A stretch of DNA of 64,000 bases from a bacterium BMS3Abin14. GTDB lineage: Bacteria; BMS3Abin14. The stretch is from NCBI GenBank assembly GCA_002897695.1, contig BDTG01000027.1:1-64000 (forward strand), read 5' to 3'. Made by a program: the position numbers and the translations under genes. The notes under the pieces are model-generated. The model was not told the origin of the DNA. It ran no database searches and saw only the letters and a program-made list of their open reading frames with translations. Positions 1 through 64,000 of the stretch are shown here, one piece after another. The number at the start of each line of letters is the position of its first letter. Position 1 is the first letter of the stretch.

Positions 1-302
1 ATGGCCAGGGCGGATTCGGGCCCCGTGCTGCCCAACCCGTACACAGCCGAACCATCACTGACAATTGCTATCGTGTTCCCCCTGCAGGTCAGGTCGAACG
101 ACCTGATGGGGTCTTTGGCGATTTCCAGACAGGGGGCGGCCACTCCGGGAGTATAAAGAAGACTCAGAGCGGATGAGTCCTTGAGCGGAATCTTGCTTTC
201 GACCCCAATCAGGCCCTGATGTTTAAGACGAATTTCAAGGCTGAACTGGCCCTCTGCTCCCAATCCGTCTTTCTTTTTCAATGTTTTGGTTTTCTTTGCC
301 AC
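1..302 (-). CDS. NAD(P)-dependent malic enzyme, N-terminal part (cut by window edge)
   Basis: The reverse complement from a GTG at 302 stays open to the window edge, giving about 100 residues. Residues 49-59 read SLLYTPGVAAP and the following stretch contains DLTCRGNTIAIVSDG, the conserved N-terminal signature of bacterial malic enzymes, which decarboxylate malate to pyruvate. The start is supported by GAGGGGG eight bases upstream. A short Lys-rich leader precedes the family core. The NAD-binding domain and catalytic residues lie outside the window, so cofactor preference cannot be judged. The gene follows the binding-protein gene in the same direction, separated by a repeat-bearing gap. Confidence 0.88.
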   Translation of the reverse strand, partial: MAKKTKTLKKKDGLGAEGQFSLEIRLKHQGLIGVESKIPLKDSSALSLLYTPGVAAPCLEIAKDPIRSFDLTCRGNTIAIVSDGSAVYGLGSTGPESALA

Positions 303-462
303 TGAACTACCCCCTCAAATAGAAACGGGCGGCCGGCCTCTCCCCTCGCCGCCGCGGGTACGTCGGAAAAATAGGTTCTCTTAACACCATCTCCCCATTA
401 AAGCAACGTGCATTGAATTCATGGCTCTTTCACCTTCGCTCTCCGAGCTACGGGGTAGGGCA

Positions 463-490
463 GTCCAGAGTCCAAGGTCCAATGTCCAGG
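463..490. repeat. 7-bp-period tandem repeat (GTCCARN x4)
   Basis: Four head-to-tail 7-base units read GTCCAGA, GTCCAAG, GTCCAAT and GTCCAGG. They lie in the 221-base gap between the malic enzyme start (302) and the stop of the binding-protein gene (524). The same unit recurs in four other gaps of this window. Nothing else is visible in the gap. Confidence 0.8.
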
Positions 491-523
491 GCATGCCGGC
501 CGTAGCTCCTGACCTCCGAAATT

Positions 524-1945
524 TTAACGAAGGAGGTTTAGCAAGGCTGGCGGATGCGCATTTCCAGACAGAATAGGCGGTCTGCCCGTTGATCTGGTAC
601 TCATCTTCAAGGGTATCAAGCCACTGCTCATCGGTGGAACACCCCTCTCGCTCACGGCCCTGTGGGCCGAATTGAGCCCTTTGTGGGCCTGGACGAAATT
701 GATATTCTTGGGCAACCCATCCACGCCGGGGATAACCATATCGGCCGTTTTGTACTCAGGCGGCCACACGATTTCGTCCCTGCCGTCGATCCACTGCCCC
801 ACGAAGGTGGGCAGGATGTTCTGATTCTGATATCCGTCAACGGATTGGAAGGAAACCGGGCCGAATACCGTGTTGAGCCGGGTTTTGGACAGTGCGTCCC
901 GTATCTCGCCCGGGGAGAGGGTTCCGGCCACGGACAGGGCCGCCGCCACAACCTGGACAGCCGCATATGCTTCCGCCGCGTGATAGTCCGGCTCAACCCC
1001 GAACCTGGCAAGGTATTTTCGAGAGAAAGATTCCGCTCCGGGAAACTGCAGGCGGGGCGACCAGATGGTCAAAGAAAGGAGACCGTTCCGCCCCTCCCCC
1101 CCTGTCCAGAAATGACCCGGGTCGGACGGGGAGGGCAGCCCATCGATGTATGCCCTGACTCCCGACACTTTCCCCTTGATTGTCCCCATGATGGACACCG
1201 TCTCCCTGGGGTAGGTAAACATGACAACCACGTCAGGACTGAACTCCTCAATCCGGTCAATATAGGATGGCGGCATCCCGGCCCCCACGTCGTAGTCAAA
1301 CCGGTCGATTATCCAGCCTGCGCCCTGTCCGGCGGCGGCCAGTAAATCTGAAATACGGGCGCTGTAGGAAGTCCGCTCCCCGACGACAGCGATCTTCCCC
1401 GGCCGTACGGCGTCCCGCAAAAACCCGATAATACCGTCGGCATACATTGAAAAGGTCGGATTCAACCTGAAGACGCCTCTGTATCCCCTCCGGGTGATTG
1501 AATCGTCAGCGCCGCTGACTGACAGGTAGGGAACACCGTAAATTTCGCACTTCGAGGCCAGTTCCCGGGTTACTCTGGAACTGAGGCCCCCCATCACAAC
1601 GGGGTACTGCTTATCCTTGATGAAGTGCGCAACGATGGCCCGTGCAATATCGGGCCGCCCCATGGTATCCCGGATATCCAGTTTCAGATCCAGGCCGTTG
1701 ATACCACCGCGGGAATTGACATCATCCATCCCGAGAAGATAGGCGTCCCGCGCCATCCGTCCAATGACCTCGTGGGGGCCGGAGAGGGCAAGGGGAACAC
1801 CCACGACAATTTCGTTCACAGACAACGCAGGTTCGCCCACAGACAGCACAGGATCGGCAGTTGACGCAGCAGGCAGAAGAGGGACCGTAAACATCAAAAC
1901 CGTCAGGGGCAGAAAAAACAGCCGGTATCTGAAGTGCCCTCTCAT
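524..1945 (-). CDS. LivJ/LivK-type ABC transporter substrate-binding protein
   Basis: A 473-residue periplasmic binding protein of type 1 (branched-chain amino acid family). Residues 1-30 form a signal peptide with a basic start, a hydrophobic core and PAAS before the likely cleavage site. The mature part begins with the family's VGVPLALSGPHEVIG block, followed by GGINGLDLKLDIRDT and VMGGLSSRVTRELA. The start ATG overlaps the pdxA stop by four bases (ATGA), so it is probably translationally coupled to pdxA. No permease or ATPase gene is adjacent. The ligand is unknown; these proteins can bind amino acids, amides or aromatic acids. The last 45 residues are low in conserved motifs. Confidence 0.85.
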   Translation of the reverse strand: MRGHFRYRLFFLPLTVLMFTVPLLPAASTADPVLSVGEPALSVNEIVVGVPLALSGPHEVIGRMARDAYLLGMDDVNSRGGINGLDLKLDIRDTMGRPDIARAIVAHFIKDKQYPVVMGGLSSRVTRELASKCEIYGVPYLSVSGADDSITRRGYRGVFRLNPTFSMYADGIIGFLRDAVRPGKIAVVGERTSYSARISDLLAAAGQGAGWIIDRFDYDVGAGMPPSYIDRIEEFSPDVVVMFTYPRETVSIMGTIKGKVSGVRAYIDGLPSPSDPGHFWTGGEGRNGLLSLTIWSPRLQFPGAESFSRKYLARFGVEPDYHAAEAYAAVQVVAAALSVAGTLSPGEIRDALSKTRLNTVFGPVSFQSVDGYQNQNILPTFVGQWIDGRDEIVWPPEYKTADMVIPGVDGLPKNINFVQAHKGLNSAHRAVSERGVPPMSSGLIPLKMSTRSTGRPPILSGNAHPPALLNLLR

Positions 1946-2958
1946 TGGATATCTCGGCCGACAAGCCCGGCAGCGAGCCGGATGGCCTCAACGAGGCTGC
2001 TGGGATCCGCAAGCCCTTTTCCCGCTATATCGAAAGCAGTGCCATGGTCTACGGACGTTCTGACAATGGGAAGCCCGAGGGTTACGTTCACGCCGGATTC
2101 GAAAGCCAGCAGCTTCAAGGGGATATGGCCCTGGTCATGGTACATGGTAATCACGGCGTCATAATGTCCACGGTACATCCTGAGAAAAACCACATCGGGA
2201 GGGATCGGCCCGCTGACATCAAACCCCTCCTTCAATCCTGCACTCACAGCGGGGATAAGGATATCGGTTTCCTCGTCACCGAAGATGCCTCCCTCGCCCG
2301 CATGGGGATTAAGACCCGCCACCGCCAGCCGCGGTTTGACAATACCCATCCTTACCAGTGCGTCGTTACCCAGGTGCATGACCCTGAGAACCCGTTCAAG
2401 AGAGATATTCCGGGACACCAGGGATATGGGAATGTGGGTGGTCACGTGAAGAGCCCGCATGCCTCCGGCGGCAAGCATCATGACGTAGTCCCTGGACCCG
2501 GTACGCTCGGCCAGAATTTCGGTATGCCCGGGATAGGGGTGTCCGGCCTGGTGAAGAGATTCCTTGTTGAGCGGGGCGGTTACAATACCTGAGACTTTGC
2601 CTTCCAACGCCAGATCAATGGCGCGAATGAGACATTGATAGGCGGCCTCGCCGGCAGCCGGATTCAGTCGGCCGAACGGCAATCCCCGCGGGACATCCGC
2701 CACTTCCAGCAGGGGCACATCGGGTTTCATGGACCCGGCCCCTTCCGGGTCGCTTATAAGGCGATAGCGCGTCGGGCTCCCGGCTTTCCGGGCGCCGGCC
2801 GCAAGACGGTCACGATTGCCGAGCACAATACAGCGGCGCCGGAGGGCCTCATCCTCCATGGCCAACGCGATTATCTCCGGCCCGACCCCGGCCGGATCGC
2901 CCATGGTTATGGCAAGGGGAGGTCCTGGATCAGGCATTTTTCCGGCGGCCCGGCTCAA
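1942..2958 (-). CDS. pdxA: 4-hydroxythreonine-4-phosphate dehydrogenase PdxA
   Basis: PdxA oxidises 4-phosphohydroxy-L-threonine in the DXP-dependent pyridoxal 5'-phosphate pathway. The 338-residue product carries the diagnostic AITMGDPAGVGPEI near residue 16, TAPLNKESLHQAGHPYPGHT with its metal-binding His, and a C-terminal block with YHDQGHIPLK and SVDHGTAFDIAGKG. The open frame starts at TTG 2958, which overlaps the upstream gene's stop as TTGA and has GGGAGG four bases before it; an ATG seven codons in is an alternative. It sits in an operon with an aminotransferase that needs PLP. PdxA-like (PdxA2) dehydrogenases in sugar catabolism cannot be fully excluded. Confidence 0.93.
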   Translation of the reverse strand: MSRAAGKMPDPGPPLAITMGDPAGVGPEIIALAMEDEALRRRCIVLGNRDRLAAGARKAGSPTRYRLISDPEGAGSMKPDVPLLEVADVPRGLPFGRLNPAAGEAAYQCLIRAIDLALEGKVSGIVTAPLNKESLHQAGHPYPGHTEILAERTGSRDYVMMLAAGGMRALHVTTHIPISLVSRNISLERVLRVMHLGNDALVRMGIVKPRLAVAGLNPHAGEGGIFGDEETDILIPAVSAGLKEGFDVSGPIPPDVVFLRMYRGHYDAVITMYHDQGHIPLKLLAFESGVNVTLGLPIVRTSVDHGTAFDIAGKGLADPSSLVEAIRLAAGLVGRDIQ

Positions 2959-3746
2959 ATAACCTCCCTCCGGACGGGGTTGGTCAACACCCCGATCCCC
3001 TCAACGGCTACCGACACCTCATCCCCCTCTTTCAGTGGACCCACCCCCGACGGTGTTCCCGTGGCAATGACGTCGCCCGGTTCCAGCGTCATCGCGGAGC
3101 TGATGTGGGCAATGAGATGGAAGGGGTCAAACAACATGGAGGCGGTACCGGCATCCTGACGTAATTCTGAATTGACCACGGTGGTAATCCTGACCGAGGT
3201 GGGATCCAGCTCAGTTTCAATCCACGGGCCCAGAGGACAGAATGTGTCGAAGCTTTTGGCTCTGGCGAACTGGCCGTCCTTTCTCTGAAGGTCCCTTGCA
3301 GTCACATCGTTCAGGATCGTGTAGCCAAGGATCACGTTCTTCGCATCCTCCCGTGGAACCCGGCGGCAGCGCTTGCCTATCACCACAGCCAGTTCCCCCT
3401 CATAATCCACCCGCGCCGATTCCGCCGGAAGTTCGATATACTCCCCGGCAGCGATGACAGAGGTAACGGCCTTAAAAAAGATCATGGGTTCTTCAGGCAT
3501 GTCATGGCCCATCTCACGGATGTGTTCCCTGTAGGTCAGGCCGATGGCAACGACTTTTCCGGGTTTAACAGGCGAACATAGCCTGACGTCAGCCAGGGGA
3601 TGTCTGGAATTGCCGAACTCCACGCCATCGAAGGGGGGGGCCTTCAGCTCCCGCACCCAATCCCCATCAACCACACCCCAGACAACCGGGGAAAACTCGG
3701 GGGATTCTCTTGGAAAATCCCGCGGTTGAAACCGTGCCAGTCTCAT
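2955..3746 (-). CDS. Fumarylacetoacetate hydrolase family protein
   Basis: A 263-residue protein with the FAH fold. It has IGLTYREHIREMG near residue 68, the acidic metal site in VDYEGELAVVIGKR, the segment ILGYTILNDVTARDLQ, and a C-terminal GDVIATGTPSGVG. Members hydrolyse or isomerise beta-diketo and 2-oxo acids in aromatic degradation, or decarboxylate oxaloacetate; the substrate here cannot be told. GGAG lies seven bases before the ATG. The gene is four bases downstream of the aminotransferase stop and overlaps pdxA by four bases, so all are likely co-transcribed. An oxaloacetate-type activity would suit the neighbouring aspartate aminotransferase and malic enzyme, but this is only inference. 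Confidence 0.88.
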   Translation of the reverse strand: MRLARFQPRDFPRESPEFSPVVWGVVDGDWVRELKAPPFDGVEFGNSRHPLADVRLCSPVKPGKVVAIGLTYREHIREMGHDMPEEPMIFFKAVTSVIAAGEYIELPAESARVDYEGELAVVIGKRCRRVPREDAKNVILGYTILNDVTARDLQRKDGQFARAKSFDTFCPLGPWIETELDPTSVRITTVVNSELRQDAGTASMLFDPFHLIAHISSAMTLEPGDVIATGTPSGVGPLKEGDEVSVAVEGIGVLTNPVRREVI

Positions 3747-3750
3747 GATT

Positions 3751-4941
3751 CTACTCCAACAGGGCTATTGCCGCCTCAATGCGATCCAGCCCCTTGGTGA
3801 TGTTTTCCATGGAAGATGCGTATGACAGCCTGGCAAAATCATCGGCGCCGAAAGCTATTCCGGGAACAACGGCTACCTTTGCCTCATCCAGCAGGTAATC
3901 GGCCAGATCCGTGGAATTTTGGATCTTTTTCCCCTTGAAGGAACGGCCATACAGGCTGGAGAAGTTGGGAAAGGCATAGAACGCCCCCAGCGGGGTGAAG
4001 CAGCTTACCGAATCCATGTTGTTGAGCCGGTCCACAATGAACCGGCGTCTTTTGTCGAATTCCGTCCGCATTGCCTCCACGGAGTCCTGAGGACCACTGA
4101 GCGCCTCGACTGTTGCCGGCAGAGCGAAGGATGTCGGGTTAGAGGTACTCTGGCTCTGGATCTTGGTCATGGCCGCCACCAGATCTGCCGGCCCGGCGGC
4201 ATATCCTATCCTCCAGCCGGTCATGGCGTAGCTCTTGGACAACCCGTTGACCAGGACAGTTCTCTCCTGCATGCCCGGCAGTTGGGCGATACTGATGAAC
4301 TTGAAATCGTCGTAAATCAGTTTTTCATAGATTTCGTCTGATATCACCAGTATATCCTTTTGTCTGGCAAACTCGGCTATGTCCTCCATTTGCCCGCGTG
4401 CGTATGCGGCGCCGGTCGGGTTGGAAGGGCTGTTTAATATGAGAGCCCTCGTACGGCTGTTCGCTGCCTTTTCAAGATCCTCGATGGTCACAGTGAAACC
4501 GTTCTCCTCCCTTGTCTCGACGATGACGGGTTCGGCCCCCGCGAGGATGATCTGGGCAGGATACGAAACCCAGTATGGGGCCGGGATGATTATTTCATCC
4601 CCCTCATCGAACAGGGCCTGGGCAATGTTGTAAAGCGTGTGTTTCGCTCCACATGAGATAATTATCTGATTACGCTCATAATCGAGGCCTTGATCACGCT
4701 TAAGCTTGCCGATAATGGCGTCCCGGGCCTCGTTGGTGCCGGGCACGGGTGTGTACTTGGTAAAACCGTCCTTCAGCGCCTTGATCGCGGCCGCCTTGAT
4801 GTTTTCCGGGGTGTCGAAATCCGGCTCACCGGCGCCGAACCCCACTACATCCAGGCCATCCGCCTTCATCTGCTTCGCCTTTGCGGTAATAGCAAGGGTA
4901 GGCGACGGTTTTATTCCTTTTACTCTCTTCGCAAAGTCCAT
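3751..4941 (-). CDS. Aspartate aminotransferase, PLP-dependent class I
   Basis: A 396-residue fold-type I aminotransferase of the Ib/gamma type found in bacteria and thermophiles. Visible landmarks are FGAGEPDFDTPENIK (about residue 36), the tyrosine-bearing KYTPVPGT, the asparagine in NSPSNPTGAAY, the aspartate in ISDEIYEKLIYD, and the PLP lysine in LSKSYAMTGWRIGY. It interconverts aspartate and 2-oxoglutarate with oxaloacetate and glutamate; some relatives accept prephenate. A run of GGGGGG lies eight bases before the ATG. It is 14 bases downstream of pta and four bases upstream of the FAH-family gene. Confidence 0.93.
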   Translation of the reverse strand: MDFAKRVKGIKPSPTLAITAKAKQMKADGLDVVGFGAGEPDFDTPENIKAAAIKALKDGFTKYTPVPGTNEARDAIIGKLKRDQGLDYERNQIIISCGAKHTLYNIAQALFDEGDEIIIPAPYWVSYPAQIILAGAEPVIVETREENGFTVTIEDLEKAANSRTRALILNSPSNPTGAAYARGQMEDIAEFARQKDILVISDEIYEKLIYDDFKFISIAQLPGMQERTVLVNGLSKSYAMTGWRIGYAAGPADLVAAMTKIQSQSTSNPTSFALPATVEALSGPQDSVEAMRTEFDKRRRFIVDRLNNMDSVSCFTPLGAFYAFPNFSSLYGRSFKGKKIQNSTDLADYLLDEAKVAVVPGIAFGADDFARLSYASSMENITKGLDRIEAAIALLE

Positions 4942-4955
4942 TTTCTTTACCCCCC

Positions 4956-5984
4956 TTATTTTATCCGTGCGGCCTGAACAGCGGTAATGGCCGCAACGTT
5001 AATTATGTCGTCGATACTGCATCCCCGGGATAGGTCATTTGCAGGCCTCTTCAGACCCTGAAGGATGGGGCCGACGGCAACGGTATTGGCGAGATGTTCC
5101 ACCAACTTATACGCGATATTCCCGGAATCCAGGTCCGGAAAAACAAGGACGTTGGCCCTGCCGGCCAAGTGGCTGCCCGGCATCTTCCGCCCCGCAACCG
5201 TAGGGACTATGGCAGCGTCGATCTGCATCTCCCCGTCAACGATAAGGCCCGGTTCCCTCTCCGAGACCAGGCGGGTTGCCTCGCGGACCCTGTCCACTCG
5301 GGGATGGCGGGCGCTCCCATGGGTCGAAAAGGAGAGCATGGCCACCCGTGGTTCGACGTCGAGAAAAAACCTGCAGCTTTCAGCGGCAGAGATGGCGATC
5401 TGCGCCAATTGCGGAGGGGTGGGATCCGGAATTATTCCACAATCCGCAAAGATAAACACACCATCTTCACCATATTCCCTGACGGGCATAACCATAATGA
5501 AACAGCTCGATACGACCTCCACACCTTCCATTTTTCCGATGATACGGAGGGCGTTTCTGACAACCCTCCCCGTTGTAGTCACCGCACCCGCGACAAAACC
5601 GTCAGCTCTGCCGGTATGGACCATCATTGCGGCGAAGGCTATGGGATCGGCGATCTCGCGGACCGCGGACCGGGCAGTCACCCCCTTATGCCGGCGCAAC
5701 TCGTGGTAGACATCGGCGAACCCATCCAGAAGGGGACTGTCGACAGGATCGACAACAGAGGCGGCTCCCAGATCAAGTCCGCGACGACCCGCCAGACGCC
5801 CCACGGAATCGGGGTTGCCCAGTATTATGACTTCCGCAATCCGATCCTTGATAATCCGGAAGGATGCATCCAGGATCCTTTCATCGTCACCCTCTGGAAA
5901 AACGATGCGTAATCCTCGCCCACGCACACGAGCGCAGAGGGATGCAAGTATCCCGCTTCCGTGTGTTTCCCCACCGTGGTTCAC
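4956..5984 (-). CDS. pta: Phosphate acetyltransferase (phosphotransacetylase)
   Basis: A 342-residue short-form Pta, without the N-terminal DRTGG and BioD-like domains of enterobacterial Pta. It opens with [16 protein letters not shown], and carries [20 protein letters not shown] and [27 protein letters not shown] (split across conserved blocks), which belong to the PTA_PTB family. It converts acetyl-CoA and phosphate to acetyl phosphate. The start is a GTG overlapping the coaD stop as GTGA. No acetate kinase gene is in the window. A phosphate butyryltransferase role is less likely because the motifs fit Pta better. Confidence 0.93.
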
Positions 5985-6487
5985 TGTGGTCCGGCCGGCC
6001 CCTTCTCCCGGTAACGCATGCGCAGTTTTTCGGCCACACCCTTCGAGACCATCGTGCCCACGTCACCGCCGAGGCTGGCGATTTCCTTGACAAAACTGGA
6101 ACTGAGGTAGGCGTATTCCTCCCGACTGATCATGAAGAATGTCTCAATCAAGGGATCGAGCCTCTTATTCATCAACGCCATCTGGGACTCAAACTCAAAA
6201 TCACTGACGGCTCTCAACCCCCGGATGATAACACGGGCGGACAGTTTTTCGACCTCTTCGACCAGAAGGCCGTAAAAAACCTTTACCTCCACGTTGTCTG
6301 GAATATCACCGATGGCCTCGTGAACCATTGCGGCCCTTTCCTTGGCTGAAAACATGGGCGTCTTTTTGACATCAGCCGCCACCAGGACGGTCAGCTTTGA
6401 AAAGATGTTGCTTGCCCTTCGGATAAGATCCACATGTCCATGGGTTATAGGGTCAAAAGTTCCAGGATAAACAGCAAAGGTCGCCAA
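5981..6487 (-). CDS. coaD: Pantetheine-phosphate adenylyltransferase CoaD
   Basis: CoaD transfers AMP to 4'-phosphopantetheine, the penultimate step of coenzyme A synthesis. The 168-residue product has the nucleotidyltransferase motif [15 protein letters not shown] at the N-terminus, [16 protein letters not shown] in the middle and the [15 protein letters not shown] phosphate-binding motif. The start is TTG at 6487 with GGGAGG six bases upstream, which decides it. It is downstream of rsmD, a common coaD neighbour, and overlaps pta by four bases. The other CoA gene in the window, coaBC, is at 18577. Confidence 0.96.
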
Positions 6488-6515
6488 TCTTAACCTCCCT
6501 CACCGGGTGTTCATT

Positions 6516-7064
6516 CTACGACACCATCAAAAAGATAACAGCCGTGTCGCCATACCTTCTCCTGTCCGTAATCTCCAGGCCGCTCGGGATCACATCAGGC
6601 TCATCGAAAGAGGAACATTCAAAAACGAGGAGGCCTCCCGTGAGGGACTTAGCATTTTCAGATAGGGCCATCAAGGTCTTTATTCCCTCGCTGCCGCCAT
6701 AGGGCGGATCAACGAAAACAAGCCCGGTCCCATCGGTTATCCCCCCGTTTATAATAAAAGGAACTACGGGAGCGGTGACCACGCTGGAAAGGCTCTCGAA
6801 ACGGCATACGGCAGCGTTTTTCCTGATGAATCGGGCCGCCGTGGAGCTCCTGTCCACGAACGTGGTCTTCAGCGCCCCCCGGCTGAGAGCCTCCAGGCCA
6901 TAGGCCCCCGTACCGGCAAAAAGGTCAACCACCCCGGTTCCCTTTACCCTGTCCCCTATAATGGAGAAAATAGCCTCCCGGACCCGATCCGAGGTGGGAC
7001 GGGTCCTGAGACCACGAGGACAGAGGATCGGCCGTCCCTTTGCTGATCCGGAGATTATCCTCAC
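6516..7064 (-). CDS. rsmD: 16S rRNA (guanine966-N2)-methyltransferase RsmD
   Basis: A 182-residue SAM-dependent methyltransferase. The N-terminus RIISGSAKGRPILCP with RPTSDRVREAIFSI is typical of RsmD, followed by the SAM motif VVDLFAGTGAYGLEALSRGA and the catalytic VFVDPPYGG. It modifies G966 of 16S rRNA in the 30S subunit. The start is GTG, overlapping the upstream peptidase stop as GTGA. The last codons and the TAG stop lie in sequence resembling the dispersed ACGACACCATCAA repeat seen elsewhere in the window, suggesting the repeat supplied the stop. Confidence 0.94.
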   Translation of the reverse strand: MRIISGSAKGRPILCPRGLRTRPTSDRVREAIFSIIGDRVKGTGVVDLFAGTGAYGLEALSRGALKTTFVDRSSTAARFIRKNAAVCRFESLSSVVTAPVVPFIINGGITDGTGLVFVDPPYGGSEGIKTLMALSENAKSLTGGLLVFECSSFDEPDVIPSGLEITDRRRYGDTAVIFLMVS

Positions 7065-8134
7065 CTTTTACCGAAAGGAATAAAGCTGTCGCCTGGTTTT
7101 AACGATTGTACGTAGGCTGCCAGGAGCTTCGCCGTATTCTGCAGGTCCTTCAGCGAGATTATCTCCACGGGTGTGTGCATGTAGCGGTTCGGGATACCGA
7201 CAAGCCCGGCCGCCACCCCCGACCTTGTCATCTGGATGACGTTTGCGTCGGTCCCCGTGGCCCGGGGAGAGGGTTCCACCTGACAGGGGATTTTTTCCGA
7301 ACCGGCCACTTCCAGGATCCGTTCAAACACCCTGGGGTTGATGTTGGCCCCTCGTGCGACAACGGGCCCGCTTCCAACGGAGATCTGGCCGACCTGCTTC
7401 TTGTCGATCTCAGGGTGGTCGGAGGCAAATGTCACGTCCACCGCAATACCGACATCCGGATCGACCCAGTACGCGCTCGTCTTCGCCCCTCGAAGACCCA
7501 ACTCCTCCTGCACCGTGGACACCGAGTAGAGAGCGGCTTTGATCTTCTTTTTCGAGAGTATGCGAACGACCTCCGAGACAAGAAAACTGCCCACCTTGTC
7601 GTCGAACGCCCGTCCTACCACGATGTCCCCCGCAAGCCGGTCGAACCCGTCGGTAAATGTGATGGGATCCCCCAGGGCTACCAGTTTTTCCGTCTCCTTG
7701 CGGCTGCCGGATCCAATATCTATCCAGAGGCTATGCCATTCCAGCTTCTGGGAGGACCGCGATGAGGGGTCCTGCAGGTGGATCGGTTTTTTCCCCACCA
7801 CCCCCGGAACAGCCCCCCGGGATGTGTGTATGGCGACCCGTCTGGCTGGAACGATATGAATGTCCACCCCGCCTATCGGAGTGAAGGAAATGTATCCCTC
7901 ATCCGATATGTACTTGACCATGAATCCGACCTCATCGCAATGACCTGCCAGCATGATCTTTGGGCTTCCCCCCGGGTTGAGGGCCGCGATAACGTTTCCG
8001 GTGACATCAACGCTGATCTCGTCGGAGAAGGGGGATGTCCTGTTGAGCCATACCTCCTGAGCGGGCCCCTCGAAACCGGAAGGGCTGGGGGTATCGATGA
8101 GTTTCTGAAGAAAATCCAGCGATTCTTTTCTCAT
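7061..8134 (-). CDS. M42 family metallopeptidase (glutamyl aminopeptidase/endoglucanase-like)
   Basis: A 357-residue cytosolic di-zinc aminopeptidase of family M42. Metal-binding and catalytic blocks are visible: IMLAGHCDEVGFMV (first His and Asp), GRAFDDKVGSFLVSE (bridging Asp), VSTVQEELGLRGAKT (catalytic Glu pair), VAVDVTF and the late His in YMHTPVEIISLKD. Such enzymes form large tetrahedral or octahedral complexes that trim peptides. AAGGAG lies six bases before the ATG. It is the first gene of the minus-strand operon running through rsmD to the binding protein. Confidence 0.93.
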   Translation of the reverse strand: MRKESLDFLQKLIDTPSPSGFEGPAQEVWLNRTSPFSDEISVDVTGNVIAALNPGGSPKIMLAGHCDEVGFMVKYISDEGYISFTPIGGVDIHIVPARRVAIHTSRGAVPGVVGKKPIHLQDPSSRSSQKLEWHSLWIDIGSGSRKETEKLVALGDPITFTDGFDRLAGDIVVGRAFDDKVGSFLVSEVVRILSKKKIKAALYSVSTVQEELGLRGAKTSAYWVDPDVGIAVDVTFASDHPEIDKKQVGQISVGSGPVVARGANINPRVFERILEVAGSEKIPCQVEPSPRATGTDANVIQMTRSGVAAGLVGIPNRYMHTPVEIISLKDLQNTAKLLAAYVQSLKPGDSFIPFGKR

Positions 8135-8189
8135 GCGGTCTCCTTATGTTCCTGTTATTGGTTCTGACTTTCCCTTACCCAAAGCCTTC

Positions 8190-8297
8190 CTCTCGCCCTC
8201 GGCGTCCTCCGCGAGAAACCAATGCGCCTTGATGTCGTACGGCCGAGACCCAAAGCTTCAGGGGGTTCTCCGTGACCTCCGTGGCTCCGTGGTGAAA
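8190..8297. repeat. CCACGGAG/CGCGGAG-type short intergenic repeat
   Basis: The gap 8135-8325 contains two related stretches. On the minus strand, 8266-8297 reads TTCACCACGGAGCCACGG followed by AGGTCACGGAGAA, and 8190-8217 reads TCTCGCGGAGGACGCCGAGG. These GGAG-periodic sequences match a type of short dispersed intergenic repeat known from many environmental bacterial genomes. No gene is seen in the gap. Confidence 0.55.
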
Positions 8298-8325
8298 TAT
8301 TTGGCTTTGTCGCGGTGGACCGCCT

Positions 8326-9075
8326 TTACTCCATCCCGGTCAATCGCAGAACGTTTCCGGAAAAGATGGCCGCGCGTTCCTCCTCCGTCACATTAAGTTT
8401 CCTTATCCTGTCGATGCTCCAGGCAGGGCTGCCGTATGGATAATCCGAACCGCAAAGGAATTTTCTCACTCCGAAACTCTCAACCAGATCAGCGGAAATG
8501 CCGGCCAGGCTCACGTCGAAGTAGACGTTTTCTCTGCGCCCCACCGAGGCCAGAACTCTTTCGGTCCCGCCATTGAGAGCGCCCATGTGCGGGATGATGA
8601 CCTTGACACCGGGATACAGATCCACAAAGATCTGTGTTATATCGAAATGCTCCTCAAAGTTTACCGGGACATCCATCTCCATGACCTTTTCCATGAGCGC
8701 GGCCATCCGGGGTTCCGTCAGAACCTGATGAATTCGGTCCTCATCCATTCCGAGATGTGTGCCGCCGAAATCGTGGGCCGGGGTAAACCAGCAGTGCCAT
8801 TTGATGCCGCTGTATCCATCGAGGACCTCTGGGTCAGGCAACCCGTCAAAAGGCCGGTTTGTGCTGTATGCATTGCCGCCCACATAGAAAAAGGGTATAT
8901 GCCCTTCCTTCTTTGCGGAATCAAGGACGTACGCGTTATCGTCCGGGATGTCACCGCTCTCGGGATCGGCGAAAATTACAGCTCTGTCGGCGCCGGCCTT
9001 GTCCAAAATGGCCTGAACCGATTCCATGGGAAGGTGCCTTCTTCCGATGTGAACATGCGCGTCAATGATCTGCAT
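8326..9075 (-). CDS. Amidohydrolase family protein (TatD/ACMSD-like metal-dependent hydrolase)
   Basis: A TIM-barrel amidohydrolase-2 protein of about 249 residues. It starts with QIIDAHVHIG (HxH metal motif) and has a further His in VNFEEHFDIT, VKVIIPHMGALNG, and a late Asp in KFLCGSDYPYGSPAW. The frame extends to 9114, but AGGAAG lies six bases before the ATG at 9075, next to an equally placed ATG at 9078, so the shorter form is preferred. Relatives act as decarboxylases or hydrolases on small cyclic substrates; the reaction is not identifiable. It lies 56 bases downstream of queD on the same strand. Confidence 0.82.
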   Translation of the reverse strand: MQIIDAHVHIGRRHLPMESVQAILDKAGADRAVIFADPESGDIPDDNAYVLDSAKKEGHIPFFYVGGNAYSTNRPFDGLPDPEVLDGYSGIKWHCWFTPAHDFGGTHLGMDEDRIHQVLTEPRMAALMEKVMEMDVPVNFEEHFDITQIFVDLYPGVKVIIPHMGALNGGTERVLASVGRRENVYFDVSLAGISADLVESFGVRKFLCGSDYPYGSPAWSIDRIRKLNVTEEERAAIFSGNVLRLTGME

Positions 9076-9131
9076 CATCGTCTTCCTTTCTACCACGCTC
9101 CCCTGAACCTGCATGGAGTTTCCGGCAGACC

Positions 9132-9503
9132 TCAGGGCAGGTAAGTGGCGGAAGCATTTCGGGATTCGCTTACGGTTACCGACGCAACCCCCACATCCAG
9201 GTCCGACAGGAGTTCCTCGGCCCTCTCAAAAACGTACCCGGCAATCCTTTCGGACGATGGGCTTTGCCCCGAGAATGCCGGAACCGAATTCAGGTCTGTA
9301 TGATCGAGGTCAATCAGGATAGTTCGAAGAATGTTTTTCAGGACGGTAAAATCGACAACCATGCCGGCACCGTCAAGCCTGGCGCCCTCAACCTTTATTT
9401 CCACCGCAAAATTGTGGCCATGCAGGTTCTCACACCGCCCGCCGCTGCCTGCAAGACGATGCGCCGCGGAAAAAGTATCCCTCACTGCCAGAAGGTATTT
9501 CAA
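9132..9503 (-). CDS. queD: 6-carboxytetrahydropterin synthase (QueD/PTPS family)
   Basis: A 123-residue PTPS-fold enzyme. The zinc ligands are seen in FSAAHRL and CENLHGHNF; the Cys four residues before HGH is the catalytic cysteine of QueD. VVDFTVLK and LDHTDLN complete the fold, and SVTVSES holds the C-terminal Glu. QueD makes 6-carboxy-tetrahydropterin from dihydroneopterin triphosphate for queuosine synthesis. No queC or queE is near. It starts at a TTG overlapping the SurA-like stop (TTGA). A PTPS-III folate-bypass role is less likely because the Cys is present. Confidence 0.9.
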   Translation of the reverse strand: MKYLLAVRDTFSAAHRLAGSGGRCENLHGHNFAVEIKVEGARLDGAGMVVDFTVLKNILRTILIDLDHTDLNSVPAFSGQSPSSERIAGYVFERAEELLSDLDVGVASVTVSESRNASATYLP

Positions 9504-10162
9504 CTCCCGTTATCTCCTTCCCATTTGATGATTTTCAGGCCATAACGTGCCCGCAGGGTCGCAAGCCACCTGTCCATCTCCTTTTGAAAGGCCCTCGCCT
9601 TGAGAAAATCCTTGATGTCATTCCATGCCTCATTGATCCCCCGACCGCCCCATCGACCCGGATTGTCATTGTACTCTCGTGTAATATCTGAAGGAAGGAC
9701 CCCCACGAAGAAGCGTATCCGGCTCTCCGTATACAGAGAGGCGATCAGACCTTCGGCGAGGCGCCTTGCCACTTCTTTTTCATCAATTCCCCAGCGCTGG
9801 AGCTTCCGGTCGAAGGCCTCCCGAGAGGAGAATCGGGAGAGATAACCTTTGAAGGCCGCGTCTATCTGTCCCGACGACAGCCTGAAACTGCCCGCCTCAC
9901 CGACCTCCCTGATGATCATCAGCCTGTTCAGAAACGGCTCCAGGAGGGCGTCTTGGCCCGCCCGGTCACTGGCCGGTTCAAGGAGGCCCAGATCGTTCTC
10001 CATCAGCAGGTCGCTCAGCAGAACCGGCTCATCCCCAACGACGGCGACAATCCTGTCCAACACCATCCAGCCCGGTGTGCCGGCTGAGGCCCACGCAGTT
10101 CCTGCGCAGAGAAAAACAGCCGTAAGCGCCGCCGGAAGGAAAAAACCGCATGGGTGCCTCAT
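9500..10162 (-). CDS. SurA N-terminal domain-like periplasmic protein
   Basis: From ATG 10162 the product has a signal peptide (basic MRHP, hydrophobic core, cleavage after TAWA) and about 195 mature residues. VLDRIVAVVGDEPVLLSDL is the typical start of SurA/PpiD-type chaperones, and the helical remainder with IDAAFKGYLSRF and WGIDEKEVARRL fits the SurA N-domain. No parvulin PPIase domain follows, so a chaperone-only role in outer-membrane protein transit is inferred. The open frame extends 74 codons upstream to 10384, but only 10162 gives an export signal, with AGGAGG eleven bases upstream. It overlaps queD by four bases. Confidence 0.8.
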   Translation of the reverse strand: MRHPCGFFLPAALTAVFLCAGTAWASAGTPGWMVLDRIVAVVGDEPVLLSDLLMENDLGLLEPASDRAGQDALLEPFLNRLMIIREVGEAGSFRLSSGQIDAAFKGYLSRFSSREAFDRKLQRWGIDEKEVARRLAEGLIASLYTESRIRFFVGVLPSDITREYNDNPGRWGGRGINEAWNDIKDFLKARAFQKEMDRWLATLRARYGLKIIKWEGDNGS

Positions 10163-10337
10163 CTCCGGTCCATCCTCCTCAGCAGGGTTCATTCCAGAGT
10201 TCAAAAGTCTATGCCATGCCCCACGTCCTGTCAATTTATTGATGATTTTGAAAAAGGTCATCCAGCTGCTCGCAAATCCATGCGTTGACATCTTATTTGT
10301 CTTCCTGCTACCTTCGAAATGGTTAATCTGGATACGG

Positions 10338-10366
10338 TTGACAGGTTCATAACGGAGCAATAAACT
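10338..10366 (+). promoter_or_regulatory. Candidate sigma-70 promoter for the zinc-ribbon receiver gene
   Basis: TTGACA (10338-10343), a 17-base spacer and TAAACT (10361-10366, four of six consensus bases) point toward the plus-strand gene at 10447. Transcription would start near 10373. It is a sequence match only. The gap 10163-10446 also holds a degenerate copy of the ACTTTTTACGA-type repeat near 10401-10421. Confidence 0.45.
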
Positions 10367-10446
10367 ACAAACCTGCCTGTGCATCGCATGCAGACAGGTG
10401 AATTTTTTGAGACACTATCATCAGTTTTCGCGGGGAAAGAGCTGCC

Positions 10447-11040
10447 ATGAAACTCACATGTGTTCTCTGTTCGAAGGAGTATATTTTCGATTCCGAAAAG
10501 ATTCCGGAGGCCGGATTCCGGATCGGCTGTTCAGTTTGCGGGACAAAGACGACCGTCCAGCTGCCTCCGAATTGGCGACACCTCATCCAGGATTCTCCGA
10601 GGCCGCAGAAATCGTCGCCGTCTCCAGGGACACCGGCGGGAAACAATAAATACATCCTACTGGCCGACGATACCGCTTTCTTTCGCACCATGATGTCCGA
10701 CCTTCTCATCAGCCACGGCCACAGGGTAAAGACCGCCGTCGACGGCCAGGAGGCCCTTGAGATATATGAGGGTGCGCCTGACCTTTTTGAGCTGATCCTT
10801 CTGGACCTTCAGATGCCCCGGATGTCGGGCTTTGATGTCCTTGAGCATCTGGATAAGTCGGCCCGCCCTGCCCCCCCTATCATCGTCATGACCGGGGTCC
10901 ACGACAGCCACGAGGACATTCAGATCGTGCGGGAAAAGGGGGCTGCCGCTTTTCTTGACAAGAGCCTCGACCCATCGGCCGCCTACGAGAGGATCGAGAT
11001 GGTCCTGGACCGGGCCTCCGAGGCCGGGACAGGGGACTGA
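10447..11040 (+). CDS. Zinc-ribbon (MJ0042-type) response regulator receiver protein
   Basis: A 197-residue protein alone on the plus strand. Residues 1-40 form a small zinc ribbon with CVLC and CSVC pairs about 22 residues apart. Residues 68-190 form a receiver domain with the acidic pair in LLADD, the phosphoacceptor Asp in LILLDLQMP, the conserved Thr in IVMTG and the Lys in FLDKS, so it looks phosphorylatable. There is no output domain. It is a paralogue of the receiver-like protein at 32092, but with all catalytic residues intact. Its cognate kinase is not obvious; CheA at 34602 and the kinase at 61189 are candidates in the window. Confidence 0.88.
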   Translation: MKLTCVLCSKEYIFDSEKIPEAGFRIGCSVCGTKTTVQLPPNWRHLIQDSPRPQKSSPSPGTPAGNNKYILLADDTAFFRTMMSDLLISHGHRVKTAVDGQEALEIYEGAPDLFELILLDLQMPRMSGFDVLEHLDKSARPAPPIIVMTGVHDSHEDIQIVREKGAAAFLDKSLDPSAAYERIEMVLDRASEAGTGD

Positions 11041-11056
11041 ACCACCGACAAAGAAC

Positions 11057-11084
11057 GTCCAATGTCCAATGTCCAATGTCCAAT
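11057..11084. repeat. 7-bp-period tandem repeat (GTCCAAT x4)
   Basis: Four perfect GTCCAAT units lie in the 190-base gap between the receiver gene (ends 11040) and the tamA stop (11231). The rest of the gap contains a run of eight T at about 11120 but no gene. Confidence 0.85.
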
Positions 11085-11230
11085 ACGATAAAACAGCTAG
11101 ACGTCACACATGCCAGACCTTTTTTTTCCACAGTACAGCCAGCTTAGGGCTCATCAACCAGCCTTCGCGTAAACCTTCCGTCTCGTCCTGCGGACTAGAC
11201 CGTGGCAAGCGTTGGACGTTGAACTTTTTC

Positions 11231-13966
11231 CTAGAACGCGTGGCCGATGCTGAAATGGACCCTGTACCGGCTCTCCTTGTCCGTAGCGGGGTTCAGCTTG
11301 TATCCGTAGTCCAGGCTTAACGGCCCGGCAGGGGTCGAGAACCGGATACCCATACCGGCTGAGACTCTGAGGGTAGAGTCGTCGAAGGGCGCCTGGTTGA
11401 GCCACACGGCTCCAGAATCTACAAAAATAACGCCTCCAATGGACCTGTAGACAGGGTATCTGAGTTCCCCGTTCAGGTTGACCATGTAATTCCCCCCAAC
11501 TGGGTTTTCACCTGCGTCTTTCGGCCCCAGATTGTCCAGTTTATATCCTCTGACAGAGGTCATCCCGCCGAGGAAAAAGCGTTGGCCGATGGCCACCTGA
11601 TCGCTTTTTCCAAAACCGTGGACAATCCCCCCCCTGGCAAGGCCCGCGAACACAAAGCCCTGCCCCAGGGAAAAATACCGATGGATAGAGATCTCAGCCC
11701 CGTAATCCTCCGCCTCGGAGCCCAGGTATCCGGAGGCCACATTCAATCGTATCTGTCCCAGTGTTCCACTGCCGGGCTCCAGAATGTCATCACGGCTCTC
11801 ATAGATACCTTCCAGAGCAACCAGCGCAACATTGGTGGACCCCTGATCCTGCGGAGAGAGTACGACACCGGGGGAGACATCAAAGATATCCTGTCCCTTA
11901 AAAGTGTATTCCACGATCCCCGTTATCCTCCTGGTTACATCCCGCTTCAGTTTAAGGGAGATGGCTTTCGTATCCTCGCTGTAGCTCATATTTTTTTCCC
12001 GGAGACCGCTCAATGAGGACGTAAAATCCATCTGTTTGCCCAGGAAATACGGATGCCTGTACACCAGGGACTCCAGGTTTATCACGGAGCTGGTTTTGAA
12101 GCTCAAGGTCAATGAGCGCGCCATGCCGGATACGTTACGGTTGGTAACGGACAGCTGGGTCCGAAATCGATCCTCACTGCCGAAACCCAGCTTCAGGCCG
12201 ATGGCATATCTTGCGCGCTCAGTGACCTGGACGATGACATCCTTGACAGGGCCGGGGATCTGTTTATCTGCAAACCCGATGTCCACGGTAGCGAAAATAT
12301 CAAGATCGTAAACCCGCTGCTGGGCCTCAATGAGGCTATTCGCGGTTAACAGATCCCCCCTTTTCAGTCCGAGAGCTCGTCTGATTATCCTGTTGTCTGT
12401 TTTTTCGGTTCCACGAACGACAAGGCTTCCCAAACGCACCCGTGCCCCGGACGATACACCCAGGATTAAATCCATCATCCCGTTCTTCTCCGGCTTGGCA
12501 TCCACTGGCGTGATGGAAGCGTAGAGGTAGCCATCACGTCCCAACCTGCCAAGCAGAGCGCTTCGCCCTGCATCGACCTGTTCAGGCACGTAGGGCATAC
12601 CTGCACGAATTCCCATAACTTCCCTGGTCTCATCGAGCGAATATGGAGAATTATTTATTGCTATCGATCCCACCAGGGTCTGCGATCCCTCGTCCACAAT
12701 GATATGGATCGGGCTGGTCGCGGGATTCCGGGACTGATCAAAAGAGAGGGCTTTGAGGGTTACCTTCGCAGCGAGGTATCCCCGGTCCCGGTATGCTCTC
12801 TTCAGCCTTTTTACCCCGGAGTCAAGCCGGCTGCGCACGAATGGCTCCCCTTCAGCAATTTCCAGCGACTTCATTATCTTTTCCAACGTCATGGACTCCG
12901 CTCCATCAATGGTTAGAGACCCAAAAACAGCCCTGAATCCAAGTGTGACATCCAGGGTTATTTCCCTCTCTCCCGGGACCGGTGTCCTGTCGATCCACCG
13001 AAGGGAGCCCAATGGAAATCCGTCATCGAGGATTTTTCTCATGACCATTTTCGCGGCCTTTGCCTTTGCCGTTCCGGGTCCATTCTCCTCCATGAATGAT
13101 CTCTTGAGCATTTTTTGGAACGGCCTGATCTTTTGATCCGGACGATCAATAGTCACAAACAGCTTGAATCGATCTCCACGGACGATTTTATAGGTAACTA
13201 CCACGCCCTTTTTCACTCGGGCATCCGGCGCGATACCATAGCTGACCTCAGGATAGTAATAGCCTTTGCCCTTGAGGTATTTCTCGATCCTCACCACATC
13301 ACGATCAAGGACAACCCCGTCCATTGTTTCGCCGGGCATGGACGCAGTCAGTGAAAGCACCTTGAAACGGGAAATACCCGGATCATCACGAAGTCTGACA
13401 TCGGTTATCGGATATTGGGGACCCTCCAGAATCTGATAGATAATATCGGTCTTCTGATCAGGCCCCACCTCACTCCTGTAGGCGATTTTAATGTCCCTGA
13501 ATCCCCGGTATAAATAGTAATTTTCAATTTTCGACCTGTTTTTCTCAAGCCTTGCGGACGTAATTTCCTCCTCTTTTCCAAGATCAATTTTCCTTAAAAG
13601 GCTGCTGGAAGGGATGTGGAGGTTGCCTTCAAAACGCACCTCCTTGAGCCATTTTCTGGGAAATATGCGAAACAGGACCGAGACACCGTCAGGAAGAGCC
13701 CTTCCCAACACCTCGACCCTGTCGAAAAGCCCGGTGCGGTAGAGATTCCTGATGCCGTTCCTGATGTCAGGGGGCTCCAGCGCTTTCCCCACGGCTATGG
13801 GGACCAGAGCATCAAACTCGGACTGAGGAAATTCGAGCCCCTCGTAGGACACATGTCGTACAGTCTTCCCGGCAAAGGAGAGGATGGACGGCAACGCCCC
13901 CGCCGGAGCTGCGGAGGGGAGCAGAAGGATAAGTGTTAACAGCGATGCGAGGAAAGCTCTCTTCAT
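11231..13966 (-). CDS. tamA: BamA/TamA-family outer membrane assembly protein
   Basis: A protein of about 911 residues with a signal peptide, then POTRA-type repeats at roughly 35-104, 106-184, 186-265, 266-345 (degenerate), 347-429, 430-510 and 511-585, then an Omp85 beta-barrel to residue 912. The barrel carries the lid-loop motif SVRGYKLDNLG and ends in Phe (SIGHAF), an outer-membrane insertion signature. Canonical TamA has three POTRAs and BamA five, so about seven is unusual. The gene is directly downstream of tamB with the tamB stop touching its start (TGATG), which argues for a TamA-like partnership. A BamA role is the alternative. A GTG one codon upstream is another possible start. 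Confidence 0.85.
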   Translation of the reverse strand: MKRAFLASLLTLILLLPSAAPAGALPSILSFAGKTVRHVSYEGLEFPQSEFDALVPIAVGKALEPPDIRNGIRNLYRTGLFDRVEVLGRALPDGVSVLFRIFPRKWLKEVRFEGNLHIPSSSLLRKIDLGKEEEITSARLEKNRSKIENYYLYRGFRDIKIAYRSEVGPDQKTDIIYQILEGPQYPITDVRLRDDPGISRFKVLSLTASMPGETMDGVVLDRDVVRIEKYLKGKGYYYPEVSYGIAPDARVKKGVVVTYKIVRGDRFKLFVTIDRPDQKIRPFQKMLKRSFMEENGPGTAKAKAAKMVMRKILDDGFPLGSLRWIDRTPVPGEREITLDVTLGFRAVFGSLTIDGAESMTLEKIMKSLEIAEGEPFVRSRLDSGVKRLKRAYRDRGYLAAKVTLKALSFDQSRNPATSPIHIIVDEGSQTLVGSIAINNSPYSLDETREVMGIRAGMPYVPEQVDAGRSALLGRLGRDGYLYASITPVDAKPEKNGMMDLILGVSSGARVRLGSLVVRGTEKTDNRIIRRALGLKRGDLLTANSLIEAQQRVYDLDIFATVDIGFADKQIPGPVKDVIVQVTERARYAIGLKLGFGSEDRFRTQLSVTNRNVSGMARSLTLSFKTSSVINLESLVYRHPYFLGKQMDFTSSLSGLREKNMSYSEDTKAISLKLKRDVTRRITGIVEYTFKGQDIFDVSPGVVLSPQDQGSTNVALVALEGIYESRDDILEPGSGTLGQIRLNVASGYLGSEAEDYGAEISIHRYFSLGQGFVFAGLARGGIVHGFGKSDQVAIGQRFFLGGMTSVRGYKLDNLGPKDAGENPVGGNYMVNLNGELRYPVYRSIGGVIFVDSGAVWLNQAPFDDSTLRVSAGMGIRFSTPAGPLSLDYGYKLNPATDKESRYRVHFSIGHAF

Positions 13967-16900
13967 CACCGTATCTCGAACTGAAAATCCAGGTCCAGGT
14001 TGAAATTCCCTTCGCCCCGTTCCTCACCGACCAGGGAAAAACTGTCCAGGAGCTTGTAGCGAAGAGAAATATCGGGTTTCTCCCGGCTCAGGATGGGCGC
14101 CGAAGCGCTCAGCGACAATCTTTCCCCGAGACGCTTGTCCAATCTTATCCTGGATGTCGTTCCTCCTGTCCTGCTGACGGTGACCGGATCAATCACAACA
14201 CGGTCAAATCCGGTGATCTTCCGGACGCCCGATTCAAGGCTGCCCTTCAGTTCGCTGGAAAGGAAAAGGGCAGCCTCGGTGGCCGACACGTTCCCCCCGG
14301 ACCCGAAGGCTTTCTCACTGACTGCTCCCCAATTCAACAGGGAAAGGATATCCGTTTCACTTAAAGGTGGAGATGAGACGAGATCAAGCTTGAATTTAGA
14401 GGGCACTCCATTGGCTAACAGCTCCACGGTATAGTCCCGCAGCCGGCCGTCACGGTCCAACCCGCTGACGTCCGTTCTGGCCGAAAAATCGAAGTTGGGC
14501 TCGATTACCTGCGGATTAAAAAATCCGACGATGCCCCTGGATATTTCAAACGATTTTCCCCTGTAGATGATTTTTCCCTCGCCCATGAAGAAGCGGCCCG
14601 TCAAAACCGGCTTTCTCACGGTCCCCTGGAGGTGGAGGGTTCCCGTTGCATCACCTCGCAGCAATTTCATGTCAACTTTAATGGGGGTTATTGTTTTCAT
14701 CTCTATGTCCAGGGCAAAGCGGCCCGTCCCGCCGTTTTCCACTTCCCCGGCCGGAACAACGCGCCCCGTAGTTTTCGCGCTTTCACCGAGGAGGGAAAGC
14801 GGGTTGTCTATGTTGATTTCCCTGGTGTACTTTCCCTCGTCCATCTTCACACTGCCCCGGATAGCACCCTTTTTTCCATCAAGGCTCAGAATGATCAAGG
14901 CCCGGATCGAGGTGGATAGACCCTCCGGGAAATCCACGGAGATCCCCTCCCCTTTCCACTGGAGCCGGCCCCGGACCGGGGTAAAACCCTCCATAATGAG
15001 ATCCCCATCCATCTCAATCGTTCCCCTGCCCACATTTCCGGTGATCGCATCAAAATGGAGCCTGTCATTGATAATTTCAATGCGTCCATCAAGGTGCTCG
15101 GCCTTCAGGGGAAATGGAAGATGGGCGACACAGGATGCGCCCCGGATATTGAGATACCCGCTCAGGCCAGGCTGTGAAAGGGTGCCCGATATCCTCAGGT
15201 GAACCTCGGCACGGCCGGAAAAGGAATTGACTGTGGGCTTCAGATACGAAAACCCCCCCAGGTCGATCTCCCCTTCCATGTTTCCCTCGATGATCCCCCT
15301 GGGAGCGATCGTAAGCGCTCCTCTTAACACCGATTCTCCGGAAGCGAGCCGGAGATCGGCAAACCTGATGCCGCGCTCAGGCTGGTAAGTAAAATGTGCC
15401 GGGCTGGTGAGCCTGAAATCAATACCCCGTATATTGAACCCGGCCTCATCGATAGTGCCCTTAACCTCGGTCCTGTTCAGGTGAAAAAGAACTCCTCTGG
15501 CGCTGGCCTGCGCAAGCAACTCCCCGGACGCATACCCGGAGGGGATGCCCAATCCGAAAAAGTTGTTCAGGTCCTGATGGTTCGCTTTCTCCAGTGTCCG
15601 AATGGTTCCGTAGAATGGAATTTCCCCGGAAAGGTCCACTGTGACCTCGGCGGCGAATTTGCCGCTGATGAACTCGGCATTTCCTTTCAGGGTTTTCCCT
15701 TTCAGGTGAAAATTACCTTTGCCGCTTCCCCAGGATCTTCCCTCGAAATTGATCTGGTCCCATTTAACGAAGGCGGCCCCCTCAATGTCCTTTCCGTCCA
15801 GACCGCCGGAGATGCCGGCGGTAAAATTAATCTCTCCGCTGAGGGGGGCCTTGAGCTCCCTCAGCAACCAGATGCTTTCCAGGGGAACGCCGTAGACCGT
15901 TGCCAGTTGAGCACGGAAACGACCGCCCCCTATGCTCCCCCGTCCGACCATCAGTTTCCCTTCCTTCGTCAGCTCTATTTTGTCGAACGCCAGTTCTCCA
16001 TCCTTGAGAACCATGTGAAAATCCGACCGTTCAAACACCTCCCCATCCAGTCTGATTTTCCGCAGGACGCTGTCGCCTTTTCCGGTCAATGAACCGTTGC
16101 GAAGGAAGAAATCCATCTGCAAGGCGATCTCGCCGGAAAGGTCCAATGGGACATGAAAGACCTTAAGGATATCCTCCACCCTGCCGTTGGAGGTTCCTAC
16201 CGACCACTCACCCCCGTGTCCCCCCCCTTTCCATGGCAACTTGCCCTGCAAGGTCACTACAGTGGTGCCCACCTTGAGGGATGCAAGTGGGCAGGTAATC
16301 CCTCTTGAATCGATCTGCACATGCGCCTTGAGAAAATCGGCGGCATACCCCCCGATAGTGGGATTCTGAAAAATAATGTCCAGATTTGCCTGAGGGTTCT
16401 TCCAGCCCCCCGACACCTCGCCATCAGCCTGAAGAATGCCCCCTGCATTCCTGGCCCACGAAAAATTTTTCCAGGATCCCAGGTCGGACTCGGTGAGTTT
16501 GACCTTAAGGTCCGGCCCCGACGGCCCCAGGGCGCCGGACATCTCCACTGCCAACGATTCGGAGGCTGCCTTTAACCGATCGAGAATAAAGGTGGAACCT
16601 GAGTAGGCCCCGGACAGATCAAATTCAAAAATCCTCCGGGTATCCGGTCCGCTGGAAAGGTTTGCGGTTCCCTTGAGGCCTGCCTTAATACGCCCATTAC
16701 TCTTGCCGGGAGAAAGGTACCCCTCCATGCTGCACTGTGCCGAGAGGCTTCCTTCCACCGGGGATGGACTCTCGGACACCTCCCGGAAAAGTTTGGCCAA
16801 AGGGTATTCACCTGTGGAAAGGGCAGCTTTGAAAGGAAGACCTTTCGAAAATCCCACTTTCATGCTCCCTTCCAGGTTTTCACCGCGATAAAGGGCATTT

Positions 16901-17898
16901 AACCCCTCAAGGCCGGCATGGTCATCGTCCAGGGAAAGACGGGCAGTGATATTTTTCAAGCTTCTCCCATAGATAAGAACCTCTCTGCTCTCCATTTTAC
17001 CGGAAAAGCGGGGTGAGCGGATATCACCCCCTATTTCACCCTCCAGCCGCAATTTACCCGCTGCGCCTCCGATCAGCCACGGCAGCTTCCCGATGTCCGC
17101 GGTAATGGACATTGATCCTGAAAAAGGCGCTGATTGGCTCCGGGGAAGCGTGCCGGTAAAGTTGACTTCAAGAGGTTTGCTGAGGAGACTGAACCTGGAC
17201 ACGAGGAGTTCGGTGGGGGTAAACCTCATCTCCGCCTGTAAGGACTGAATGCTGATCATACGGCCCTTTGGAAAAGCCCTCCACACCACTTTTCCATTAT
17301 CGGCATGAAAGGAGAGGCTCCCATGGCCGGGAGAGTCGAAAACCTTGTGGTCGAGCCTGACGAGAACATCATCAAGCCCCACATCGATCCCGGCGGGCAG
17401 GTCGTGGTACGAAACACGGGAATTCTGGAGGACAACGCTATTTACCTGGATGCGTATCAGCCCCAGGTTTGCAAGGCCTGAAGTGGATTTTCCCTTTTGC
17501 CGGAAAGGGAGAAGGGGCTTTACTTCGATGGTCCCGTCCATCTCCCGAACCACATCCAGGTCAATGCCCTCCACCTGGAGTTCCCTGATGCCGATCGTGC
17601 CCCTGAAAACCGAGAAGGGATCGAATCTCACCCCCAGTCTTCTAATCGAGATTTCCCCTGTCTTGCCCTTCAGGTCTTTCAGTGTGACATTCTCAAGGGA
17701 AAGACCGGTCAGGAACGCATTGTAATCAAGCCTCCCGATATGAAGCTCGACCCCAAGATGTTTCCTTGCCTGTTCGGTCAGAAGGTTGCGAATAACATCC
17801 TTGAGTTTCGGATTCGTGAGAACCTTCACTGTAACCGTTGCACCGGTCATGACCAGCACAAGGAAAAGGGCAACAATTCGAAGTTTCAAATTTGACAA
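13966..17898 (-). CDS. tamB: Translocation and assembly module protein TamB
   Basis: A 1310-residue AsmA/TamB-like protein. Residues 5-27 form an N-terminal membrane anchor. The long middle is made of short amphipathic beta segments, as in the taco-shaped TamB beta-solenoid. The C-terminal 350 residues match the DUF490/TamB domain, with GEGKIIYRGKSFEISRGIV, FFNPQVIEPNFDFSART and SEKAFGSG. TamB spans the periplasm and is linked to outer-membrane protein insertion and phospholipid transport. The start is uncertain: TTG 17898 follows GAGG directly, and TTG 17889 has better spacing. It is followed immediately by the barrel gene. Confidence 0.9.
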   Translation of the reverse strand: MSNLKLRIVALFLVLVMTGATVTVKVLTNPKLKDVIRNLLTEQARKHLGVELHIGRLDYNAFLTGLSLENVTLKDLKGKTGEISIRRLGVRFDPFSVFRGTIGIRELQVEGIDLDVVREMDGTIEVKPLLPFRQKGKSTSGLANLGLIRIQVNSVVLQNSRVSYHDLPAGIDVGLDDVLVRLDHKVFDSPGHGSLSFHADNGKVVWRAFPKGRMISIQSLQAEMRFTPTELLVSRFSLLSKPLEVNFTGTLPRSQSAPFSGSMSITADIGKLPWLIGGAAGKLRLEGEIGGDIRSPRFSGKMESREVLIYGRSLKNITARLSLDDDHAGLEGLNALYRGENLEGSMKVGFSKGLPFKAALSTGEYPLAKLFREVSESPSPVEGSLSAQCSMEGYLSPGKSNGRIKAGLKGTANLSSGPDTRRIFEFDLSGAYSGSTFILDRLKAASESLAVEMSGALGPSGPDLKVKLTESDLGSWKNFSWARNAGGILQADGEVSGGWKNPQANLDIIFQNPTIGGYAADFLKAHVQIDSRGITCPLASLKVGTTVVTLQGKLPWKGGGHGGEWSVGTSNGRVEDILKVFHVPLDLSGEIALQMDFFLRNGSLTGKGDSVLRKIRLDGEVFERSDFHMVLKDGELAFDKIELTKEGKLMVGRGSIGGGRFRAQLATVYGVPLESIWLLRELKAPLSGEINFTAGISGGLDGKDIEGAAFVKWDQINFEGRSWGSGKGNFHLKGKTLKGNAEFISGKFAAEVTVDLSGEIPFYGTIRTLEKANHQDLNNFFGLGIPSGYASGELLAQASARGVLFHLNRTEVKGTIDEAGFNIRGIDFRLTSPAHFTYQPERGIRFADLRLASGESVLRGALTIAPRGIIEGNMEGEIDLGGFSYLKPTVNSFSGRAEVHLRISGTLSQPGLSGYLNIRGASCVAHLPFPLKAEHLDGRIEIINDRLHFDAITGNVGRGTIEMDGDLIMEGFTPVRGRLQWKGEGISVDFPEGLSTSIRALIILSLDGKKGAIRGSVKMDEGKYTREINIDNPLSLLGESAKTTGRVVPAGEVENGGTGRFALDIEMKTITPIKVDMKLLRGDATGTLHLQGTVRKPVLTGRFFMGEGKIIYRGKSFEISRGIVGFFNPQVIEPNFDFSARTDVSGLDRDGRLRDYTVELLANGVPSKFKLDLVSSPPLSETDILSLLNWGAVSEKAFGSGGNVSATEAALFLSSELKGSLESGVRKITGFDRVVIDPVTVSRTGGTTSRIRLDKRLGERLSLSASAPILSREKPDISLRYKLLDSFSLVGEERGEGNFNLDLDFQFEIR

Positions 17899-17917
17899 CC
17901 TCGCAAAAAAGTCTCTT

Positions 17918-18580
17918 TCAGAGGTGTTCCATGATCATTCGCATGTCGCTCCAGACATCCTTCTTCGCATTGGGATTACGCAGGAGAAAAGAGGGATGGT
18001 ATGTGGGCATGAGAGGGATCCCGTTAAAATCGTGAAACCTGCCCCGAAGACTGGAGATCCGCACATCGGTTTCAAGCAAGGTCCGGGCCGCGAAACTGCC
18101 GAGTGCGCAGATGATCCTCGGAGAAACAATCTCGACCTGTCTCAGGAGAAAGGGTTTGCATGCGCTGATTTCTTCGGGTTCCGGATTTCTGTTGCCGGGA
18201 GGGCGGCATTTATTGACGTTGCATATATACACGTCGGATCTTCGAAGCCCCATGGCCTCAATAATCTTTGTAAGAAGCCGGCCTGCCCTGCCGACAAACG
18301 GCTCCCCTTTGAGATCCTCGTCCTTGCCCGGCGCTTCACCTGCAAAAAGGAGCTGGGCATCCGGATTACCTACTCCAAAGACCAGGTTGGTCCTGCCGGC
18401 GCCAAGAGCGCACAGATGACAGTCCCCAATGGCCCGTCTCAGTTCCTCCAGCGCCCGTCCGGATTCGGGTTTCCCTGTGTTTGCCGAGGTTTCGGACATG
18501 CCGGCAACGACATTTTCCGTCGGGGATATTACGGTATCCAGGCCGATAGATTCAAGATATATCTTCCTCAGATCGTTCAT
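17918..18580 (-). CDS. Type-4 uracil-DNA glycosylase (4Fe-4S)
   Basis: A 220-residue family 4 UDG that removes uracil from DNA. The active-site motif GEAPGKDEDLKGEPF is present, followed by YICNVNKCRPPGNRNP and the second catalytic motif HPSFLLRNP. The 4Fe-4S ligands are visible as CHLC near residue 54, a Cys in ISACKPF and a Cys in IICALG 17 residues later. The first 40 residues are variable and lack motifs. The start ATG overlaps the coaBC stop (ATGA), and tamB follows 19 bases downstream. Confidence 0.93.
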   Translation of the reverse strand: MNDLRKIYLESIGLDTVISPTENVVAGMSETSANTGKPESGRALEELRRAIGDCHLCALGAGRTNLVFGVGNPDAQLLFAGEAPGKDEDLKGEPFVGRAGRLLTKIIEAMGLRRSDVYICNVNKCRPPGNRNPEPEEISACKPFLLRQVEIVSPRIICALGSFAARTLLETDVRISSLRGRFHDFNGIPLMPTYHPSFLLRNPNAKKDVWSDMRMIMEHL

Positions 18581-19803
18581 GAGGCTTTCATCCGCCAGAG
18601 CTTCAGCATGCGATCGAGTATCCTGTCGGCAAGTTCTCTCTTGGGAAGGAGCGGCAGCTCCTCTGTGGTCCCGTCTCTTTGAATCAAGGCCGCCCTGTTG
18701 TTGTCGGACTGGAATCCGGAGCCCTCCTCGGTAATGTCGTTGGCCACGATCATATCGAGGGATTTGGCCTCAAGTTTGTCCTTTGCGTTTCCTATCAGGT
18801 TCTCGCTCTCGGCAGCAAATCCCACAAAAAGCCTGTCCCCTTTTTCCTTTGCGATTTCACACAGGATATCAGGATTGGCCTCAAGTTCAACGGTGAGATT
18901 TTTTTTGCCGGACTTCTTGATCTTCTTTCCCGACCGGACCGACGGCCTGTAATCGGCCACCGCCGCAGCCATCAAAAACCATTGGCTCTCGACAATGTGG
19001 ATCCTGGCCGCCGCGAGCATCTCCTCAGCGGTGTCCACATTTACCACCTGAACCCCTGCCGGAGGCGGCAGGCTTGAAGGACCCGAGATGAGAACAACCC
19101 GGGCGCCGCGTTCATGTGCCGCTTCGGCGAGAGCATAGCCCATCTTCCCACTGGACCGGTTGGTCAAAAACCGCACCGGGTCAAGGGGTTCGGCGGTCGG
19201 CCCTGCCGTAACCATGGCACTGATTTCCGAAAGGTCCCCGCCCCGTCCAAAAACAGCCCGGGCAAGCCCGTCGATTATGTTCTCCAAATCGGCCAGACGG
19301 CCAGGGCCTTCCTCGCCACACGCCAGTTCACCATGGCCCGGCGGGATGGACAAAACACCCCTTGAATGAAGAATGGCCATGTTGTCCCGTACGGCCGGAT
19401 GGTTCCACATCCTGGAGTTCATGGCCGGCGCCACCACAACCGGACAATCCACTGTCAGGAGGATGGTGGTCACCAGATCATCTGCCGCTCCGTGAGCAGC
19501 TTTGGCCAGAAAGTTTGCCGTGGCCGGCGCAACAACCATCAGATCCGCGCGCCTCCCCCTCTCGATATGGTCGATTGACCTCTTCTCTGTAAGGGAAAAG
19601 AGATCGACTCCAACAGGATTCCGGGTCAGGGCCTCCATTGTCAGAGGAGTGATGAATCGGGTGGCGTTGCGGGTCATAACCACCGACACCTCAGCGCCAA
19701 TGCGAACGAGCGCCCGCGCTATTTCAACGCTCTTGTAGGCCCCGATCCCTCCGGTTACCGCAAGGAGGACATTCTTTCCCTTAAGATTCGAATGGTCCGC
19801 CAT
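18577..19803 (-). CDS. coaBC: Bifunctional phosphopantothenoylcysteine decarboxylase/phosphopantothenate-cysteine ligase
   Basis: A 408-residue fused CoaBC that makes 4'-phosphopantetheine for CoA. The N-terminal flavin decarboxylase half has AVTGGIGAYKSVEIAR, APATANFLAKAAHG, PAMNSRMWNHPAV and the catalytic Cys in GELACGEEGPGRL. The ligase half has VTAGPTAEPLDPVRF, NRSSGKMGYALAEA, the lysine-rich KIKKSGKKN and VANDI. GGAGAG lies seven bases before the ATG. The product feeds CoaD (5981-6487). It leads the operon that continues into the UDG and tamB. Confidence 0.96.
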   Translation of the reverse strand: MADHSNLKGKNVLLAVTGGIGAYKSVEIARALVRIGAEVSVVMTRNATRFITPLTMEALTRNPVGVDLFSLTEKRSIDHIERGRRADLMVVAPATANFLAKAAHGAADDLVTTILLTVDCPVVVAPAMNSRMWNHPAVRDNMAILHSRGVLSIPPGHGELACGEEGPGRLADLENIIDGLARAVFGRGGDLSEISAMVTAGPTAEPLDPVRFLTNRSSGKMGYALAEAAHERGARVVLISGPSSLPPPAGVQVVNVDTAEEMLAAARIHIVESQWFLMAAAVADYRPSVRSGKKIKKSGKKNLTVELEANPDILCEIAKEKGDRLFVGFAAESENLIGNAKDKLEAKSLDMIVANDITEEGSGFQSDNNRAALIQRDGTTEELPLLPKRELADRILDRMLKLWRMKAS

Positions 19804-19826
19804 CTAATTTCTCTCCTCTTCCCTCT

Positions 19827-19853
19827 GAACTCCCGACTCTGGACTCTGGACTA
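19827..19853. repeat. 7-bp-period tandem repeat (CTCTGGA orientation)
   Basis: GACTCTG units at 19835-19848, with flanking degenerate copies, are the reverse complement of the GTCCAGA unit seen at 463-490. They occupy the short gap between the MBL hydrolase stop (19865) and the coaBC start (19803). Confidence 0.7.
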
Positions 19854-19864
19854 TATCATCCCCT

Positions 19865-20488
19865 TTATCCCTGCAGAAACGGATTATGTCTTCGTTCACG
19901 CCCGACGGTCGTTTCCGGACCGTGCCCTGGATAGACATGAGTATCATCCGGAAGAACGAGAATTCTTTCCTTTATGGACCGGATCAGGGTCGAAAAATCC
20001 GAGCCGGGGAAATCCGTCCTTCCGATGGACCCGGCGAACAGGGCATCTCCCGGGAAGATACCGATTGAGGTCCTGAAGGTGACCCCCCCGGGACTATGTC
20101 CCGGGGTGGAAATCACCTCAATCGTCTCCCCTCCGACCGTTACGGTGTCGCCGTCGTCGAGCAGCCGGTCGGGCCTGGGTGACGGCTTAACTTCAAGTCC
20201 GTACATGCCGGCCTGCTCGGCGGCCTGATCAAGCAGGGCAACGCAGGGCCGGGGAACCATGAGCGGAGCCCCGGTTGCCTCAACAATGTCGGCATTAGCC
20301 CCGACGTGGTCGAAGTGGGCGTGGGTTACGAGTATCGCGATCACATTCCAGGGGCGGCTTTTTATGCGGTCGATGATAAGGGCGCCGTCACCGCCGGGGT
20401 CGATGACCACCGCCTCCCCGGTTTTTTCATCCCCAAGGATAAAACAGTTCGATTGAAGAGGGCCTACCAGGAGATGTTCCAGCTTCAT
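19865..20488 (-). CDS. MBL-fold metallo-hydrolase (glyoxalase II-like)
   Basis: A 207-residue metallo-beta-lactamase-fold hydrolase. The HxHxDH motif is visible as VTHAHFDHVGAN, with further ligands in STPGHSPGG, FPGDALFAGSIGRTDFPG and YPGHGPETTVG. The size and motif order match the short YcbL/GloB-like group that hydrolyses thioesters such as S-D-lactoylglutathione; the true substrate is open. It lies downstream of the dtd remnant on the same strand, with GGGA about eight bases before the ATG. Confidence 0.88.
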   Translation of the reverse strand: MKLEHLLVGPLQSNCFILGDEKTGEAVVIDPGGDGALIIDRIKSRPWNVIAILVTHAHFDHVGANADIVEATGAPLMVPRPCVALLDQAAEQAGMYGLEVKPSPRPDRLLDDGDTVTVGGETIEVISTPGHSPGGVTFRTSIGIFPGDALFAGSIGRTDFPGSDFSTLIRSIKERILVLPDDTHVYPGHGPETTVGRERRHNPFLQG

Positions 20489-20546
20489 TATTCATTCCCT
20501 TCCACGGCAGAGCATCGGAAAACCCCGACAGACTCTGGGATTGAAA

Positions 20547-20714
20547 TCATTTTGATTCAAGCAGGATGGTCACCGGTCCATCATTGGCCAGGGTGACCAG
20601 CATGTCAGCCTGAAAAACACCGGACAGGGTGGGAACGCCCATGCCCACCAACCTGTCGAGAAACAGTTCGTACAGTTCCCTGGCCCATTTGACCCGCTGG
20701 ATCAGCGCCTTCAT
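20547..20714 (-). pseudogene. dtd: D-aminoacyl-tRNA deacylase (dtd) remnant with internal in-frame deletion
   Basis: The minus strand from ATG 20714 to TGA 20547 encodes 55 residues. It starts MKALIQRV, the Dtd N-terminus, then jumps directly to [12 protein letters not shown] and [16 protein letters not shown], the Dtd C-terminus including the Gly-cisPro motif NDGPVT. About 85-90 residues are missing, including the SQFTL active-site motif, so it cannot be a working deacylase as read. The frame is kept and the ATG overlaps the murJ stop (ATGA). It could be a true deletion allele, a retained fragment, or an assembly artefact. The junction lies near 20685-20690. Confidence 0.82.
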
Positions 20715-22291
20715 AGATTTTTAAGCCAGATGAAAAGCTTTCCCTTGATATCCATTGCGCCCTCACACCGGAGAGTTAACGCAGCGACTGAGTATACAAT
20801 AATCCCCATGGCCACACAACCGAGGAGCCCGGCCGCGCGGGCCGGCGTGTGCAGGGAAAGCCAGTCAAAATACCCTGAAGTTGAGGCGACCGCCGAAAAC
20901 ATGATAACGGCTGCCAGCAAGGATTTTGCGGATTCCTTCAGGAGCCCCCCGGTCATCCACGATTTTCCCCTGACAATGGTAAACCTGACGGCGAGGTATC
21001 CAAAATTAAGAAGGGAGGCAAGGGATGTCGCCAGGGCAAGGCCCGCATGCAGCATGGGGCCCATGAGCAGAAGATTCAGCAGAACATTAGCAGCCATTGC
21101 GAGGGAGGCCCCGGCAAAGGGGGTACGGGTGTCTTCCATGGCAAAGAAGGCGCGCCCCATTATCTTTACCCCGATGAAAAACGGGATTCCCACAGAGTAG
21201 AAAAGGAGTGCGGCAGCGGCCCCAAGAACATCCCGACCCACAAAAGCTCCTCTGGCGAAAAGAGTGGCGATAATGGGTTCCCTCAGAGCGATAAGGCCCA
21301 GGGCCGCCGGCAATCCAATGAAAACGGTCAGGGACAGCGAGAATGATACCGTTTCCGAAAAATCGTCGAACCTCCCGCTGGAGAACTGGGCCGACAGGGT
21401 GGGGAGAGCCGCGGTGGCCAGTGCGATGCCGAAAACCCCCAGGGGGAACTGCATCAGGCGATTTCCATACCACAGGTAGGTAATGCTTCCGGGTGGCAGA
21501 AAGGAAGCGACAAGGGTGTCGACCACCATGTTGACCTGATAGACGGCTACGCCCAATGCCGCAGGGCCCATCATTGCGGCAACACGCCTCACTCCCGGAG
21601 ACACTACCTTCAGGCTAAGCAACGGGATTGCGTCTCTGGCCCTTAAAGGGCCTAATTGTATGAGGATCTGCAAGACACCCCCAACCAGCACACCCCAGGC
21701 TATGCCCACGATAGGGTCTGCGAGCCTCGGCGACACCAGCAGGGCAAAGAAAATAATACTGATATTAAGGAGAGCGGGCGCCAGGGCGGGGGTAAGGAAA
21801 TGCCTCCTGGCGTTCAGGATCCCCATCCCCAGGGCGGCGACACAGATGAACATCATGTAGGGAGCCAGCCAACGGGTAAGGAGGACGGTCCTGAGAAAGA
21901 CCTCGCTTCCCGGGTCGAAACCCCAGGCAACCAGGCGAACCACCTGAGGCGCAAAGAGTATCATCCCGGCGGTGAGGGCAGAGAGTATGGCAACGAGCAG
22001 GGTAAAAAGCCCGCTGGAGAATTTTTTCGCTTCCTCAGCCCCACGATTTTCCAGGATATCGGTGTAGACGGGGACGAAAGACGCCGCCAACGCGCCCTCC
22101 CCGAAAAGCTGTCGCATGAGGTTTGGAATCCGGAACGCCACGTAGAACGCATCCGCGGAGGATGCCGCACCGAAGAGGAAGGCCATGACGGCGTCCCTGC
22201 AAAGCCCCAGCACACGGCTGACAAACGTTGCTCCGCCGACGATGCCCGCCGCCCTTACCATGCTGCTTTTCTCGCTCACAGATCCCTTCAT
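20711..22291 (-). CDS. murJ: Lipid II flippase MurJ (MviN family)
   Basis: A multi-pass inner-membrane protein of about 526 residues with roughly 14 hydrophobic segments. It carries the MurJ hallmarks [38 protein letters not shown] and [10 protein letters not shown] at the N-terminus, and ARGAF later. It flips lipid II across the membrane for peptidoglycan synthesis. The frame extends to 22348, but family alignment favours ATG 22291 ([10 protein letters not shown]), although no strong ribosome site precedes either. The dtd remnant is translationally coupled at its 3' end. It is divergent from rpsT. Confidence 0.93.
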
Positions 22292-22337
22292 TTCATCATG
22301 TCTGTTTATCTGTTTGTTCCCTCTCAGGAAAAACCAT

Positions 22338-22367
22338 TTGACAAGCATCGCGGAATCAGGTTAATAG
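22338..22367 (+). promoter_or_regulatory. Candidate promoter for rpsT
   Basis: A perfect TTGACA at 22338-22343 is followed after 17-18 bases by a weak TTAATA/TAATAG at 22361-22367. It points toward rpsT, leaving a leader of about 55 bases. The -10 element is poor, so this is tentative. Confidence 0.35.
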
Positions 22368-22429
22368 CTTTCCTTTACCTATCCGCACTTCAAGCCATCG
22401 ATTTTAATGCCACCTCAGGAGGAGCACAA

Positions 22430-22702
22430 TTGGCAACACACAAGTCGGCGATCAAGAGACACAAGCAGAGTCTTAAAAGGCGGCTCAGCAACCAGATGAG
22501 GCGCACCCGGATCAAGACCCTTACGAAAGAGTTAATCATTGCCGTGGATGCAGGAGACAGGGCAACAGCTGAAAAGACCCTTAAAGAGGCTGTGCCGGTC
22601 ATCCAGAAAGCGGCCTCAGCGGGAACCATCCACAGAAATTCCGCCGGCAGGAAGGTCTCCCGCCTGACGCGCAAGTTCAATTCTCTCCCATCAGGCCAGT
22701 AA
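22430..22702 (+). CDS. rpsT: 30S ribosomal protein S20
   Basis: A 90-residue basic protein beginning (M)ATHKSAIKRHKQSLKRR, the S20 signature, and ending near NSAGRKVSRLTRKFNS. S20 binds 16S rRNA in the 30S subunit. The start is TTG at 22430, fixed by AGGAGG seven bases upstream; a UUG start is also used by E. coli rpsT, where it is tied to autogenous control. It is the only plus-strand gene between 11040 and 55525. Its last 12 bases overlap the 3' end of the convergent holA, so there is no room for a separate terminator. Confidence 0.96.
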   Translation: MATHKSAIKRHKQSLKRRLSNQMRRTRIKTLTKELIIAVDAGDRATAEKTLKEAVPVIQKAASAGTIHRNSAGRKVSRLTRKFNSLPSGQ

Positions 22703-23665
22703 ATCCAACAGCAGTTTATCCATAAGCACCCTGTCCGGGAGGCTGCCGGTTTTTAAATTCCGGTCGCAGACCGACAGGCTTTTCAGGTCCTCCTCCAGAT
22801 CCCTCTCCTTTGCCCTCCTCAACTGGCGGACAAACTTTTCCTGGAGATTCGGGTAACGGATTCCAACCTTTACGGCCGCCTGAGCGGGCCGCAGGCCGGT
22901 TCCCACCAGTTCCTTCCCCACCATCAATTTTCGATAGTGCGCGGCGGTCATGTACACCAGAAAGCCCGGTGGGGCGCCTGATTCAAGAAGCCTTTTCAAA
23001 CAGACAACCGCCTGGGATTTCTTCCCCTCTCCCAATGCATCCAGAAAGGAAAAGACCGTTTCCACGCCTCCGGGAAGGGATGCGTTCAGGTCATCCCTGG
23101 TAATCGTATCCCGGTCCCCCGCAAACAGGGAAACCTTCTCCACCTCCATCGCAAGAGTCCCCAGGGCCGTTCCGGAGATCTCAACCAGCATCCCTGCCAG
23201 TTCAGGACTTATCTCCTTGCCGGCCGACCGAAACCGCTTTACCACCCATCCGGCAAGAGCTTTTCCGTATGGCCTTCTCAATTCGGAAACTTCCATCAGC
23301 CCTGAGAGGGATCGATAGACAGCGCTTTTTTTGTCCATCTCGCTGGAGGTCAGGAGCAGAAAGGACAACGGGTTAGGATCTTTAATGTATTCCAGAAGCT
23401 TTTTCCAGTCGGAAAATTCCTGGATCTCGCGAATCACGAGAAGACGCCTGTCGGCCAAAAACGGCATGGTCTGTAGAAATTCCAGAACAGGACCTAACTG
23501 TGCGTCCCATCCATAGACTGAAAGATAATTAAGGTCGATTGCCTCCCGTGGGATCAAGCGCTCTTTGAGTTTCTCGGCCGCTTCATTTACCAGCAGCCTT
23601 TCGGCGGAGATGAGAAGGCGTGAAACATCTGCTTCTCCCTTGCGGCTGTCTGCCGGTGCCGTCAC
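22691..23665 (-). CDS. holA: DNA polymerase III subunit delta
   Basis: A 324-residue clamp-loader delta subunit. It fits the HolA layout: an N-terminal domain with LLISAERLLVNEAAEKLK, a central AAA+-like domain lacking Walker motifs, and a C-terminal helical collar with VVCLKRLLESGAPPGFLVYMTAAHYR. Delta opens the beta clamp. It starts with GTG overlapping the lptE stop (GTGA) and ends in a 12-base tail-to-tail overlap with rpsT. The leuS-lptE-holA order is common in proteobacteria. Confidence 0.93.
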   Translation of the reverse strand: MTAPADSRKGEADVSRLLISAERLLVNEAAEKLKERLIPREAIDLNYLSVYGWDAQLGPVLEFLQTMPFLADRRLLVIREIQEFSDWKKLLEYIKDPNPLSFLLLTSSEMDKKSAVYRSLSGLMEVSELRRPYGKALAGWVVKRFRSAGKEISPELAGMLVEISGTALGTLAMEVEKVSLFAGDRDTITRDDLNASLPGGVETVFSFLDALGEGKKSQAVVCLKRLLESGAPPGFLVYMTAAHYRKLMVGKELVGTGLRPAQAAVKVGIRYPNLQEKFVRQLRRAKERDLEEDLKSLSVCDRNLKTGSLPDRVLMDKLLLDLLA

Positions 23666-24138
23666 GGCCGGTCCTCGAGACCGTCGGACAAAGCCCTTGC
23701 GGCATCATTTGAAAGGAGTTTGACGGCAGCACGTCTGCTCCAGTCAAGGGTGTGGATGTCGGCTGACCATGGGTAGGACCTCGTCACCCTTTTCGCCCCC
23801 TTAAACAGGAGTTTTCCGTCCTTCCCGACAACTTTCCACGAAAACCCAAGCGTGAGTTTCTCGCGTACGGGGTCCCCGCCGGCCGAAACGGTCTGTGCCC
23901 TTTCGGAAAATTCGGTGATCACGATGGAAACCTTTACAGGGGCATCGGTTCGACGCAGCCCGGTCACCTCCGCCAGAGAATCCTCCATCGCCCGGTACAG
24001 GAGCGGCTCATCGGTGGAATTCCTCAAGATGTCCAGGGAAAAATCCCGTCCAATGTAGGGTCGAACAGGGCTGTAGCCGCATCCGGTGAAAAGGGCAAAA
24101 ATCAGCACGGCTACCCCCCACGGAGAAAGCGCTCTCAT
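23662..24138 (-). CDS. lptE: LPS-assembly lipoprotein LptE
   Basis: A 158-residue lipoprotein. The N-terminus ends in a lipobox (LFTGC, Cys at about residue 20) followed by GYSPV. The mature part with [15 protein letters not shown] and [22 protein letters not shown] (read in two blocks) fits LptE, the plug of the LptD outer-membrane LPS translocon. Identification leans on gene order between leuS and holA as well as on the fold pattern, because LptE is poorly conserved. It overlaps leuS and holA by four bases each. Confidence 0.85.
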
Positions 24139-26618
24139 CTAACCACCAGGGAAACAAGCTTTCCAGGAACGACTACCTTCTTTATCAGCTTCTTTTCTGC
24201 AATGAGTTCTCTGACCCTGGGGATAGCCAGGGCAATACTCCCGAGTTCATCCCGACTTGAATCGGGGGGTGCATCGAATCGGGCCCTGACCTTACCGTTG
24301 ATCTGCACCACGATCTGGACGGATTGGCTCAGGGTCAACTCTGGATCGTACTCCGGCCATGACTGCTGGAAAACGCTGTATGGCTGTCCGGCCACTTCCC
24401 AGAGTTCCTCGGCAAGGTGGGGCGCAAAAGGAGCTATCAGAAGGATCAGGGCTCTTAATGCGTTTAACACTGTCCATCGGCCCCCGGATGACAACGTTCC
24501 ACCTCCGGCCAAGACACGGTGGAGTTCATTGACCAACTCCATGATCGCGCTGATGGCGGTATTGAACTGAAATCGCTTTTCGATATCCTCGGTGACCTTC
24601 CTGATTGCCCTGTGGGTGGCGATCAGAAGGGAACGCATCTCATCATCTGCCGAATCAGGCGCTGGGGCCTGGCTGAGGAAAAACTCCCGGTGGTCCGCGA
24701 TCATCCGATAAACACGATTCAAAAAGCGGAAGGCCCCCTCCACACCCTGATCGTTCCATTCCAGCTCCTTCTCCGGAGGGGAAGCGAAGAGTATAAAAAG
24801 ACGAGCGGTATCGGCGCTGAACCTGTCAATAATCTCTCCGGGGTCCACCGTATTGCCCAATGACTTGGACATCTTGGCCCCGTCCTTGATAACCATTCCC
24901 TGAGTCAACAGCCGTGCAAACGGTTCCGATATACCGGTGAGGCCAAGATCCCTCAGACCTTTGGTGAAGAACCGCGCGTACAGGAGGTGCAGGATCGCGT
25001 GTTCAATTCCGCCTATATACTGATCAACCGGCATCCAGTAGGCAGCCTTCCCGGGATTGAAAGGGGCACGGTCGTAGGATGGATCGGTAAAACGAAAAAA
25101 GTAGTGGGACGAATCGATGAATGTGTCCATGGTGTCCGTCTCCCGGCGTGCCGGAGCGGAACATCGAGGACAGGTTGTATTGACAAAGGAGGAGGAAGTC
25201 TCAAGCGGGTTCCCCTCGCCGGTGAATTTCACATCATCCGGCAGAAGGACCGGAAGATCCTCAAATGGAACGGGGACGATCCCGCAGCTATCGCAATACA
25301 CAACGGGGATAGGTGTTCCCCAGTACCTCTGTCTGGAAATCAACCAATCCCTGATCCGGTAGCTGACTGCGGGCCGGCCCCACCCGTTTTCTTTCAGATA
25401 CGCTATGAAATCCTTCATGGATTCACGATTGTCGCGGCCGTTGAAGGGACCGGAATTTACCATAGGGCCGTTTCCGGTATAAGCGCAAGCCATGGTGGGG
25501 CCGTCCAGCGCTCTCCCCTCATCCTGAATGACGACCTTTACAGGGAGACCATATTTTCCTGCGAACTCAAAGTCGCGCTGGTCATGGGCCGGGACCCCCA
25601 TCACGGCGCCGGTTCCGTAGGCCATGACCACGTAATCCGCCACAAAGACGGGGAATTCTTCCCCTGTCACCGGATTGACGAAACGACGGCCGGTGTCGAC
25701 GCCCTCCTTGTCCCTTGTCTCATCGATTCGGTCTGCCGCTGACTCTTTTTTTACCCTTTCGCAAAAGTTGAGGACTTCCCTCTCACGGGTGGTCCCTTTT
25801 ACCAGTTCAGCGACCAATGGATGTTCTGCCGCGAGAACCATGTAGGTAATTCCAAATACCGTATCGGGCCTGGTGGTAAAGGTGGAGAGGACCATATCGG
25901 ACCCGACAACGTGAAAATCAATTTCGGCCCCTTCACTCCGGCCGATCCAGTTTGCCTGCATGGTCTTGACCCTGTCAGGCCAGTCCTCCAGCGAATCCAG
26001 ATCGTTAAGGAGTTCCTCGGCATATTCTGTCGTTTTGTAGAACCATTGCTCAAGATCCCTGCTTACCACCAGTGTGCCGCACCGCCAGCAGCAATCGTTT
26101 TCCACCTGTTCATTGGCAAGGACAGTCCCGCAGGAAGGGCACCAGTTGATCGGAGCGCCTTTTCTGTAGGCCAGTCCCCGTTCCAGAAACTTGAGAAAGA
26201 TCCACTGGTTCCAGCGATAATACTCCGGCTCGCATGTGGTCAGGGTCCTGTCCCAATCGTATGACAGTCCCAACTGCCGCTGTTGGTCCTTCATCTCCCG
26301 GATGGAATCCCTCGTCCACTTGCCGGGATTCACCTGGTTCATGATGGCAGCGTTCTCGGCGGGCATTCCGAAGGCGTCATAGCCCATGGGATAGAGGACG
26401 TTGAACCCTCGCATGCGGAGAAACCGGGCATAGGTATCCCCGATGCTGTAGTTGCGAACATGGCCCATGTGCAGCTTGCCGGAGGGATATGGGAACATCT
26501 CGAGGCAATAGAATTTCCTCTTCCCGGGGTCCTCCTTTGCCTTGAATATCCCCGTCTCCTCCCAGCGTTTCTGCCATTTGGGTTCAGTTTCCCGGGGATT
26601 GTACCTGAAATCCGGCAT
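24135..26618 (-). CDS. leuS: Leucyl-tRNA synthetase
   Basis: A full-length 827-residue class I synthetase. It has the HIGH motif in [15 protein letters not shown], a zinc-type CPSCG/CWRCG insertion, the CP1 editing domain with [16 protein letters not shown] and its Asp in [15 protein letters not shown], a second CDSCG/CPRCS cluster, and the KMSKS loop [14 protein letters not shown]. It ends with the anticodon-binding domain and C-terminal domain. GGAGG lies seven bases before the ATG. It leads the leuS-lptE-holA operon. Confidence 0.97.
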
Positions 26619-26653
26619 AGCTCGACCTCCGTCCCTTCATCTCAATATACAGA

Positions 26654-26728
26654 ATGGACTTTTTACGACACTGTCAAGGTTGATGACATCTTAAAAAGCC
26701 ATCAATGGATTTTTTACAACCCTATCAT
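26654..26728. repeat. Dispersed ATGGACTTTTTACGA repeat, two tandem copies
   Basis: Copy one (26654-26677) reads ATGGACTTTTTACGACACTG followed by TCAA. Copy two (about 26701-26728) is a degenerate ATCAATGGATTTTTTACAA with CCTATCATATG. The second overlaps the stop codon of the receiver gene at 26725. The gap 26619-26724 holds nothing else. Confidence 0.75.
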
Positions 26729-27099
26729 ATGTCCAGAAGTTTTTTGACGGTTGCCAGAAGACCGGCAGACTGGATGGGTTTGGTAATATAGGCGTTCGCC
26801 CCCAGGGCCATGGCTTTATCTCTATCCTCTTTGGCGCCTTCCGTTGTAATGATGATGATGGGGATATCCTTGTAGCTGTCGTTGCCCCTGACCATGGTGA
26901 CAAGCTTCAACCCATCCATTATGGGCATGTTGATATCGGTCAGGATCAGGTCGACCTGATTGGATGAAAGCTTTTTCAGGCCGTCCAGACCATCGTTTGC
27001 CTCGATGACTTCCACGCGGGGTATGCGTTTCATGGAAAAGCGGATGAGCTGCCGCATCGTGGGGGAATCTTCGATTATCAGGAATTTCAGCGCTGCCAT
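26725..27099 (-). CDS. CheY-like single-domain response regulator
   Basis: A 124-residue stand-alone receiver. It has the acidic pair in IIEDSPTMR, the phosphoacceptor Asp in LILTDINMPIMDG, the Thr in IIITTEGAKEDR and the Lys in YITKPI. Such proteins carry phosphate from CheA to a motor or other target. GGAG lies seven bases before the ATG. The gene is bracketed by inverted copies of the ATGGACTTTTTACGA repeat (26654-26728 and 27125-27150) and is the last gene of the chemosensory cluster. It is similar to the CheY at 36719. Confidence 0.93.
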   Translation of the reverse strand: MAALKFLIIEDSPTMRQLIRFSMKRIPRVEVIEANDGLDGLKKLSSNQVDLILTDINMPIMDGLKLVTMVRGNDSYKDIPIIIITTEGAKEDRDKAMALGANAYITKPIQSAGLLATVKKLLDI

Positions 27100-27124
27100 G
27101 TCTCTTCTCCAGACTATCCGCAGG

Positions 27125-27150
27125 ATCGTAAAAAGTCCATTGACAGTGGA
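27125..27150. repeat. Dispersed ATGGACTTTTTACGA repeat, inverted copy
   Basis: ATCGTAAAAAGTCCATTGAC with AGTGGA is the reverse complement of the repeat at 26654. It fills most of the 51-base gap between the GAF gene stop and the receiver start. Confidence 0.75.
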
Positions 27151-27987
27151 TCACTGGCTAAGCAGATTAAGGAACCCCTTGTATGTCGTCAGTTTTCTTC
27201 TGGACTCCGAATACAGCCTTGAGCTGAAGACCGCAGTTGCCGCATGCCCCGCAAGAAGGGTGAAAAGCTCGAAATCAACAGGTACGAACTCCTCCTTTTG
27301 CTGCAGAAGTTTGTATATATTGATGATGCCTATGAGCTCGTCCTTGATCATCAGCGGTATGCATACCAGCGGGTTTTCAAGCAGCTCCGCCGGCGTTGAA
27401 GGAGGATTCTTGTTAAGGTAGCTCTCCTGCGACTGGGCGGCGGCTCCTATCACCCCTTCGCCCATGGTTATCGGGGACATCCCCTCCAGATCCTGCCCTT
27501 CGGCAGCGGCAGGGACCAGGAGTTCCCTTTTCTCATCCAGCAGAAAGATGGCGAATTCCTCAGCCCCGACGAGGTTGATGATGATTTCCAGGATGATCTG
27601 GAGAACTTCCTCGTAATTGAGGGTGGAGTGAAGCTGGAAGCTCGCCACGTATAGATTGGCGAGGTTGTTGTTCTGTTCCTCTACATCAATGTAACGCTGG
27701 GCGAAACCGACGTTCTCCTCCTCGACCTCATTGAGCTTTTCCTCGAGTTCGCTCAGTTTCAACTCATAAAGGGCAACCTTTCTGGCTAATTCCTCATATT
27801 TATCGCCGCCCAGCTTTGGGACGGGTGCGTCATACCTGCTTTTAAGCGCCTCCTCGAGTTTGACGACACGAAAGCGAAGCTGTTCATTATCCTTCAGAAG
27901 ATCCCGGGTAAATTCCTGCCCCTTACGGAAGATCTCCAGAAACTCCTCACCCTTATCAAAAAGACTTGAAATCTTATCGTCCTTCAT
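27151..27987 (-). CDS. Coiled-coil GAF domain protein
   Basis: A protein of about 278 residues. The first 100 residues are highly charged helix with heptad character (LFDKGEEFLEIFRKGQEF, then LSELEEKLNEVEEEN), predicting a coiled coil. Residues about 115-265 form a GAF domain (NYEEVLQIILEIIINLVGA, FAIFLLDEKRELLVPAAAEG, GEGVIGAAAQSQESYL, CIPLMIKDELIGIINIYK). There is no kinase or output domain, so it may sense a ligand for the adjacent Che proteins. The frame opens at 28059, but ATG 27987 has AAAGGA nine bases upstream. Confidence 0.85.
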   Translation of the reverse strand: MKDDKISSLFDKGEEFLEIFRKGQEFTRDLLKDNEQLRFRVVKLEEALKSRYDAPVPKLGGDKYEELARKVALYELKLSELEEKLNEVEEENVGFAQRYIDVEEQNNNLANLYVASFQLHSTLNYEEVLQIILEIIINLVGAEEFAIFLLDEKRELLVPAAAEGQDLEGMSPITMGEGVIGAAAQSQESYLNKNPPSTPAELLENPLVCIPLMIKDELIGIINIYKLLQQKEEFVPVDFELFTLLAGHAATAVFSSRLYSESRRKLTTYKGFLNLLSQ

Positions 27988-28114
27988 CTCACCCGTTCCT
28001 TTCCAAATTCGACCCGACCGGCATGCTGGGACAGAGCACAACTTTCCCGGGGCTGCCAATGCTGAGGAAACTGTTCCGGAGAATTTTCCATACGTTCAAG
28101 TTTCTAACATCGCT

Positions 28115-29194
28115 CTACTCATTTTTCAAGCGACAGATTTCCCTTGCCATCTTCTCTATCCTCCCGGAAATGGCATTCAGGGGCAGGGTCACCTCCACAG
28201 CACCGTTCCGGATGGCCGCTTTGGGCATCCCGAAGACAACGGTGGTCTCCTCCGACTCTGCGATGGTACGGCCTCCTGCGCTGCGGATCTCCAGCATTCC
28301 CCTGGCCCCATCATTTCCCATTCCCGTGAGCAGAACCCCCAGGGAACGCTTCCGGTAAACGGCCGCGGCGGATGCCATGGTAATGTCAATGGAGGGGACA
28401 AAACGGTCCCCTTCTTTCTTCTTAACCAGTTTTACGGAGGCCGAAGGCAATCCGGCAATCTTCAGGTGATAACCTCCAGGGACCACTAAAACCCGGCCGG
28501 GCGTCAGAAGATCGCCATCTTCGGCCTCTTTTGAGTCAAACACGGTATTTTTGCCAAGGCGCATGCCAAACTGTTTTGTAAATACCGGGGGCATATGCTG
28601 AACCACAATTACGGGCAGCGGAAACGTGATCGGCAACTGGGCCAGAACCCTTTGAACTGCCGACGGCCCACCTGTGGAAGCCCCCACAACTAAGACTCCC
28701 TTCGTATGAGCCCCGGCAGCGGGTTTTCCGGACACCTTCACCCGTTCTCTCACCGGCTTGGCAGACCGCAGTCTGCCAAGGTAGGGCGCCATGTCCTTTC
28801 CCGCCATGGCCCGGACTTTTGTCTGAAGTTCTTCTTTTATCTCAACTATCCTTTCCGATGCGTAACGGAGCGGTTTGACGACAAAATCGAGCACCCCGAG
28901 GTCAAGAGCCTTGAAAACATTTTTCTCGCCCCCATCGGCGCTCACAACCACAACCGGAAGCGGATGGTTCTGCATGAGCCATCGCAGAAATGTGAAACCG
29001 TCCATCCGGGGCATATTCAGATCCAGGGTAATGAGATCGGGTGTGTCCGTCATAACCGCGCGAATGGCTGCTTCCCCGTCTGAGACCACTTTCACAGAAG
29101 CCACATCCTCCATCTCGAGAAGGATTGCCCGAATCATCTTCCTGTTATAGGCGGAATCGTCCACAACCAGAATGCGCAGTCGCCCGTTAATCAT
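28115..29194 (-). CDS. cheB: Chemotaxis response regulator protein-glutamate methylesterase
   Basis: A 359-residue CheB. The receiver has ILVVDDSAYNRK and the phosphoacceptor in LITLDLNMPRMDG. The methylesterase domain carries the catalytic Ser in VGASTGGPSAVQ, the His in VVQHMPPVFTKQF and the Asp in GMGNDGARGM, so it should be active. CheB demethylates or deamidates receptor glutamates. The frame extends to 29311, but ATG 29194 overlaps the cheR stop (ATGA) and matches the family start. Its presence implies a methylated receptor, although none is encoded in the window. Confidence 0.96.
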   Translation of the reverse strand: MINGRLRILVVDDSAYNRKMIRAILLEMEDVASVKVVSDGEAAIRAVMTDTPDLITLDLNMPRMDGFTFLRWLMQNHPLPVVVVSADGGEKNVFKALDLGVLDFVVKPLRYASERIVEIKEELQTKVRAMAGKDMAPYLGRLRSAKPVRERVKVSGKPAAGAHTKGVLVVGASTGGPSAVQRVLAQLPITFPLPVIVVQHMPPVFTKQFGMRLGKNTVFDSKEAEDGDLLTPGRVLVVPGGYHLKIAGLPSASVKLVKKKEGDRFVPSIDITMASAAAVYRKRSLGVLLTGMGNDGARGMLEIRSAGGRTIAESEETTVVFGMPKAAIRNGAVEVTLPLNAISGRIEKMAREICRLKNE

Positions 29195-30051
29195 CCAATG
29201 TCCCCTGGTTTCTGATAAACCATCACACGGCTCAGATGCCTCAATTTGAATGCCGTAGAGATATTCATCAAAGATTCCGAATGCCCCAGGAGGAGATACC
29301 CCCCCGGACAAAGTTTTCTGTGAAAGGCATTGATGACCTTTGCCTTCGCGTCCCGGTCAAAATAGATGATCACATTTCTGCACATTATCAGGTCGCGCTC
29401 ACCGATCAGGCCGAGCGTCTTCTTGTCCAGGAGATTGTGATGCCCGAAGTGTACCATCGTGCGGATAGGATCAATAAGGATCTGTTTCCCGTTTTCGGAT
29501 GCTTTGAAATACCGCTTAATCCTGGAAGCATCCGTCGTCCTGAAGGAGGAGGGTGAATATTCGGCTTTCCGGGCGCTTTTCAGGACCTGACGGCTGATAT
29601 CAGTCCCGATTATGTCAACGTTCCACCCTTCAAACAGACCCGACTCCTTGATAAGGATGGCAATGGTGTACGGTTCTTCCCCGGTTGCACACCCTGCACT
29701 CCAGATGCGAATCTGTTTCCCCCGGGCTTTCTTTTGAGCGATATCCGGAAGCACCTCATCGGCAAAGGCATCCAGCTGATTCTGTTCCCTGAAAAAATAG
29801 GTTTCGTTTGTGGTTATGACGTTAAGGAGTTCGTTTATCTCCTGGACCCTGTCCTGATGGAACAGGAGAAAATGGTAGTATTTCAGGAAAGAATCGAAGT
29901 GGTAGGTACGCAGCCGATTCTGGAGCCGGCTTTCAAGAAGAAACCTGTTGGCTTCGTCGAAATACAGCCCGCAATACTCGTAGATGAAGGTGGAAAGAAG
30001 CCGGAACTCCTCATCAGCAAGACTAACCTTCTCCGGAAAATTAAACGGCAT
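29191..30051 (-). CDS. cheR: Chemoreceptor glutamate methyltransferase
   Basis: A 286-residue CheR. The N-terminal helical domain is followed by the Rossmann domain with TNETYFFREQNQLDAF, RIWSAGCATGEEPYTIAI for SAM binding, IGTDISRQVLKSAR, LIMCRNVIIYFD and GGYLLLGHSESL. It uses SAM to methylate glutamates of chemoreceptors. It is coupled to cheB and lies one base from the HEAT-repeat gene. No extra TPR domain is present. Confidence 0.96.
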   Translation of the reverse strand: MPFNFPEKVSLADEEFRLLSTFIYEYCGLYFDEANRFLLESRLQNRLRTYHFDSFLKYYHFLLFHQDRVQEINELLNVITTNETYFFREQNQLDAFADEVLPDIAQKKARGKQIRIWSAGCATGEEPYTIAILIKESGLFEGWNVDIIGTDISRQVLKSARKAEYSPSSFRTTDASRIKRYFKASENGKQILIDPIRTMVHFGHHNLLDKKTLGLIGERDLIMCRNVIIYFDRDAKAKVINAFHRKLCPGGYLLLGHSESLMNISTAFKLRHLSRVMVYQKPGDIG

Positions 30052-30052
30052 C

Positions 30053-32092
30053 CTAACTGCCTGGCCTCAGGATGGATTGGATGGCCAGCCGCACGGCCCT
30101 GTCCGGGTCCGATTCGGTCATTTCGAGAAGTTTTTGTTCAACCTGGTCGCCACCTTTGCCGAGCAGGGAATGAGCCGCGAAAATCCTCGTGCTGGAATCT
30201 TCATCCCCGAGCGCCCGCATGAGCAGATCAAGGCTGTTTTCCGGAGGGATTTCCCCGAGGGCCTGGCAGACAACACGCCTTATCTCCACGGCCCCTTCCA
30301 TGAAAACCGTCTCCAGCAGTCCCATGGGGACTTCGTATCCTTCCTTCCCTCTGCGCCCAAGGGCCTCAATAACAGATGTCTTCATCATGAGGTCTTCCCC
30401 CAGAAGAATATCGGACAGATCCTCCGGATTCAAACCAGGCTGCATAATGAGGGCAGTGGCGGACGCTGCCCTGACCCAGGGATCCTGGTCGTAAAGCGCC
30501 GACCGGAGGGGTTCAACAGCTCTTTCCGGCCTCATGATTTCCAGTGTCATGGCGGACTCCGACCGCACCTGAGGATCCTCATCGCTAAGAGCGCCCATTA
30601 CGGCATCGGCAGCTTCTGTCCCTTTGATGCATCTGAGAGCCCGGACAGCCGAGGCCCTGATAAGGGGTTCCGGATCGCGTAGAGCCCGGAGGAAAAGACC
30701 GACATGCGCCGATGGGTCGACCTCACCAAGCACTCCGATCAGGAGAGCACGCACATCTGACGGCGAAGATTCAAGATAAGGGCCTATTTTTTCGAAAAAA
30801 GCTGCCGGATCATTTTTTCCCAATGCAGACAGGGCCGTTCCTGCGGCCTCAACGACGTCGGGATATTCATCAAACAGAAGGGAAAGAACAGGCTCAATGG
30901 CGTCAAGATCCCCGATGGCGGCCATGGAAAGGACGGCCGCTTTCCGGACGTTCCCGCTGGCATCGCTGAGCATCGGAACGATATGGGGAAGCAGACCGGC
31001 GCCATCCAGTTCTGTGAGAACCTGCAGACTTTTCCTGCGGATGTTTTCCTCAGGGTTTTTGAGAAGTGGAAGAATTGTCGCGCGATCCTTTTTCCCGATG
31101 GTAAAAAGGGCCATGCCGACGTCTTCCTCAAGGGAATCGTCAGTGATAAAGGCGAGGATGGCTTCGGTGGCCCCGTCCCCGCCCATGAGGCTCAGGGCGG
31201 CAAGACAGCTCTTTTTTTCCTCAATTCTGTCAGCAATCTCAAGCTGGGCCATCATAAACGACGCCATCTGTTCGTCGGCATTATCCGCCACAACCTTCAC
31301 GAATTTTCCCAGGTTCTCATCCATCTTTTTTTGTGCCATGGCCCGTCGATAGATGCCTCCCAGAGCCATGAACGCCGCTTTGGCGGTACCCCTGGAAAAC
31401 GAGGGGGTCAGCTTGAGAAGCCTGAACCCATCGCTGAGGGAACCGATCCTCCCTATCCCTCTGACCGCGGGAGCGGCCAGAATACGGTTGTCAAGGGAGC
31501 AGAAAAAGGATGGCAGCGCCTCCTTTGATCCAAGGCTGGAAAGAGCGCTCAGGATGCTGAAAGCCACCCAGACATCGGCCGAATCGAGTGCGCCGATCAG
31601 GGCGCTCACGGCGGACTGGTCCCCGATGTTAGCCAGGCTCTCGGCTGCGGCCGCACATATATTTTCCTCTGGATCGTTGAGCAGTCGGACAAGATCGGGG
31701 ACAATTGAAGGTGCGCCGATGTTCCCCAGAATATCCACCAGAAACTTTCGAATATCCGCCTGCTCCACCGACAGATGCTCCGAAAGCAGGGGAGCGGCTT
31801 CCCTTCCCATCCTCTCAAGGACCTCCACAACAGAATTCCTGAGGGTAACCTCATTGGTTGGATCCATCATGGGAATGAGACGGAAAATCAGCCCCCTGTC
31901 TGGTACGAGTGATGAAAGCCCTTCAATGGCCTCTTTTCTGACACGCCAGCTCTCGTCGGACATGGGAACCGGAAGCCAACTGAGATCGTCCTCCGAAAGC
32001 CCCTCCTTCAGGCACAGCATGGCCAGTCGCCTGACTTCTTCGTCCTGCGACCTTAATTCAGCGACCCGGGCAGCCCTGCCTTGCGAAGTCAT
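30053..32092 (-). CDS. HEAT-repeat (PBS-lyase type) scaffold protein in the chemosensory cluster
   Basis: A protein of about 679 residues built almost wholly of HEAT-like helical repeats of about 31 residues, for example PLLSEHLSVEQADIRKFL, LVRLLNDPEENICAAAAESL, LIGALDSADVWVAF, LLKNPEENIRRKSLQVL and ALSDEDPQVRSESAMTLE. There is no signal peptide, membrane segment or enzyme motif, so a protein-binding scaffold is inferred. The ATG at 32092, with GAGGGGG four bases upstream, touches the stop of the pseudo-receiver gene; a TTG one codon earlier also exists. It lies between cheR and cheW-linked genes, which suggests a role in assembling or tuning that complex. Confidence 0.87.
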   Translation of the reverse strand: MTSQGRAARVAELRSQDEEVRRLAMLCLKEGLSEDDLSWLPVPMSDESWRVRKEAIEGLSSLVPDRGLIFRLIPMMDPTNEVTLRNSVVEVLERMGREAAPLLSEHLSVEQADIRKFLVDILGNIGAPSIVPDLVRLLNDPEENICAAAAESLANIGDQSAVSALIGALDSADVWVAFSILSALSSLGSKEALPSFFCSLDNRILAAPAVRGIGRIGSLSDGFRLLKLTPSFSRGTAKAAFMALGGIYRRAMAQKKMDENLGKFVKVVADNADEQMASFMMAQLEIADRIEEKKSCLAALSLMGGDGATEAILAFITDDSLEEDVGMALFTIGKKDRATILPLLKNPEENIRRKSLQVLTELDGAGLLPHIVPMLSDASGNVRKAAVLSMAAIGDLDAIEPVLSLLFDEYPDVVEAAGTALSALGKNDPAAFFEKIGPYLESSPSDVRALLIGVLGEVDPSAHVGLFLRALRDPEPLIRASAVRALRCIKGTEAADAVMGALSDEDPQVRSESAMTLEIMRPERAVEPLRSALYDQDPWVRAASATALIMQPGLNPEDLSDILLGEDLMMKTSVIEALGRRGKEGYEVPMGLLETVFMEGAVEIRRVVCQALGEIPPENSLDLLMRALGDEDSSTRIFAAHSLLGKGGDQVEQKLLEMTESDPDRAVRLAIQSILRPGS

Positions 32093-33039
32093 CAATCCCC
32101 CTCTATCACCACCGTGCCGACCCCCCTGGAATGCAGGAGGGCTAGCATCTCCTCCCTGAGCGCCGTCTCATAGCTGCCTCCGTACCCTGGGAACCTGGTC
32201 TTCAGCAGCATAACCCCTTCCCCAAGATCATCCTTGATCAATGCCAGCGCCGCATCAGGCACAGACCCCCGGATGGCATCCTCGTTGTAGAGTGCGATAT
32301 CTCCCACGATAATTCTGCACATCCTTCGCACGTCCTCCTCAAACGGCTCACCGATCTGTTGAAGTGTTTTCTGGTGGATATCCTCAATCTCTCTCCGGTC
32401 GTCAACTGCCAGGTCGGCAGGAGGCCCGACGGCCTGCGGACCGGATCCAGGGGCATCCCCTGAGTCGTCCTTCCCGCCGACACAGCGCCTGATCTTGTTG
32501 ATCAGCATGTCCGGCAGGTGGTGCCTCTCTATGTAATCGTCCGCGCCGTAAAGGGATGTTGGCGCCCTCTTATAACGGGTGCCGTGATGGAGAGAAGCGA
32601 GCAGGATGGACGGAACATGGGTCTCCCCAAGGGTTTCCCTCATCCTATCGATCATCTCGTACCCCAACATGTCGGAAAGGACCACACTGGACAGAACCAC
32701 ATCCGGCGGTTGACTGGACATGAGCTGCAGGCCCTCCGCCCCTGTATATACGAGCTGTCCCTTAAACCCGTTCCTTTGAAGAATTCTTACAATGAGATGA
32801 CCGAGGGCCTGTTCATTAACCACCACCAGAACCGTCAGCGCGTCCTCGGGTGGCGCCTGTTCCTCCCCGGGCAGGACAATGGGAACAAGGGAACCGCATT
32901 TCCTGCAGTTGAAGGAGGATACCCCGGGCGGTAGTTTGTCCGGATGAATTCTGTAAAGCTTGTCGCATAAGGAACATTTTAGAACGTGCGAGCCCTCCGC
33001 GAAGGATGCCCCCATCTCTTTTCCCGGGGTTTCCTTCAT
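32092..33039 (-). CDS. Zinc-ribbon protein with degenerate receiver domain
   Basis: A 315-residue protein. Residues 20-55 form an MJ0042-type zinc ribbon with KCSLC and NCRKC. Residues 68-190 align with a receiver domain, but the acidic pair is replaced (VLVVVNEQ) and the phosphoacceptor position reads VVLSSVVLSD, so it is unlikely to be phosphorylated. A C-terminal 100-residue region (MCRIIVGDIALYNEDA) is conserved-looking but unrecognised. The start overlaps the cheW-like stop (ATGA). It may act as a phosphorylation-independent adaptor; this is inference. Confidence 0.83.
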   Translation of the reverse strand: MKETPGKEMGASFAEGSHVLKCSLCDKLYRIHPDKLPPGVSSFNCRKCGSLVPIVLPGEEQAPPEDALTVLVVVNEQALGHLIVRILQRNGFKGQLVYTGAEGLQLMSSQPPDVVLSSVVLSDMLGYEMIDRMRETLGETHVPSILLASLHHGTRYKRAPTSLYGADDYIERHHLPDMLINKIRRCVGGKDDSGDAPGSGPQAVGPPADLAVDDRREIEDIHQKTLQQIGEPFEEDVRRMCRIIVGDIALYNEDAIRGSVPDAALALIKDDLGEGVMLLKTRFPGYGGSYETALREEMLALLHSRGVGTVVIEGD

Positions 33040-33743
33040 CCCGGCAAATCCGTCTGATCCAGGGCCGGGCCGTCCAACACGTCGGAAATGTCATCATCGT
33101 CAACCGTGAGGATCCGCTGAAGGTTCAAGAGAATGATGAGACGATCATCGATCCTGCCTATTCCGCGGCAATACTCTCCATCGACCCCACCTATGATCTC
33201 GGGAGGAGGTTCGATCCTGCTGAGTGGAAGATCCATGACCTGGACAACGGAATCCACCAGAAGTCCGAAAACGTGGTCCCTCAGATTCACCACGATAACC
33301 CTGTTTCTGGGGTTCGACTCCGTGGCTTTAAGGCCCAGGCGTTTTCGGACATCAAAGATAGGGACAATCATCCCGCGCAGTGAGATGATCCCAAGCACAT
33401 AGTGCGGAGTCCGGGGTACTTCGGTGGGTTCCTTGGGCCTTACGATCTCCTTGATATCCATGATGTTCAGGCCGTATTCCTCATCCGCAAGCTGGAAGGT
33501 CAGGATCTGGATCTGCTCCTCCTCTTCTTCCTCCTGGCGGTTCACCCTGTGCTGGCTTATCAGGACATCCTTCAGGCCCCTTGGCTCGATCCCGGTCTCC
33601 ATGTCCGTGGACTGCTCTTTAACCTCTACATCTTCGACATACTCCGATGCCTCAGAAACAGGCTGGGCAGGTGGCTTTTTGGAGGTTTCTTTCCGGCCTT
33701 TTTTTATCCTTTTCGCTTTTTTTCTAATCTCTACCAGATCCAT
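33036..33743 (-). CDS. CheW-like coupling protein with N-terminal extension
   Basis: A protein of about 235 residues. Residues 1-80 are charged and Lys/Glu-rich, including a run of six Glu. The rest is a CheW domain: QILTFQLADEEYGLNI, VLGIISLRGMIVPIFDVR, RVIVVNLRDHVFGLLVDSV and IDDRLIILLNLQRIL. CheW links receptors to CheA. The frame opens at 33767, but ATG 33743 has GAGGG seven bases upstream. It lies between the ExeA-like ATPase and the pseudo-receiver. The long acidic-basic extension is unusual for CheW. Confidence 0.9.
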   Translation of the reverse strand: MDLVEIRKKAKRIKKGRKETSKKPPAQPVSEASEYVEDVEVKEQSTDMETGIEPRGLKDVLISQHRVNRQEEEEEEQIQILTFQLADEEYGLNIMDIKEIVRPKEPTEVPRTPHYVLGIISLRGMIVPIFDVRKRLGLKATESNPRNRVIVVNLRDHVFGLLVDSVVQVMDLPLSRIEPPPEIIGGVDGEYCRGIGRIDDRLIILLNLQRILTVDDDDISDVLDGPALDQTDLPG

Positions 33744-33779
33744 GTGATAACCCTCGCTCGCAATCAAGATTTTTCGACA

Positions 33780-34598
33780 TCACCTGTGCATCCTCGGCTC
33801 AAGGTCAAGGTCCTCAATGACATCAAGGATGACATCCGGCCCTATGTTCAGGATTTCTTTTGAAAAGGCCGCCAGGAGAGCGTTGGACGAAATATTGTTT
33901 ATGAGACGGGGGAGTCCCCCCGAGTACACATAGATCACGTCCTGGGCTTCCTCATCAAAAAGATCGGTGTCACCTCCAACCTGGTCCAGGCGGGAAGCGA
34001 TGTATTTACCGGTATCCATCCGCCCGAGGGCTCCAAGATGGTATTGGATCCCAATTCTCTGACGCAGGGCCTCAAATGCCGGCTGCCGGAGGCGGCGCTT
34101 GAGTTCAGGCTGTCCGACCAGGATCAGGGACAGCAGATTAACGTCATCCAGCTGAAAATTGGTCAGGAGACGGATTTCATCGAACGTCGCCCTGGTCGGG
34201 ATCAGCTGTGCCTCGTCGATAATGACCACCGGGCAGATTCCCCTCTCAAAAAAGCTAAAAAGGGCCTCGTTGATCCGCTCGACAAGCTCGACCCTGAAAA
34301 TATTTCCGCCCTCAATCCCCATTCTCGATGCCAGAATTCTGAGAAACTGATTCGGCGTCAGGCGAGGATTGATGAGGAGAATACAGTGGTAACTATCGCC
34401 CAGCCGATCTATCAGCGCCCTGGTGAGCAGGGTTTTTCCGGATCCTATCTCTCCGGTGAGCAATACCAGGTCCCTCTCCTCAGCACCGTACTGAAGCCTG
34501 GCTAAAGCCTCCTCATGAATACGGCTGGGGAAAAAGAATGCCGGGTCAGGCGTTTTTCCGAAGGGTCTGCCGGCCAGCCCGAAAAAATCCCTGTACAA
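33780..34598 (-). CDS. ExeA/GspA-like AAA ATPase
   Basis: A 272-residue ATPase of the ExeA/MshM type. It begins with MYRDFFGLAGRPFGKTPDP, typical of the family. Walker A is LTGEIGSGKTLLTRAL (about residues 48-62), Walker B is VVIIDEAQ (124-131), and LVGQPELKRRLRQ and YSGGLPRLINNI follow. There is no membrane or peptidoglycan-binding segment. ExeA-type ATPases help assemble secretin or pilus machinery; here the gene sits between cheA and cheW, three bases from the cheA stop. The start is TTG with GGGAGGGG six bases upstream. Confidence 0.9.
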   Translation of the reverse strand: MYRDFFGLAGRPFGKTPDPAFFFPSRIHEEALARLQYGAEERDLVLLTGEIGSGKTLLTRALIDRLGDSYHCILLINPRLTPNQFLRILASRMGIEGGNIFRVELVERINEALFSFFERGICPVVIIDEAQLIPTRATFDEIRLLTNFQLDDVNLLSLILVGQPELKRRLRQPAFEALRQRIGIQYHLGALGRMDTGKYIASRLDQVGGDTDLFDEEAQDVIYVYSGGLPRLINNISSNALLAAFSKEILNIGPDVILDVIEDLDLEPRMHR

Positions 34599-34601
34599 AG
34601 C

Positions 34602-36635
34602 TCAACCCCTCCCCTCGGCTGAACCCAGCCTGATGGCTTCCATCATCAAACCGGCAACGTCCAGGACCAGCACGGTGGTCTGGTCCCCCAGTTCCGCAGC
34701 GCCGGCCAACCCGACGACGCTGGAAAAGGCATCGCCCAGCGGTTTGATAACGACATCCTGTTTACCAAGCAGTTCATTGGCCACCAGTCCCATCGTTCTG
34801 TTGGCCATGCCGACAATAACGGCGAAGGTTTCATCGTTTTCCACAGTGGCCGGGACACCGAATACCCGTTCCAGCCTGACCAGCGGTAAAGTCCTGTCCC
34901 TCAGGTTAATCATCTCCCGGCCCTGAACGGTCTTGATGTCTTTTTTCTCAACCCGGATCGTCTCCTGAATGGATCCCATCGGGATAGCGAAGATCTTCCG
35001 GCCACTACGGATGAGGAGCGCCTGAAGGATGGCAAGCGTTATGGGCAGGGTAAGGGTAACTCTCGTGCCCATTCCCCTGACGGTGTTGATCTCTGCCGTC
35101 CCGCCCACGTTTTCCAGCTCCTTCCGAACCACGTCCAGGCCAACACCGCGGCCGGAGATCTCGGTAACGTTCCTCTTGGTGGAGAACCCCGGCTTAAAAA
35201 GAACGGACATCACATCTTCGTCGGAATAAAGATCATTCTGCCCCAGCAACCCGCGCTCAACCGCAGATTTCCTGACCGCGGCAAGATCGATCCCTCTGCC
35301 GTCATCCTCCACCTCCAGGACAACGTGGCTCCCCTGCTGGTAGGCCGAAAGCCTGACGAGGGCCACCTTTTTTTTGCCTTCGGCGATGCGTTCATCCGCT
35401 TTTTCTATGCCGTGATCCAGACAGTTTCGAACAATGTGGAGGAGAGGAGACACCATCTGCTCCATGATCATCTTGTCGAGTTCCGTGTCCCCACCTGCAA
35501 ACTCGATTTTGACCTCTTTTTTCAACTCCCGCGCTATCTTTTTCGAGACGCGTTGGAGCCTGTTGAAGAGTTGCTCCATCGGCACCATTCTGATGTCCAT
35601 GACACTGTCGCGCAGATCAATGAGCCTTTTCTCCATCTGCACATTGCTCTTCTCGATGTCCTTTATCACCCCGGCACCGTCCATCCCGCCCTGCTGACGG
35701 ATACGGTGGGCGATATTGGAAAAATTGGAACGGAGAATTACCAGTTCTCCAACGAGGTTCATAAGGTGATCGAGTTTGGCAATGTCGACCCGGACGGTAT
35801 TGCTGACCCCCCTTATCTCATCGACCAGGACATCCTCCACAGGGCTCCCCGTGGATTTTGACGGCGGGACAGCGGACACGAAAGAGGGCAGCCCGTCCTT
35901 GAACGGGACAGGGGCCAGAATGGTCCCCTCGCCCTCAAGTTCCGTTGATATATTCTGGATGGGTTCCTTTGTGGTGAAATAAAGAAGGAAACCGATTGTC
36001 CCCTCCACACCTCCATTGGTCTGGGGAAGGGTGGTAATCAGCTCACCGATATCCCTGATGGAACTCCCTAATTCTCTGAGCCTGGTGTCGAAGGATGCCA
36101 GGGGAAACCGGCACTGGATCCTGAAAAAAGGGTTTCCTTTCAGGATGTTATCCCTGAATCGGTGTTCCTCATATTCGGATAGCATATCGGCCATTCCAGC
36201 AGGAACATCGATAAAATCGGACAGGTCTCCTGCCCCGGTGTCCTGGGAAGTCTGACCGATCCCGTTGATATTCTTCATGAACTCCCCGACATCAACAGAA
36301 TCGTCACCATGCCCTGAGGCGATGGCGTGAACCATCCGGATAATAAGCTGAACACCCTGTGAAAGGACGTCTACAACATCATCGGAAAGTGCGATCTTGT
36401 CTAGACGCATATCGTCCAGGAGAGATTCTATCCGGTGAGAAAGAGCGCTCAGATTGTCCAGATTCAGCATGCCGGACAGACCTTTAAGCGAGTGGGCATC
36501 TCGAAAAATAGCGTTGATGATATCAGGTTTACGGTGGTCTTCAGGGGTGATTTCCATCAGTTGGCTGATGAAGCTCTCCAGATCTTCCAGGATATCTTCC
36601 GCTTCCGAGACAAAATCTTTCAGCGATTGATCCAC
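34602..36635 (-). CDS. cheA: Chemotaxis sensor kinase CheA
   Basis: A CheA of about 677 residues. The Hpt domain has the phosphorylated His in RDAHSLKGLSGM (about residue 48). A linker of about 200 residues follows, then the P3 dimerisation helices with GELVILRSNFSNI, the kinase domain with HIVRNCLDHGIEKADE, VEDDGRGIDLAAV and SGRGVGLDVVRKELE, and a C-terminal CheW-like domain. The frame opens at 36713; the GTG at 36635, with GGGG nine bases upstream, fits the usual CheA N-terminus. The stretch just upstream (about 36647-36660) resembles the GTAAAAAGTC part of the dispersed repeat. Confidence 0.95.
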   Translation of the reverse strand: MDQSLKDFVSEAEDILEDLESFISQLMEITPEDHRKPDIINAIFRDAHSLKGLSGMLNLDNLSALSHRIESLLDDMRLDKIALSDDVVDVLSQGVQLIIRMVHAIASGHGDDSVDVGEFMKNINGIGQTSQDTGAGDLSDFIDVPAGMADMLSEYEEHRFRDNILKGNPFFRIQCRFPLASFDTRLRELGSSIRDIGELITTLPQTNGGVEGTIGFLLYFTTKEPIQNISTELEGEGTILAPVPFKDGLPSFVSAVPPSKSTGSPVEDVLVDEIRGVSNTVRVDIAKLDHLMNLVGELVILRSNFSNIAHRIRQQGGMDGAGVIKDIEKSNVQMEKRLIDLRDSVMDIRMVPMEQLFNRLQRVSKKIARELKKEVKIEFAGGDTELDKMIMEQMVSPLLHIVRNCLDHGIEKADERIAEGKKKVALVRLSAYQQGSHVVLEVEDDGRGIDLAAVRKSAVERGLLGQNDLYSDEDVMSVLFKPGFSTKRNVTEISGRGVGLDVVRKELENVGGTAEINTVRGMGTRVTLTLPITLAILQALLIRSGRKIFAIPMGSIQETIRVEKKDIKTVQGREMINLRDRTLPLVRLERVFGVPATVENDETFAVIVGMANRTMGLVANELLGKQDVVIKPLGDAFSSVVGLAGAAELGDQTTVLVLDVAGLMMEAIRLGSAEGRG

Positions 36636-36718
36636 GATTGATAACCCCGTAAAAAGTCTCTTCGAACATCTTTCCATCCGGCGATCACTCTGCCGACGCG
36701 ACCCGCCCACCACATTTT

Positions 36719-37090
36719 TTAATCACCCAACAGCTCCCTCACGTGGCGCTGGAGGTCCTCAGGGTTGAACGGTTTGACAAGATAGCGGTCCGCACCCAGC
36801 CGGAGTCCTCGCTCCCTGTCAATCTCGCGGCCCTCGGTGGTAACAATAATTACCGGAATAGCGCTGAAATTATCACTCTGTTTGACAAAACGGACCACTT
36901 CCAGCCCATTGATATCGGGCATATTGATGTCTGTGATCACCAGATCCGGGAGACACTCGGGAAGTTTCCTGAGCGCCTGGAAACCATCGGCTGCTTCAAT
37001 GACGGCAAAATCTTCCATGTCTTCCAGAGAAGAGACGATCATCAACCTCGTTGTGGGGGAGTCCTCGACTACAAGAATTTTTTTCGTCAT
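36719..37090 (-). CDS. CheY-like response regulator adjacent to cheA
   Basis: A 123-residue receiver with the acidic pair in VVEDSPTTRL, the phosphoacceptor in LVITDINMPDING, the Thr in VIIVTTEGREIDRER and the Lys in YLVKPFNPEDLQ. AGGAG is well placed before the ATG. It lies 83 bases upstream of the cheA start and 24 bases after the DUF4388 gene, so it is probably the primary phosphoacceptor of this CheA. The second CheY at 26725 may be a phosphate sink or separate output. Confidence 0.94.
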   Translation of the reverse strand: MTKKILVVEDSPTTRLMIVSSLEDMEDFAVIEAADGFQALRKLPECLPDLVITDINMPDINGLEVVRFVKQSDNFSAIPVIIVTTEGREIDRERGLRLGADRYLVKPFNPEDLQRHVRELLGD

Positions 37091-37114
37091 CGGTTATCTC
37101 CTGGCCTCTTTTCA

Positions 37115-38887
37115 TCACCTGCCCTTGTTCGCCTTCAGCTTCATCTCAAGAAAGGACCTGTCGAGAGCCAATCCGGCATGGCTGAGAAAGATATCCAGGC
37201 TGTTGGTGGGGCCGATGCCTCCTTTGTCGAGACAATCATCGGCATACAGCACCACAGCAACCTTACCCATGCTCACCACAGGACCTATGTAAACCTCACT
37301 GGGCCTTATTCCGCCCAGGGCCTGAAAAAGCGCTTCCATGTCACCCTCCCGTGGAGCTCCGCGGTAGCTTTGCTGGGTCTGGATAACCTTCGAAAAGAGT
37401 GAATTTTCAAAGACAGGGAGAACCAGGGCACGAACAACCGAATCGGCCTTGCCCCCTGGCCCAAGATCCACCCCGAATTGACCTAACCCCTTCATGTCGA
37501 TCTTCCTTACGAGGAAAAGGACCGCTCTTGAAAAAATCTCGGTGGCAAACCTGAGGGTCAGGAGGGTGATCTCTCCGTGGACGTCACCCCTGTTCAGCTT
37601 GGAAACATATGATCTGAGCCTTTCCATGGAGGGGTCCTGTGGTACCTGAGCCCGTGCCTCCGATTTTTCTGCCAGATCGTCAAATGGCAGGTCCCATCCA
37701 GCGAGTTCATCGGAGAGCTCGCCCTGGATGTCGTAGAACATGCCCTCATCCCTGCCGGCATCCTCCGTAATTCCCATGGCGGAGGCAAGAAATTCGACGG
37801 CCTGCTCAAGGCCGGCGGTGTCCAGGGGTAAGAGGGACAGGTCCCGGATGCCGGCGGTTTTCTCCAGTAGCCCGGGGGGGGGGTCCCCTTCGAAGGTGAT
37901 GATTGTTGGAAGGTTCAGCCCCAGGTCCCATAGCGTGGTGATGATATCCAACCCGCCGAGAACGATTCCGTCGGTGATCCCGGCGGTCCTCAGGCCCAGG
38001 ACAAGGCAGGGATGTATATCATGCGACCGGAGTTCCTGGATCTTCGTCAGACCCGTGGCGGCATCCTCGATACACAGGATTGCAACTTCATGCTCCTTCA
38101 GATGTTTTTCCAGGACATCTGCCGGTTTCCTGTTGTCCGAAATGACCAGGACAACCTTTGAAATTCTCGAGGGTACCGTCGGAGGGGTAGCCGGCACAAT
38201 GAACTCCGCAACCTCGGAGAGCTGATGATCCTCTTCGGACACCTCGGGCGGGTTTCCAGCCTCAAAAGAACCTCCGGCATCAAACGACGGATCCTCCTCC
38301 AAACTCCCGGCCCGCGCTGCTTCATCACGGCGCCTGGCCCCTTCCATGACCATGAACTGTGCGTTTATCCCTTTGTCGAGGAAGAGCGGGACTGCAGGTT
38401 CCAGGAGCGGATGATCCTTCTCGGTGTCTATAAGCTGGAAGCTGAAGGTTCCTTCCTCCCAGTCGAAGAGGGAGAAAACAATCTCCTCAACCCTCTTTTT
38501 CAGGACTTTCTGAAATGATTCCCGGGATACGCCGAGAAGCTCGGATACGAGGTTCTTGAGATCTTTCGGGCGATCACAGAGTTCGAGGCGTCCCTTGATT
38601 TTCTCAATATCAGACACCTCAACGACGCCGTGGTGGACCAGAAGGCTGAGGATGCCCTCCTTCTCCCCTAACCGCCCGGCATAGATAATGACTCCATCCT
38701 TGATGTAGATGTTCGCCTCACCACGGGGGCCTTCCAGATTGAGCAATCCGGAGCGTTTACTGAGGCTGACGATCTGAAGGATCTCCCCCAGGGACAGATC
38801 TTCCAGTTTCCCTACCAGGCTCATGGCGGGATCCATTCTGCTTCGCGGATCCCTCGCGTCGGCCAATGTGGATCTCTTCTCGTTCAC
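37115..38887 (-). CDS. DUF4388 (PATAN) protein with degenerate receiver-like and C-terminal domains
   Basis: A 590-residue protein. Residues about 21-155 match DUF4388/PATAN (MSLVGKLEDLSLGEILQIV, SGLLNLEGPRGEANIYIKDG, VFSLFDWEEGTFSFQL). After an acidic linker, residues about 245-365 resemble a receiver (VVLVISDNRKPADVLEKHLK) but lack a clear phosphoacceptor (CLVLGLRTAG). The C-terminal 190 residues look GAF-like (GDVHGEITLLTLRFATEIF, VYIGPVVSMGKVAVVLYADD). PATAN proteins are adaptor-like and occur with CheY and MglA-type systems. The start overlaps the phosphoesterase stop (ATGA), linking the che genes to the upstream housekeeping operon. Confidence 0.83.
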   Translation of the reverse strand: MNEKRSTLADARDPRSRMDPAMSLVGKLEDLSLGEILQIVSLSKRSGLLNLEGPRGEANIYIKDGVIIYAGRLGEKEGILSLLVHHGVVEVSDIEKIKGRLELCDRPKDLKNLVSELLGVSRESFQKVLKKRVEEIVFSLFDWEEGTFSFQLIDTEKDHPLLEPAVPLFLDKGINAQFMVMEGARRRDEAARAGSLEEDPSFDAGGSFEAGNPPEVSEEDHQLSEVAEFIVPATPPTVPSRISKVVLVISDNRKPADVLEKHLKEHEVAILCIEDAATGLTKIQELRSHDIHPCLVLGLRTAGITDGIVLGGLDIITTLWDLGLNLPTIITFEGDPPPGLLEKTAGIRDLSLLPLDTAGLEQAVEFLASAMGITEDAGRDEGMFYDIQGELSDELAGWDLPFDDLAEKSEARAQVPQDPSMERLRSYVSKLNRGDVHGEITLLTLRFATEIFSRAVLFLVRKIDMKGLGQFGVDLGPGGKADSVVRALVLPVFENSLFSKVIQTQQSYRGAPREGDMEALFQALGGIRPSEVYIGPVVSMGKVAVVLYADDCLDKGGIGPTNSLDIFLSHAGLALDRSFLEMKLKANKGR

Positions 38888-39612
38888 CTGCCCTCCGATA
38901 GCCGATCTGCCAGGGGCTGCGGCAACCCGGCCTTGAGCATTTTTTTCTGGGTCGCGGGAACATCATATTCTACCCGCTGGATGGAAAATGCACCGGCATC
39001 ACGGTCCAGCAACCCGAAACAGGCGGCCGGATTTCCGTCCCTGGGCTGCCCAACACTTCCCACGTTTATAAGATATCGGAAGCCATCCTCAATTATCAGG
39101 GAGTCCCCGGGGACTACCGAGACCGCTCCATTCACATCCATGCTCACCATCACAGGCTGATGGGAATGTCCGACAAAGCAAATCGGCCCCTCAAAGTAGG
39201 AGAAATTGACCTCAGCATCCCACAGGGTGAAGATATATTCCCACGCATCAGGCAGCCTCGGACTCGCATGGACCAGGGTTATTCCGTCCCGCTCCTCAAC
39301 CAGGGGGAGGGATGATAAAAAATCGGATGTTTCAGGTTTCAGCTGCTGCGCATTCCAGAGGATCGCCTCACGGGCGTAGGAGTTGAAAGACTCCGGATCG
39401 GTAAGCCCCACCGCCGCAGCATCGTGATTCCCGGCAACGAAAACCTCGGCATTGTCCATAACCCACCTGGTGCAGGGATTGGGGTCCGGCCCGTATCCGA
39501 CCGCGTCCCCGACAAAGTAGATGGAGTCGGCGCCCAACCGGTTAACAGCCTCATGGACCGCATCGAGAGCAACCAGGTTAGAATGGATGTCGGAGACAAC
39601 GGCGATCTTCAT
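38884..39612 (-). CDS. Metallophosphoesterase (YfcE/PP2A-like)
   Basis: A 242-residue calcineurin-fold phosphoesterase. Metal motifs are seen in VVSDIHSNLVALDAV (DxH), YFVGDAVGYGPDPNP (GDxxxxG), VAGNHDAAAV (GNHD), LVHASPR and CFVGHSHQPVMV (GHxH). Relatives are phosphodiesterases or Ser/Thr phosphatases of unknown physiological substrate. The start overlaps the M17 N-domain gene stop (ATGA), and its stop overlaps the DUF4388 gene start. Confidence 0.9.
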   Translation of the reverse strand: MKIAVVSDIHSNLVALDAVHEAVNRLGADSIYFVGDAVGYGPDPNPCTRWVMDNAEVFVAGNHDAAAVGLTDPESFNSYAREAILWNAQQLKPETSDFLSSLPLVEERDGITLVHASPRLPDAWEYIFTLWDAEVNFSYFEGPICFVGHSHQPVMVSMDVNGAVSVVPGDSLIIEDGFRYLINVGSVGQPRDGNPAACFGLLDRDAGAFSIQRVEYDVPATQKKMLKAGLPQPLADRLSEGR

Positions 39613-40145
39613 CCGGCTGCCCCTCGCGGCGAAGACGGTGCAGCGCCCGTCACGCGCCTGTGAGGAAAGGAAGCTCTGGCCGCGGAGAGGGTTTCCGGAG
39701 ACCGGATAAAAAGGGCTGCGTCCCTGACGGAAAGATCCGACAGCTCCGCGGCGATCCCGAAAAACTCCTCAACCGTCCGCAGGTCAGGTTCATCGAACAT
39801 GGTGATTTCCTCTGCGGCGACACGCCGGGCGCCCAACCCTGCCATCGCTCTGATTCCTGTTCTGTAGGCTTCCCTCCAAAGGTCCCTGTTGAAGTCATCC
39901 TCCTTTCCCAGCCCCATCAGAATGACGCAGGAAACCGGCAGCTTTCCCTGCGTCGGGATAAGAGTCTGGGCGCCAAAATCCAGAAAGGTGGGCCTGTTTT
40001 TCCAGAGCCGGCTTACAGAGGCGTTGAAAAGCCAGTCCATGGCCGCGACGGTCCCCCTCAGAGGCAGCACATTCGAAAAGTGCCCAAGGAGGATGACGTC
40101 TCCGCGGTATTTCAGGGGTTCGCCGCCCCGCAGATGAACTTCCAT
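39609..40145 (-). CDS. Stand-alone M17 leucyl aminopeptidase N-domain-like protein
   Basis: A 178-residue protein resembling only the N-terminal domain of leucyl aminopeptidases (VILLGHFSNVLPLRGTVAAMD, TLIPTQGKLPVSCVILMGLGK, RAMAGLGARRVAAEE in separate blocks). The catalytic metallopeptidase domain is absent and there is no continuing frame. It starts directly after the nusB stop and overlaps the phosphoesterase gene by four bases, so it looks like an intact operon member and not a broken gene. Function unknown; a regulatory or binding macro-like role is possible. Confidence 0.7.
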   Translation of the reverse strand: MEVHLRGGEPLKYRGDVILLGHFSNVLPLRGTVAAMDWLFNASVSRLWKNRPTFLDFGAQTLIPTQGKLPVSCVILMGLGKEDDFNRDLWREAYRTGIRAMAGLGARRVAAEEITMFDEPDLRTVEEFFGIAAELSDLSVRDAALFIRSPETLSAARASFPHRRVTGAAPSSPRGAAG

Positions 40146-40559
40146 TCAGTCCTGTCTACCCATATCGTACCTGACTCGATCGAGTATCCCATTTATGAAT
40201 CCACCCGATTCCTCTCCACCGAAGCTTTTAGCCATCTCAATGGCTTCGTTAAGTACCACGCGGGCGGGGGTCTCCCTTTGAAACATGAGTTCAAAGCTTG
40301 CCAGCCTCAATAGGTTCCTGTCGACAGCTGCCATCCGTTTCATGTCCCATTTCAATGATGCAGACGAAATAGTCCGGTCGATCTCTTCCAGACTGCCCAT
40401 GGTCCCAATAACCAGATCTCTGGCAAAGGCCCGTGCGTCGGGTTCCATGCTACTCAACCCCTCCATCTCCTCACACGCCAGATCCGGATCGCACGGATTC
40501 GCGTCCAATCGATAGAGGATTTGAAGGGCAATCTCCCTTGCCCTGCGACGACTGCCCAT
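40146..40559 (-). CDS. nusB: Transcription antitermination factor NusB
   Basis: A 137-residue all-helical NusB. It begins GSRRRAREIALQILYRLD and has ARAFARDLVIGTMG, ISSASLKWDMKRMAAVDRN and ETPARVVLNEAIEMAKSFG with SGGFINGILDRV. NusB binds boxA RNA with S10 (NusE) for rRNA antitermination. The ribH-nusB order is classical. The start has only a weak ribosome site, and translation may be coupled to ribH, which ends nine bases before. Confidence 0.95.
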   Translation of the reverse strand: MGSRRRAREIALQILYRLDANPCDPDLACEEMEGLSSMEPDARAFARDLVIGTMGSLEEIDRTISSASLKWDMKRMAAVDRNLLRLASFELMFQRETPARVVLNEAIEMAKSFGGEESGGFINGILDRVRYDMGRQD

Positions 40560-40568
40560 CAGATACGA

Positions 40569-41039
40569 TCAGAATTGCCGGAGAAGGTTGGCCATCTCTA
40601 TGGCCCCCGCGGCAGCCTCGTAGCCCTTGTTTCCGGCTTTGGCGCCTGCACGATCCACGGCCTGTTCAAGGCTGTCGGCGGTAATAACTCCGAACGTTAC
40701 AGGCACCCCGGATGCCATGGATACCTGGGCTATCCCTTTGGTCACCTCAGCGGCGATAAAATCAAAATGAGGCGTCTGCCCACGTATGACGGCGCCAACG
40801 CAGACTACCGCATCCACATCTGCCGTCTCGACAACCCTCCTGGCGATCACGGGTATCTCGAAGGAACCCGGCACCCTGTAGACGGTGATATCGTCCTCCC
40901 CGGCGCCATGCCGGAGGAGGCAGTCGATGGCGCCGTTGATCAATCTGTCCGTAATAAAGTCGTTAAACCTGGAAGCAATGACTGCAACCTTAAGCCCATT
41001 AGCATCCAGCTTTCCCTGTATCGTCCTGTATCCGCCCAT
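40569..41039 (-). CDS. ribH: 6,7-dimethyl-8-ribityllumazine synthase
   Basis: A 156-residue lumazine synthase. Landmarks are VAVIASRFNDFITDRLINGA, VYRVPGSFEIPVIARRV (two adjoining blocks), GAVIRGQTPHFDFIAAEV and GVITADSLEQAVDRAG. RibH condenses the ribBA product with the pyrimidine from ribD. ATG 41039 has GGAGG six bases upstream and is preferred over the upstream in-frame codon at 41057. It is part of the ribD-ribE-ribBA-ribH-nusB operon. Confidence 0.96.
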   Translation of the reverse strand: MGGYRTIQGKLDANGLKVAVIASRFNDFITDRLINGAIDCLLRHGAGEDDITVYRVPGSFEIPVIARRVVETADVDAVVCVGAVIRGQTPHFDFIAAEVTKGIAQVSMASGVPVTFGVITADSLEQAVDRAGAKAGNKGYEAAAGAIEMANLLRQF

Positions 41040-41065
41040 AGATATCCTCCCTTTCAAGAGGGTGA

Positions 41066-42268
41066 TTAAACCTTTCTCAGAAGATGGCCCATCTTGGTTT
41101 TTTTCGTCTGGAGATAGCGAAGGTTTTCATCCCGGGCCGCCACTTCGAGGGGAATCCGCTCCACGACCTGAAGACCGTAGCCCTCAAGACCCACGATCTT
41201 CTTGGGATTGTTGGTCAGGAGCCTGATTTCACCCACCCCCACGGCAACGAGGATCTGGGCTCCAATACCGTAATCACGAAGGTCCGGCGCAAATCCCAGT
41301 TCAAGATTGGCCTCCACCGTATCTCTACCTTCATCCTGGAGCTGATAGGCCTTCAGCTTGTTGGCCAGCCCGATACCACGGCCCTCCTGGCTCATGTAGA
41401 GGAACACCCCTTTCCCCTCTTCCCTGATCATTTTGAGGGCGCTTTCCATCTGTTCGCCGCAATCGCATCGCAGGGAATGAAAAACATCACCGGTAAGGCA
41501 TTCGGAATGTACCCTCACCAGTGTGGGTGAATCCGGTGTTATCTCGCCTAGCACAAGAGCCATGTGCTCCTGACCGTCAACCGCGTTTCGAAAGCCGTGG
41601 GCGGTAAAGTCACCGAAACGGGTGGGAAGACGTGTAATCGCGACCCTTTCGACAAGCCGCTCATGCCGCATCCGGTATTTTACCAGGTCCTCGATAGTAA
41701 CAATCTTGAGCCCGAAACGCTTGGCAACGACCCTCAATTGGGGCATCCTCGCCATGGTTCCATCCTCATTCATGATCTCGCAAATTACGCCTGCGGGTTT
41801 GGACCCGGCGAGGCGTGCAAGATCCACGGAGCCCTCGGTCTGCCCCGCCCTCACGAGGACCCCTCCCTTTCTGGCCCTTATGGGGAAAACGTGGCCCGGT
41901 TTGGCCAGGTCCTCCGGCCTGCAGGCATCATTGATGACTGTCCGTACAGTGTGTGCTCTGTCACTCGCGGAGATGCCGGTGGACACACCCTGTCTGGCCT
42001 CGATGGAAACAGTAAAGGCCGTCCCATACTTGGCCGTGTTGTCAGGGACCATTTGAGGAAGGTTCAACTGCTCGCATTTTTCCTCAGTCAGCGTCAGGCA
42101 GATAAGCCCACGGCCGTGAAGAGCCATGAAATTGATGACCTCAGGCGTGACCATTTCGGCCGCCACCATGAAATCCCCCTCATTTTCCCGCTCCTCATCA
42201 TCGACCAGTATTATCAGTCTGCCGGCGCTGACATCCTCGATGGCATCCTCAACGGTGGAAACAGGCAT
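41066..42268 (-). CDS. ribBA: Bifunctional DHBP synthase/GTP cyclohydrolase II
   Basis: A 400-residue fused RibBA. The N-terminal half has the RibB motif VDDEERENEGDF and HTVRTVINDACRPEDL. The C-terminal half has the zinc Cys motif ECLTGDVFHSLRCDCGEQ, SQEGRGIGLANKLKAYQLQD and GIGAQIL. It supplies both 3,4-dihydroxy-2-butanone 4-phosphate and the pyrimidine precursor from GTP. GGGAG lies before the ATG. It is flanked by ribE and ribH. No FMN riboswitch is seen before it or before ribD. Confidence 0.96.
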   Translation of the reverse strand: MPVSTVEDAIEDVSAGRLIILVDDEERENEGDFMVAAEMVTPEVINFMALHGRGLICLTLTEEKCEQLNLPQMVPDNTAKYGTAFTVSIEARQGVSTGISASDRAHTVRTVINDACRPEDLAKPGHVFPIRARKGGVLVRAGQTEGSVDLARLAGSKPAGVICEIMNEDGTMARMPQLRVVAKRFGLKIVTIEDLVKYRMRHERLVERVAITRLPTRFGDFTAHGFRNAVDGQEHMALVLGEITPDSPTLVRVHSECLTGDVFHSLRCDCGEQMESALKMIREEGKGVFLYMSQEGRGIGLANKLKAYQLQDEGRDTVEANLELGFAPDLRDYGIGAQILVAVGVGEIRLLTNNPKKIVGLEGYGLQVVERIPLEVAARDENLRYLQTKKTKMGHLLRKV

Positions 42269-42277
42269 AACATCTCC

Positions 42278-42934
42278 CTACTCTGAAATAAATCCGGAGC
42301 TCAACAGCTTCTCCAGGGTGAGCCCCGGAGCGCTTTCGCTCTTAACCACAGAACTGACCGCAGACCTTACATACTTCAGTATGAGGTCCGGCTCCAAGTT
42401 AACAGAGTCACCCTGGCTTTTCAATCCTAAGGTCGTTTTTTCAACGGTTTCCGGGATGATGGCCGCCGAAAACCGGTCCTTCCATCGGTTAACTATTGTA
42501 AGGCTCACACCGTCCACGGCGACGGAGGCTTTGGGTAGGGCATATGGGGTAAAATCCTGCGGAAAAAGAATCTCAAGATCGAAGGCTGCTCCGGTGCGCT
42601 TCAGGACCTGGATGCGTCCTTTGGCCTCAACGTGACCTGCCACAAGATGACCGCCGATCCGGCCACCAAAGGAGAGCGCACGCTCCAGGTTGACTGTCTT
42701 TCCGATCCGCGCCGAACCGAAGGTGGTCTGCTTGAGGGTCTCGTTGGAGAGAAAACAGGCGAACCGATCATCGGCCCGGCCCTCGACCGTCAGACACACC
42801 CCATCCACCGCAATACTGTCTCCAGGCCCGGTGCCTCCCAGAACGAGGGAGCAGCGGACTTCCATCCTGGCTCCGCCGTCCACGCGGTCCATGCCCGATA
42901 TCTTGCCTTTTTCTTCAATAATTCCAGTAAACAT
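42278..42934 (-). CDS. ribE: Riboflavin synthase alpha chain
   Basis: A riboflavin synthase of about 218 residues with two lumazine-binding repeats. It starts MFTGIIEEKGKI, has the internal SIAVDGVCLTVEGR and VNLERALSFGGRIGGHLVAGH in the first barrel, and VAVDGVSLTIVNRWKDRF in the second. It dismutates two lumazine molecules to riboflavin. AGGAG lies seven bases before ATG 42934, which is preferred over the upstream codon at 42952. The gap to ribD is an 8-bp-period repeat. Confidence 0.95.
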   Translation of the reverse strand: MFTGIIEEKGKISGMDRVDGGARMEVRCSLVLGGTGPGDSIAVDGVCLTVEGRADDRFACFLSNETLKQTTFGSARIGKTVNLERALSFGGRIGGHLVAGHVEAKGRIQVLKRTGAAFDLEILFPQDFTPYALPKASVAVDGVSLTIVNRWKDRFSAAIIPETVEKTTLGLKSQGDSVNLEPDLILKYVRSAVSSVVKSESAPGLTLEKLLSSGFISE

Positions 42935-42947
42935 CTCTAAACTCCTG

Positions 42948-42979
42948 TGCACCAGTGCACTTATGCACTAATGCATTAT
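42948..42979. repeat. 8-bp-period TGCAC repeat between ribE and ribD
   Basis: TGCAC/T occurs at 42948, 42956, 42964 and 42972, an exact 8-base period. The repeat covers the ribE-ribD gap and runs into the 3' end of ribD, where it contributes the final codons and TAA stop. Confidence 0.7.
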
Positions 42980-44079
42980 AAGCACCTGTCGGCAGTGATG
43001 CGGACATCTCCCCCGACCCTGCGGCAGCGAACTACATCGAACCTCGCGGCATCCCCAAGCGCTTCGAGAGCAAGAGGACCCATAGCGGCGACACCCTCCG
43101 AACCGATCATAACGGGTGCAACGAAGGCCTCGATCCGACACACTGCACCTTCTCCGACAAACCATGCGGCGGTCTTTCCTCCGCCCTCCACCATCAGATG
43201 AATTATCCCCTCTCCAACGAGGCGTTTCCCCAAAGATGGCCAGGAAAAAAGCCCGCCCTCAGTGGGGAGCATCATCAATCTTGTCCCCACGTCGGTGAAT
43301 GCCTTCGCCCGCTTTTCCGCGATCCTCTCGTCTACAACAATTATGGTTTTCCCATCCTCCCCCCTGACGACCACCCTGGATGTAAGAGGTGTCCTCAGGG
43401 AGGGGTCCAGGATGATCCTCCACGGCAAGACCTTCGACCTGACGGCCCGAACCGTCAACTCCGGGTTATCGACAAGAACGGTCCCTACGCCCACGAGAAC
43501 AGCATCGGCATTGGAACGTAGACGGTGAGCGGCCCTTCTCGATCCCTTTCCGGTGATCCACCGCGACTCTCCAGAGGAAGTGGCGATCCTGCCGTCCAGG
43601 GACATGGCGGTTTTAAGGGTTACGTAGGGGATGCCATTTGCCACGTAATGAAAAAAAGCCCTGTTGAGTTCCCGGGCTTCCTCATCGAGAAGGCCCTCAG
43701 AAACCTCGATTCCAGCCCTTTCCAGAGTTTCAAAACCTTTGCCGTTGACATCGGGGTTCGGATCCCGGCAACCGGCGACCAATCGGCTGATGCCGGCCTG
43801 GATTATTCGGTCCGTACACGGCGGTGTCCGGCCATAATGGCTGCACGGCTCCAGGTTTACATACATGGTAGCTCCCGCTGCCCGGCGGCCGGCCCGGTCG
43901 ATGGAAAGGACCTCGGCATGCGGCTTGCCCGGAAGCTCGTGCCACCCCTCTCCAATGACACTGCCGCCGCTCACCAGCACAGCCCCGACCATGGGGTTGG
44001 GGTGCGTTGTTCCAACCCCTTTCGCCGCAAGCCTCAACGCCCGTTTCATGAAAAATCTGTCAACCGCGGCCTGCGTCAC
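42976..44079 (-). CDS. ribD: Bifunctional diaminohydroxyphosphoribosylaminopyrimidine deaminase/reductase
   Basis: A 367-residue RibD. The deaminase half has GKPHAEVLSID and LEPCSHYGRTPPCTDRII with the zinc His and Cys ligands. The reductase half has MSLDGRIATSSGESRWITG, VGVGTVLVDNPELTVR and MVEGGGKTAAWFV. It performs the second and third steps of riboflavin synthesis. It starts with GTG overlapping the prfB stop (GTGA). Confidence 0.96.
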   Translation of the reverse strand: MTQAAVDRFFMKRALRLAAKGVGTTHPNPMVGAVLVSGGSVIGEGWHELPGKPHAEVLSIDRAGRRAAGATMYVNLEPCSHYGRTPPCTDRIIQAGISRLVAGCRDPNPDVNGKGFETLERAGIEVSEGLLDEEARELNRAFFHYVANGIPYVTLKTAMSLDGRIATSSGESRWITGKGSRRAAHRLRSNADAVLVGVGTVLVDNPELTVRAVRSKVLPWRIILDPSLRTPLTSRVVVRGEDGKTIIVVDERIAEKRAKAFTDVGTRLMMLPTEGGLFSWPSLGKRLVGEGIIHLMVEGGGKTAAWFVGEGAVCRIEAFVAPVMIGSEGVAAMGPLALEALGDAARFDVVRCRRVGGDVRITADRCL

Positions 44080-45186
44080 CCGAGTGTCTCCATCAGGTAG
44101 GCGTGGATAAATCCATCCAGATCGCCATCCAGGACCGCATCGGCGTTACCGGACTCGTAACCTGTCCTGTGATCCTTGACCATCCTGTACGGGTGAAGAA
44201 CGTAGCTTCGTATCTGGCTGCCCCAGGCGATCTCTTTTTTCCCTTCCTGAAGCTTTGCAAACTTCTCATCCCTTTCACGCTTGGCCCGCTCAAAGAGCCT
44301 TGCACGGAGGATTCGCATGGCGGTGGCCCTGTTTTTGTGCTGCGACCTCTCGTTCTGGCAGGTAACGACAATCCCTGTCGGAAGATGGGTGATCCTGACG
44401 GCCGAGTCCGTCACATTGACATGCTGCCCCCCGGCTCCACTGGACCTGTAGGTGTCTATCCGAAGATCCTTCTCCTCAATTTCCACTTCCATGTCATCCT
44501 CAACCTCAGGGTAAACGAAGACCGAGGCAAAAGAGGTATGCCGCCGTTTATTGGCATCGAACGGGGAGATGCGAACCAGACGATGAACCCCGATTTCCGC
44601 CTTCAGATAACCGAAAGCGTAGTCTCCTTCAACTGCGATGGTGGCGCTTTTTATCCCTGCCTCCTCAGCAGCCTGAAGGTCGAGTATTTCCGAGACGAAC
44701 CCCCTGCGCTCAACCCATCGGACGTACATGCGGAAGAGGGTCTGCGCCCAATCCTGCGACTCGACTCCGCCGGCGCCCGGGTTGATGGTCAACAGCGCAT
44801 TCCTCGAATCCGCCTCATCACCGAGGAGCGACTCAAACTCCAGCTCAGAGAGGGCTTTTTCCGCGTCCTCAAGGAGGGGAATGTACTCTTTCAGGAGAGC
44901 GGGGCATCCCTCCTTGTCCTCTTCCATAAGTTCGGCGGCGGCGCCAAGATCATCAAGCATTCCCCTGATGCGTCCGGATCTGTCGATTTCCCTCCTGAGC
45001 CGGCTGATCTCTCTGGTCTTTACCTGTGCACTCTCCTGGTCCTTCCAGAAATCCGGGTCGATGGTATCTTTCTCGAGCTGCTTCAGCCTGGATGCCTTTC
45101 CAGCCAGGTCAAAGATGCCTCCCGAAGGAGTCCAGCTTTTCCGCTGCATTGCCTATGGCGAGTTTGAATCCTTCCAGATTTTCCAT
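44076..45186 (-). CDS. prfB: Peptide chain release factor 2, with programmed +1 frameshift
   Basis: The gene is in two frames. ATG 45186 (AAGGAG six bases upstream) opens 25 codons ending CAT CTT TGA, with TGA at 45111-45109. A +1 slip at CTTTGAC puts GAC (45110) in the main frame, which reads DLAGKASRLKQLEKD to the stop at 44076, 369 residues in all. A Shine-Dalgarno-like GGGAGG lies three bases before CTT. TGA is codon 26, as in E. coli. The main body has the RF2 tripeptide SPF in VRISPFDANKRR and the GGQ motif in SSGAGGQHVN. RF2 reads UGA and UAA, so low RF2 favours the shift and raises its own synthesis. The first 34 bases overlap the end of lnt. Confidence 0.96.
45106..45124 (-). promoter_or_regulatory. 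RF2 autoregulatory frameshift site (GGGAGG...CTTTGAC)
   Basis: On the minus strand GGGAGGCATCTTTGAC contains an internal Shine-Dalgarno-like GGGAGG, a three-base spacer, the slippery CTT and the in-frame TGA followed by C, the weak termination context. This is the standard RF2 recoding signal. Confidence 0.95.
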
Positions 45187-46694
45187 GGTCTTCTCCTTGT
45201 CACTGATAGTTTTCTTAAAGCAAATAATAATATCACAAAGGCGGAAATATAGACAATCAGGTCGCCAGACCGATTATAAAAGGTCCTCTTCCCGCCCGTT
45301 TCCAGCGTGGCGGTAATGGTTCCCCTCTGAAAAAGGCCAATGGACTTGACCATGCGCCCTTTTCTATCAAAAATCGCCGAGATACCCGTATTGGCTGCCC
45401 TGATAAGTGGGACGCCATTTTCGGCCGCCCTTACGGCAGATGCCGCGAGATGCTGTCGCGGCCCCCATGTTTTTCCAAACCAGGCATCGTTGGTTAAATT
45501 CAGAAGAATTCCAGCCCCACGGCGAACCTCCTCACGGGCCAGATAGGGAAACGTGGATTCAAAACAGATCAGGGTTCCAGCCGGAACAGGCGTAGTGAAA
45601 GGCCCCTTCATGCCACCCGAAGCGAATTCCCCAGCCCCGGGGACCATCTTCTCCAGAAAGCCCAGGACGCGATGGAATGGAATATATTCCCCGAATGGCA
45701 CGAGCTTGATCTTGTCGTACCATTCCTCACCACCGTCAGGCTCGACATGGTATGCGCGGTTTAGATAGATTACTTTCCCATCCCTTATGGCGAAAGCAGG
45801 ACTGCCGAAAACGAGGTCGACATTTTCCTTCCTGGTAAAATTACGGATCCTGTCAGCAAGATCCATCTCAGTCTGATAATAAAATGTTACAGCGGCCTCG
45901 GGCCATACAATAAGATCGGATCCACTGAGGGCTGCACCGGCTGAAAGACCAAGGTATGTGTCCAGGATATTCTCCTTCATTGACCCTTCCCATTTTATTT
46001 CCTGCGGGAAGTCGCCCTGAACAACACTGACCGTAATCGGGCGCCAAGCTCCTTCGTCCCCCGAAAAATACCCCGGGAGAAGCGCCGCGATGGCCAACAC
46101 CAGTAAAACGGCGACTCTTGTCAGCAGCCTTCGCCGGTTTCCATCCACTACGGATTCAATGGCCTCCAGCAGGACAACGCCCGCAAGAACGCTCAGGAAG
46201 GATACCCCGAAGACACCCACCACACCGTAGAGAGGAAGAATCAGCGATGTCCTCCAGAACCCGGAACCGAGAATAAGCCATGGGAAGGGGGCCGGGAATC
46301 GGGAGCGGGCCACCTCCGTAAGCACCCATACCGAGGGAAGGACGATCGCAGGCCACGGGCCCCCTGCCCTTTTGACAAGAGGAACAACCGCTGTAAACGC
46401 TCCGGGGTACAGGGCCAGAATAGCGGCCATAAGAACGATGGGCAATTGACTCAGTGGAAAGGAAAATCCACCATAACGGGAAAGAGTCCGGGATATCCAG
46501 TTAAGGGAAACGAAAAACCAGATCAACCCCGCCAGCCACCCGTAAAAAAAAGCGCGACCGGCGCCCTGAAACCGAACGGAGAAAAAAAGGGGAACCAACG
46601 CAACCGGAGCCAGCCATCCCATGTCCGGCCCCGGGAAGGTCAGGACCAACAACGCTGATGATGCAAGAATTCCGGCAAGGGGCCCGACCCTCAT
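45153..46694 (-). CDS. lnt: Apolipoprotein N-acyltransferase
   Basis: A 513-residue inner-membrane enzyme with about six N-terminal membrane segments and a periplasmic nitrilase domain. Catalytic residues are visible: Glu in LIVWPEAAVTF, Lys in DKIKLVPFGEYIPF and Cys in GTLICFESTFPYLA. FLNWISRTLSRYG-like sequence occurs in the membrane part. Lnt adds the third acyl chain to lipoproteins such as LptE. Its ATG overlaps the corC-like stop (TAATG), and its 3' end overlaps the prfB start by 34 bases. corC-lnt adjacency is typical. Confidence 0.95.
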   Translation of the reverse strand: MRVGPLAGILASSALLVLTFPGPDMGWLAPVALVPLFFSVRFQGAGRAFFYGWLAGLIWFFVSLNWISRTLSRYGGFSFPLSQLPIVLMAAILALYPGAFTAVVPLVKRAGGPWPAIVLPSVWVLTEVARSRFPAPFPWLILGSGFWRTSLILPLYGVVGVFGVSFLSVLAGVVLLEAIESVVDGNRRRLLTRVAVLLVLAIAALLPGYFSGDEGAWRPITVSVVQGDFPQEIKWEGSMKENILDTYLGLSAGAALSGSDLIVWPEAAVTFYYQTEMDLADRIRNFTRKENVDLVFGSPAFAIRDGKVIYLNRAYHVEPDGGEEWYDKIKLVPFGEYIPFHRVLGFLEKMVPGAGEFASGGMKGPFTTPVPAGTLICFESTFPYLAREEVRRGAGILLNLTNDAWFGKTWGPRQHLAASAVRAAENGVPLIRAANTGISAIFDRKGRMVKSIGLFQRGTITATLETGGKRTFYNRSGDLIVYISAFVILLFALRKLSVTRRRPWKIWKDSNSP

Positions 46695-47512
46695 TATTTT
46701 TCAAAATCTCCGCTTTGCGACTTTGTCACCAGTATCCTGGTGACCTTTCTGGCATCGGCCTCCTCAATTGAAAAACGGAGGGAACCCACATCACACTGCT
46801 CTCCACGCACGGGCACATGTCCCATAGTATGGCTTACAAACCCGCCCAAGGTATCGTAATCACCCCTTGTAAGGGACACACCCACTTCGTTCTCGAAATC
46901 CTCAATGTGAAACCGCGCGTCGAAAATATACTTTCCCTCATCCAGTTTGGAAAAAGAGAGCTGTTCCTCTGTGTCGTACTCATCCTGGATATCCCCGACT
47001 ATCTCTTCAAGGATATCCTCAATGGTAATGAGGCCGGCAGTCCCGCCGTACTCGTCGACCGCCACGGCCATGTGAACCCTCCTGGACTTGAACTCCTTTA
47101 AAAGATCCCCGATCGTCTTTCCCTCCGGGATAAAATAGGCCTTATGAAAGATACTCCCAAGGTTGACTTCGTCGGGTGTGCTGCCCCAGTACTTGAGAAG
47201 ATCCTTCGCGTAGAGGATCCCAAGGATGTGATCGATATCTCCATCATAAACCGGGATTCGACTGTGGCCCGCGGTGATAATCGTCTCAAGAACCTGTTTG
47301 AGGGGCAAATCCTTCTCAATGGATACGATATCGGTTCTGGGGACCATAACCTCCCGCACCCGCGTTTCATCGAGATCCAGGACGGCATCAATCATGGCGT
47401 GTTCGTCCCTGTTGATCACCCCCTCCTGTTCGCCTTCCTCGATGAGGTTCTGAATCTCCTCCTCCGTGACGTGCAGGCCGAAAAGCCTTCGCCCGAATGT
47501 TTTCAACTGCAT
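46694..47512 (-). CDS. CorC/HlyC-like CBS-pair and transporter-associated domain protein
   Basis: A cytosolic protein of about 272 residues. It has LIEEGEQEGVINRDEHAMID, REVMVPRTDIVSIEKD opening the first CBS motif, VAVDEYGGTAGLITIEDILEEIVG in the second (seen in two blocks), and a C-terminal CorC_HlyC domain with DYDTLGGFVSHTMGHVP. Relatives are involved in magnesium/cobalt resistance and ion efflux; there is no DUF21 membrane domain. ATG 47512 is preferred over the GTG at 47530. It lies between ybeY and lnt, the common ybeY-corC-lnt order. Confidence 0.93.
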   Translation of the reverse strand: MQLKTFGRRLFGLHVTEEEIQNLIEEGEQEGVINRDEHAMIDAVLDLDETRVREVMVPRTDIVSIEKDLPLKQVLETIITAGHSRIPVYDGDIDHILGILYAKDLLKYWGSTPDEVNLGSIFHKAYFIPEGKTIGDLLKEFKSRRVHMAVAVDEYGGTAGLITIEDILEEIVGDIQDEYDTEEQLSFSKLDEGKYIFDARFHIEDFENEVGVSLTRGDYDTLGGFVSHTMGHVPVRGEQCDVGSLRFSIEEADARKVTRILVTKSQSGDFEK

Positions 47513-47560
47513 GGCAATCCGCCTCAGCACGGTCGGACCATAATGTCGGTGGGGTACGGT

Positions 47561-48013
47561 TCAGGGGACATATCTGTCTTCCATCTTTCTCATGGCATCC
47601 GCCTCTTCCTCGCTGCCCTCATGGTCATATCCGAGAAGGTGGAGAACGCCATGGGTCAACAGCCTTCGAAGTTCCGCATCCAGTTCCGTTCCGAACTCAC
47701 GCGCCTGCTTTTTGGCACGATCCATTGAGATCACCACGTCCCCGAGAAGGCACGGCGCTCCTTCGAAGGGCAGGGTCTCGCCTTCCTGCTGGGAAAAGGA
47801 CAGGACATCAGTCGCACTGTCGATACCACGGTATTCCCGGTTAAGCTCCCTGATCTGTGCATCATCGGTTAAATAGAGGCTTAGTTCTCCATCAAGTCTG
47901 CCCAAGTCTTTTAATATTATGGAGGCCAGGGTCTTCAGCATCCTCATGTGCGGTTTCGACCCGGTGGTTTTGCTCCCTGTCAGAACCGTTGGTCTTTCTT
48001 CTTTTTTTGTCAT
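47561..48013 (-). CDS. ybeY: Endoribonuclease YbeY (16S rRNA maturation)
   Basis: A protein of about 150 residues with the zinc motif in LLTHGVLHLLGYDHEGSEE (HGxLHLxGYDH) and ELNREYRGIDSATDVLSF. YbeY takes part in 16S rRNA 3' processing and ribosome quality control. ATG 48013, with GAGG six bases upstream, lies inside the upstream HD-phosphohydrolase gene, giving an overlap of 122 bases. Shorter starts at 47947 or 47941 lack a ribosome site but would reduce the overlap. Confidence 0.93.
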   Translation of the reverse strand: MTKKEERPTVLTGSKTTGSKPHMRMLKTLASIILKDLGRLDGELSLYLTDDAQIRELNREYRGIDSATDVLSFSQQEGETLPFEGAPCLLGDVVISMDRAKKQAREFGTELDAELRRLLTHGVLHLLGYDHEGSEEEADAMRKMEDRYVP

Positions 48014-50387
48014 CCTTTTCCTCAGCGTTGGCCCGAAGGTCCGGATAGTCAATCCTGTGATGGAAAATTCCGGTAATTGTCCTGGTAAAGCTTTTGGCAA
48101 TCTGATGAAGGTCCCTGAGGGTCAGGTCTGATTCATCCAGTTGCCCATCAATGAAGACATCGTTGATAATCTTCTGGACCAGTCCGCGAATCCTGGCGGG
48201 GGTGGGATCAGTCAGGACCTTGGAGGCAGCCTCAACGGCGTCGGCCAGCATTATAAGCGCCGCCTCGCGGCTTTGCGGCTTGGGGCCAAAATAGCGAAAA
48301 TCCCTTTCATCCACGGTCTGGACGGATGGGTCCTCCTTCTCCTTGGCCTTATTGAAAAAGAAGGTTATCAGGCGGGTGCCGTGATGCTGTTTGATGATAT
48401 CCACTATCCTCCTGGGGAGGTGTTGTTCCCGCGCAACCTCCATGCCGTCCTTTACGTGGGCGGTGAGGATCAGGGCGCTCATGCTGGGTGAAAGTTTTTC
48501 ATGGCGATTGCCCCGGCTTTCCTGATTTTCCACAAAATATTCGGGTTTATTAATCTTGCCCACATCATGATACAGGGCAGCAACCTTGGTCAGAAGCGGA
48601 TTGGCCCCGATCTCCTCAGCGGCGGCTTCCGCCAGCGACCCAACAAGAACGCTGTGATGGTAACTTCCCGGGGCTCTCAGGATCATCTTCTTGAGAATGG
48701 GCTGATTGAGGTTTGCGAGTTCCATGAGCTTCATGTCGGTAGCCACCCGGAAACCCGATTCCATAACGGGGAGGGCAAGGGAGACAATGAGAGCGGCAAC
48801 AATTCCGCCTCCCAGAGCGAAGGGCAAATGCCAGAGGGTTCCGATGTTAAAAAGCCCACCGTCCTTGAGTGCGTTGACGAGAGCAAGAAGAACGCTTGCC
48901 CCTCCTACTGCGAGGCCGGCCTTGACGAGTGACGACCTTTGACGGCAGTGAATAACACTGAAGGATGCGACCACCCCGCCGATGAATGAATACAGGAAGG
49001 TCATCAGGCTCCATTCTGTCAGCAGACCGGAAAAAATGGATGTGACACCGGCGACTACGAAGCCCACGCTCACAGGAAAAAGCGTTGCGGCAATCATCGC
49101 TCCTGCGGAAAACGGCACTACGAGCGTTAAGGTCGCCAGGGTCAGACCGGTATAAGTGGTGGCAAGCGCCTGGACGAAAGCAAGGGAACCTTTTATCAAA
49201 ATCATCTGCAGGACAATAATTACCACAAGGATCACGAGGCTTTGCATATCCATTGCCACCTTCCGATCGACCCGCGAAAGGATTCGGAAGAAGACAAAAA
49301 GGACAATGGCCACCAGGATAAAAAGTCCAAGAATAAGTGTCAGCCGCCCCTGGTTGGGGCCGGAGTGACTCAGTGCGTGGATCTTGACAATTTTTTCGTC
49401 GGACAGGGGATCACCGGCCCGGACAATGACCTCTCCACGTTTCACCTGAAGGTAGACCGGTTTCGCCTCTGCGACCGCCTTGGCCTTGCGCGACTCGGTT
49501 GCGGAGCGGTTGAAAGTAAAGTTGGGGCGCACCAGATCCTGTGCCAGAGCCTCAAGAAGCTTCCTGAGCTTAAGTTCCTGTCTGGTCCACTTAACGGAGG
49601 AAAACACCTTTTTTACCCGGGCTCTTGCGGCTTTTTGAGAGAGGATGCTGGCAAAATCGTCCAGAACCATCTCCTGCCTGACCGCATCCAGCGTCCTGAC
49701 CGTTACCCCTCTGCCCCGCTCTTTGAGAAGAAGCTCCCTGTTTGAAACGATCCCCATCCCGCGGATAGGCTGCAGGGACTCCAACAGGATTTTCTGGCTT
49801 CTCTCGCTGAACCCATCCTTAAGAAGGGGGGCCATCTGTTCCAGAGAGACCCCGATTGACATGGATTCAATGAATTTCCCAACAGGTCCTTTCCTGGCCT
49901 CCTCAGCCTGTTTCCTGAACAGGTCGAGCTCCTCTTGAATCTGCGGCCTCGAATCCTTCGGGGCGTTACGGTACCTTCTTATCAGTTCCTCTTCCACGTT
50001 CTGCTGATCCGTGATGAGGTTCCGCATCTTCTGGAAAAAAAGTTTAATTTTATTGGTTGTCTCCAGGTCCTGCTTGCGATCGAAATCGTAGACAGCGAGG
50101 ACCGATGCCTCAGCCTCCAGTCTTCTTGCCTGAGTGGAGGCCTCATCCACCACGAGAATCGACTTGGACGCCTTGATGTCGCTTTTCGCTATGTCACCTA
50201 CCTGGTAATCCGCGTTCCGCGGCTGTCGGAAAGGTATGAGGATGTAGGTGATAAGCAAAACGGTAACCCAGAACAGGACAGACCACTGGACATCCCGGTC
50301 CCATTCCAACAACCACTTTACCCTGAAGAACCCGAGCCCCGATCCGGACCGTTTTCCCTCTTTTGCAGGCGCCTGCGATTTGGGCAT
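47892..50387 (-). CDS. PgpH-type membrane HD phosphohydrolase (7TMR-HDED, HDIG)
   Basis: An 831-residue protein. A first membrane segment near residue 40 is followed by a 7TMR-HDED extracytoplasmic domain (about 70-330), about seven membrane helices (about 340-540), and a cytosolic HD domain with SYHHSVLVGSLAEAAAEEIG, ALYHDVGKINKPEYF and IVDIIKQHHGTRLI. PgpH enzymes hydrolyse c-di-AMP to pApA. No c-di-AMP cyclase gene is visible. AGGGGG lies seven bases before the ATG. The phoH-pgpH-ybeY order is conserved in many bacteria. Confidence 0.94.
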   Translation of the reverse strand: MPKSQAPAKEGKRSGSGLGFFRVKWLLEWDRDVQWSVLFWVTVLLITYILIPFRQPRNADYQVGDIAKSDIKASKSILVVDEASTQARRLEAEASVLAVYDFDRKQDLETTNKIKLFFQKMRNLITDQQNVEEELIRRYRNAPKDSRPQIQEELDLFRKQAEEARKGPVGKFIESMSIGVSLEQMAPLLKDGFSERSQKILLESLQPIRGMGIVSNRELLLKERGRGVTVRTLDAVRQEMVLDDFASILSQKAARARVKKVFSSVKWTRQELKLRKLLEALAQDLVRPNFTFNRSATESRKAKAVAEAKPVYLQVKRGEVIVRAGDPLSDEKIVKIHALSHSGPNQGRLTLILGLFILVAIVLFVFFRILSRVDRKVAMDMQSLVILVVIIVLQMILIKGSLAFVQALATTYTGLTLATLTLVVPFSAGAMIAATLFPVSVGFVVAGVTSIFSGLLTEWSLMTFLYSFIGGVVASFSVIHCRQRSSLVKAGLAVGGASVLLALVNALKDGGLFNIGTLWHLPFALGGGIVAALIVSLALPVMESGFRVATDMKLMELANLNQPILKKMILRAPGSYHHSVLVGSLAEAAAEEIGANPLLTKVAALYHDVGKINKPEYFVENQESRGNRHEKLSPSMSALILTAHVKDGMEVAREQHLPRRIVDIIKQHHGTRLITFFFNKAKEKEDPSVQTVDERDFRYFGPKPQSREAALIMLADAVEAASKVLTDPTPARIRGLVQKIINDVFIDGQLDESDLTLRDLHQIAKSFTRTITGIFHHRIDYPDLRANAEEKDDKKRRKTNGSDREQNHRVETAHEDAEDPGLHNIKRLGQT

Positions 50388-50388
50388 G

Positions 50389-51333
50389 TCATAGCCCCCT
50401 TTTCTCGTATGCTCTTATGACCTGCTGAACAAGCGGGTGCCGGACTACGTCACCTTCATCGAAGTTCACAAAACTGATCCCTTCGATACCCTGGAGTATT
50501 TCCAAAACTTCCACCAGGCCTGAGGAGGATCTAACCGGAAGATCGATCTGTGTTATATCCCCCGTTATGACAGCCTTGGAATCAAACCCCAGGCGCGTCA
50601 GGAACATCTTCATCTGTTCGGTGGTTGAATTCTGGGCTTCATCAAGAATTACGAAAGAATCGTTAAGGGTTCGGCCGCGCATGAAAGCCAGAGGGGCTAT
50701 TTCAATAACCCCCCTGTCGATGAGTTTCAGCGCCTTCTCGGAGCTGAGCATCTCAAAGAGGGCATCGTATAAAGGTCTGAGGTAGGGGTTGACCTTCTCG
50801 TAAATATCTCCAGGAAGAAATCCAAGTTTTTCACCGGCCTCAACCGCCGGTCTGGCAAGGATAATTCTGCTTACTTCCTTTCTCACAAGGGCGAGAACCG
50901 CCGCAGCCATGGCCAGGTAGGTCTTACCGGTTCCTGCAGGCCCTACACCAAAAACGATATCGTCTTCCCGTATCTTCTTGAGGTAAAACCTTTGATTGAC
51001 ACTCCTCGGCACGATCGATTTACGGGGAGAAATAATGATCGTCTGGGACATTAGCTCCGATAGTTCAGGTTTTTCACCATCCGCAACCTGCCCGAACAAT
51101 CCCTCAAGCTCCTCGCGTGTAATCCTGGCCCCCCGATCAACGGTGCTCAGAATATCGCGGATTACCCTTTCCACCTCATCAACTTTTTCAGCCGGCCCTT
51201 CCAGAAAGACCTTCTCCCCACGGATGCCGACGCGAACCCCGGTGAGACTTTCGATGGTTTTCAGGTTGCTGTCCAGGTCCCCGGTCAGCACACGGGCCTG
51301 ATGTTCATTATCCAGTTTAAGAGCCCTTTTCAC
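50389..51333 (-). CDS. PhoH family ATPase
   Basis: A 314-residue PhoH-like P-loop protein. Walker A is VGPAGTGKTYLAMAAAV, Walker B is SFVILDEAQNSTTEQMK, and RLGFDSKAVITGDITQIDLP follows. An N-terminal KH-like region precedes the ATPase. PhoH-like proteins pair with YbeY and are suspected RNA-handling factors. The start is GTG with GAGG seven bases upstream. It is one base from the HD-phosphohydrolase gene. Confidence 0.93.
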   Translation of the reverse strand: MKRALKLDNEHQARVLTGDLDSNLKTIESLTGVRVGIRGEKVFLEGPAEKVDEVERVIRDILSTVDRGARITREELEGLFGQVADGEKPELSELMSQTIIISPRKSIVPRSVNQRFYLKKIREDDIVFGVGPAGTGKTYLAMAAAVLALVRKEVSRIILARPAVEAGEKLGFLPGDIYEKVNPYLRPLYDALFEMLSSEKALKLIDRGVIEIAPLAFMRGRTLNDSFVILDEAQNSTTEQMKMFLTRLGFDSKAVITGDITQIDLPVRSSSGLVEVLEILQGIEGISFVNFDEGDVVRHPLVQQVIRAYEKRGL

Positions 51334-51351
51334 CAGTAAACCTCTAAGTCA

Positions 51352-52554
51352 TCAATCTTCCGGCGACTCGATAACCGGACCGTTTTCAGATGCCCTCACG
51401 GTGTAGGGTTGGGCGAAGGGATAGGTAGCGTCCGATGGCAAAATGAATTCGCTTTGGACAAGGTCTCCGACAGCCGCGGGATAAACCCCCTTTTCAAGCC
51501 GGTAGACATGCATGGCGAGATTCAGGCGTAATGTCTGTGCCTCGCTGACGGACCTTCTTATCATCACAGCTTTTTCGGATGTCATCCTTGAGAAGAGAAG
51601 AAGACGGTAGCCGGAAATGCTCAAGACCGAAAAAGCGGCAAAGAGCACGCCGGAAAGCACCGCAAATGTCATGAACATGGGAAAAAGCCTTTTTCCCGCC
51701 TGCCCCTTTCCCTCTTTTTCGATAGCCCTGGGCGTTGACGCAGGCGTCTTGACGGGCTTGACAAGACCGAACCCAAGGAGGTCAACAACGCTCCTGGCGG
51801 CCTCAAAATCACCTAGAAGTGATCTATATGCAATATCACCAACCGTCCATTGGCCATCGATGAGATCAAAAACCATCTCCTGGTCGGCGGTGAGCAGGGT
51901 TTTATCCCCATCGTACGGTTTGGGCTTTTCCTCTCCGAAAATGTCGATATCGGACATATCCTCTTTTACCTGAGCACTCATCTGAGATCTTCTGAGAATC
52001 TTATCCTCTGCCTCCGGAAGCCTGGTGAACACCATGTCCAACGAGGGAATCTTCCCCTTGATGCCAGGCCATTCATCGATTATTCGAGCTGCCTCCATGA
52101 GCACAAATTCCGCCGCCAGGGGGGTCAACAGTTGCGTGTCGTAACTGACGTTCCCTCCTTCAAAACGGTAGTTTCCGCTTGTCCACTGGAATATTTTGAA
52201 TAGGGTTTCCCTGATCTGAAAGGTCAGGACCGCTTTAAACTGTTCGGGAGTAATGTATCCCTTTTCCTGGATGATATTGCCGAGTTTCTTCATGGTCCGT
52301 ACCTGTTCCTGGAGGACGTCATCGAGTTGCATTCGGTCAACCAGGCCGGATTTGAGAAGAATATCTCCAATCCTCTCTTTGGCAAGGGTCTTTGCGGTTC
52401 CGGATTCGGCATTCACAACTTTTCCCAGGTCGAAGGTTACGGCAACCCTCTTCCCTTTGTCCTCCAGGTGGAGGATCCCCGTCTTTCTCTGATGGGAAAT
52501 AAGCTGAAAAATATCGGAGAGACCGAAATCCTTGAGAGTGCCCTTGAGCGCCAT
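51352..52554 (-). CDS. DUF4388 (PATAN) protein with MshEN-like tandem motif and C-terminal membrane segment
   Basis: A protein of about 400 residues. Residues 1-60 and about 125-160 match DUF4388 (MALKGTLKDFGLSDIFQLI; TLFKIFQWTSGNYRFEGG). Between them lie two 24-residue motifs separated by exactly five residues, RIGDILLKSGLVDRMQLDD... and KLGNIIQEKGYITPEQFKA..., each ending LxxQ-type, the pattern of the c-di-GMP-binding MshEN domain. A single membrane helix (FPMFMTFAVLSGVLFAAF) and a short periplasmic tail with a pilin-like flavour follow. ATG 52554 is preferred over the frame's upstream opening. It lies just after the TPR gene. Confidence 0.82.
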   Translation of the reverse strand: MALKGTLKDFGLSDIFQLISHQRKTGILHLEDKGKRVAVTFDLGKVVNAESGTAKTLAKERIGDILLKSGLVDRMQLDDVLQEQVRTMKKLGNIIQEKGYITPEQFKAVLTFQIRETLFKIFQWTSGNYRFEGGNVSYDTQLLTPLAAEFVLMEAARIIDEWPGIKGKIPSLDMVFTRLPEAEDKILRRSQMSAQVKEDMSDIDIFGEEKPKPYDGDKTLLTADQEMVFDLIDGQWTVGDIAYRSLLGDFEAARSVVDLLGFGLVKPVKTPASTPRAIEKEGKGQAGKRLFPMFMTFAVLSGVLFAAFSVLSISGYRLLLFSRMTSEKAVMIRRSVSEAQTLRLNLAMHVYRLEKGVYPAAVGDLVQSEFILPSDATYPFAQPYTVRASENGPVIESPED

Positions 52555-52558
52555 AACC

Positions 52559-54553
52559 CTAAGCCCTCTCCAGCTTTCGGCCGACACTGTACAGGGCCGC
52601 GAGGTAGTAGACGACAAAAAAGGCAACAAACAGGATTCTGGCCCCGGATCCCGTCTGGAATGCCAGGTGTGTCGTGTCCCTGTACAACCCATACCAAAGA
52701 ACCCACTTGGCCCAGAAACAGGTGGTGAGGATAATCATGAGCACAGACTGCCAACCGGCGCCAAGCAGGAAGTGGCCCGTCCCCGGGAACAGAACGGTTG
52801 AAAACCTCGCAAGGAGCGCCCTTTTCCTCTTGAAGCGCATTATTTGCATCATTTTTCTGACTCTCCTGGCGGGATCAATACCGGTCCTGATCTTGAAAAT
52901 CTGCCTGCACTGTGAGCAGAAGGATTCATCGCTCGACTCGCTGCATTTCGGACAGTGAAGCCTGCCGCACTGTCTGCACCGCCCGGCGGTGGGCAGTCGG
53001 CTTGCAAGCGGCCAACCGGCGAGGACAAGAAGGGCCGCCATGGGAAACACAAACCATGAAAAAGCGAAGGGTAGTCCCGGGATAAGATCCGACCAGAGGT
53101 CCTCCCTCCACCTGATCCCGTCGGGAGAAAGCTTGGCAGCGCCCTTAAGATATTCCATGAGACTGCCGGAAATATCCATGGTGATCCTGTGCCTCTCTCC
53201 AGGTTGACCGGTTACAAGGCTGCCGGCGAGTTCAGGGTCCATTTCCTGGGCTTTTCTAAATTCCTCTTCACCCTCATCCAACTGGAGGCTTTCGCGAAGC
53301 GCCTGGCTGAGGTTGTAATGGATGCGGGGGTCATCGCTGTATCGGAGCGCCCTTTTGTAAAGATCAATGGAATCGGTAAACCTCCCGGATCCCATCAGCA
53401 CGTTGGCCAGGTTGTTGAGGACAGAGGGTGACTCCGGATCTTTTTCCAGCGCCTGCCTCAGGAGGGATTCTGCCTCCCGGACCCTTTCCCCCCGTTTTAG
53501 AACAATGGCAAGGGTGGAAAGGACCCGCACATTATCAGGATCCTGAACACGCAGTTTGTGGAGTTCATCTATGGTCCTGATTCCTTCCCCGCTCATCTGT
53601 GCGGTGTAGACGGTAAGGCCGCTTCCTCCGCCATAAAAAGCGTTGTTCAGTGCAAGGACATGCACAAACAACGGCAGGGAGATGAGAAGGAAAATCGTAA
53701 GGGCTACGGCCACGCGTTCGCCTGAATTGAGATGGGCCACCAGAAGGACGCCCACCAGGATTACCCACATGATGAAAACCATGCCGGTAAGCAGCAGAAG
53801 CCCGAGAAGAACGGGAATAATGATGTACCAGACCCACTGGGGAACCCGGACTATGTGGGATAGATCATGGGCAGCCCGCGGGAATACGCGGATCGAAAAC
53901 AGAAAAATCGTCACGATGGAAGCGATCGACACGCTGGCGAGAATCCACAGCATCAACCCTGTAACCCATGGAAACAGGGAACGAAAATCCTGGAAGAATG
54001 CACCCCATCCTTCCAGAATAGCGTCAAGGGAGGCGAGGACGCGCAGCCGGCTCTGTCGCCATATGGTATTTGCTCTCAGAAAAAATGACTGGGGGTAATC
54101 CGGGGCGAGTTTCCCGGCATAATCAATCAGTTCCAGTGCATCCTTGTATCGGGATTGCTCCACGGCCTGAGACGCTTCCAAAAGGATGGCCGCGGCAGGA
54201 AGGTAGAGATCGGGAATACCGGTTTGAACACGATAGCCGACAATTTTGGCAAGGTTTTTCTTCGCCTCCGTCAGGTTTCCCCTGACGGCATTCTGACGGT
54301 AGGCAAACCAATCACCCTCCCACGGCGCGCGAACACCCACGGGAGGACCCCCGGAAGACCCGCCGGGGGAAAGCCCTTCACTGATCGCCTGGGACATATC
54401 AAGCACATCGGCCAGGGGAAAATCGACCGTCAGCTCGCTCACCTCGACCGCAACCGCCGTAATGGGGAAAACAGCCACAAGGATGAGAGCCAGAAGAAAA
54501 CAGACGGCAACCGTTCTCAAAATGGGGATCTCACCTTTTCTCCTTGACGGCAT
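52559..54553 (-). CDS. TPR-repeat integral membrane protein with zinc-finger cluster
   Basis: A protein of about 664 residues: an N-terminal signal or anchor (residues 10-37), a helical region with TPR-like repeats, three membrane helices near 205-300, further TPRs (ESLLRQALEKDPESPSVLNN, DSIDLYKRALRYSDDPRIHY in blocks), another helix, a Cys-rich cluster (CRQCGRLHCPKCSE, CSQC), and a C-terminal hydrophobic pair. No enzyme motif is seen. The start is uncertain: ATG 54553 lies inside the DUF1844 gene, while TTG 54517 has AGGTGAG nine bases upstream. Function unknown; it may assemble a membrane complex with the adjacent DUF4388 protein. Confidence 0.75.
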   Translation of the reverse strand: MPSRRKGEIPILRTVAVCFLLALILVAVFPITAVAVEVSELTVDFPLADVLDMSQAISEGLSPGGSSGGPPVGVRAPWEGDWFAYRQNAVRGNLTEAKKNLAKIVGYRVQTGIPDLYLPAAAILLEASQAVEQSRYKDALELIDYAGKLAPDYPQSFFLRANTIWRQSRLRVLASLDAILEGWGAFFQDFRSLFPWVTGLMLWILASVSIASIVTIFLFSIRVFPRAAHDLSHIVRVPQWVWYIIIPVLLGLLLLTGMVFIMWVILVGVLLVAHLNSGERVAVALTIFLLISLPLFVHVLALNNAFYGGGSGLTVYTAQMSGEGIRTIDELHKLRVQDPDNVRVLSTLAIVLKRGERVREAESLLRQALEKDPESPSVLNNLANVLMGSGRFTDSIDLYKRALRYSDDPRIHYNLSQALRESLQLDEGEEEFRKAQEMDPELAGSLVTGQPGERHRITMDISGSLMEYLKGAAKLSPDGIRWREDLWSDLIPGLPFAFSWFVFPMAALLVLAGWPLASRLPTAGRCRQCGRLHCPKCSESSDESFCSQCRQIFKIRTGIDPARRVRKMMQIMRFKRKRALLARFSTVLFPGTGHFLLGAGWQSVLMIILTTCFWAKWVLWYGLYRDTTHLAFQTGSGARILFVAFFVVYYLAALYSVGRKLERA

Positions 54554-54962
54554 TCAAGTATTTCCATTTCAACTCGGCCGAGGCGTTCTCAAAAAATTGC
54601 ACCTCCTCCTCCTCAAGGTTTCCCTTCGTCTTCTCCTTCAGAATATCGAGAATGTCAATCGTCTGTTTCGCTGCTTCCAGATTCTGGTCCTGCTTGCCAT
54701 TGACGGGATCAGGCATCTCCCCCATCTGGATGAGGGCCGAGCTGAAAAGGGAAAAGATAAAAGTGGAGAAGTCAACCCTGGGCGTTCTGTCACCTGGCGC
54801 ATCGCTTCCCCCTGCATCGGGTTCCCGTTCTTCAGGGGCCCCGGGCGTTTCCTTCCCGCTGTCTACCTCTGCGGTTTCCCCACTGGAGCCATCTTTTCCT
54901 CCGTGGGAAGTTCTCCGGTCCTCGACCTTGAACTTTTTGCCGTCGTCGGTTTCCTCGGACAT
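54531..54962 (-). CDS. DUF1844 domain protein
   Basis: A protein of about 143 residues. The first 60 are acidic and low-complexity; the rest is DUF1844 (VDFSTFIFSLFSSALIQMGE, NLEAAKQTIDILDILKEKTKG, LEEEEVQFFENASAELKWKY read in blocks). DUF1844 is a small helical family of unknown function common in deltaproteobacteria. ATG 54962 has GGGAGG seven bases upstream and is preferred over ATG 54977. It is the first gene of the long minus-strand block and overlaps the TPR gene by 23 bases if that starts at 54553. Confidence 0.85.
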   Translation of the reverse strand: MSEETDDGKKFKVEDRRTSHGGKDGSSGETAEVDSGKETPGAPEEREPDAGGSDAPGDRTPRVDFSTFIFSLFSSALIQMGEMPDPVNGKQDQNLEAAKQTIDILDILKEKTKGNLEEEEVQFFENASAELKWKYLNAVKEKR

Positions 54963-55121
54963 ATCCATACCTCCCATTCAGAGTGAATCCTGCCGGATGG
55001 ACTTCAGCGAGTCCATCGGAATACGTCGTGGAATATACCAATTAAATCAGGATGCTTGCAAGTACCACTACTTCCCCTCAATCTCCTCCAAAGTATTAAG
55101 AACAGCGTTCATTCCGGGATC

Positions 55122-55349
55122 TTAATTGATATCGTGAACCTCCATATATCGAATAATACCATCCTTATCGATAACGAATATGGCCCTCTCCGCTATCCCT
55201 TCGGACCGAAGAACATTGTATGACAAAGCTACCCTTCCGTGAGGCCAGAAGTCACTGAGCGTCACATCCTTGCCCTGTGTGCTCGGCAGGGTAAAACTCG
55301 GCGCCGGACACCTGGGACCTGGCGCCTGGATTTTAACCTCAAACCTCAA
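55122..55349 (-). pseudogene. Peroxiredoxin (AhpC/TSA) remnant lacking the catalytic centre
   Basis: The 75-residue frame reads APSFTLPSTQGKDVTLSDF, the N-terminal peroxiredoxin block, then directly WPHGRVALSYNVLRSEG and ERAIFVIDKDGIIRY, ending EVHDIN, the block late in the domain. The segment with the peroxidatic Cys and about 75-80 residues is missing. LSDF occurs at both positions in intact relatives, so the junction (near 55243-55255) could come from recombination between those short homologies. The 5' end is also replaced by short-period repeats with no clear start codon or ribosome site. It is read as dead. Confidence 0.75.
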
Positions 55350-55356
55350 ACCTCAG
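55299..55356. repeat. Short-period repeats (CCTGG and CAAACCT types)
   Basis: GACACCTGGGACCTGGCGCC and three copies of a 7-base AACCTCA unit (55335-55356) sit where the peroxiredoxin remnant should begin. The gap onward to mazG (55525) holds only pyrimidine-rich sequence with no recognisable signal. Confidence 0.6.
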
Positions 55357-55524
55357 TGCATTGTCGTAGTATACCAAATTACTCCCCCCGAACACCATCT
55401 TCCCCCCCTTTTACGTTTATTTCCATATTCTCCATTGTTTTCCTCACCCGCGGTTGGCATACTGGTTAAAATCGGTCCACCAGACGGCGTAGCCCCATGA
55501 CAACCCTGCATCACAGGACATCCG

Positions 55525-56334
55525 ATGAGCAACGTGAAGGCAAATAAAAAGCCGGCGATAAACGAGCTACAGGCGATCATTGCACAGCTCCGAGGAGTGG
55601 ATGGGTGTCCGTGGGACCGGAAACAGACCCCCGCATCCCTGACACCCTACATCATTGAGGAAGCCTATGAGCTGGTGGATGCCATCCAGGGAGGCGACCC
55701 CGATGAAATTTGTGAGGAACTCGGGGATCTTCTGCTTCAGGTTGTTCTCCAGGCCCAGATAGCCGGTGAGACAGGGCTCTTTAACTTCAACGATATCGCA
55801 CAAGGGATTACCGACAAGATCATTCGCCGGCATCCCCATGTCTTTGGAGAAGAAACCGCGATCGATGAGGAAGAAGCCCTCCAGCATTGGGAACGCATCA
55901 AGGCAGACAAAGAGGGCAGGGATATCCGGAAAAGGCATCGCGCCTCCCCCATTCTGCACCGGGCCATGAGGCTCCAGGAACAGGCTGCAGCATACGGTTT
56001 TGATTGGGAGGAGGTTTCCCAACTATTCGAAAAGCTCGATGAGGAGATCGGGGAGGTTCAAACCGCCCTTGGGGCCGGGGACAAGACGGCAGTGACTGAA
56101 GAGGTCGGGGACCTTCTATTCATGGCCGTTAACCTGGCCCGTTTTCTGGAGATTCACCCCGAGGAGGCCCTTGAGCTATCAATTGAAAAATTTCAACGGA
56201 GGTTTCAGGTGATGGAGATGATGGCCCTGGAGAAAAACCGACCGCTTGACGGCATGGATGTCGAGGAGATGGAAAGGTTCTGGCAGGCGGCCAAAAGCCT
56301 TGAGAAAAGGCACAACAGATCCACTGAATCCTGA
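55525..56334 (+). CDS. mazG: Nucleoside triphosphate pyrophosphohydrolase MazG
   Basis: A 269-residue MazG with two helical MazG domains. The first has CPWDRKQTPASLTPYIIEEAYELVDAI (in blocks) and EELGDLLLQVVLQAQIA, the second EEIGEVQTALGA and EEVGDLLFMAVNLARFL, with the paired Glu/Asp that bind magnesium. It hydrolyses dNTPs, NTPs and possibly ppGpp-pathway nucleotides. Length equals that of E. coli MazG. It starts the plus-strand block; its ribosome site is weak. The chalcone-isomerase-like gene follows 11 bases later. Confidence 0.95.
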   Translation: MSNVKANKKPAINELQAIIAQLRGVDGCPWDRKQTPASLTPYIIEEAYELVDAIQGGDPDEICEELGDLLLQVVLQAQIAGETGLFNFNDIAQGITDKIIRRHPHVFGEETAIDEEEALQHWERIKADKEGRDIRKRHRASPILHRAMRLQEQAAAYGFDWEEVSQLFEKLDEEIGEVQTALGAGDKTAVTEEVGDLLFMAVNLARFLEIHPEEALELSIEKFQRRFQVMEMMALEKNRPLDGMDVEEMERFWQAAKSLEKRHNRSTES

Positions 56335-56345
56335 GGAGGAGCAAT

Positions 56346-56933
56346 ATGCGTTATCGAACCTCTGTTATTGTTTTCGCCATTTTATGTCTCACGGCAGCTA
56401 CGATTACGGCCACCCCGAAGATAGCAACGGCCGCCGAGTTGGCGGGCATTTCCATGCCCGATTCCGTGAATATCGCCGGGAAGGATTGCGCCCTTGTCGG
56501 TCAGGGTCTGAGGAAAGTGCTGTTCATAAAAATCTACGTTTCCGGCCTGTATATGGAAACCCCTCTTCAGCAGGCCGATGAAGTGATCGACTCGGATCAG
56601 GTCAAACGTCTTGTTGTCCACTGGAAATACAAGAAGGTCAGCACGAAAAAACTCCAGAAGGAATACAGGGAAAAAATTGATGAAAACACTCCCGAGCGAT
56701 CAGAGGAACTGAACCGCAAGATCGATCATTTCATCTCCCTTTTTACCAAACCGGCGGTAAAGGATGCTCAGTTCATCTACACCTACGAACCCGGCAAGGG
56801 CACATCAATATTCCTGTCGGGAGAAGATAAGGGGTTCATCGAGGGGAGGGACTTCATGAAGGCCCTCTTCAAGGTGTGGTTCGGAGAAAAACCTTTCGAC
56901 AAGCATCTGAAGAAGGGGCTGCTGGGAGGGTAA
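56346..56933 (+). CDS. Chalcone isomerase-like periplasmic protein
   Basis: A 195-residue protein with a signal peptide (cleavage near TAAEL, about residue 30) and a chalcone isomerase-like domain: IAGKDCALVGQGLRKVLFIKIYVSGLYM (in blocks), KYKKVSTKKLQKEYREKI and TSIFLSGEDKGFIEGRDFMKALFKVWFG (in blocks). Bacterial members are exported proteins of unknown role, sometimes fatty-acid-binding. GAGGAG is well placed before the ATG. A hairpin overlaps the stop. Confidence 0.87.
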   Translation: MRYRTSVIVFAILCLTAATITATPKIATAAELAGISMPDSVNIAGKDCALVGQGLRKVLFIKIYVSGLYMETPLQQADEVIDSDQVKRLVVHWKYKKVSTKKLQKEYREKIDENTPERSEELNRKIDHFISLFTKPAVKDAQFIYTYEPGKGTSIFLSGEDKGFIEGRDFMKALFKVWFGEKPFDKHLKKGLLGG

Positions 56934-56955
56934 ACGTCCCTTTCGGGACGTTTAC
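56930..56955 (+). terminator. Hairpin at the end of the chalcone isomerase-like gene
   Basis: GTAAACGTCCC, loop TTTC, GGGACGTTTAC: an 11-bp perfect stem that includes the TAA stop. No T tract follows, so it could stabilise the mRNA or end transcription by another route. Confidence 0.55.
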
Positions 56956-56957
56956 CA

Positions 56958-56978
56958 GTCCAGAGTCCAGTGTCCAAA
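56958..56978. repeat. 7-bp-period tandem repeat (GTCCARN x3)
   Basis: Units GTCCAGA, GTCCAGT and GTCCAAA directly follow the hairpin. The inverse-oriented copy lies at 57137-57169. Confidence 0.8.
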
Positions 56979-57082
56979 GGGGAAGAGTAAACCCGGTGAC
57001 GCGTGGAACAAAACGAAGAATGTGGATAAGGCTGGAAGGAAAGTGAAAATGACACTTTCCGCTTGCAATGGAGTAAAAAACC

Positions 57083-57110
57083 ATAAATGGACTTTTTGCG
57101 ACCATGTCAA
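57083..57110. repeat. Dispersed ATGGACTTTTTGCGA repeat
   Basis: ATAAATGGACTTTTTGCGAC followed by CATGTCAA is a copy of the repeat found at 26654 and 27125. It lies in the 257-base gap 56934-57190 between two GTCCARN arrays. Confidence 0.75.
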
Positions 57111-57136
57111 CATTGGACCTTGAGCCTTTTTCTTTT

Positions 57137-57169
57137 CTCTGGACTCTGGACTCTAAACTCTGGACTCTG
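57137..57169. repeat. 7-bp-period tandem repeat (CTCTGGA orientation)
   Basis: Units CTCTGGA, CTCTGGA, CTCTAAA, CTCTGGA and CTCTG are the inverse of the array at 56958-56978. They end 12 bases before the ribosome site of the binding-protein gene, and so lie in its 5' leader. Confidence 0.8.
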
Positions 57170-57190
57170 TTTAACCAAAAGGAGGTAACC

Positions 57191-58108
57191 ATGAAAAAGT
57201 TTCTAACCGTGCTGTTGATCTTGACCTTGGCGATAATGCTGGCCGTTCCGGCCCTCGCCGGTGACAAGGTGGTAGTCGCCTCCAAGATCGATACGGAAGG
57301 CGCTCTCTTGGGCAATATGATCCTTCTCATGCTGGAGGAAAACGGCATCGCTACCGAGAACAGGACCGAATTCGGCCCTACACCCATGGTTCGCAAGGCG
57401 ATCACATCGGGCCAGATAGACATTTATCCCGAGTATACCGGCAACGGCGCCTTCTTTTTCAACCTGGCCGACTCCCCTGTCTGGAAAGATGCCGAGAAAG
57501 GCTACTGGAAGGTCAGGGAACTGGACAAGGAGAAGAACGACATCGTGTGGCTGACCCCTGCCCCTGCCAACAACACCTGGGCCATAGCAGTAAGAAAGGA
57601 CCTGGCAAAGAAGGAAAAGCTTTTCTCCCTCGAGGATCTGGCGAGATATGTCAACTCAGGGGGAAGGATCAAGCTTGCCGGTTCCGAGGAGTTCGTTAAC
57701 AGCGCCGCAGCCCTTCCGGCCTTCCAGAAGGCTTACGGATTCAAACTTCGAAAGGACCAACTTCTTACCCTTTCCGGAGGCAATACCGCACAGACCGAAA
57801 AAGCTGCGGCAACAGGGGTCGACGGTGTCAACTTCGCCATGGCATACGGTACGGACGGTCAATTGGCCGCCCTTGGCCTTTTGGTCCTTGAGGATACCAA
57901 AGGTGTGCAGCCTGTTTACGAACCGGCCCCTATCATACGCATGGAAGTCCTGAATAAATATCCGGAAATCGAAAAAATCCTGAAACCGGTGTTTGAGTCC
58001 CTCGATATCATGACGCTGCAGACCCTGAACGCCAGAATTCAGGTGGAAGGTCTGGACGCCAGGGCGGTCGCCGCAAAATACCTCAAGACCAGGGGATTTT
58101 TAAAGTAG
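57191..58108 (+). CDS. Osmoprotectant ABC transporter substrate-binding protein (OsmF/YehZ-like)
   Basis: A 305-residue periplasmic protein with a signal peptide ending ALA near residue 22. It matches the OpuAC/YehZ family: VVVASKIDTEGALLGNMI, FGPTPMVRKAITSGQIDIYPEYTGNG (in blocks), AWA-like ligand segments, and MTLQTLNARIQVEG at the C-terminus. It binds glycine betaine-like solutes, with low affinity in YehZ. An ideal AGGAGG sits five bases before ATG 57191, which decides the start over the upstream frame. It opens the four-gene yehZYXW-type operon. Confidence 0.92.
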   Translation: MKKFLTVLLILTLAIMLAVPALAGDKVVVASKIDTEGALLGNMILLMLEENGIATENRTEFGPTPMVRKAITSGQIDIYPEYTGNGAFFFNLADSPVWKDAEKGYWKVRELDKEKNDIVWLTPAPANNTWAIAVRKDLAKKEKLFSLEDLARYVNSGGRIKLAGSEEFVNSAAALPAFQKAYGFKLRKDQLLTLSGGNTAQTEKAAATGVDGVNFAMAYGTDGQLAALGLLVLEDTKGVQPVYEPAPIIRMEVLNKYPEIEKILKPVFESLDIMTLQTLNARIQVEGLDARAVAAKYLKTRGFLK

Positions 58109-58134
58109 AAAAAGGAATACACTGGAGGCCCAGG

Positions 58135-59313
58135 CTGCAGCCCCAGCTTCTTAGCATCAACAAGGTCACGCTGACTGCGAGCATCATTGGCCTCGCATCA
58201 CTCCTGCTGACAGGTTTCGTGGCCTCTGCGCCCAATCGTCTGGTAAGCGGAAAGCAGGTATCCTTTACCGGCGCCGCAGGAGCGCCTTTGGCTTGGGTTG
58301 TGTTCCTGTTCTGGGCACTGCTTCTTTTGGCCTCTTCACTGAATTTCCCCGAAAGGACATGTGTAGTTCTTTCCGGTGTTCTTTCCGGCTCCCTCCTTCC
58401 TGTCCTTTTGTCTGTGGCGGGCCGGTATGCAGCAGAAGTGGAGGCCCACTCCGGGCCCATCGCAAGAGTTTCCATGAGCGCCGCGTTCTGGACAGCCCTC
58501 TTCGCCCTCGCCATGGTCATCGCTGACTCCTACCAGCGGTCTGAGGCGAGGACCAGGATATTTATCCTGCTCATTATCATGGCCTCGGGAGCGGCTGTCA
58601 TCGCACTGTTCGCATCCGGCAGCCTTGACCATTTGTCCATTATGAAAGAGTTCGCCAATCGAAAAGACCGTTTTTTTCTCGAGCTGAAGACCCATCTCGT
58701 CATTGCCGGAAGTTCTGTGGGGATCGCCTTGCTCATCGGTATTCCCCTGGGAGCCCTTGCCCACAGGGTGGGCAGGTTCCGGGCGCCGACCTTCTTTACC
58801 TTAAATACGCTTCAAACTGTTCCCAGCCTGGCGCTGTTCGGCATCCTGGTCCCGATTCTGGCTGCCTTAACCCACCGGTTCCCGGCGCTTCACGGAATGG
58901 GGATAAGGGGAATAGGCGCCACCCCGGCGATTATCGCCCTGACGATTTACTCCCTCCTTCCGATTGCAAGGAACACATTTACGGGCTTTTTGGCGGTGGA
59001 CCCGGCTGTCGTGGACGCAGGCCGGGGAATGGGGATGACCCGAATACAGATGCTCCTGCAGGTGGAGGTCCCCATCGCTTCTCCCATTATACTTTCAGGG
59101 GTACGGATCGCGTTGGTACAGGCGGTGGGACTCACCGCGGTTGCAGCCCTCATCGGGGCCGGGGGATTCGGGGTGTTCATTTTCCAGGGTCTGGGACAGG
59201 CGGCCACTGATCTTATCCTTCTCGGCGCCGTTCCCACCATTCTCATAGCTGTTGCAGCCGATGTCGCCATGAACGGGATCATAGCCATCGCGAGCCCGAA
59301 AGGCATGCGATGA
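58135..59313 (+). CDS. Osmoprotectant ABC transporter permease (YehY-like)
   Basis: A multi-pass permease of about 392 residues. The N-terminal membrane part contains ASAPNRLVSGK and LDHLSIMKEFANRKDRFF, matching YehY, and the C-terminal part has the permease loop VDAGRGMGMTRIQMLLQVEVP. The obvious GTG at 58219 would cut off the first membrane helix. The frame is open upstream, and a CTG at 58135 has GGAGG six bases before it, giving (M)QPQLLSINKVTLTASIIGLA. CTG initiation is therefore proposed. It overlaps the ATPase gene by four bases (ATGA). Confidence 0.85.
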   Translation: MQPQLLSINKVTLTASIIGLASLLLTGFVASAPNRLVSGKQVSFTGAAGAPLAWVVFLFWALLLLASSLNFPERTCVVLSGVLSGSLLPVLLSVAGRYAAEVEAHSGPIARVSMSAAFWTALFALAMVIADSYQRSEARTRIFILLIIMASGAAVIALFASGSLDHLSIMKEFANRKDRFFLELKTHLVIAGSSVGIALLIGIPLGALAHRVGRFRAPTFFTLNTLQTVPSLALFGILVPILAALTHRFPALHGMGIRGIGATPAIIALTIYSLLPIARNTFTGFLAVDPAVVDAGRGMGMTRIQMLLQVEVPIASPIILSGVRIALVQAVGLTAVAALIGAGGFGVFIFQGLGQAATDLILLGAVPTILIAVAADVAMNGIIAIASPKGMR

Positions 59314-60389
59314 TCGAGCTTACCAACGTAACGAAGGACTATTCCGGGACTGTGGCCGTTGACAACCTCTCCTTCGAGGTTAAAGAGGGTGAGTTCTGCG
59401 TTCTGATCGGTCCGTCCGGCTGTGGAAAATCCACTACTTTGCGTTTGATTAACCGCCTCATCAAGGCCACCATGGGCAAAATTACAATCGAGGGAACCGA
59501 CATTATCAGCTACAGACCTGAGGAACTCAGACGGCACATAGGGTACGCCATCCAGAGCATCGGCCTGTTCCCGCACATGACGGTGGCCCAGAACATGGCG
59601 GTGGTGCCAAAGCTCCTTAAGTGGGAGCCCGGGAAGATCGCAAAACGCGTAGATCTGTTGTTTGATCTTTTCAACCTTGACCCCCGGGTTTACGGCCGAA
59701 AGTATCCCAGAGAACTGTCCGGGGGGGAGTCACAGCGGGTGGGGGTGGCGCGAGCCCTTGCTGCGGACCCTGCCATCCTTTTGATGGATGAGCCATTTGG
59801 AGCCATCGACCCGTTAACCCGTGAGACGCTCCAGACGGAGTTCGCCCGGATACAGAGGGAACTCAAGAAGACCATCCTTTTCGTAACTCACGACATCGAC
59901 GAGGCGATTCGACTGGCAAGCCGCATCGTTATCCTCAAGGAAGGCAGGATGGTTCAGCACGACACTCCGGAAAACATCCTCACATCCCCTGCGAACAAAT
60001 TCGTACTTGAGTTCATCGGCACCGACCGGGCGTTAAAACGCCTTTCCCGTCTGACGGTGAGGGAATTCATGTCCACTACCCTCCCGGTCAGGGCGGATAT
60101 TCCCATGGAATCGGCCTCGAAAGCTGTTCATGCCAGACAGTACGTATGGGTTATCGACGGAGAGGGGATTGTTCTGGGGTGGTTGGACGAAAGCGCCATG
60201 GACAGGGGCGGAACCGCCGCGGAGACCATGACGAAAGTGGGGTGGCGCGAATATGCCCTCATGCCCGATTCTACCCTCAAGGAGGCCGTGTCCCGAATGG
60301 TCCAGCAGGGTATCCGGACTGCTCCAGTGGTGGATGTCCGAGGCCGGCTTCTGGGAGAAATAAAGTTCACGGACATACTCGACGCCTAA
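59310..60389 (+). CDS. Osmoprotectant ABC transporter ATP-binding protein with CBS domains (YehX/OpuCA-like)
   Basis: A 359-residue ABC ATPase. Walker A is IGPSGCGKSTTLRLI, the Q-loop is YAIQSIGLFPHM, the signature is ELSGGESQRVGVARAL, and Walker B is AILLMDEPFGAIDP, followed by the His switch in FVTHDIDEA. Residues 250-357 form a CBS pair (LTVREFMSTTLPVRA; GIRTAPVVDVRGRLLGEI), which in OpuA-type transporters senses ionic strength. It is flanked by two permease genes. Confidence 0.95.
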   Translation: MIELTNVTKDYSGTVAVDNLSFEVKEGEFCVLIGPSGCGKSTTLRLINRLIKATMGKITIEGTDIISYRPEELRRHIGYAIQSIGLFPHMTVAQNMAVVPKLLKWEPGKIAKRVDLLFDLFNLDPRVYGRKYPRELSGGESQRVGVARALAADPAILLMDEPFGAIDPLTRETLQTEFARIQRELKKTILFVTHDIDEAIRLASRIVILKEGRMVQHDTPENILTSPANKFVLEFIGTDRALKRLSRLTVREFMSTTLPVRADIPMESASKAVHARQYVWVIDGEGIVLGWLDESAMDRGGTAAETMTKVGWREYALMPDSTLKEAVSRMVQQGIRTAPVVDVRGRLLGEIKFTDILDA

Positions 60390-60406
60390 TTTTCAGGAAA
60401 TTTTTT

Positions 60407-61141
60407 ATGTCTGAAGGTAAAAACAGTCAGATCATCATCCTCGCGGTAATGATTGCGGTATTCGGCGTGCTGGTCTTTTCCACCGCGCCGTGGTTGTGGG
60501 CCTTTTCGAGGCTTTTTCCGGGCCTTGAAAAGGTTCTCTACAACCTGGCCACCTTTCCGGAGCTCGTGGGAGAACACGTCGTTCTCGTGGCCATCTCAAG
60601 CGGCATGGCAACAATCGCCGGGCTTCTGGCGGGGATATTCGCCACCCGTCCCACAGGCCGTGATTTCCTGCCCGCGGTTAACGCCCTATCCTCCATCGGG
60701 CAGACCTTCCCGCCCGTAGCGGTTCTGGCCATCGCCGTTCCAGTGGTGGGGTTCGGGTTCAAGCCAACCATAATCGCCCTGTTCATCTACGGCCTGCTCC
60801 CCGTGGTCCGGAACACCATTGCCGGGATCGAGTCTTTGGACCCCGGAGTCCTTGAGGCCGCCCGCGGCATGGGAATGACTCCGGCCCAGGTCCTAACAAG
60901 GGTGGAGCTTCCCCTGGCATCCCCTGTTATTATGGCCGGTGTCCGGCTGAGCGCAGTGATAAACATCGGAACAGCAACGCTGGGAGCAACCATCGGCGCG
61001 GGGGGGCTGGGAAAACCGATCATGGCCGGCCTCATCGGCGAAAACCCGGCGTTCATCCTGGAGGGGGCCATATTGGTGGGCTTCTTCGCTATTATCGTGG
61101 ATACCGCCCTGGGACTGTTTACCCGGAATCCAGGGGCATAG
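60407..61141 (+). CDS. Osmoprotectant ABC transporter permease (YehW-like)
   Basis: A 244-residue permease with about six membrane helices. It has LPVVRNTIAGIESLDPGVLEAARGMGMTPAQVLTRVELP (in blocks), the EAA loop, and LGATIGAGGLGKPI. It would pair with the YehY-like subunit. The frame opens at 60146 inside the ATPase gene, but ATG 60407, with AGGAAA upstream, gives the family's usual length. It ends the operon. Confidence 0.92.
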   Translation: MSEGKNSQIIILAVMIAVFGVLVFSTAPWLWAFSRLFPGLEKVLYNLATFPELVGEHVVLVAISSGMATIAGLLAGIFATRPTGRDFLPAVNALSSIGQTFPPVAVLAIAVPVVGFGFKPTIIALFIYGLLPVVRNTIAGIESLDPGVLEAARGMGMTPAQVLTRVELPLASPVIMAGVRLSAVINIGTATLGATIGAGGLGKPIMAGLIGENPAFILEGAILVGFFAIIVDTALGLFTRNPGA

Positions 61142-61163
61142 CCCGAAACACGGAAAGGCACCG

Positions 61164-61192
61164 TTAGGGGGAGATCAGGACCGGCCCCCTAA
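61164..61192. terminator. Hairpin between convergent permease and kinase genes
   Basis: TTAGGGGG (61164-61171) pairs with CCCCCTAA (61185-61192) across a 13-base loop. It includes the kinase stop codon and lies between two convergent genes, where a shared terminator would be expected. There is no T tract, so the call is weak. Confidence 0.35.
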
Positions 61193-62934
61193 TGCAGCTC
61201 AGTCCCGGCCTCCCTGTACTCTCCGAAGGTTATCCGGAACATCGTCCCATTTTCCCGATGGATCTCCAGGCGCCCTCCCAGGAGCTCAACGAGTGTCCGG
61301 ACCAGATTAAGACCCAGAGAGCTGAAACTGCCCGGATCCCTGCCGGCCGGCATCCCCACGCCGTTATCGGCCACCGTCAGGACATACCCGCTTCCCTTGG
61401 ACCCATGGAATGCGATCCTCACCTCCCCGTCCTGTCTCCCCGAAAAGGCATGTTTATAGGCATTGGTGATAAGTTCGTTGATAATGAGCCCGGCGGGGAT
61501 AGCAGTATCAATAACGAGGTCGCCTTCTTCAAGATCAAAGATGAACCCGATCTCCTTTTCTTCCTGTCTGTAGGATGAGGATATGCTCCCTACGAGACTG
61601 CGCACGTAATTGGCAAAATTTATCCGGCCGAGATCCCGGTTGTTGTAGAGGTTCTCGTGGATAAGGGCCATGCTCATCACCCGGTTTTCGCTCTCACGGT
61701 AAAGATCCCTGACCGTTTCATCACCGGCATGCCGCCCCTGAAGATTGAGAAGTCCGGAGACCATCTGAAGATTATTTTTTACCCGGTGATGTATTTCCTT
61801 AAGCAGAATCTCCTTCTCCTGGAGGGACTCGTGGAGATTCGCCTCAACTTTCCTGCGTTCCTCCAAAAGACCCTCAATTTTTTGGGCATGACGCATGGTG
61901 GTCCACAGGAAAACGCACAGCAGGCCGATGAAAATCAGTCCGCCGGTCAGGATCATGGAGCTCTCGCCGAAATTCTGCCCATAATGCCCTGGAGTCGGGT
62001 AGAACAGCACGGACCATGCGCGGCCCGGAATACTCAGATTCGTTCGATAATGAACACCCTGGAGGACGGCATCCGGAACTCCGTAAAACGACTCGGGTTT
62101 GTGGACCCCGCCGGTTGCGTTATAATCGTAGAGAAACCCCCGGCCGGGCGGAGCTGAATCGTCAAACAGGTAGAACCCTATACTTTCCAGATTCCGCCCC
62201 TTGATGGCCTCGGCCACCAGGTCGGTAATGCTGAAAACCCCGAGGGCGAAACCCTGCAGATCCGACATGGGGTCTTCAGGGGCGACCGGGGAAATGCCGC
62301 CCTGGTATATGGGCCGAATGATCAGAAACCCGTAAATATCGCCCGTCTCCTGCACAAGGGTTAACCTGCCTGAGGATGCCATCTTCCCGGTCTCTATGGA
62401 CCTTTGGAGGGTTTCCAGACGAGCAGGATCCGATCTCAGATCGAACCCGAGAGCTGTCCGGTTTTCCTGGAGACTCACCCGATAATACACGGGGAAATAC
62501 CAGGGTCTCCGTCCGGCTCTCCTCATAACACCCTGGCTCACCCGTTCAGTGAACTGAAAACCCTTCATCCCATCCGCCCTGGCCAGTTCCTCATATCTGT
62601 CTCTATCCCTGTCCCTCACCGCAGGCACCCAGTTCAGGGCCCGGATCTGTGCATATCGAAGCAGGGGAGCTTCCACAAATTTCGCGAACTCATCTCTTTC
62701 TACAAAGACAGAGGCGTTAAAAAAGCTTCCTATCGACTCGACAACTCCGGTGGATTGATCGATCTGGTTCTGAATATCCTTGGCATAGTCCTTCATCTTC
62801 GAATCGAAGATGGTTATCGCCAGGGTTCGCTCATTTTCCCTTACGGTTCGCCATACGATCAATAACAGGATGACGCTGAGGAGGATGACGGATACCGCAT
62901 AGAGATACCGCCGATGGAACAGTCTGACGGGCAT
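61189..62934 (-). CDS. CHASE-domain sensor histidine kinase (HisKA_2/HATPase)
   Basis: A membrane kinase of about 581 residues: membrane helix one (about 11-28), an extracytoplasmic CHASE domain (about 60-270; RALNWVPAVRDRDRDRYEEL and ALGFDLRSDPARLETL in blocks), helix two (about 325-347), and a HisKA_2 domain with the phospho-His in KEIHHRVKNNLQMVSGLLNL, then HATPase with LIINELITNAYKHAF and VADNGVGMPAG. CHASE domains sense small ligands. ATG 62934 is preferred over the upstream frame opening at 63003. Its partner may be the receiver-PilZ protein upstream. Confidence 0.92.
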   Translation of the reverse strand: MPVRLFHRRYLYAVSVILLSVILLLIVWRTVRENERTLAITIFDSKMKDYAKDIQNQIDQSTGVVESIGSFFNASVFVERDEFAKFVEAPLLRYAQIRALNWVPAVRDRDRDRYEELARADGMKGFQFTERVSQGVMRRAGRRPWYFPVYYRVSLQENRTALGFDLRSDPARLETLQRSIETGKMASSGRLTLVQETGDIYGFLIIRPIYQGGISPVAPEDPMSDLQGFALGVFSITDLVAEAIKGRNLESIGFYLFDDSAPPGRGFLYDYNATGGVHKPESFYGVPDAVLQGVHYRTNLSIPGRAWSVLFYPTPGHYGQNFGESSMILTGGLIFIGLLCVFLWTTMRHAQKIEGLLEERRKVEANLHESLQEKEILLKEIHHRVKNNLQMVSGLLNLQGRHAGDETVRDLYRESENRVMSMALIHENLYNNRDLGRINFANYVRSLVGSISSSYRQEEKEIGFIFDLEEGDLVIDTAIPAGLIINELITNAYKHAFSGRQDGEVRIAFHGSKGSGYVLTVADNGVGMPAGRDPGSFSSLGLNLVRTLVELLGGRLEIHRENGTMFRITFGEYREAGTELH

Positions 62935-63208
62935 GGCCTTTTCCCCATTCACGGTTTTGCAGTGCACGAAGATCAGGAACCGATTCGGATAAATTGGCAA
63001 CAATCAGTGAAACGGTAACGAGCGGCCCCTGAACCCCCGATTGGGATGCGTGGATAATACAACAGTAGGCCCCTGTCCCGCAACTTATTGAAAGGCATGG
63101 CTATCCAGAGATCCGGTGCAGGGATTATCCGGCAGATTCGCTGTCCGTCATGGAGATGTGAATTTCAGACTGTGGCTTCCCTGGAATAATGGAATAGAAG
63201 CGGGATGT

Positions 63209-63949
63209 TCACAGGGGAAAAGAATTTTTTAGTCTTGGCAGACCTTTAACCGGATCCTTCTTCAGCACCATGCGCACATAATCATCAATATGTGCCTTCT
63301 CAACGGAGTCAATAATGAGAAATCGCATCCCGGCCCCCTCGGGTCCGTTTTCTCCGAACCTTCCGGTCCAGACCACCGCCGCCCAACGTACATACACCGC
63401 CCTTTCCTGACCTGGGAGGTTAAAACGGATTTCAAACATTTCACCAGGAACGGGAAGTGTATCCAGATCAACGAAGGCCCCATCCGAGGATAGTGAAAGA
63501 ACGTTGGCATTCACATTGACGTTCCCCATGGAAACTGTGCAGGGCAGGGACAATTCAGCCCTTTCCGTATGCCTTTGGCCCGAGCCAAGCAGCTCCTCGA
63601 CGATTGCAGTCAGAAGGTCACGTCTGATGGGTTTCTGGATCAACCCGTCGCACAGCGCTGTATTCGCCACGATCCTGGAGGATTCCAGGGAGCCTGAGCT
63701 GACGATTATGATGGGGATGGAACGGGTGAGGGGATCGCTTTTCAGGCTGCGGCAAACCTCCGGTCCTGTCAAATCGGGCATGATATGATCAAGGAGGATG
63801 AGATCAGGCATCAGGCCCCGTGCCATTTCCAGGGCATCACGGCCACACCGGGCAGTAAAGAAATCGAATCCGTCCCGTCCCAGGCAGGAAATCTCCTGCT
63901 GAATGAAGAACTCATTGTCGTCAACAACGAGAACCCGCTTTTTTTCCAT
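63209..63949 (-). CDS. Receiver-PilZ response regulator
   Basis: A 246-residue protein. Residues 5-120 are a receiver with VLVVDDNEFF, the phosphoacceptor in LILLDHIMPDLTG, IIIVSSGS and the Lys in IQKPI. Residues 130-235 are a PilZ-like domain with the beta-barrel block LSSDGAFVDLDTLPVPGE and GAGMRFLII; the classical RxxxR c-di-GMP motif is weak (RHTERAELSLP). AAGGGA lies before the ATG. It is upstream of the CHASE kinase on the same strand across a 205-base gap that otherwise shows no gene or clear signal. Confidence 0.88.
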   Translation of the reverse strand: MEKKRVLVVDDNEFFIQQEISCLGRDGFDFFTARCGRDALEMARGLMPDLILLDHIMPDLTGPEVCRSLKSDPLTRSIPIIIVSSGSLESSRIVANTALCDGLIQKPIRRDLLTAIVEELLGSGQRHTERAELSLPCTVSMGNVNVNANVLSLSSDGAFVDLDTLPVPGEMFEIRFNLPGQERAVYVRWAAVVWTGRFGENGPEGAGMRFLIIDSVEKAHIDDYVRMVLKKDPVKGLPRLKNSFPL

Positions 63950-64000
63950 GACATCCCTTTCCCGGCCTGAACAGTTCCGTCCGAAACCAAGGATGTAGCA

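Follow-up and report, generated by a model that had tools for sequence, protein, structure and literature searches.

A predicted c-di-GMP-binding MshEN unit nested within a DUF4388 membrane protein with a GspG-like domain

In many bacteria, the enzymes that make c-di-GMP outnumber the known receptors. One described receptor module is the MshEN domain of MshE, PilB/GspE-type ATPases, NfrB and PilF GSPII-B, and its 53-residue 24-5-24 motif pair, four-helix fold and contact residues recur, the fold by prediction, in a 400-aa protein encoded on the minus strand (51352-52554) of the window, by which we mean the whole 64,000-nt stretch of contig BDTG01000027.1 that was analysed. In contrast to these relatives, the unit in the 400-aa protein is inserted inside a DUF4388 domain rather than placed N-terminal to an ATPase or glycosyltransferase, and there is no recognisable MshEN_C subdomain. 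A second point of comparison is PATAN (PatA N-terminus), probably the same domain as DUF4388 and likewise reported to carry an alpha-helical insertion; the source genome has two compact receiver-fused copies of DUF4388. The 400-aa protein is membrane-anchored, unlike the known PATAN proteins, which are soluble response regulators. The PilZ proteins of the source genome, including the receiver-PilZ protein at 63209, are also predicted c-di-GMP receptors, but their fold is unrelated and they are not in the gene group of the 400-aa protein.

An ORF check in the window placed the ATG at 52554 and the stop at 51352. The start MALKGTL is common to all orthologs, and the sequence GGAGAGG lies 5' of the ATG. 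The class to which the protein belongs, currently annotated merely as "DUF4388 domain-containing protein," is a widespread, uncharacterised family of bacterial membrane proteins.

An MshEN motif pair inside DUF4388

The preliminary description of this DNA reported two 24-residue segments with a five-residue spacer, and both fit its pattern exactly. Motif I (RIGDILLKSGLVDRMQLDDVLQEQ; aa 61-84, 52303-52374, minus strand) is followed by the spacer VRTMK (aa 85-89, 52288-52302) and motif II (KLGNIIQEKGYITPEQFKAVLTFQ; aa 90-113, 52216-52287). A six-frame translation of the window contains the pair a single time, and 200,000 shuffles of the 400-aa protein yielded a single motif in 9 cases and the pair in none. 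The NCBIfam model NF053729 (c-di-GMP_motif) matched aa 61-113 over its full length (model positions 1-53 of 53) and scored 53.4 bits where the cut-off is 38 (E = 1.6e-14), so that the profile search suggested in the preliminary description did return an MshEN hit. Together with the fold match and the kept contact residues described below, this match defines a nested MshEN_N unit with a predicted c-di-GMP pocket (aa 61-113, 52216-52374, minus strand). Sequence searches of the PDB with the 400-aa protein found PilF and MshE, and a family profile found PilF, MshE and several PilB proteins, with E-values down to 3e-27.

A Pfam scan of the 400-aa protein gave no T2SSE_N/MshEN-type match and, in line with the preliminary description, no ATPase domain; these results place the protein outside the ATPase-fused class of Pfam T2SSE_N. 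The relaxed motif of the 2016 paper, a search aid rather than a strict definition, was passed by motif I and failed by motif II, because motif II has a Gln where the relaxed motif wants a hydrophobic helix-core residue; in MshE this position is part of the helix core and makes no ligand contact (PMC5013675). The Pfam scan also gave a weak FumaraseC_C match at aa 80-111 (about 52222-52317), and Foldseek returned fumarase/aspartase as well. We rejected a kinship with these enzymes, as the matches probably reflect similar helical hairpins.

PF14332 (DUF4388) matched the protein above its gathering score (116 bits, cut-off 25; E = 1.2e-33) in two stretches flanking the motif pair, in agreement with the earlier DUF4388 assignment. 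From this match and the alignment with compact paralogs, the N-terminal half of the domain, beta-rich in the model, covers aa 1-57 (52384-52554, minus strand) and its C-terminal part covers aa 115-165 (52060-52212, minus strand). The compact paralogs are two DUF4388 copies of ~100 aa in the same genome, each adjoining a receiver domain (recognised from its sequence). In an alignment with these copies, the extra residues of the 400-aa protein form one uninterrupted insertion at about aa 57-114, corresponding to the MshEN unit. The MshEN unit is thus nested inside DUF4388, and it is precisely this stretch that the compact paralogs are missing.

PATAN was defined in 2006 (Makarova et al.; cited in PMC11580455 and PMC7690835), in a paper whose title includes the words "with an alpha-helical insertion". 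A PF14332 match in Synechococcus elongatus and the receiver fusions in the source genome are both consistent with DUF4388 being PATAN. We take the two domains to be the same, and with the aligned insertion this would make the helical insertion of PATAN, at least here, an MshEN_N unit. We found no paper on a DUF4388-MshEN combination or on the PATAN insertion as MshEN in the literature searched; the supplementary tables of the 2016 MshEN paper may list the combination.

Two further nested copies were seen in the same genome. A 590-aa DUF4388 protein in the window (37115-38887, minus strand) carries a helical insert at the corresponding position, yet has lost pocket residues (5 of 10 features), and it is, judged by its sequence, a natural non-binding comparison for the 400-aa protein. 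On contig C28 (36762-37211, plus strand), DUF4388 with a nested MshEN unit, its second motif less complete, is followed by a receiver-like region.

Predicted fold and conservation of the pocket

The nested DUF4388-MshEN part was modelled with AlphaFold2 without templates, using an alignment of 72 nested domains from many families picked for at least eight of ten pocket features. The model reached a pLDDT of 91.0 and a pTM of 0.82, the training set of AlphaFold including MshE structures. Its four helices (aa 62-68, 74-87, 91-97 and 103-122) correspond to those of MshEN_N, and the fourth, the last helix of motif II, is predicted to run on into DUF4388. The top PDB fold match was c-di-GMP-bound MshE (5htl_B; 0.7 Å over 53 residues, 32% identity, probability 1.00), with a Foldseek E of 0.09 that is weak because just 53 of the 185 residues align. 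The next match after MshE was the c-di-GMP-bound GSPII-B domain of PilF. Thus, where the preliminary description would have counted a fold unlike MshEN against its reading, the model predicts the four-helix MshEN_N fold. An earlier full-length model from 13 sequences was set aside at a pLDDT of 67, and a fold search with it gave nothing.

Because the sequences behind the model were picked for the pocket, we argue conservation from two other alignments, of 13 and 27 sequences, that were not. Eight of the twelve ligand contacts, G63, L77, L81, Q84, L91, G92, F106 and Q113, are invariant in the 13 homologs, which extend down to 33% identity; they correspond in order to G11, L25, L29, Q32, L39, G40, L54 and Q61 of MshE. 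The 400-aa protein differs from MshE in having Phe for L54 and Lys for R38. Contacts were more conserved than the remaining MshEN unit in both alignments (p = 0.0026 with 13 homologs, p = 0.0028 with 27). When helix-core positions served as the reference, the difference was p = 0.023 with 13 homologs but not significant with 27 (p = 0.11), and some of the conservation may therefore be structural. The first motif residue is R, K or L among relatives. PilF GSPII-B can bind with nanomolar affinity when K or L takes the position of the first Arg, the K167L variant having a KD of 2 nM (PMC11731258).

Each of the 12 genomes in the window's family has an intact pocket, and both there and in Myxococcaceae every key contact is kept, including both Gln and both Gly. 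Searching 386 genomes with the nested profile revealed many full-length matches across families. Among 72 distinct survey domains, all ten pocket features were present in 24, eight or nine in 26, and fewer in 22. On a tree of 49 proteins with a GspG-like tail (unclear in a few), the pocket is degenerate in 14, spread over several lineages, and the pattern of intact and degenerate pockets requires several changes. We therefore rejected the pocket as a constant feature of the module, which, given its degeneration in several tail-bearing lineages, can work without c-di-GMP. The presence of GGDEF proteins does not separate the two states, as they were found in 57 of 57 genomes with intact and degenerate pockets alike. 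From these sequence comparisons, c-di-GMP binding is probable in the window's family and Myxococcaceae, and it is not a fixed property of the architecture.

Membrane helix, GspG-like domain and partner gene

Beyond DUF4388, a winged-helix-like segment may occupy about aa 215-270 (51745-51912, minus strand), where some homologs have weak TrmB/MarR-type Pfam matches and the low-confidence full-length model has helices and short strands. The membrane helix reported earlier is present, a single one by hydropathy at about aa 293-311 (51622-51678, minus strand), preceded by RRRK in orthologs. The greater number of Lys and Arg residues on its N-terminal side suggests that the N-terminus, and with it DUF4388-MshEN, is in the cytoplasm.

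The remaining C-terminal region, about aa 335-398 (51361-51552, minus strand), resembles, judged by its homologs and the family profile, the major pseudopilin GspG (PF08334) and is predicted to be periplasmic. The family shares the C-terminal pattern ALxxYxLExGxYPxxLxxL...DPWGxxYxY, and its C-terminal profile matched GspG structures in the PDB (best E = 1.5e-9). Pfam T2SSG matches were found in 18 of 27 homologs (E up to 1) and in 13 of 25 (E up to 0.1), several of them above the curated cut-off. The 400-aa protein alone, being too divergent, had no Pfam T2SSG match. Unlike GspG, it joins the domain to a cytoplasmic sensor and has no N-terminal prepilin signal or cleavage site, since its N-terminus is DUF4388 and its membrane helix is internal. 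A further difference is the calcium-loop-like tail: the segment DPWG...D-G...DD(I/V), present in other homologs, is absent from the 400-aa protein, as from the window's family and Myxococcaceae.

Four nucleotides upstream lies a gene for a 664-aa polytopic membrane protein (52559-54553, minus strand) with several membrane helices, TPR repeats and a zinc-ribbon-like Cys cluster; the Pfam scan matched its TPR part alone. Using a profile of the non-TPR part, to which some of the loci had contributed, we found this partner directly upstream at 22 of 23 diverse loci with a GspG-like tail and at 0 of 16 other nested-DUF4388 loci (Fisher p = 4.5e-10), where all tail-bearing loci after the first seven had been selected by visual inspection of their C-termini, ahead of any search for the partner in them. 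The gene group is headed by a DUF1844 gene (54531-54977, minus strand; PF08899, E = 3.4e-27), which is present in several related loci. Downstream are a phoH-like gene (50389-51333, minus strand), assigned from sequence and from synteny in relatives, and a gene for a PgpH-type 7TM-HD protein (47892-50387, minus strand; PF07697, PF07698, PF01966), for which synteny also speaks. Family members share the order DUF1844, TPR/zinc-ribbon protein, 400-aa protein, PhoH, PgpH, YbeY and divergent MazG to the extent that their contigs cover it. Myxococcaceae, including Myxococcus xanthus, have the same order without a detected DUF1844 gene, and distant relatives mostly keep just the TPR/zinc-ribbon gene. 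A Myxococcaceae-type gene and operon were also present on contig BNCN01000006.1, labelled Comamonas sp. KCTC 72670, and for this reason the record is probably mislabelled or contaminated.

A putative c-di-GMP receptor and its alternatives

Genome-wide searches matched 11 GGDEF, 7 PilZ and 7 MshEN-type domains, and by all signs in the sequence c-di-GMP exists in the source organism. Drawing on the computed domain content, nesting, fold, pocket conservation, topology estimate and gene pair, we consider it reasonably likely that the 400-aa protein is a bitopic membrane c-di-GMP receptor which relays to its GspG-like periplasmic domain and acts with its partner. In this model, the cytoplasmic four-helix MshEN_N unit sits between the beta part of DUF4388 and the closing helix, and c-di-GMP would clamp and lock the four helices. 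Since the last MshEN helix is continuous with DUF4388, binding should reshape DUF4388 and alter its contacts with a cytoplasmic target. The change would then be passed on by the lone membrane helix to the periplasmic GspG-like domain, the receptor acting in concert with the polytopic TPR/zinc-ribbon protein whose gene lies immediately upstream, and the output would probably be envelope behaviour or behaviour related to type IV pili or secretion. Binding of the ligand, the conformational relay, a physical complex with the partner and the output are inferred, as is every step past the pocket; the full-length model is too poor for the relay to be read from it. The preliminary description had proposed a membrane-linked c-di-GMP receptor, and as a prediction this stands on the family profile, the fold, the conserved contacts and the c-di-GMP enzymes of the genome. 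Its motif pair, DUF4388 and helix were correct; it missed the nesting, the GspG-like C-terminus and the dedicated partner gene.

The main alternative, which we regard as unlikely, is that the MshEN unit is a non-binding structural insertion, as in XpsE (PMC5013675). Degenerate versions are indeed common, with 22 of the 72 survey domains, the window paralog among them, below eight of ten pocket features, and for cyanobacterial PATAN domains direct binding to the pilus motor PilB has been reported (PMC10519157). A structural insertion is harder to reconcile with the retention of all key contacts, both Gln and both Gly among them, in the window's family and Myxococcaceae, or with a profile score above the curated NF053729 cut-off. 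The PilB interaction bears also on a quite improbable reading in which the GspG-like tail makes the protein a genuine component, or an assembly factor, of a machine for type II secretion or type IV pili whose assembly is regulated by c-di-GMP. The GspG matches of the C-terminal profile would fit such a role, as would the T2SSE-type ATPases encoded in the genome, two with their own MshEN. However, DUF4388 takes the place of a prepilin signal, the calcium-loop-like segment is missing in the window's family and Myxococcaceae, and pilus or secretion genes were not seen among the examined neighbours in the gene group. For the bitopic receptor itself, PilB binding by PATAN and the T2SSE-type ATPases make, by analogy, a pilus- or secretion-linked output plausible.

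The conserved position of the PgpH-type c-di-AMP phosphodiesterase gene, two genes downstream, and a DAC cyclase domain in the genome led us to weigh c-di-AMP as the ligand, sensed together with the PgpH-type protein. We judge this very unlikely, because MshE rejects c-di-AMP: the V. cholerae MshEN does not bind it, and backbone amides at two Gly, which are invariant here, select guanine O6/N7 (PMC5013675). Moreover, most of the gene pair's distant relatives lack the phoH-pgpH-ybeY group.

If correct, the receptor model describes an unusual protein, crossing the membrane once, with a c-di-GMP sensor inside and a pseudopilin-like domain outside, and offers a concrete class of candidate c-di-GMP receptors that would account for the helical insertion of DUF4388 and tie DUF4388 to a conserved partner gene. 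More tentatively, the helical insertion of DUF4388/PATAN may generally be an MshEN pocket, and one branch of the family may form, with the dedicated TPR/zinc-ribbon partner, a two-gene, in-to-out c-di-GMP system in many lineages. Such a system, sending a c-di-GMP signal outward through a pseudopilin-like periplasmic domain, would be previously unrecognised. M. xanthus is a tractable laboratory organism with pili and development under c-di-GMP control, and because its orthologs share the gene order, the idea is directly testable there.

The preliminary description had also linked the protein to the PilZ gene at 63209. We considered this tie and found it weakly founded, as the receiver-PilZ protein (63209-63949) is related to the 400-aa protein by distance alone (~10 kb) and belongs to a different gene group, which includes a neighbouring CHASE histidine kinase. 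That CHASE-HisKA_2 kinase adjoins the receiver-PilZ protein (61189-63949 together, minus strand), and the two likely form a two-component system with a PilZ output.
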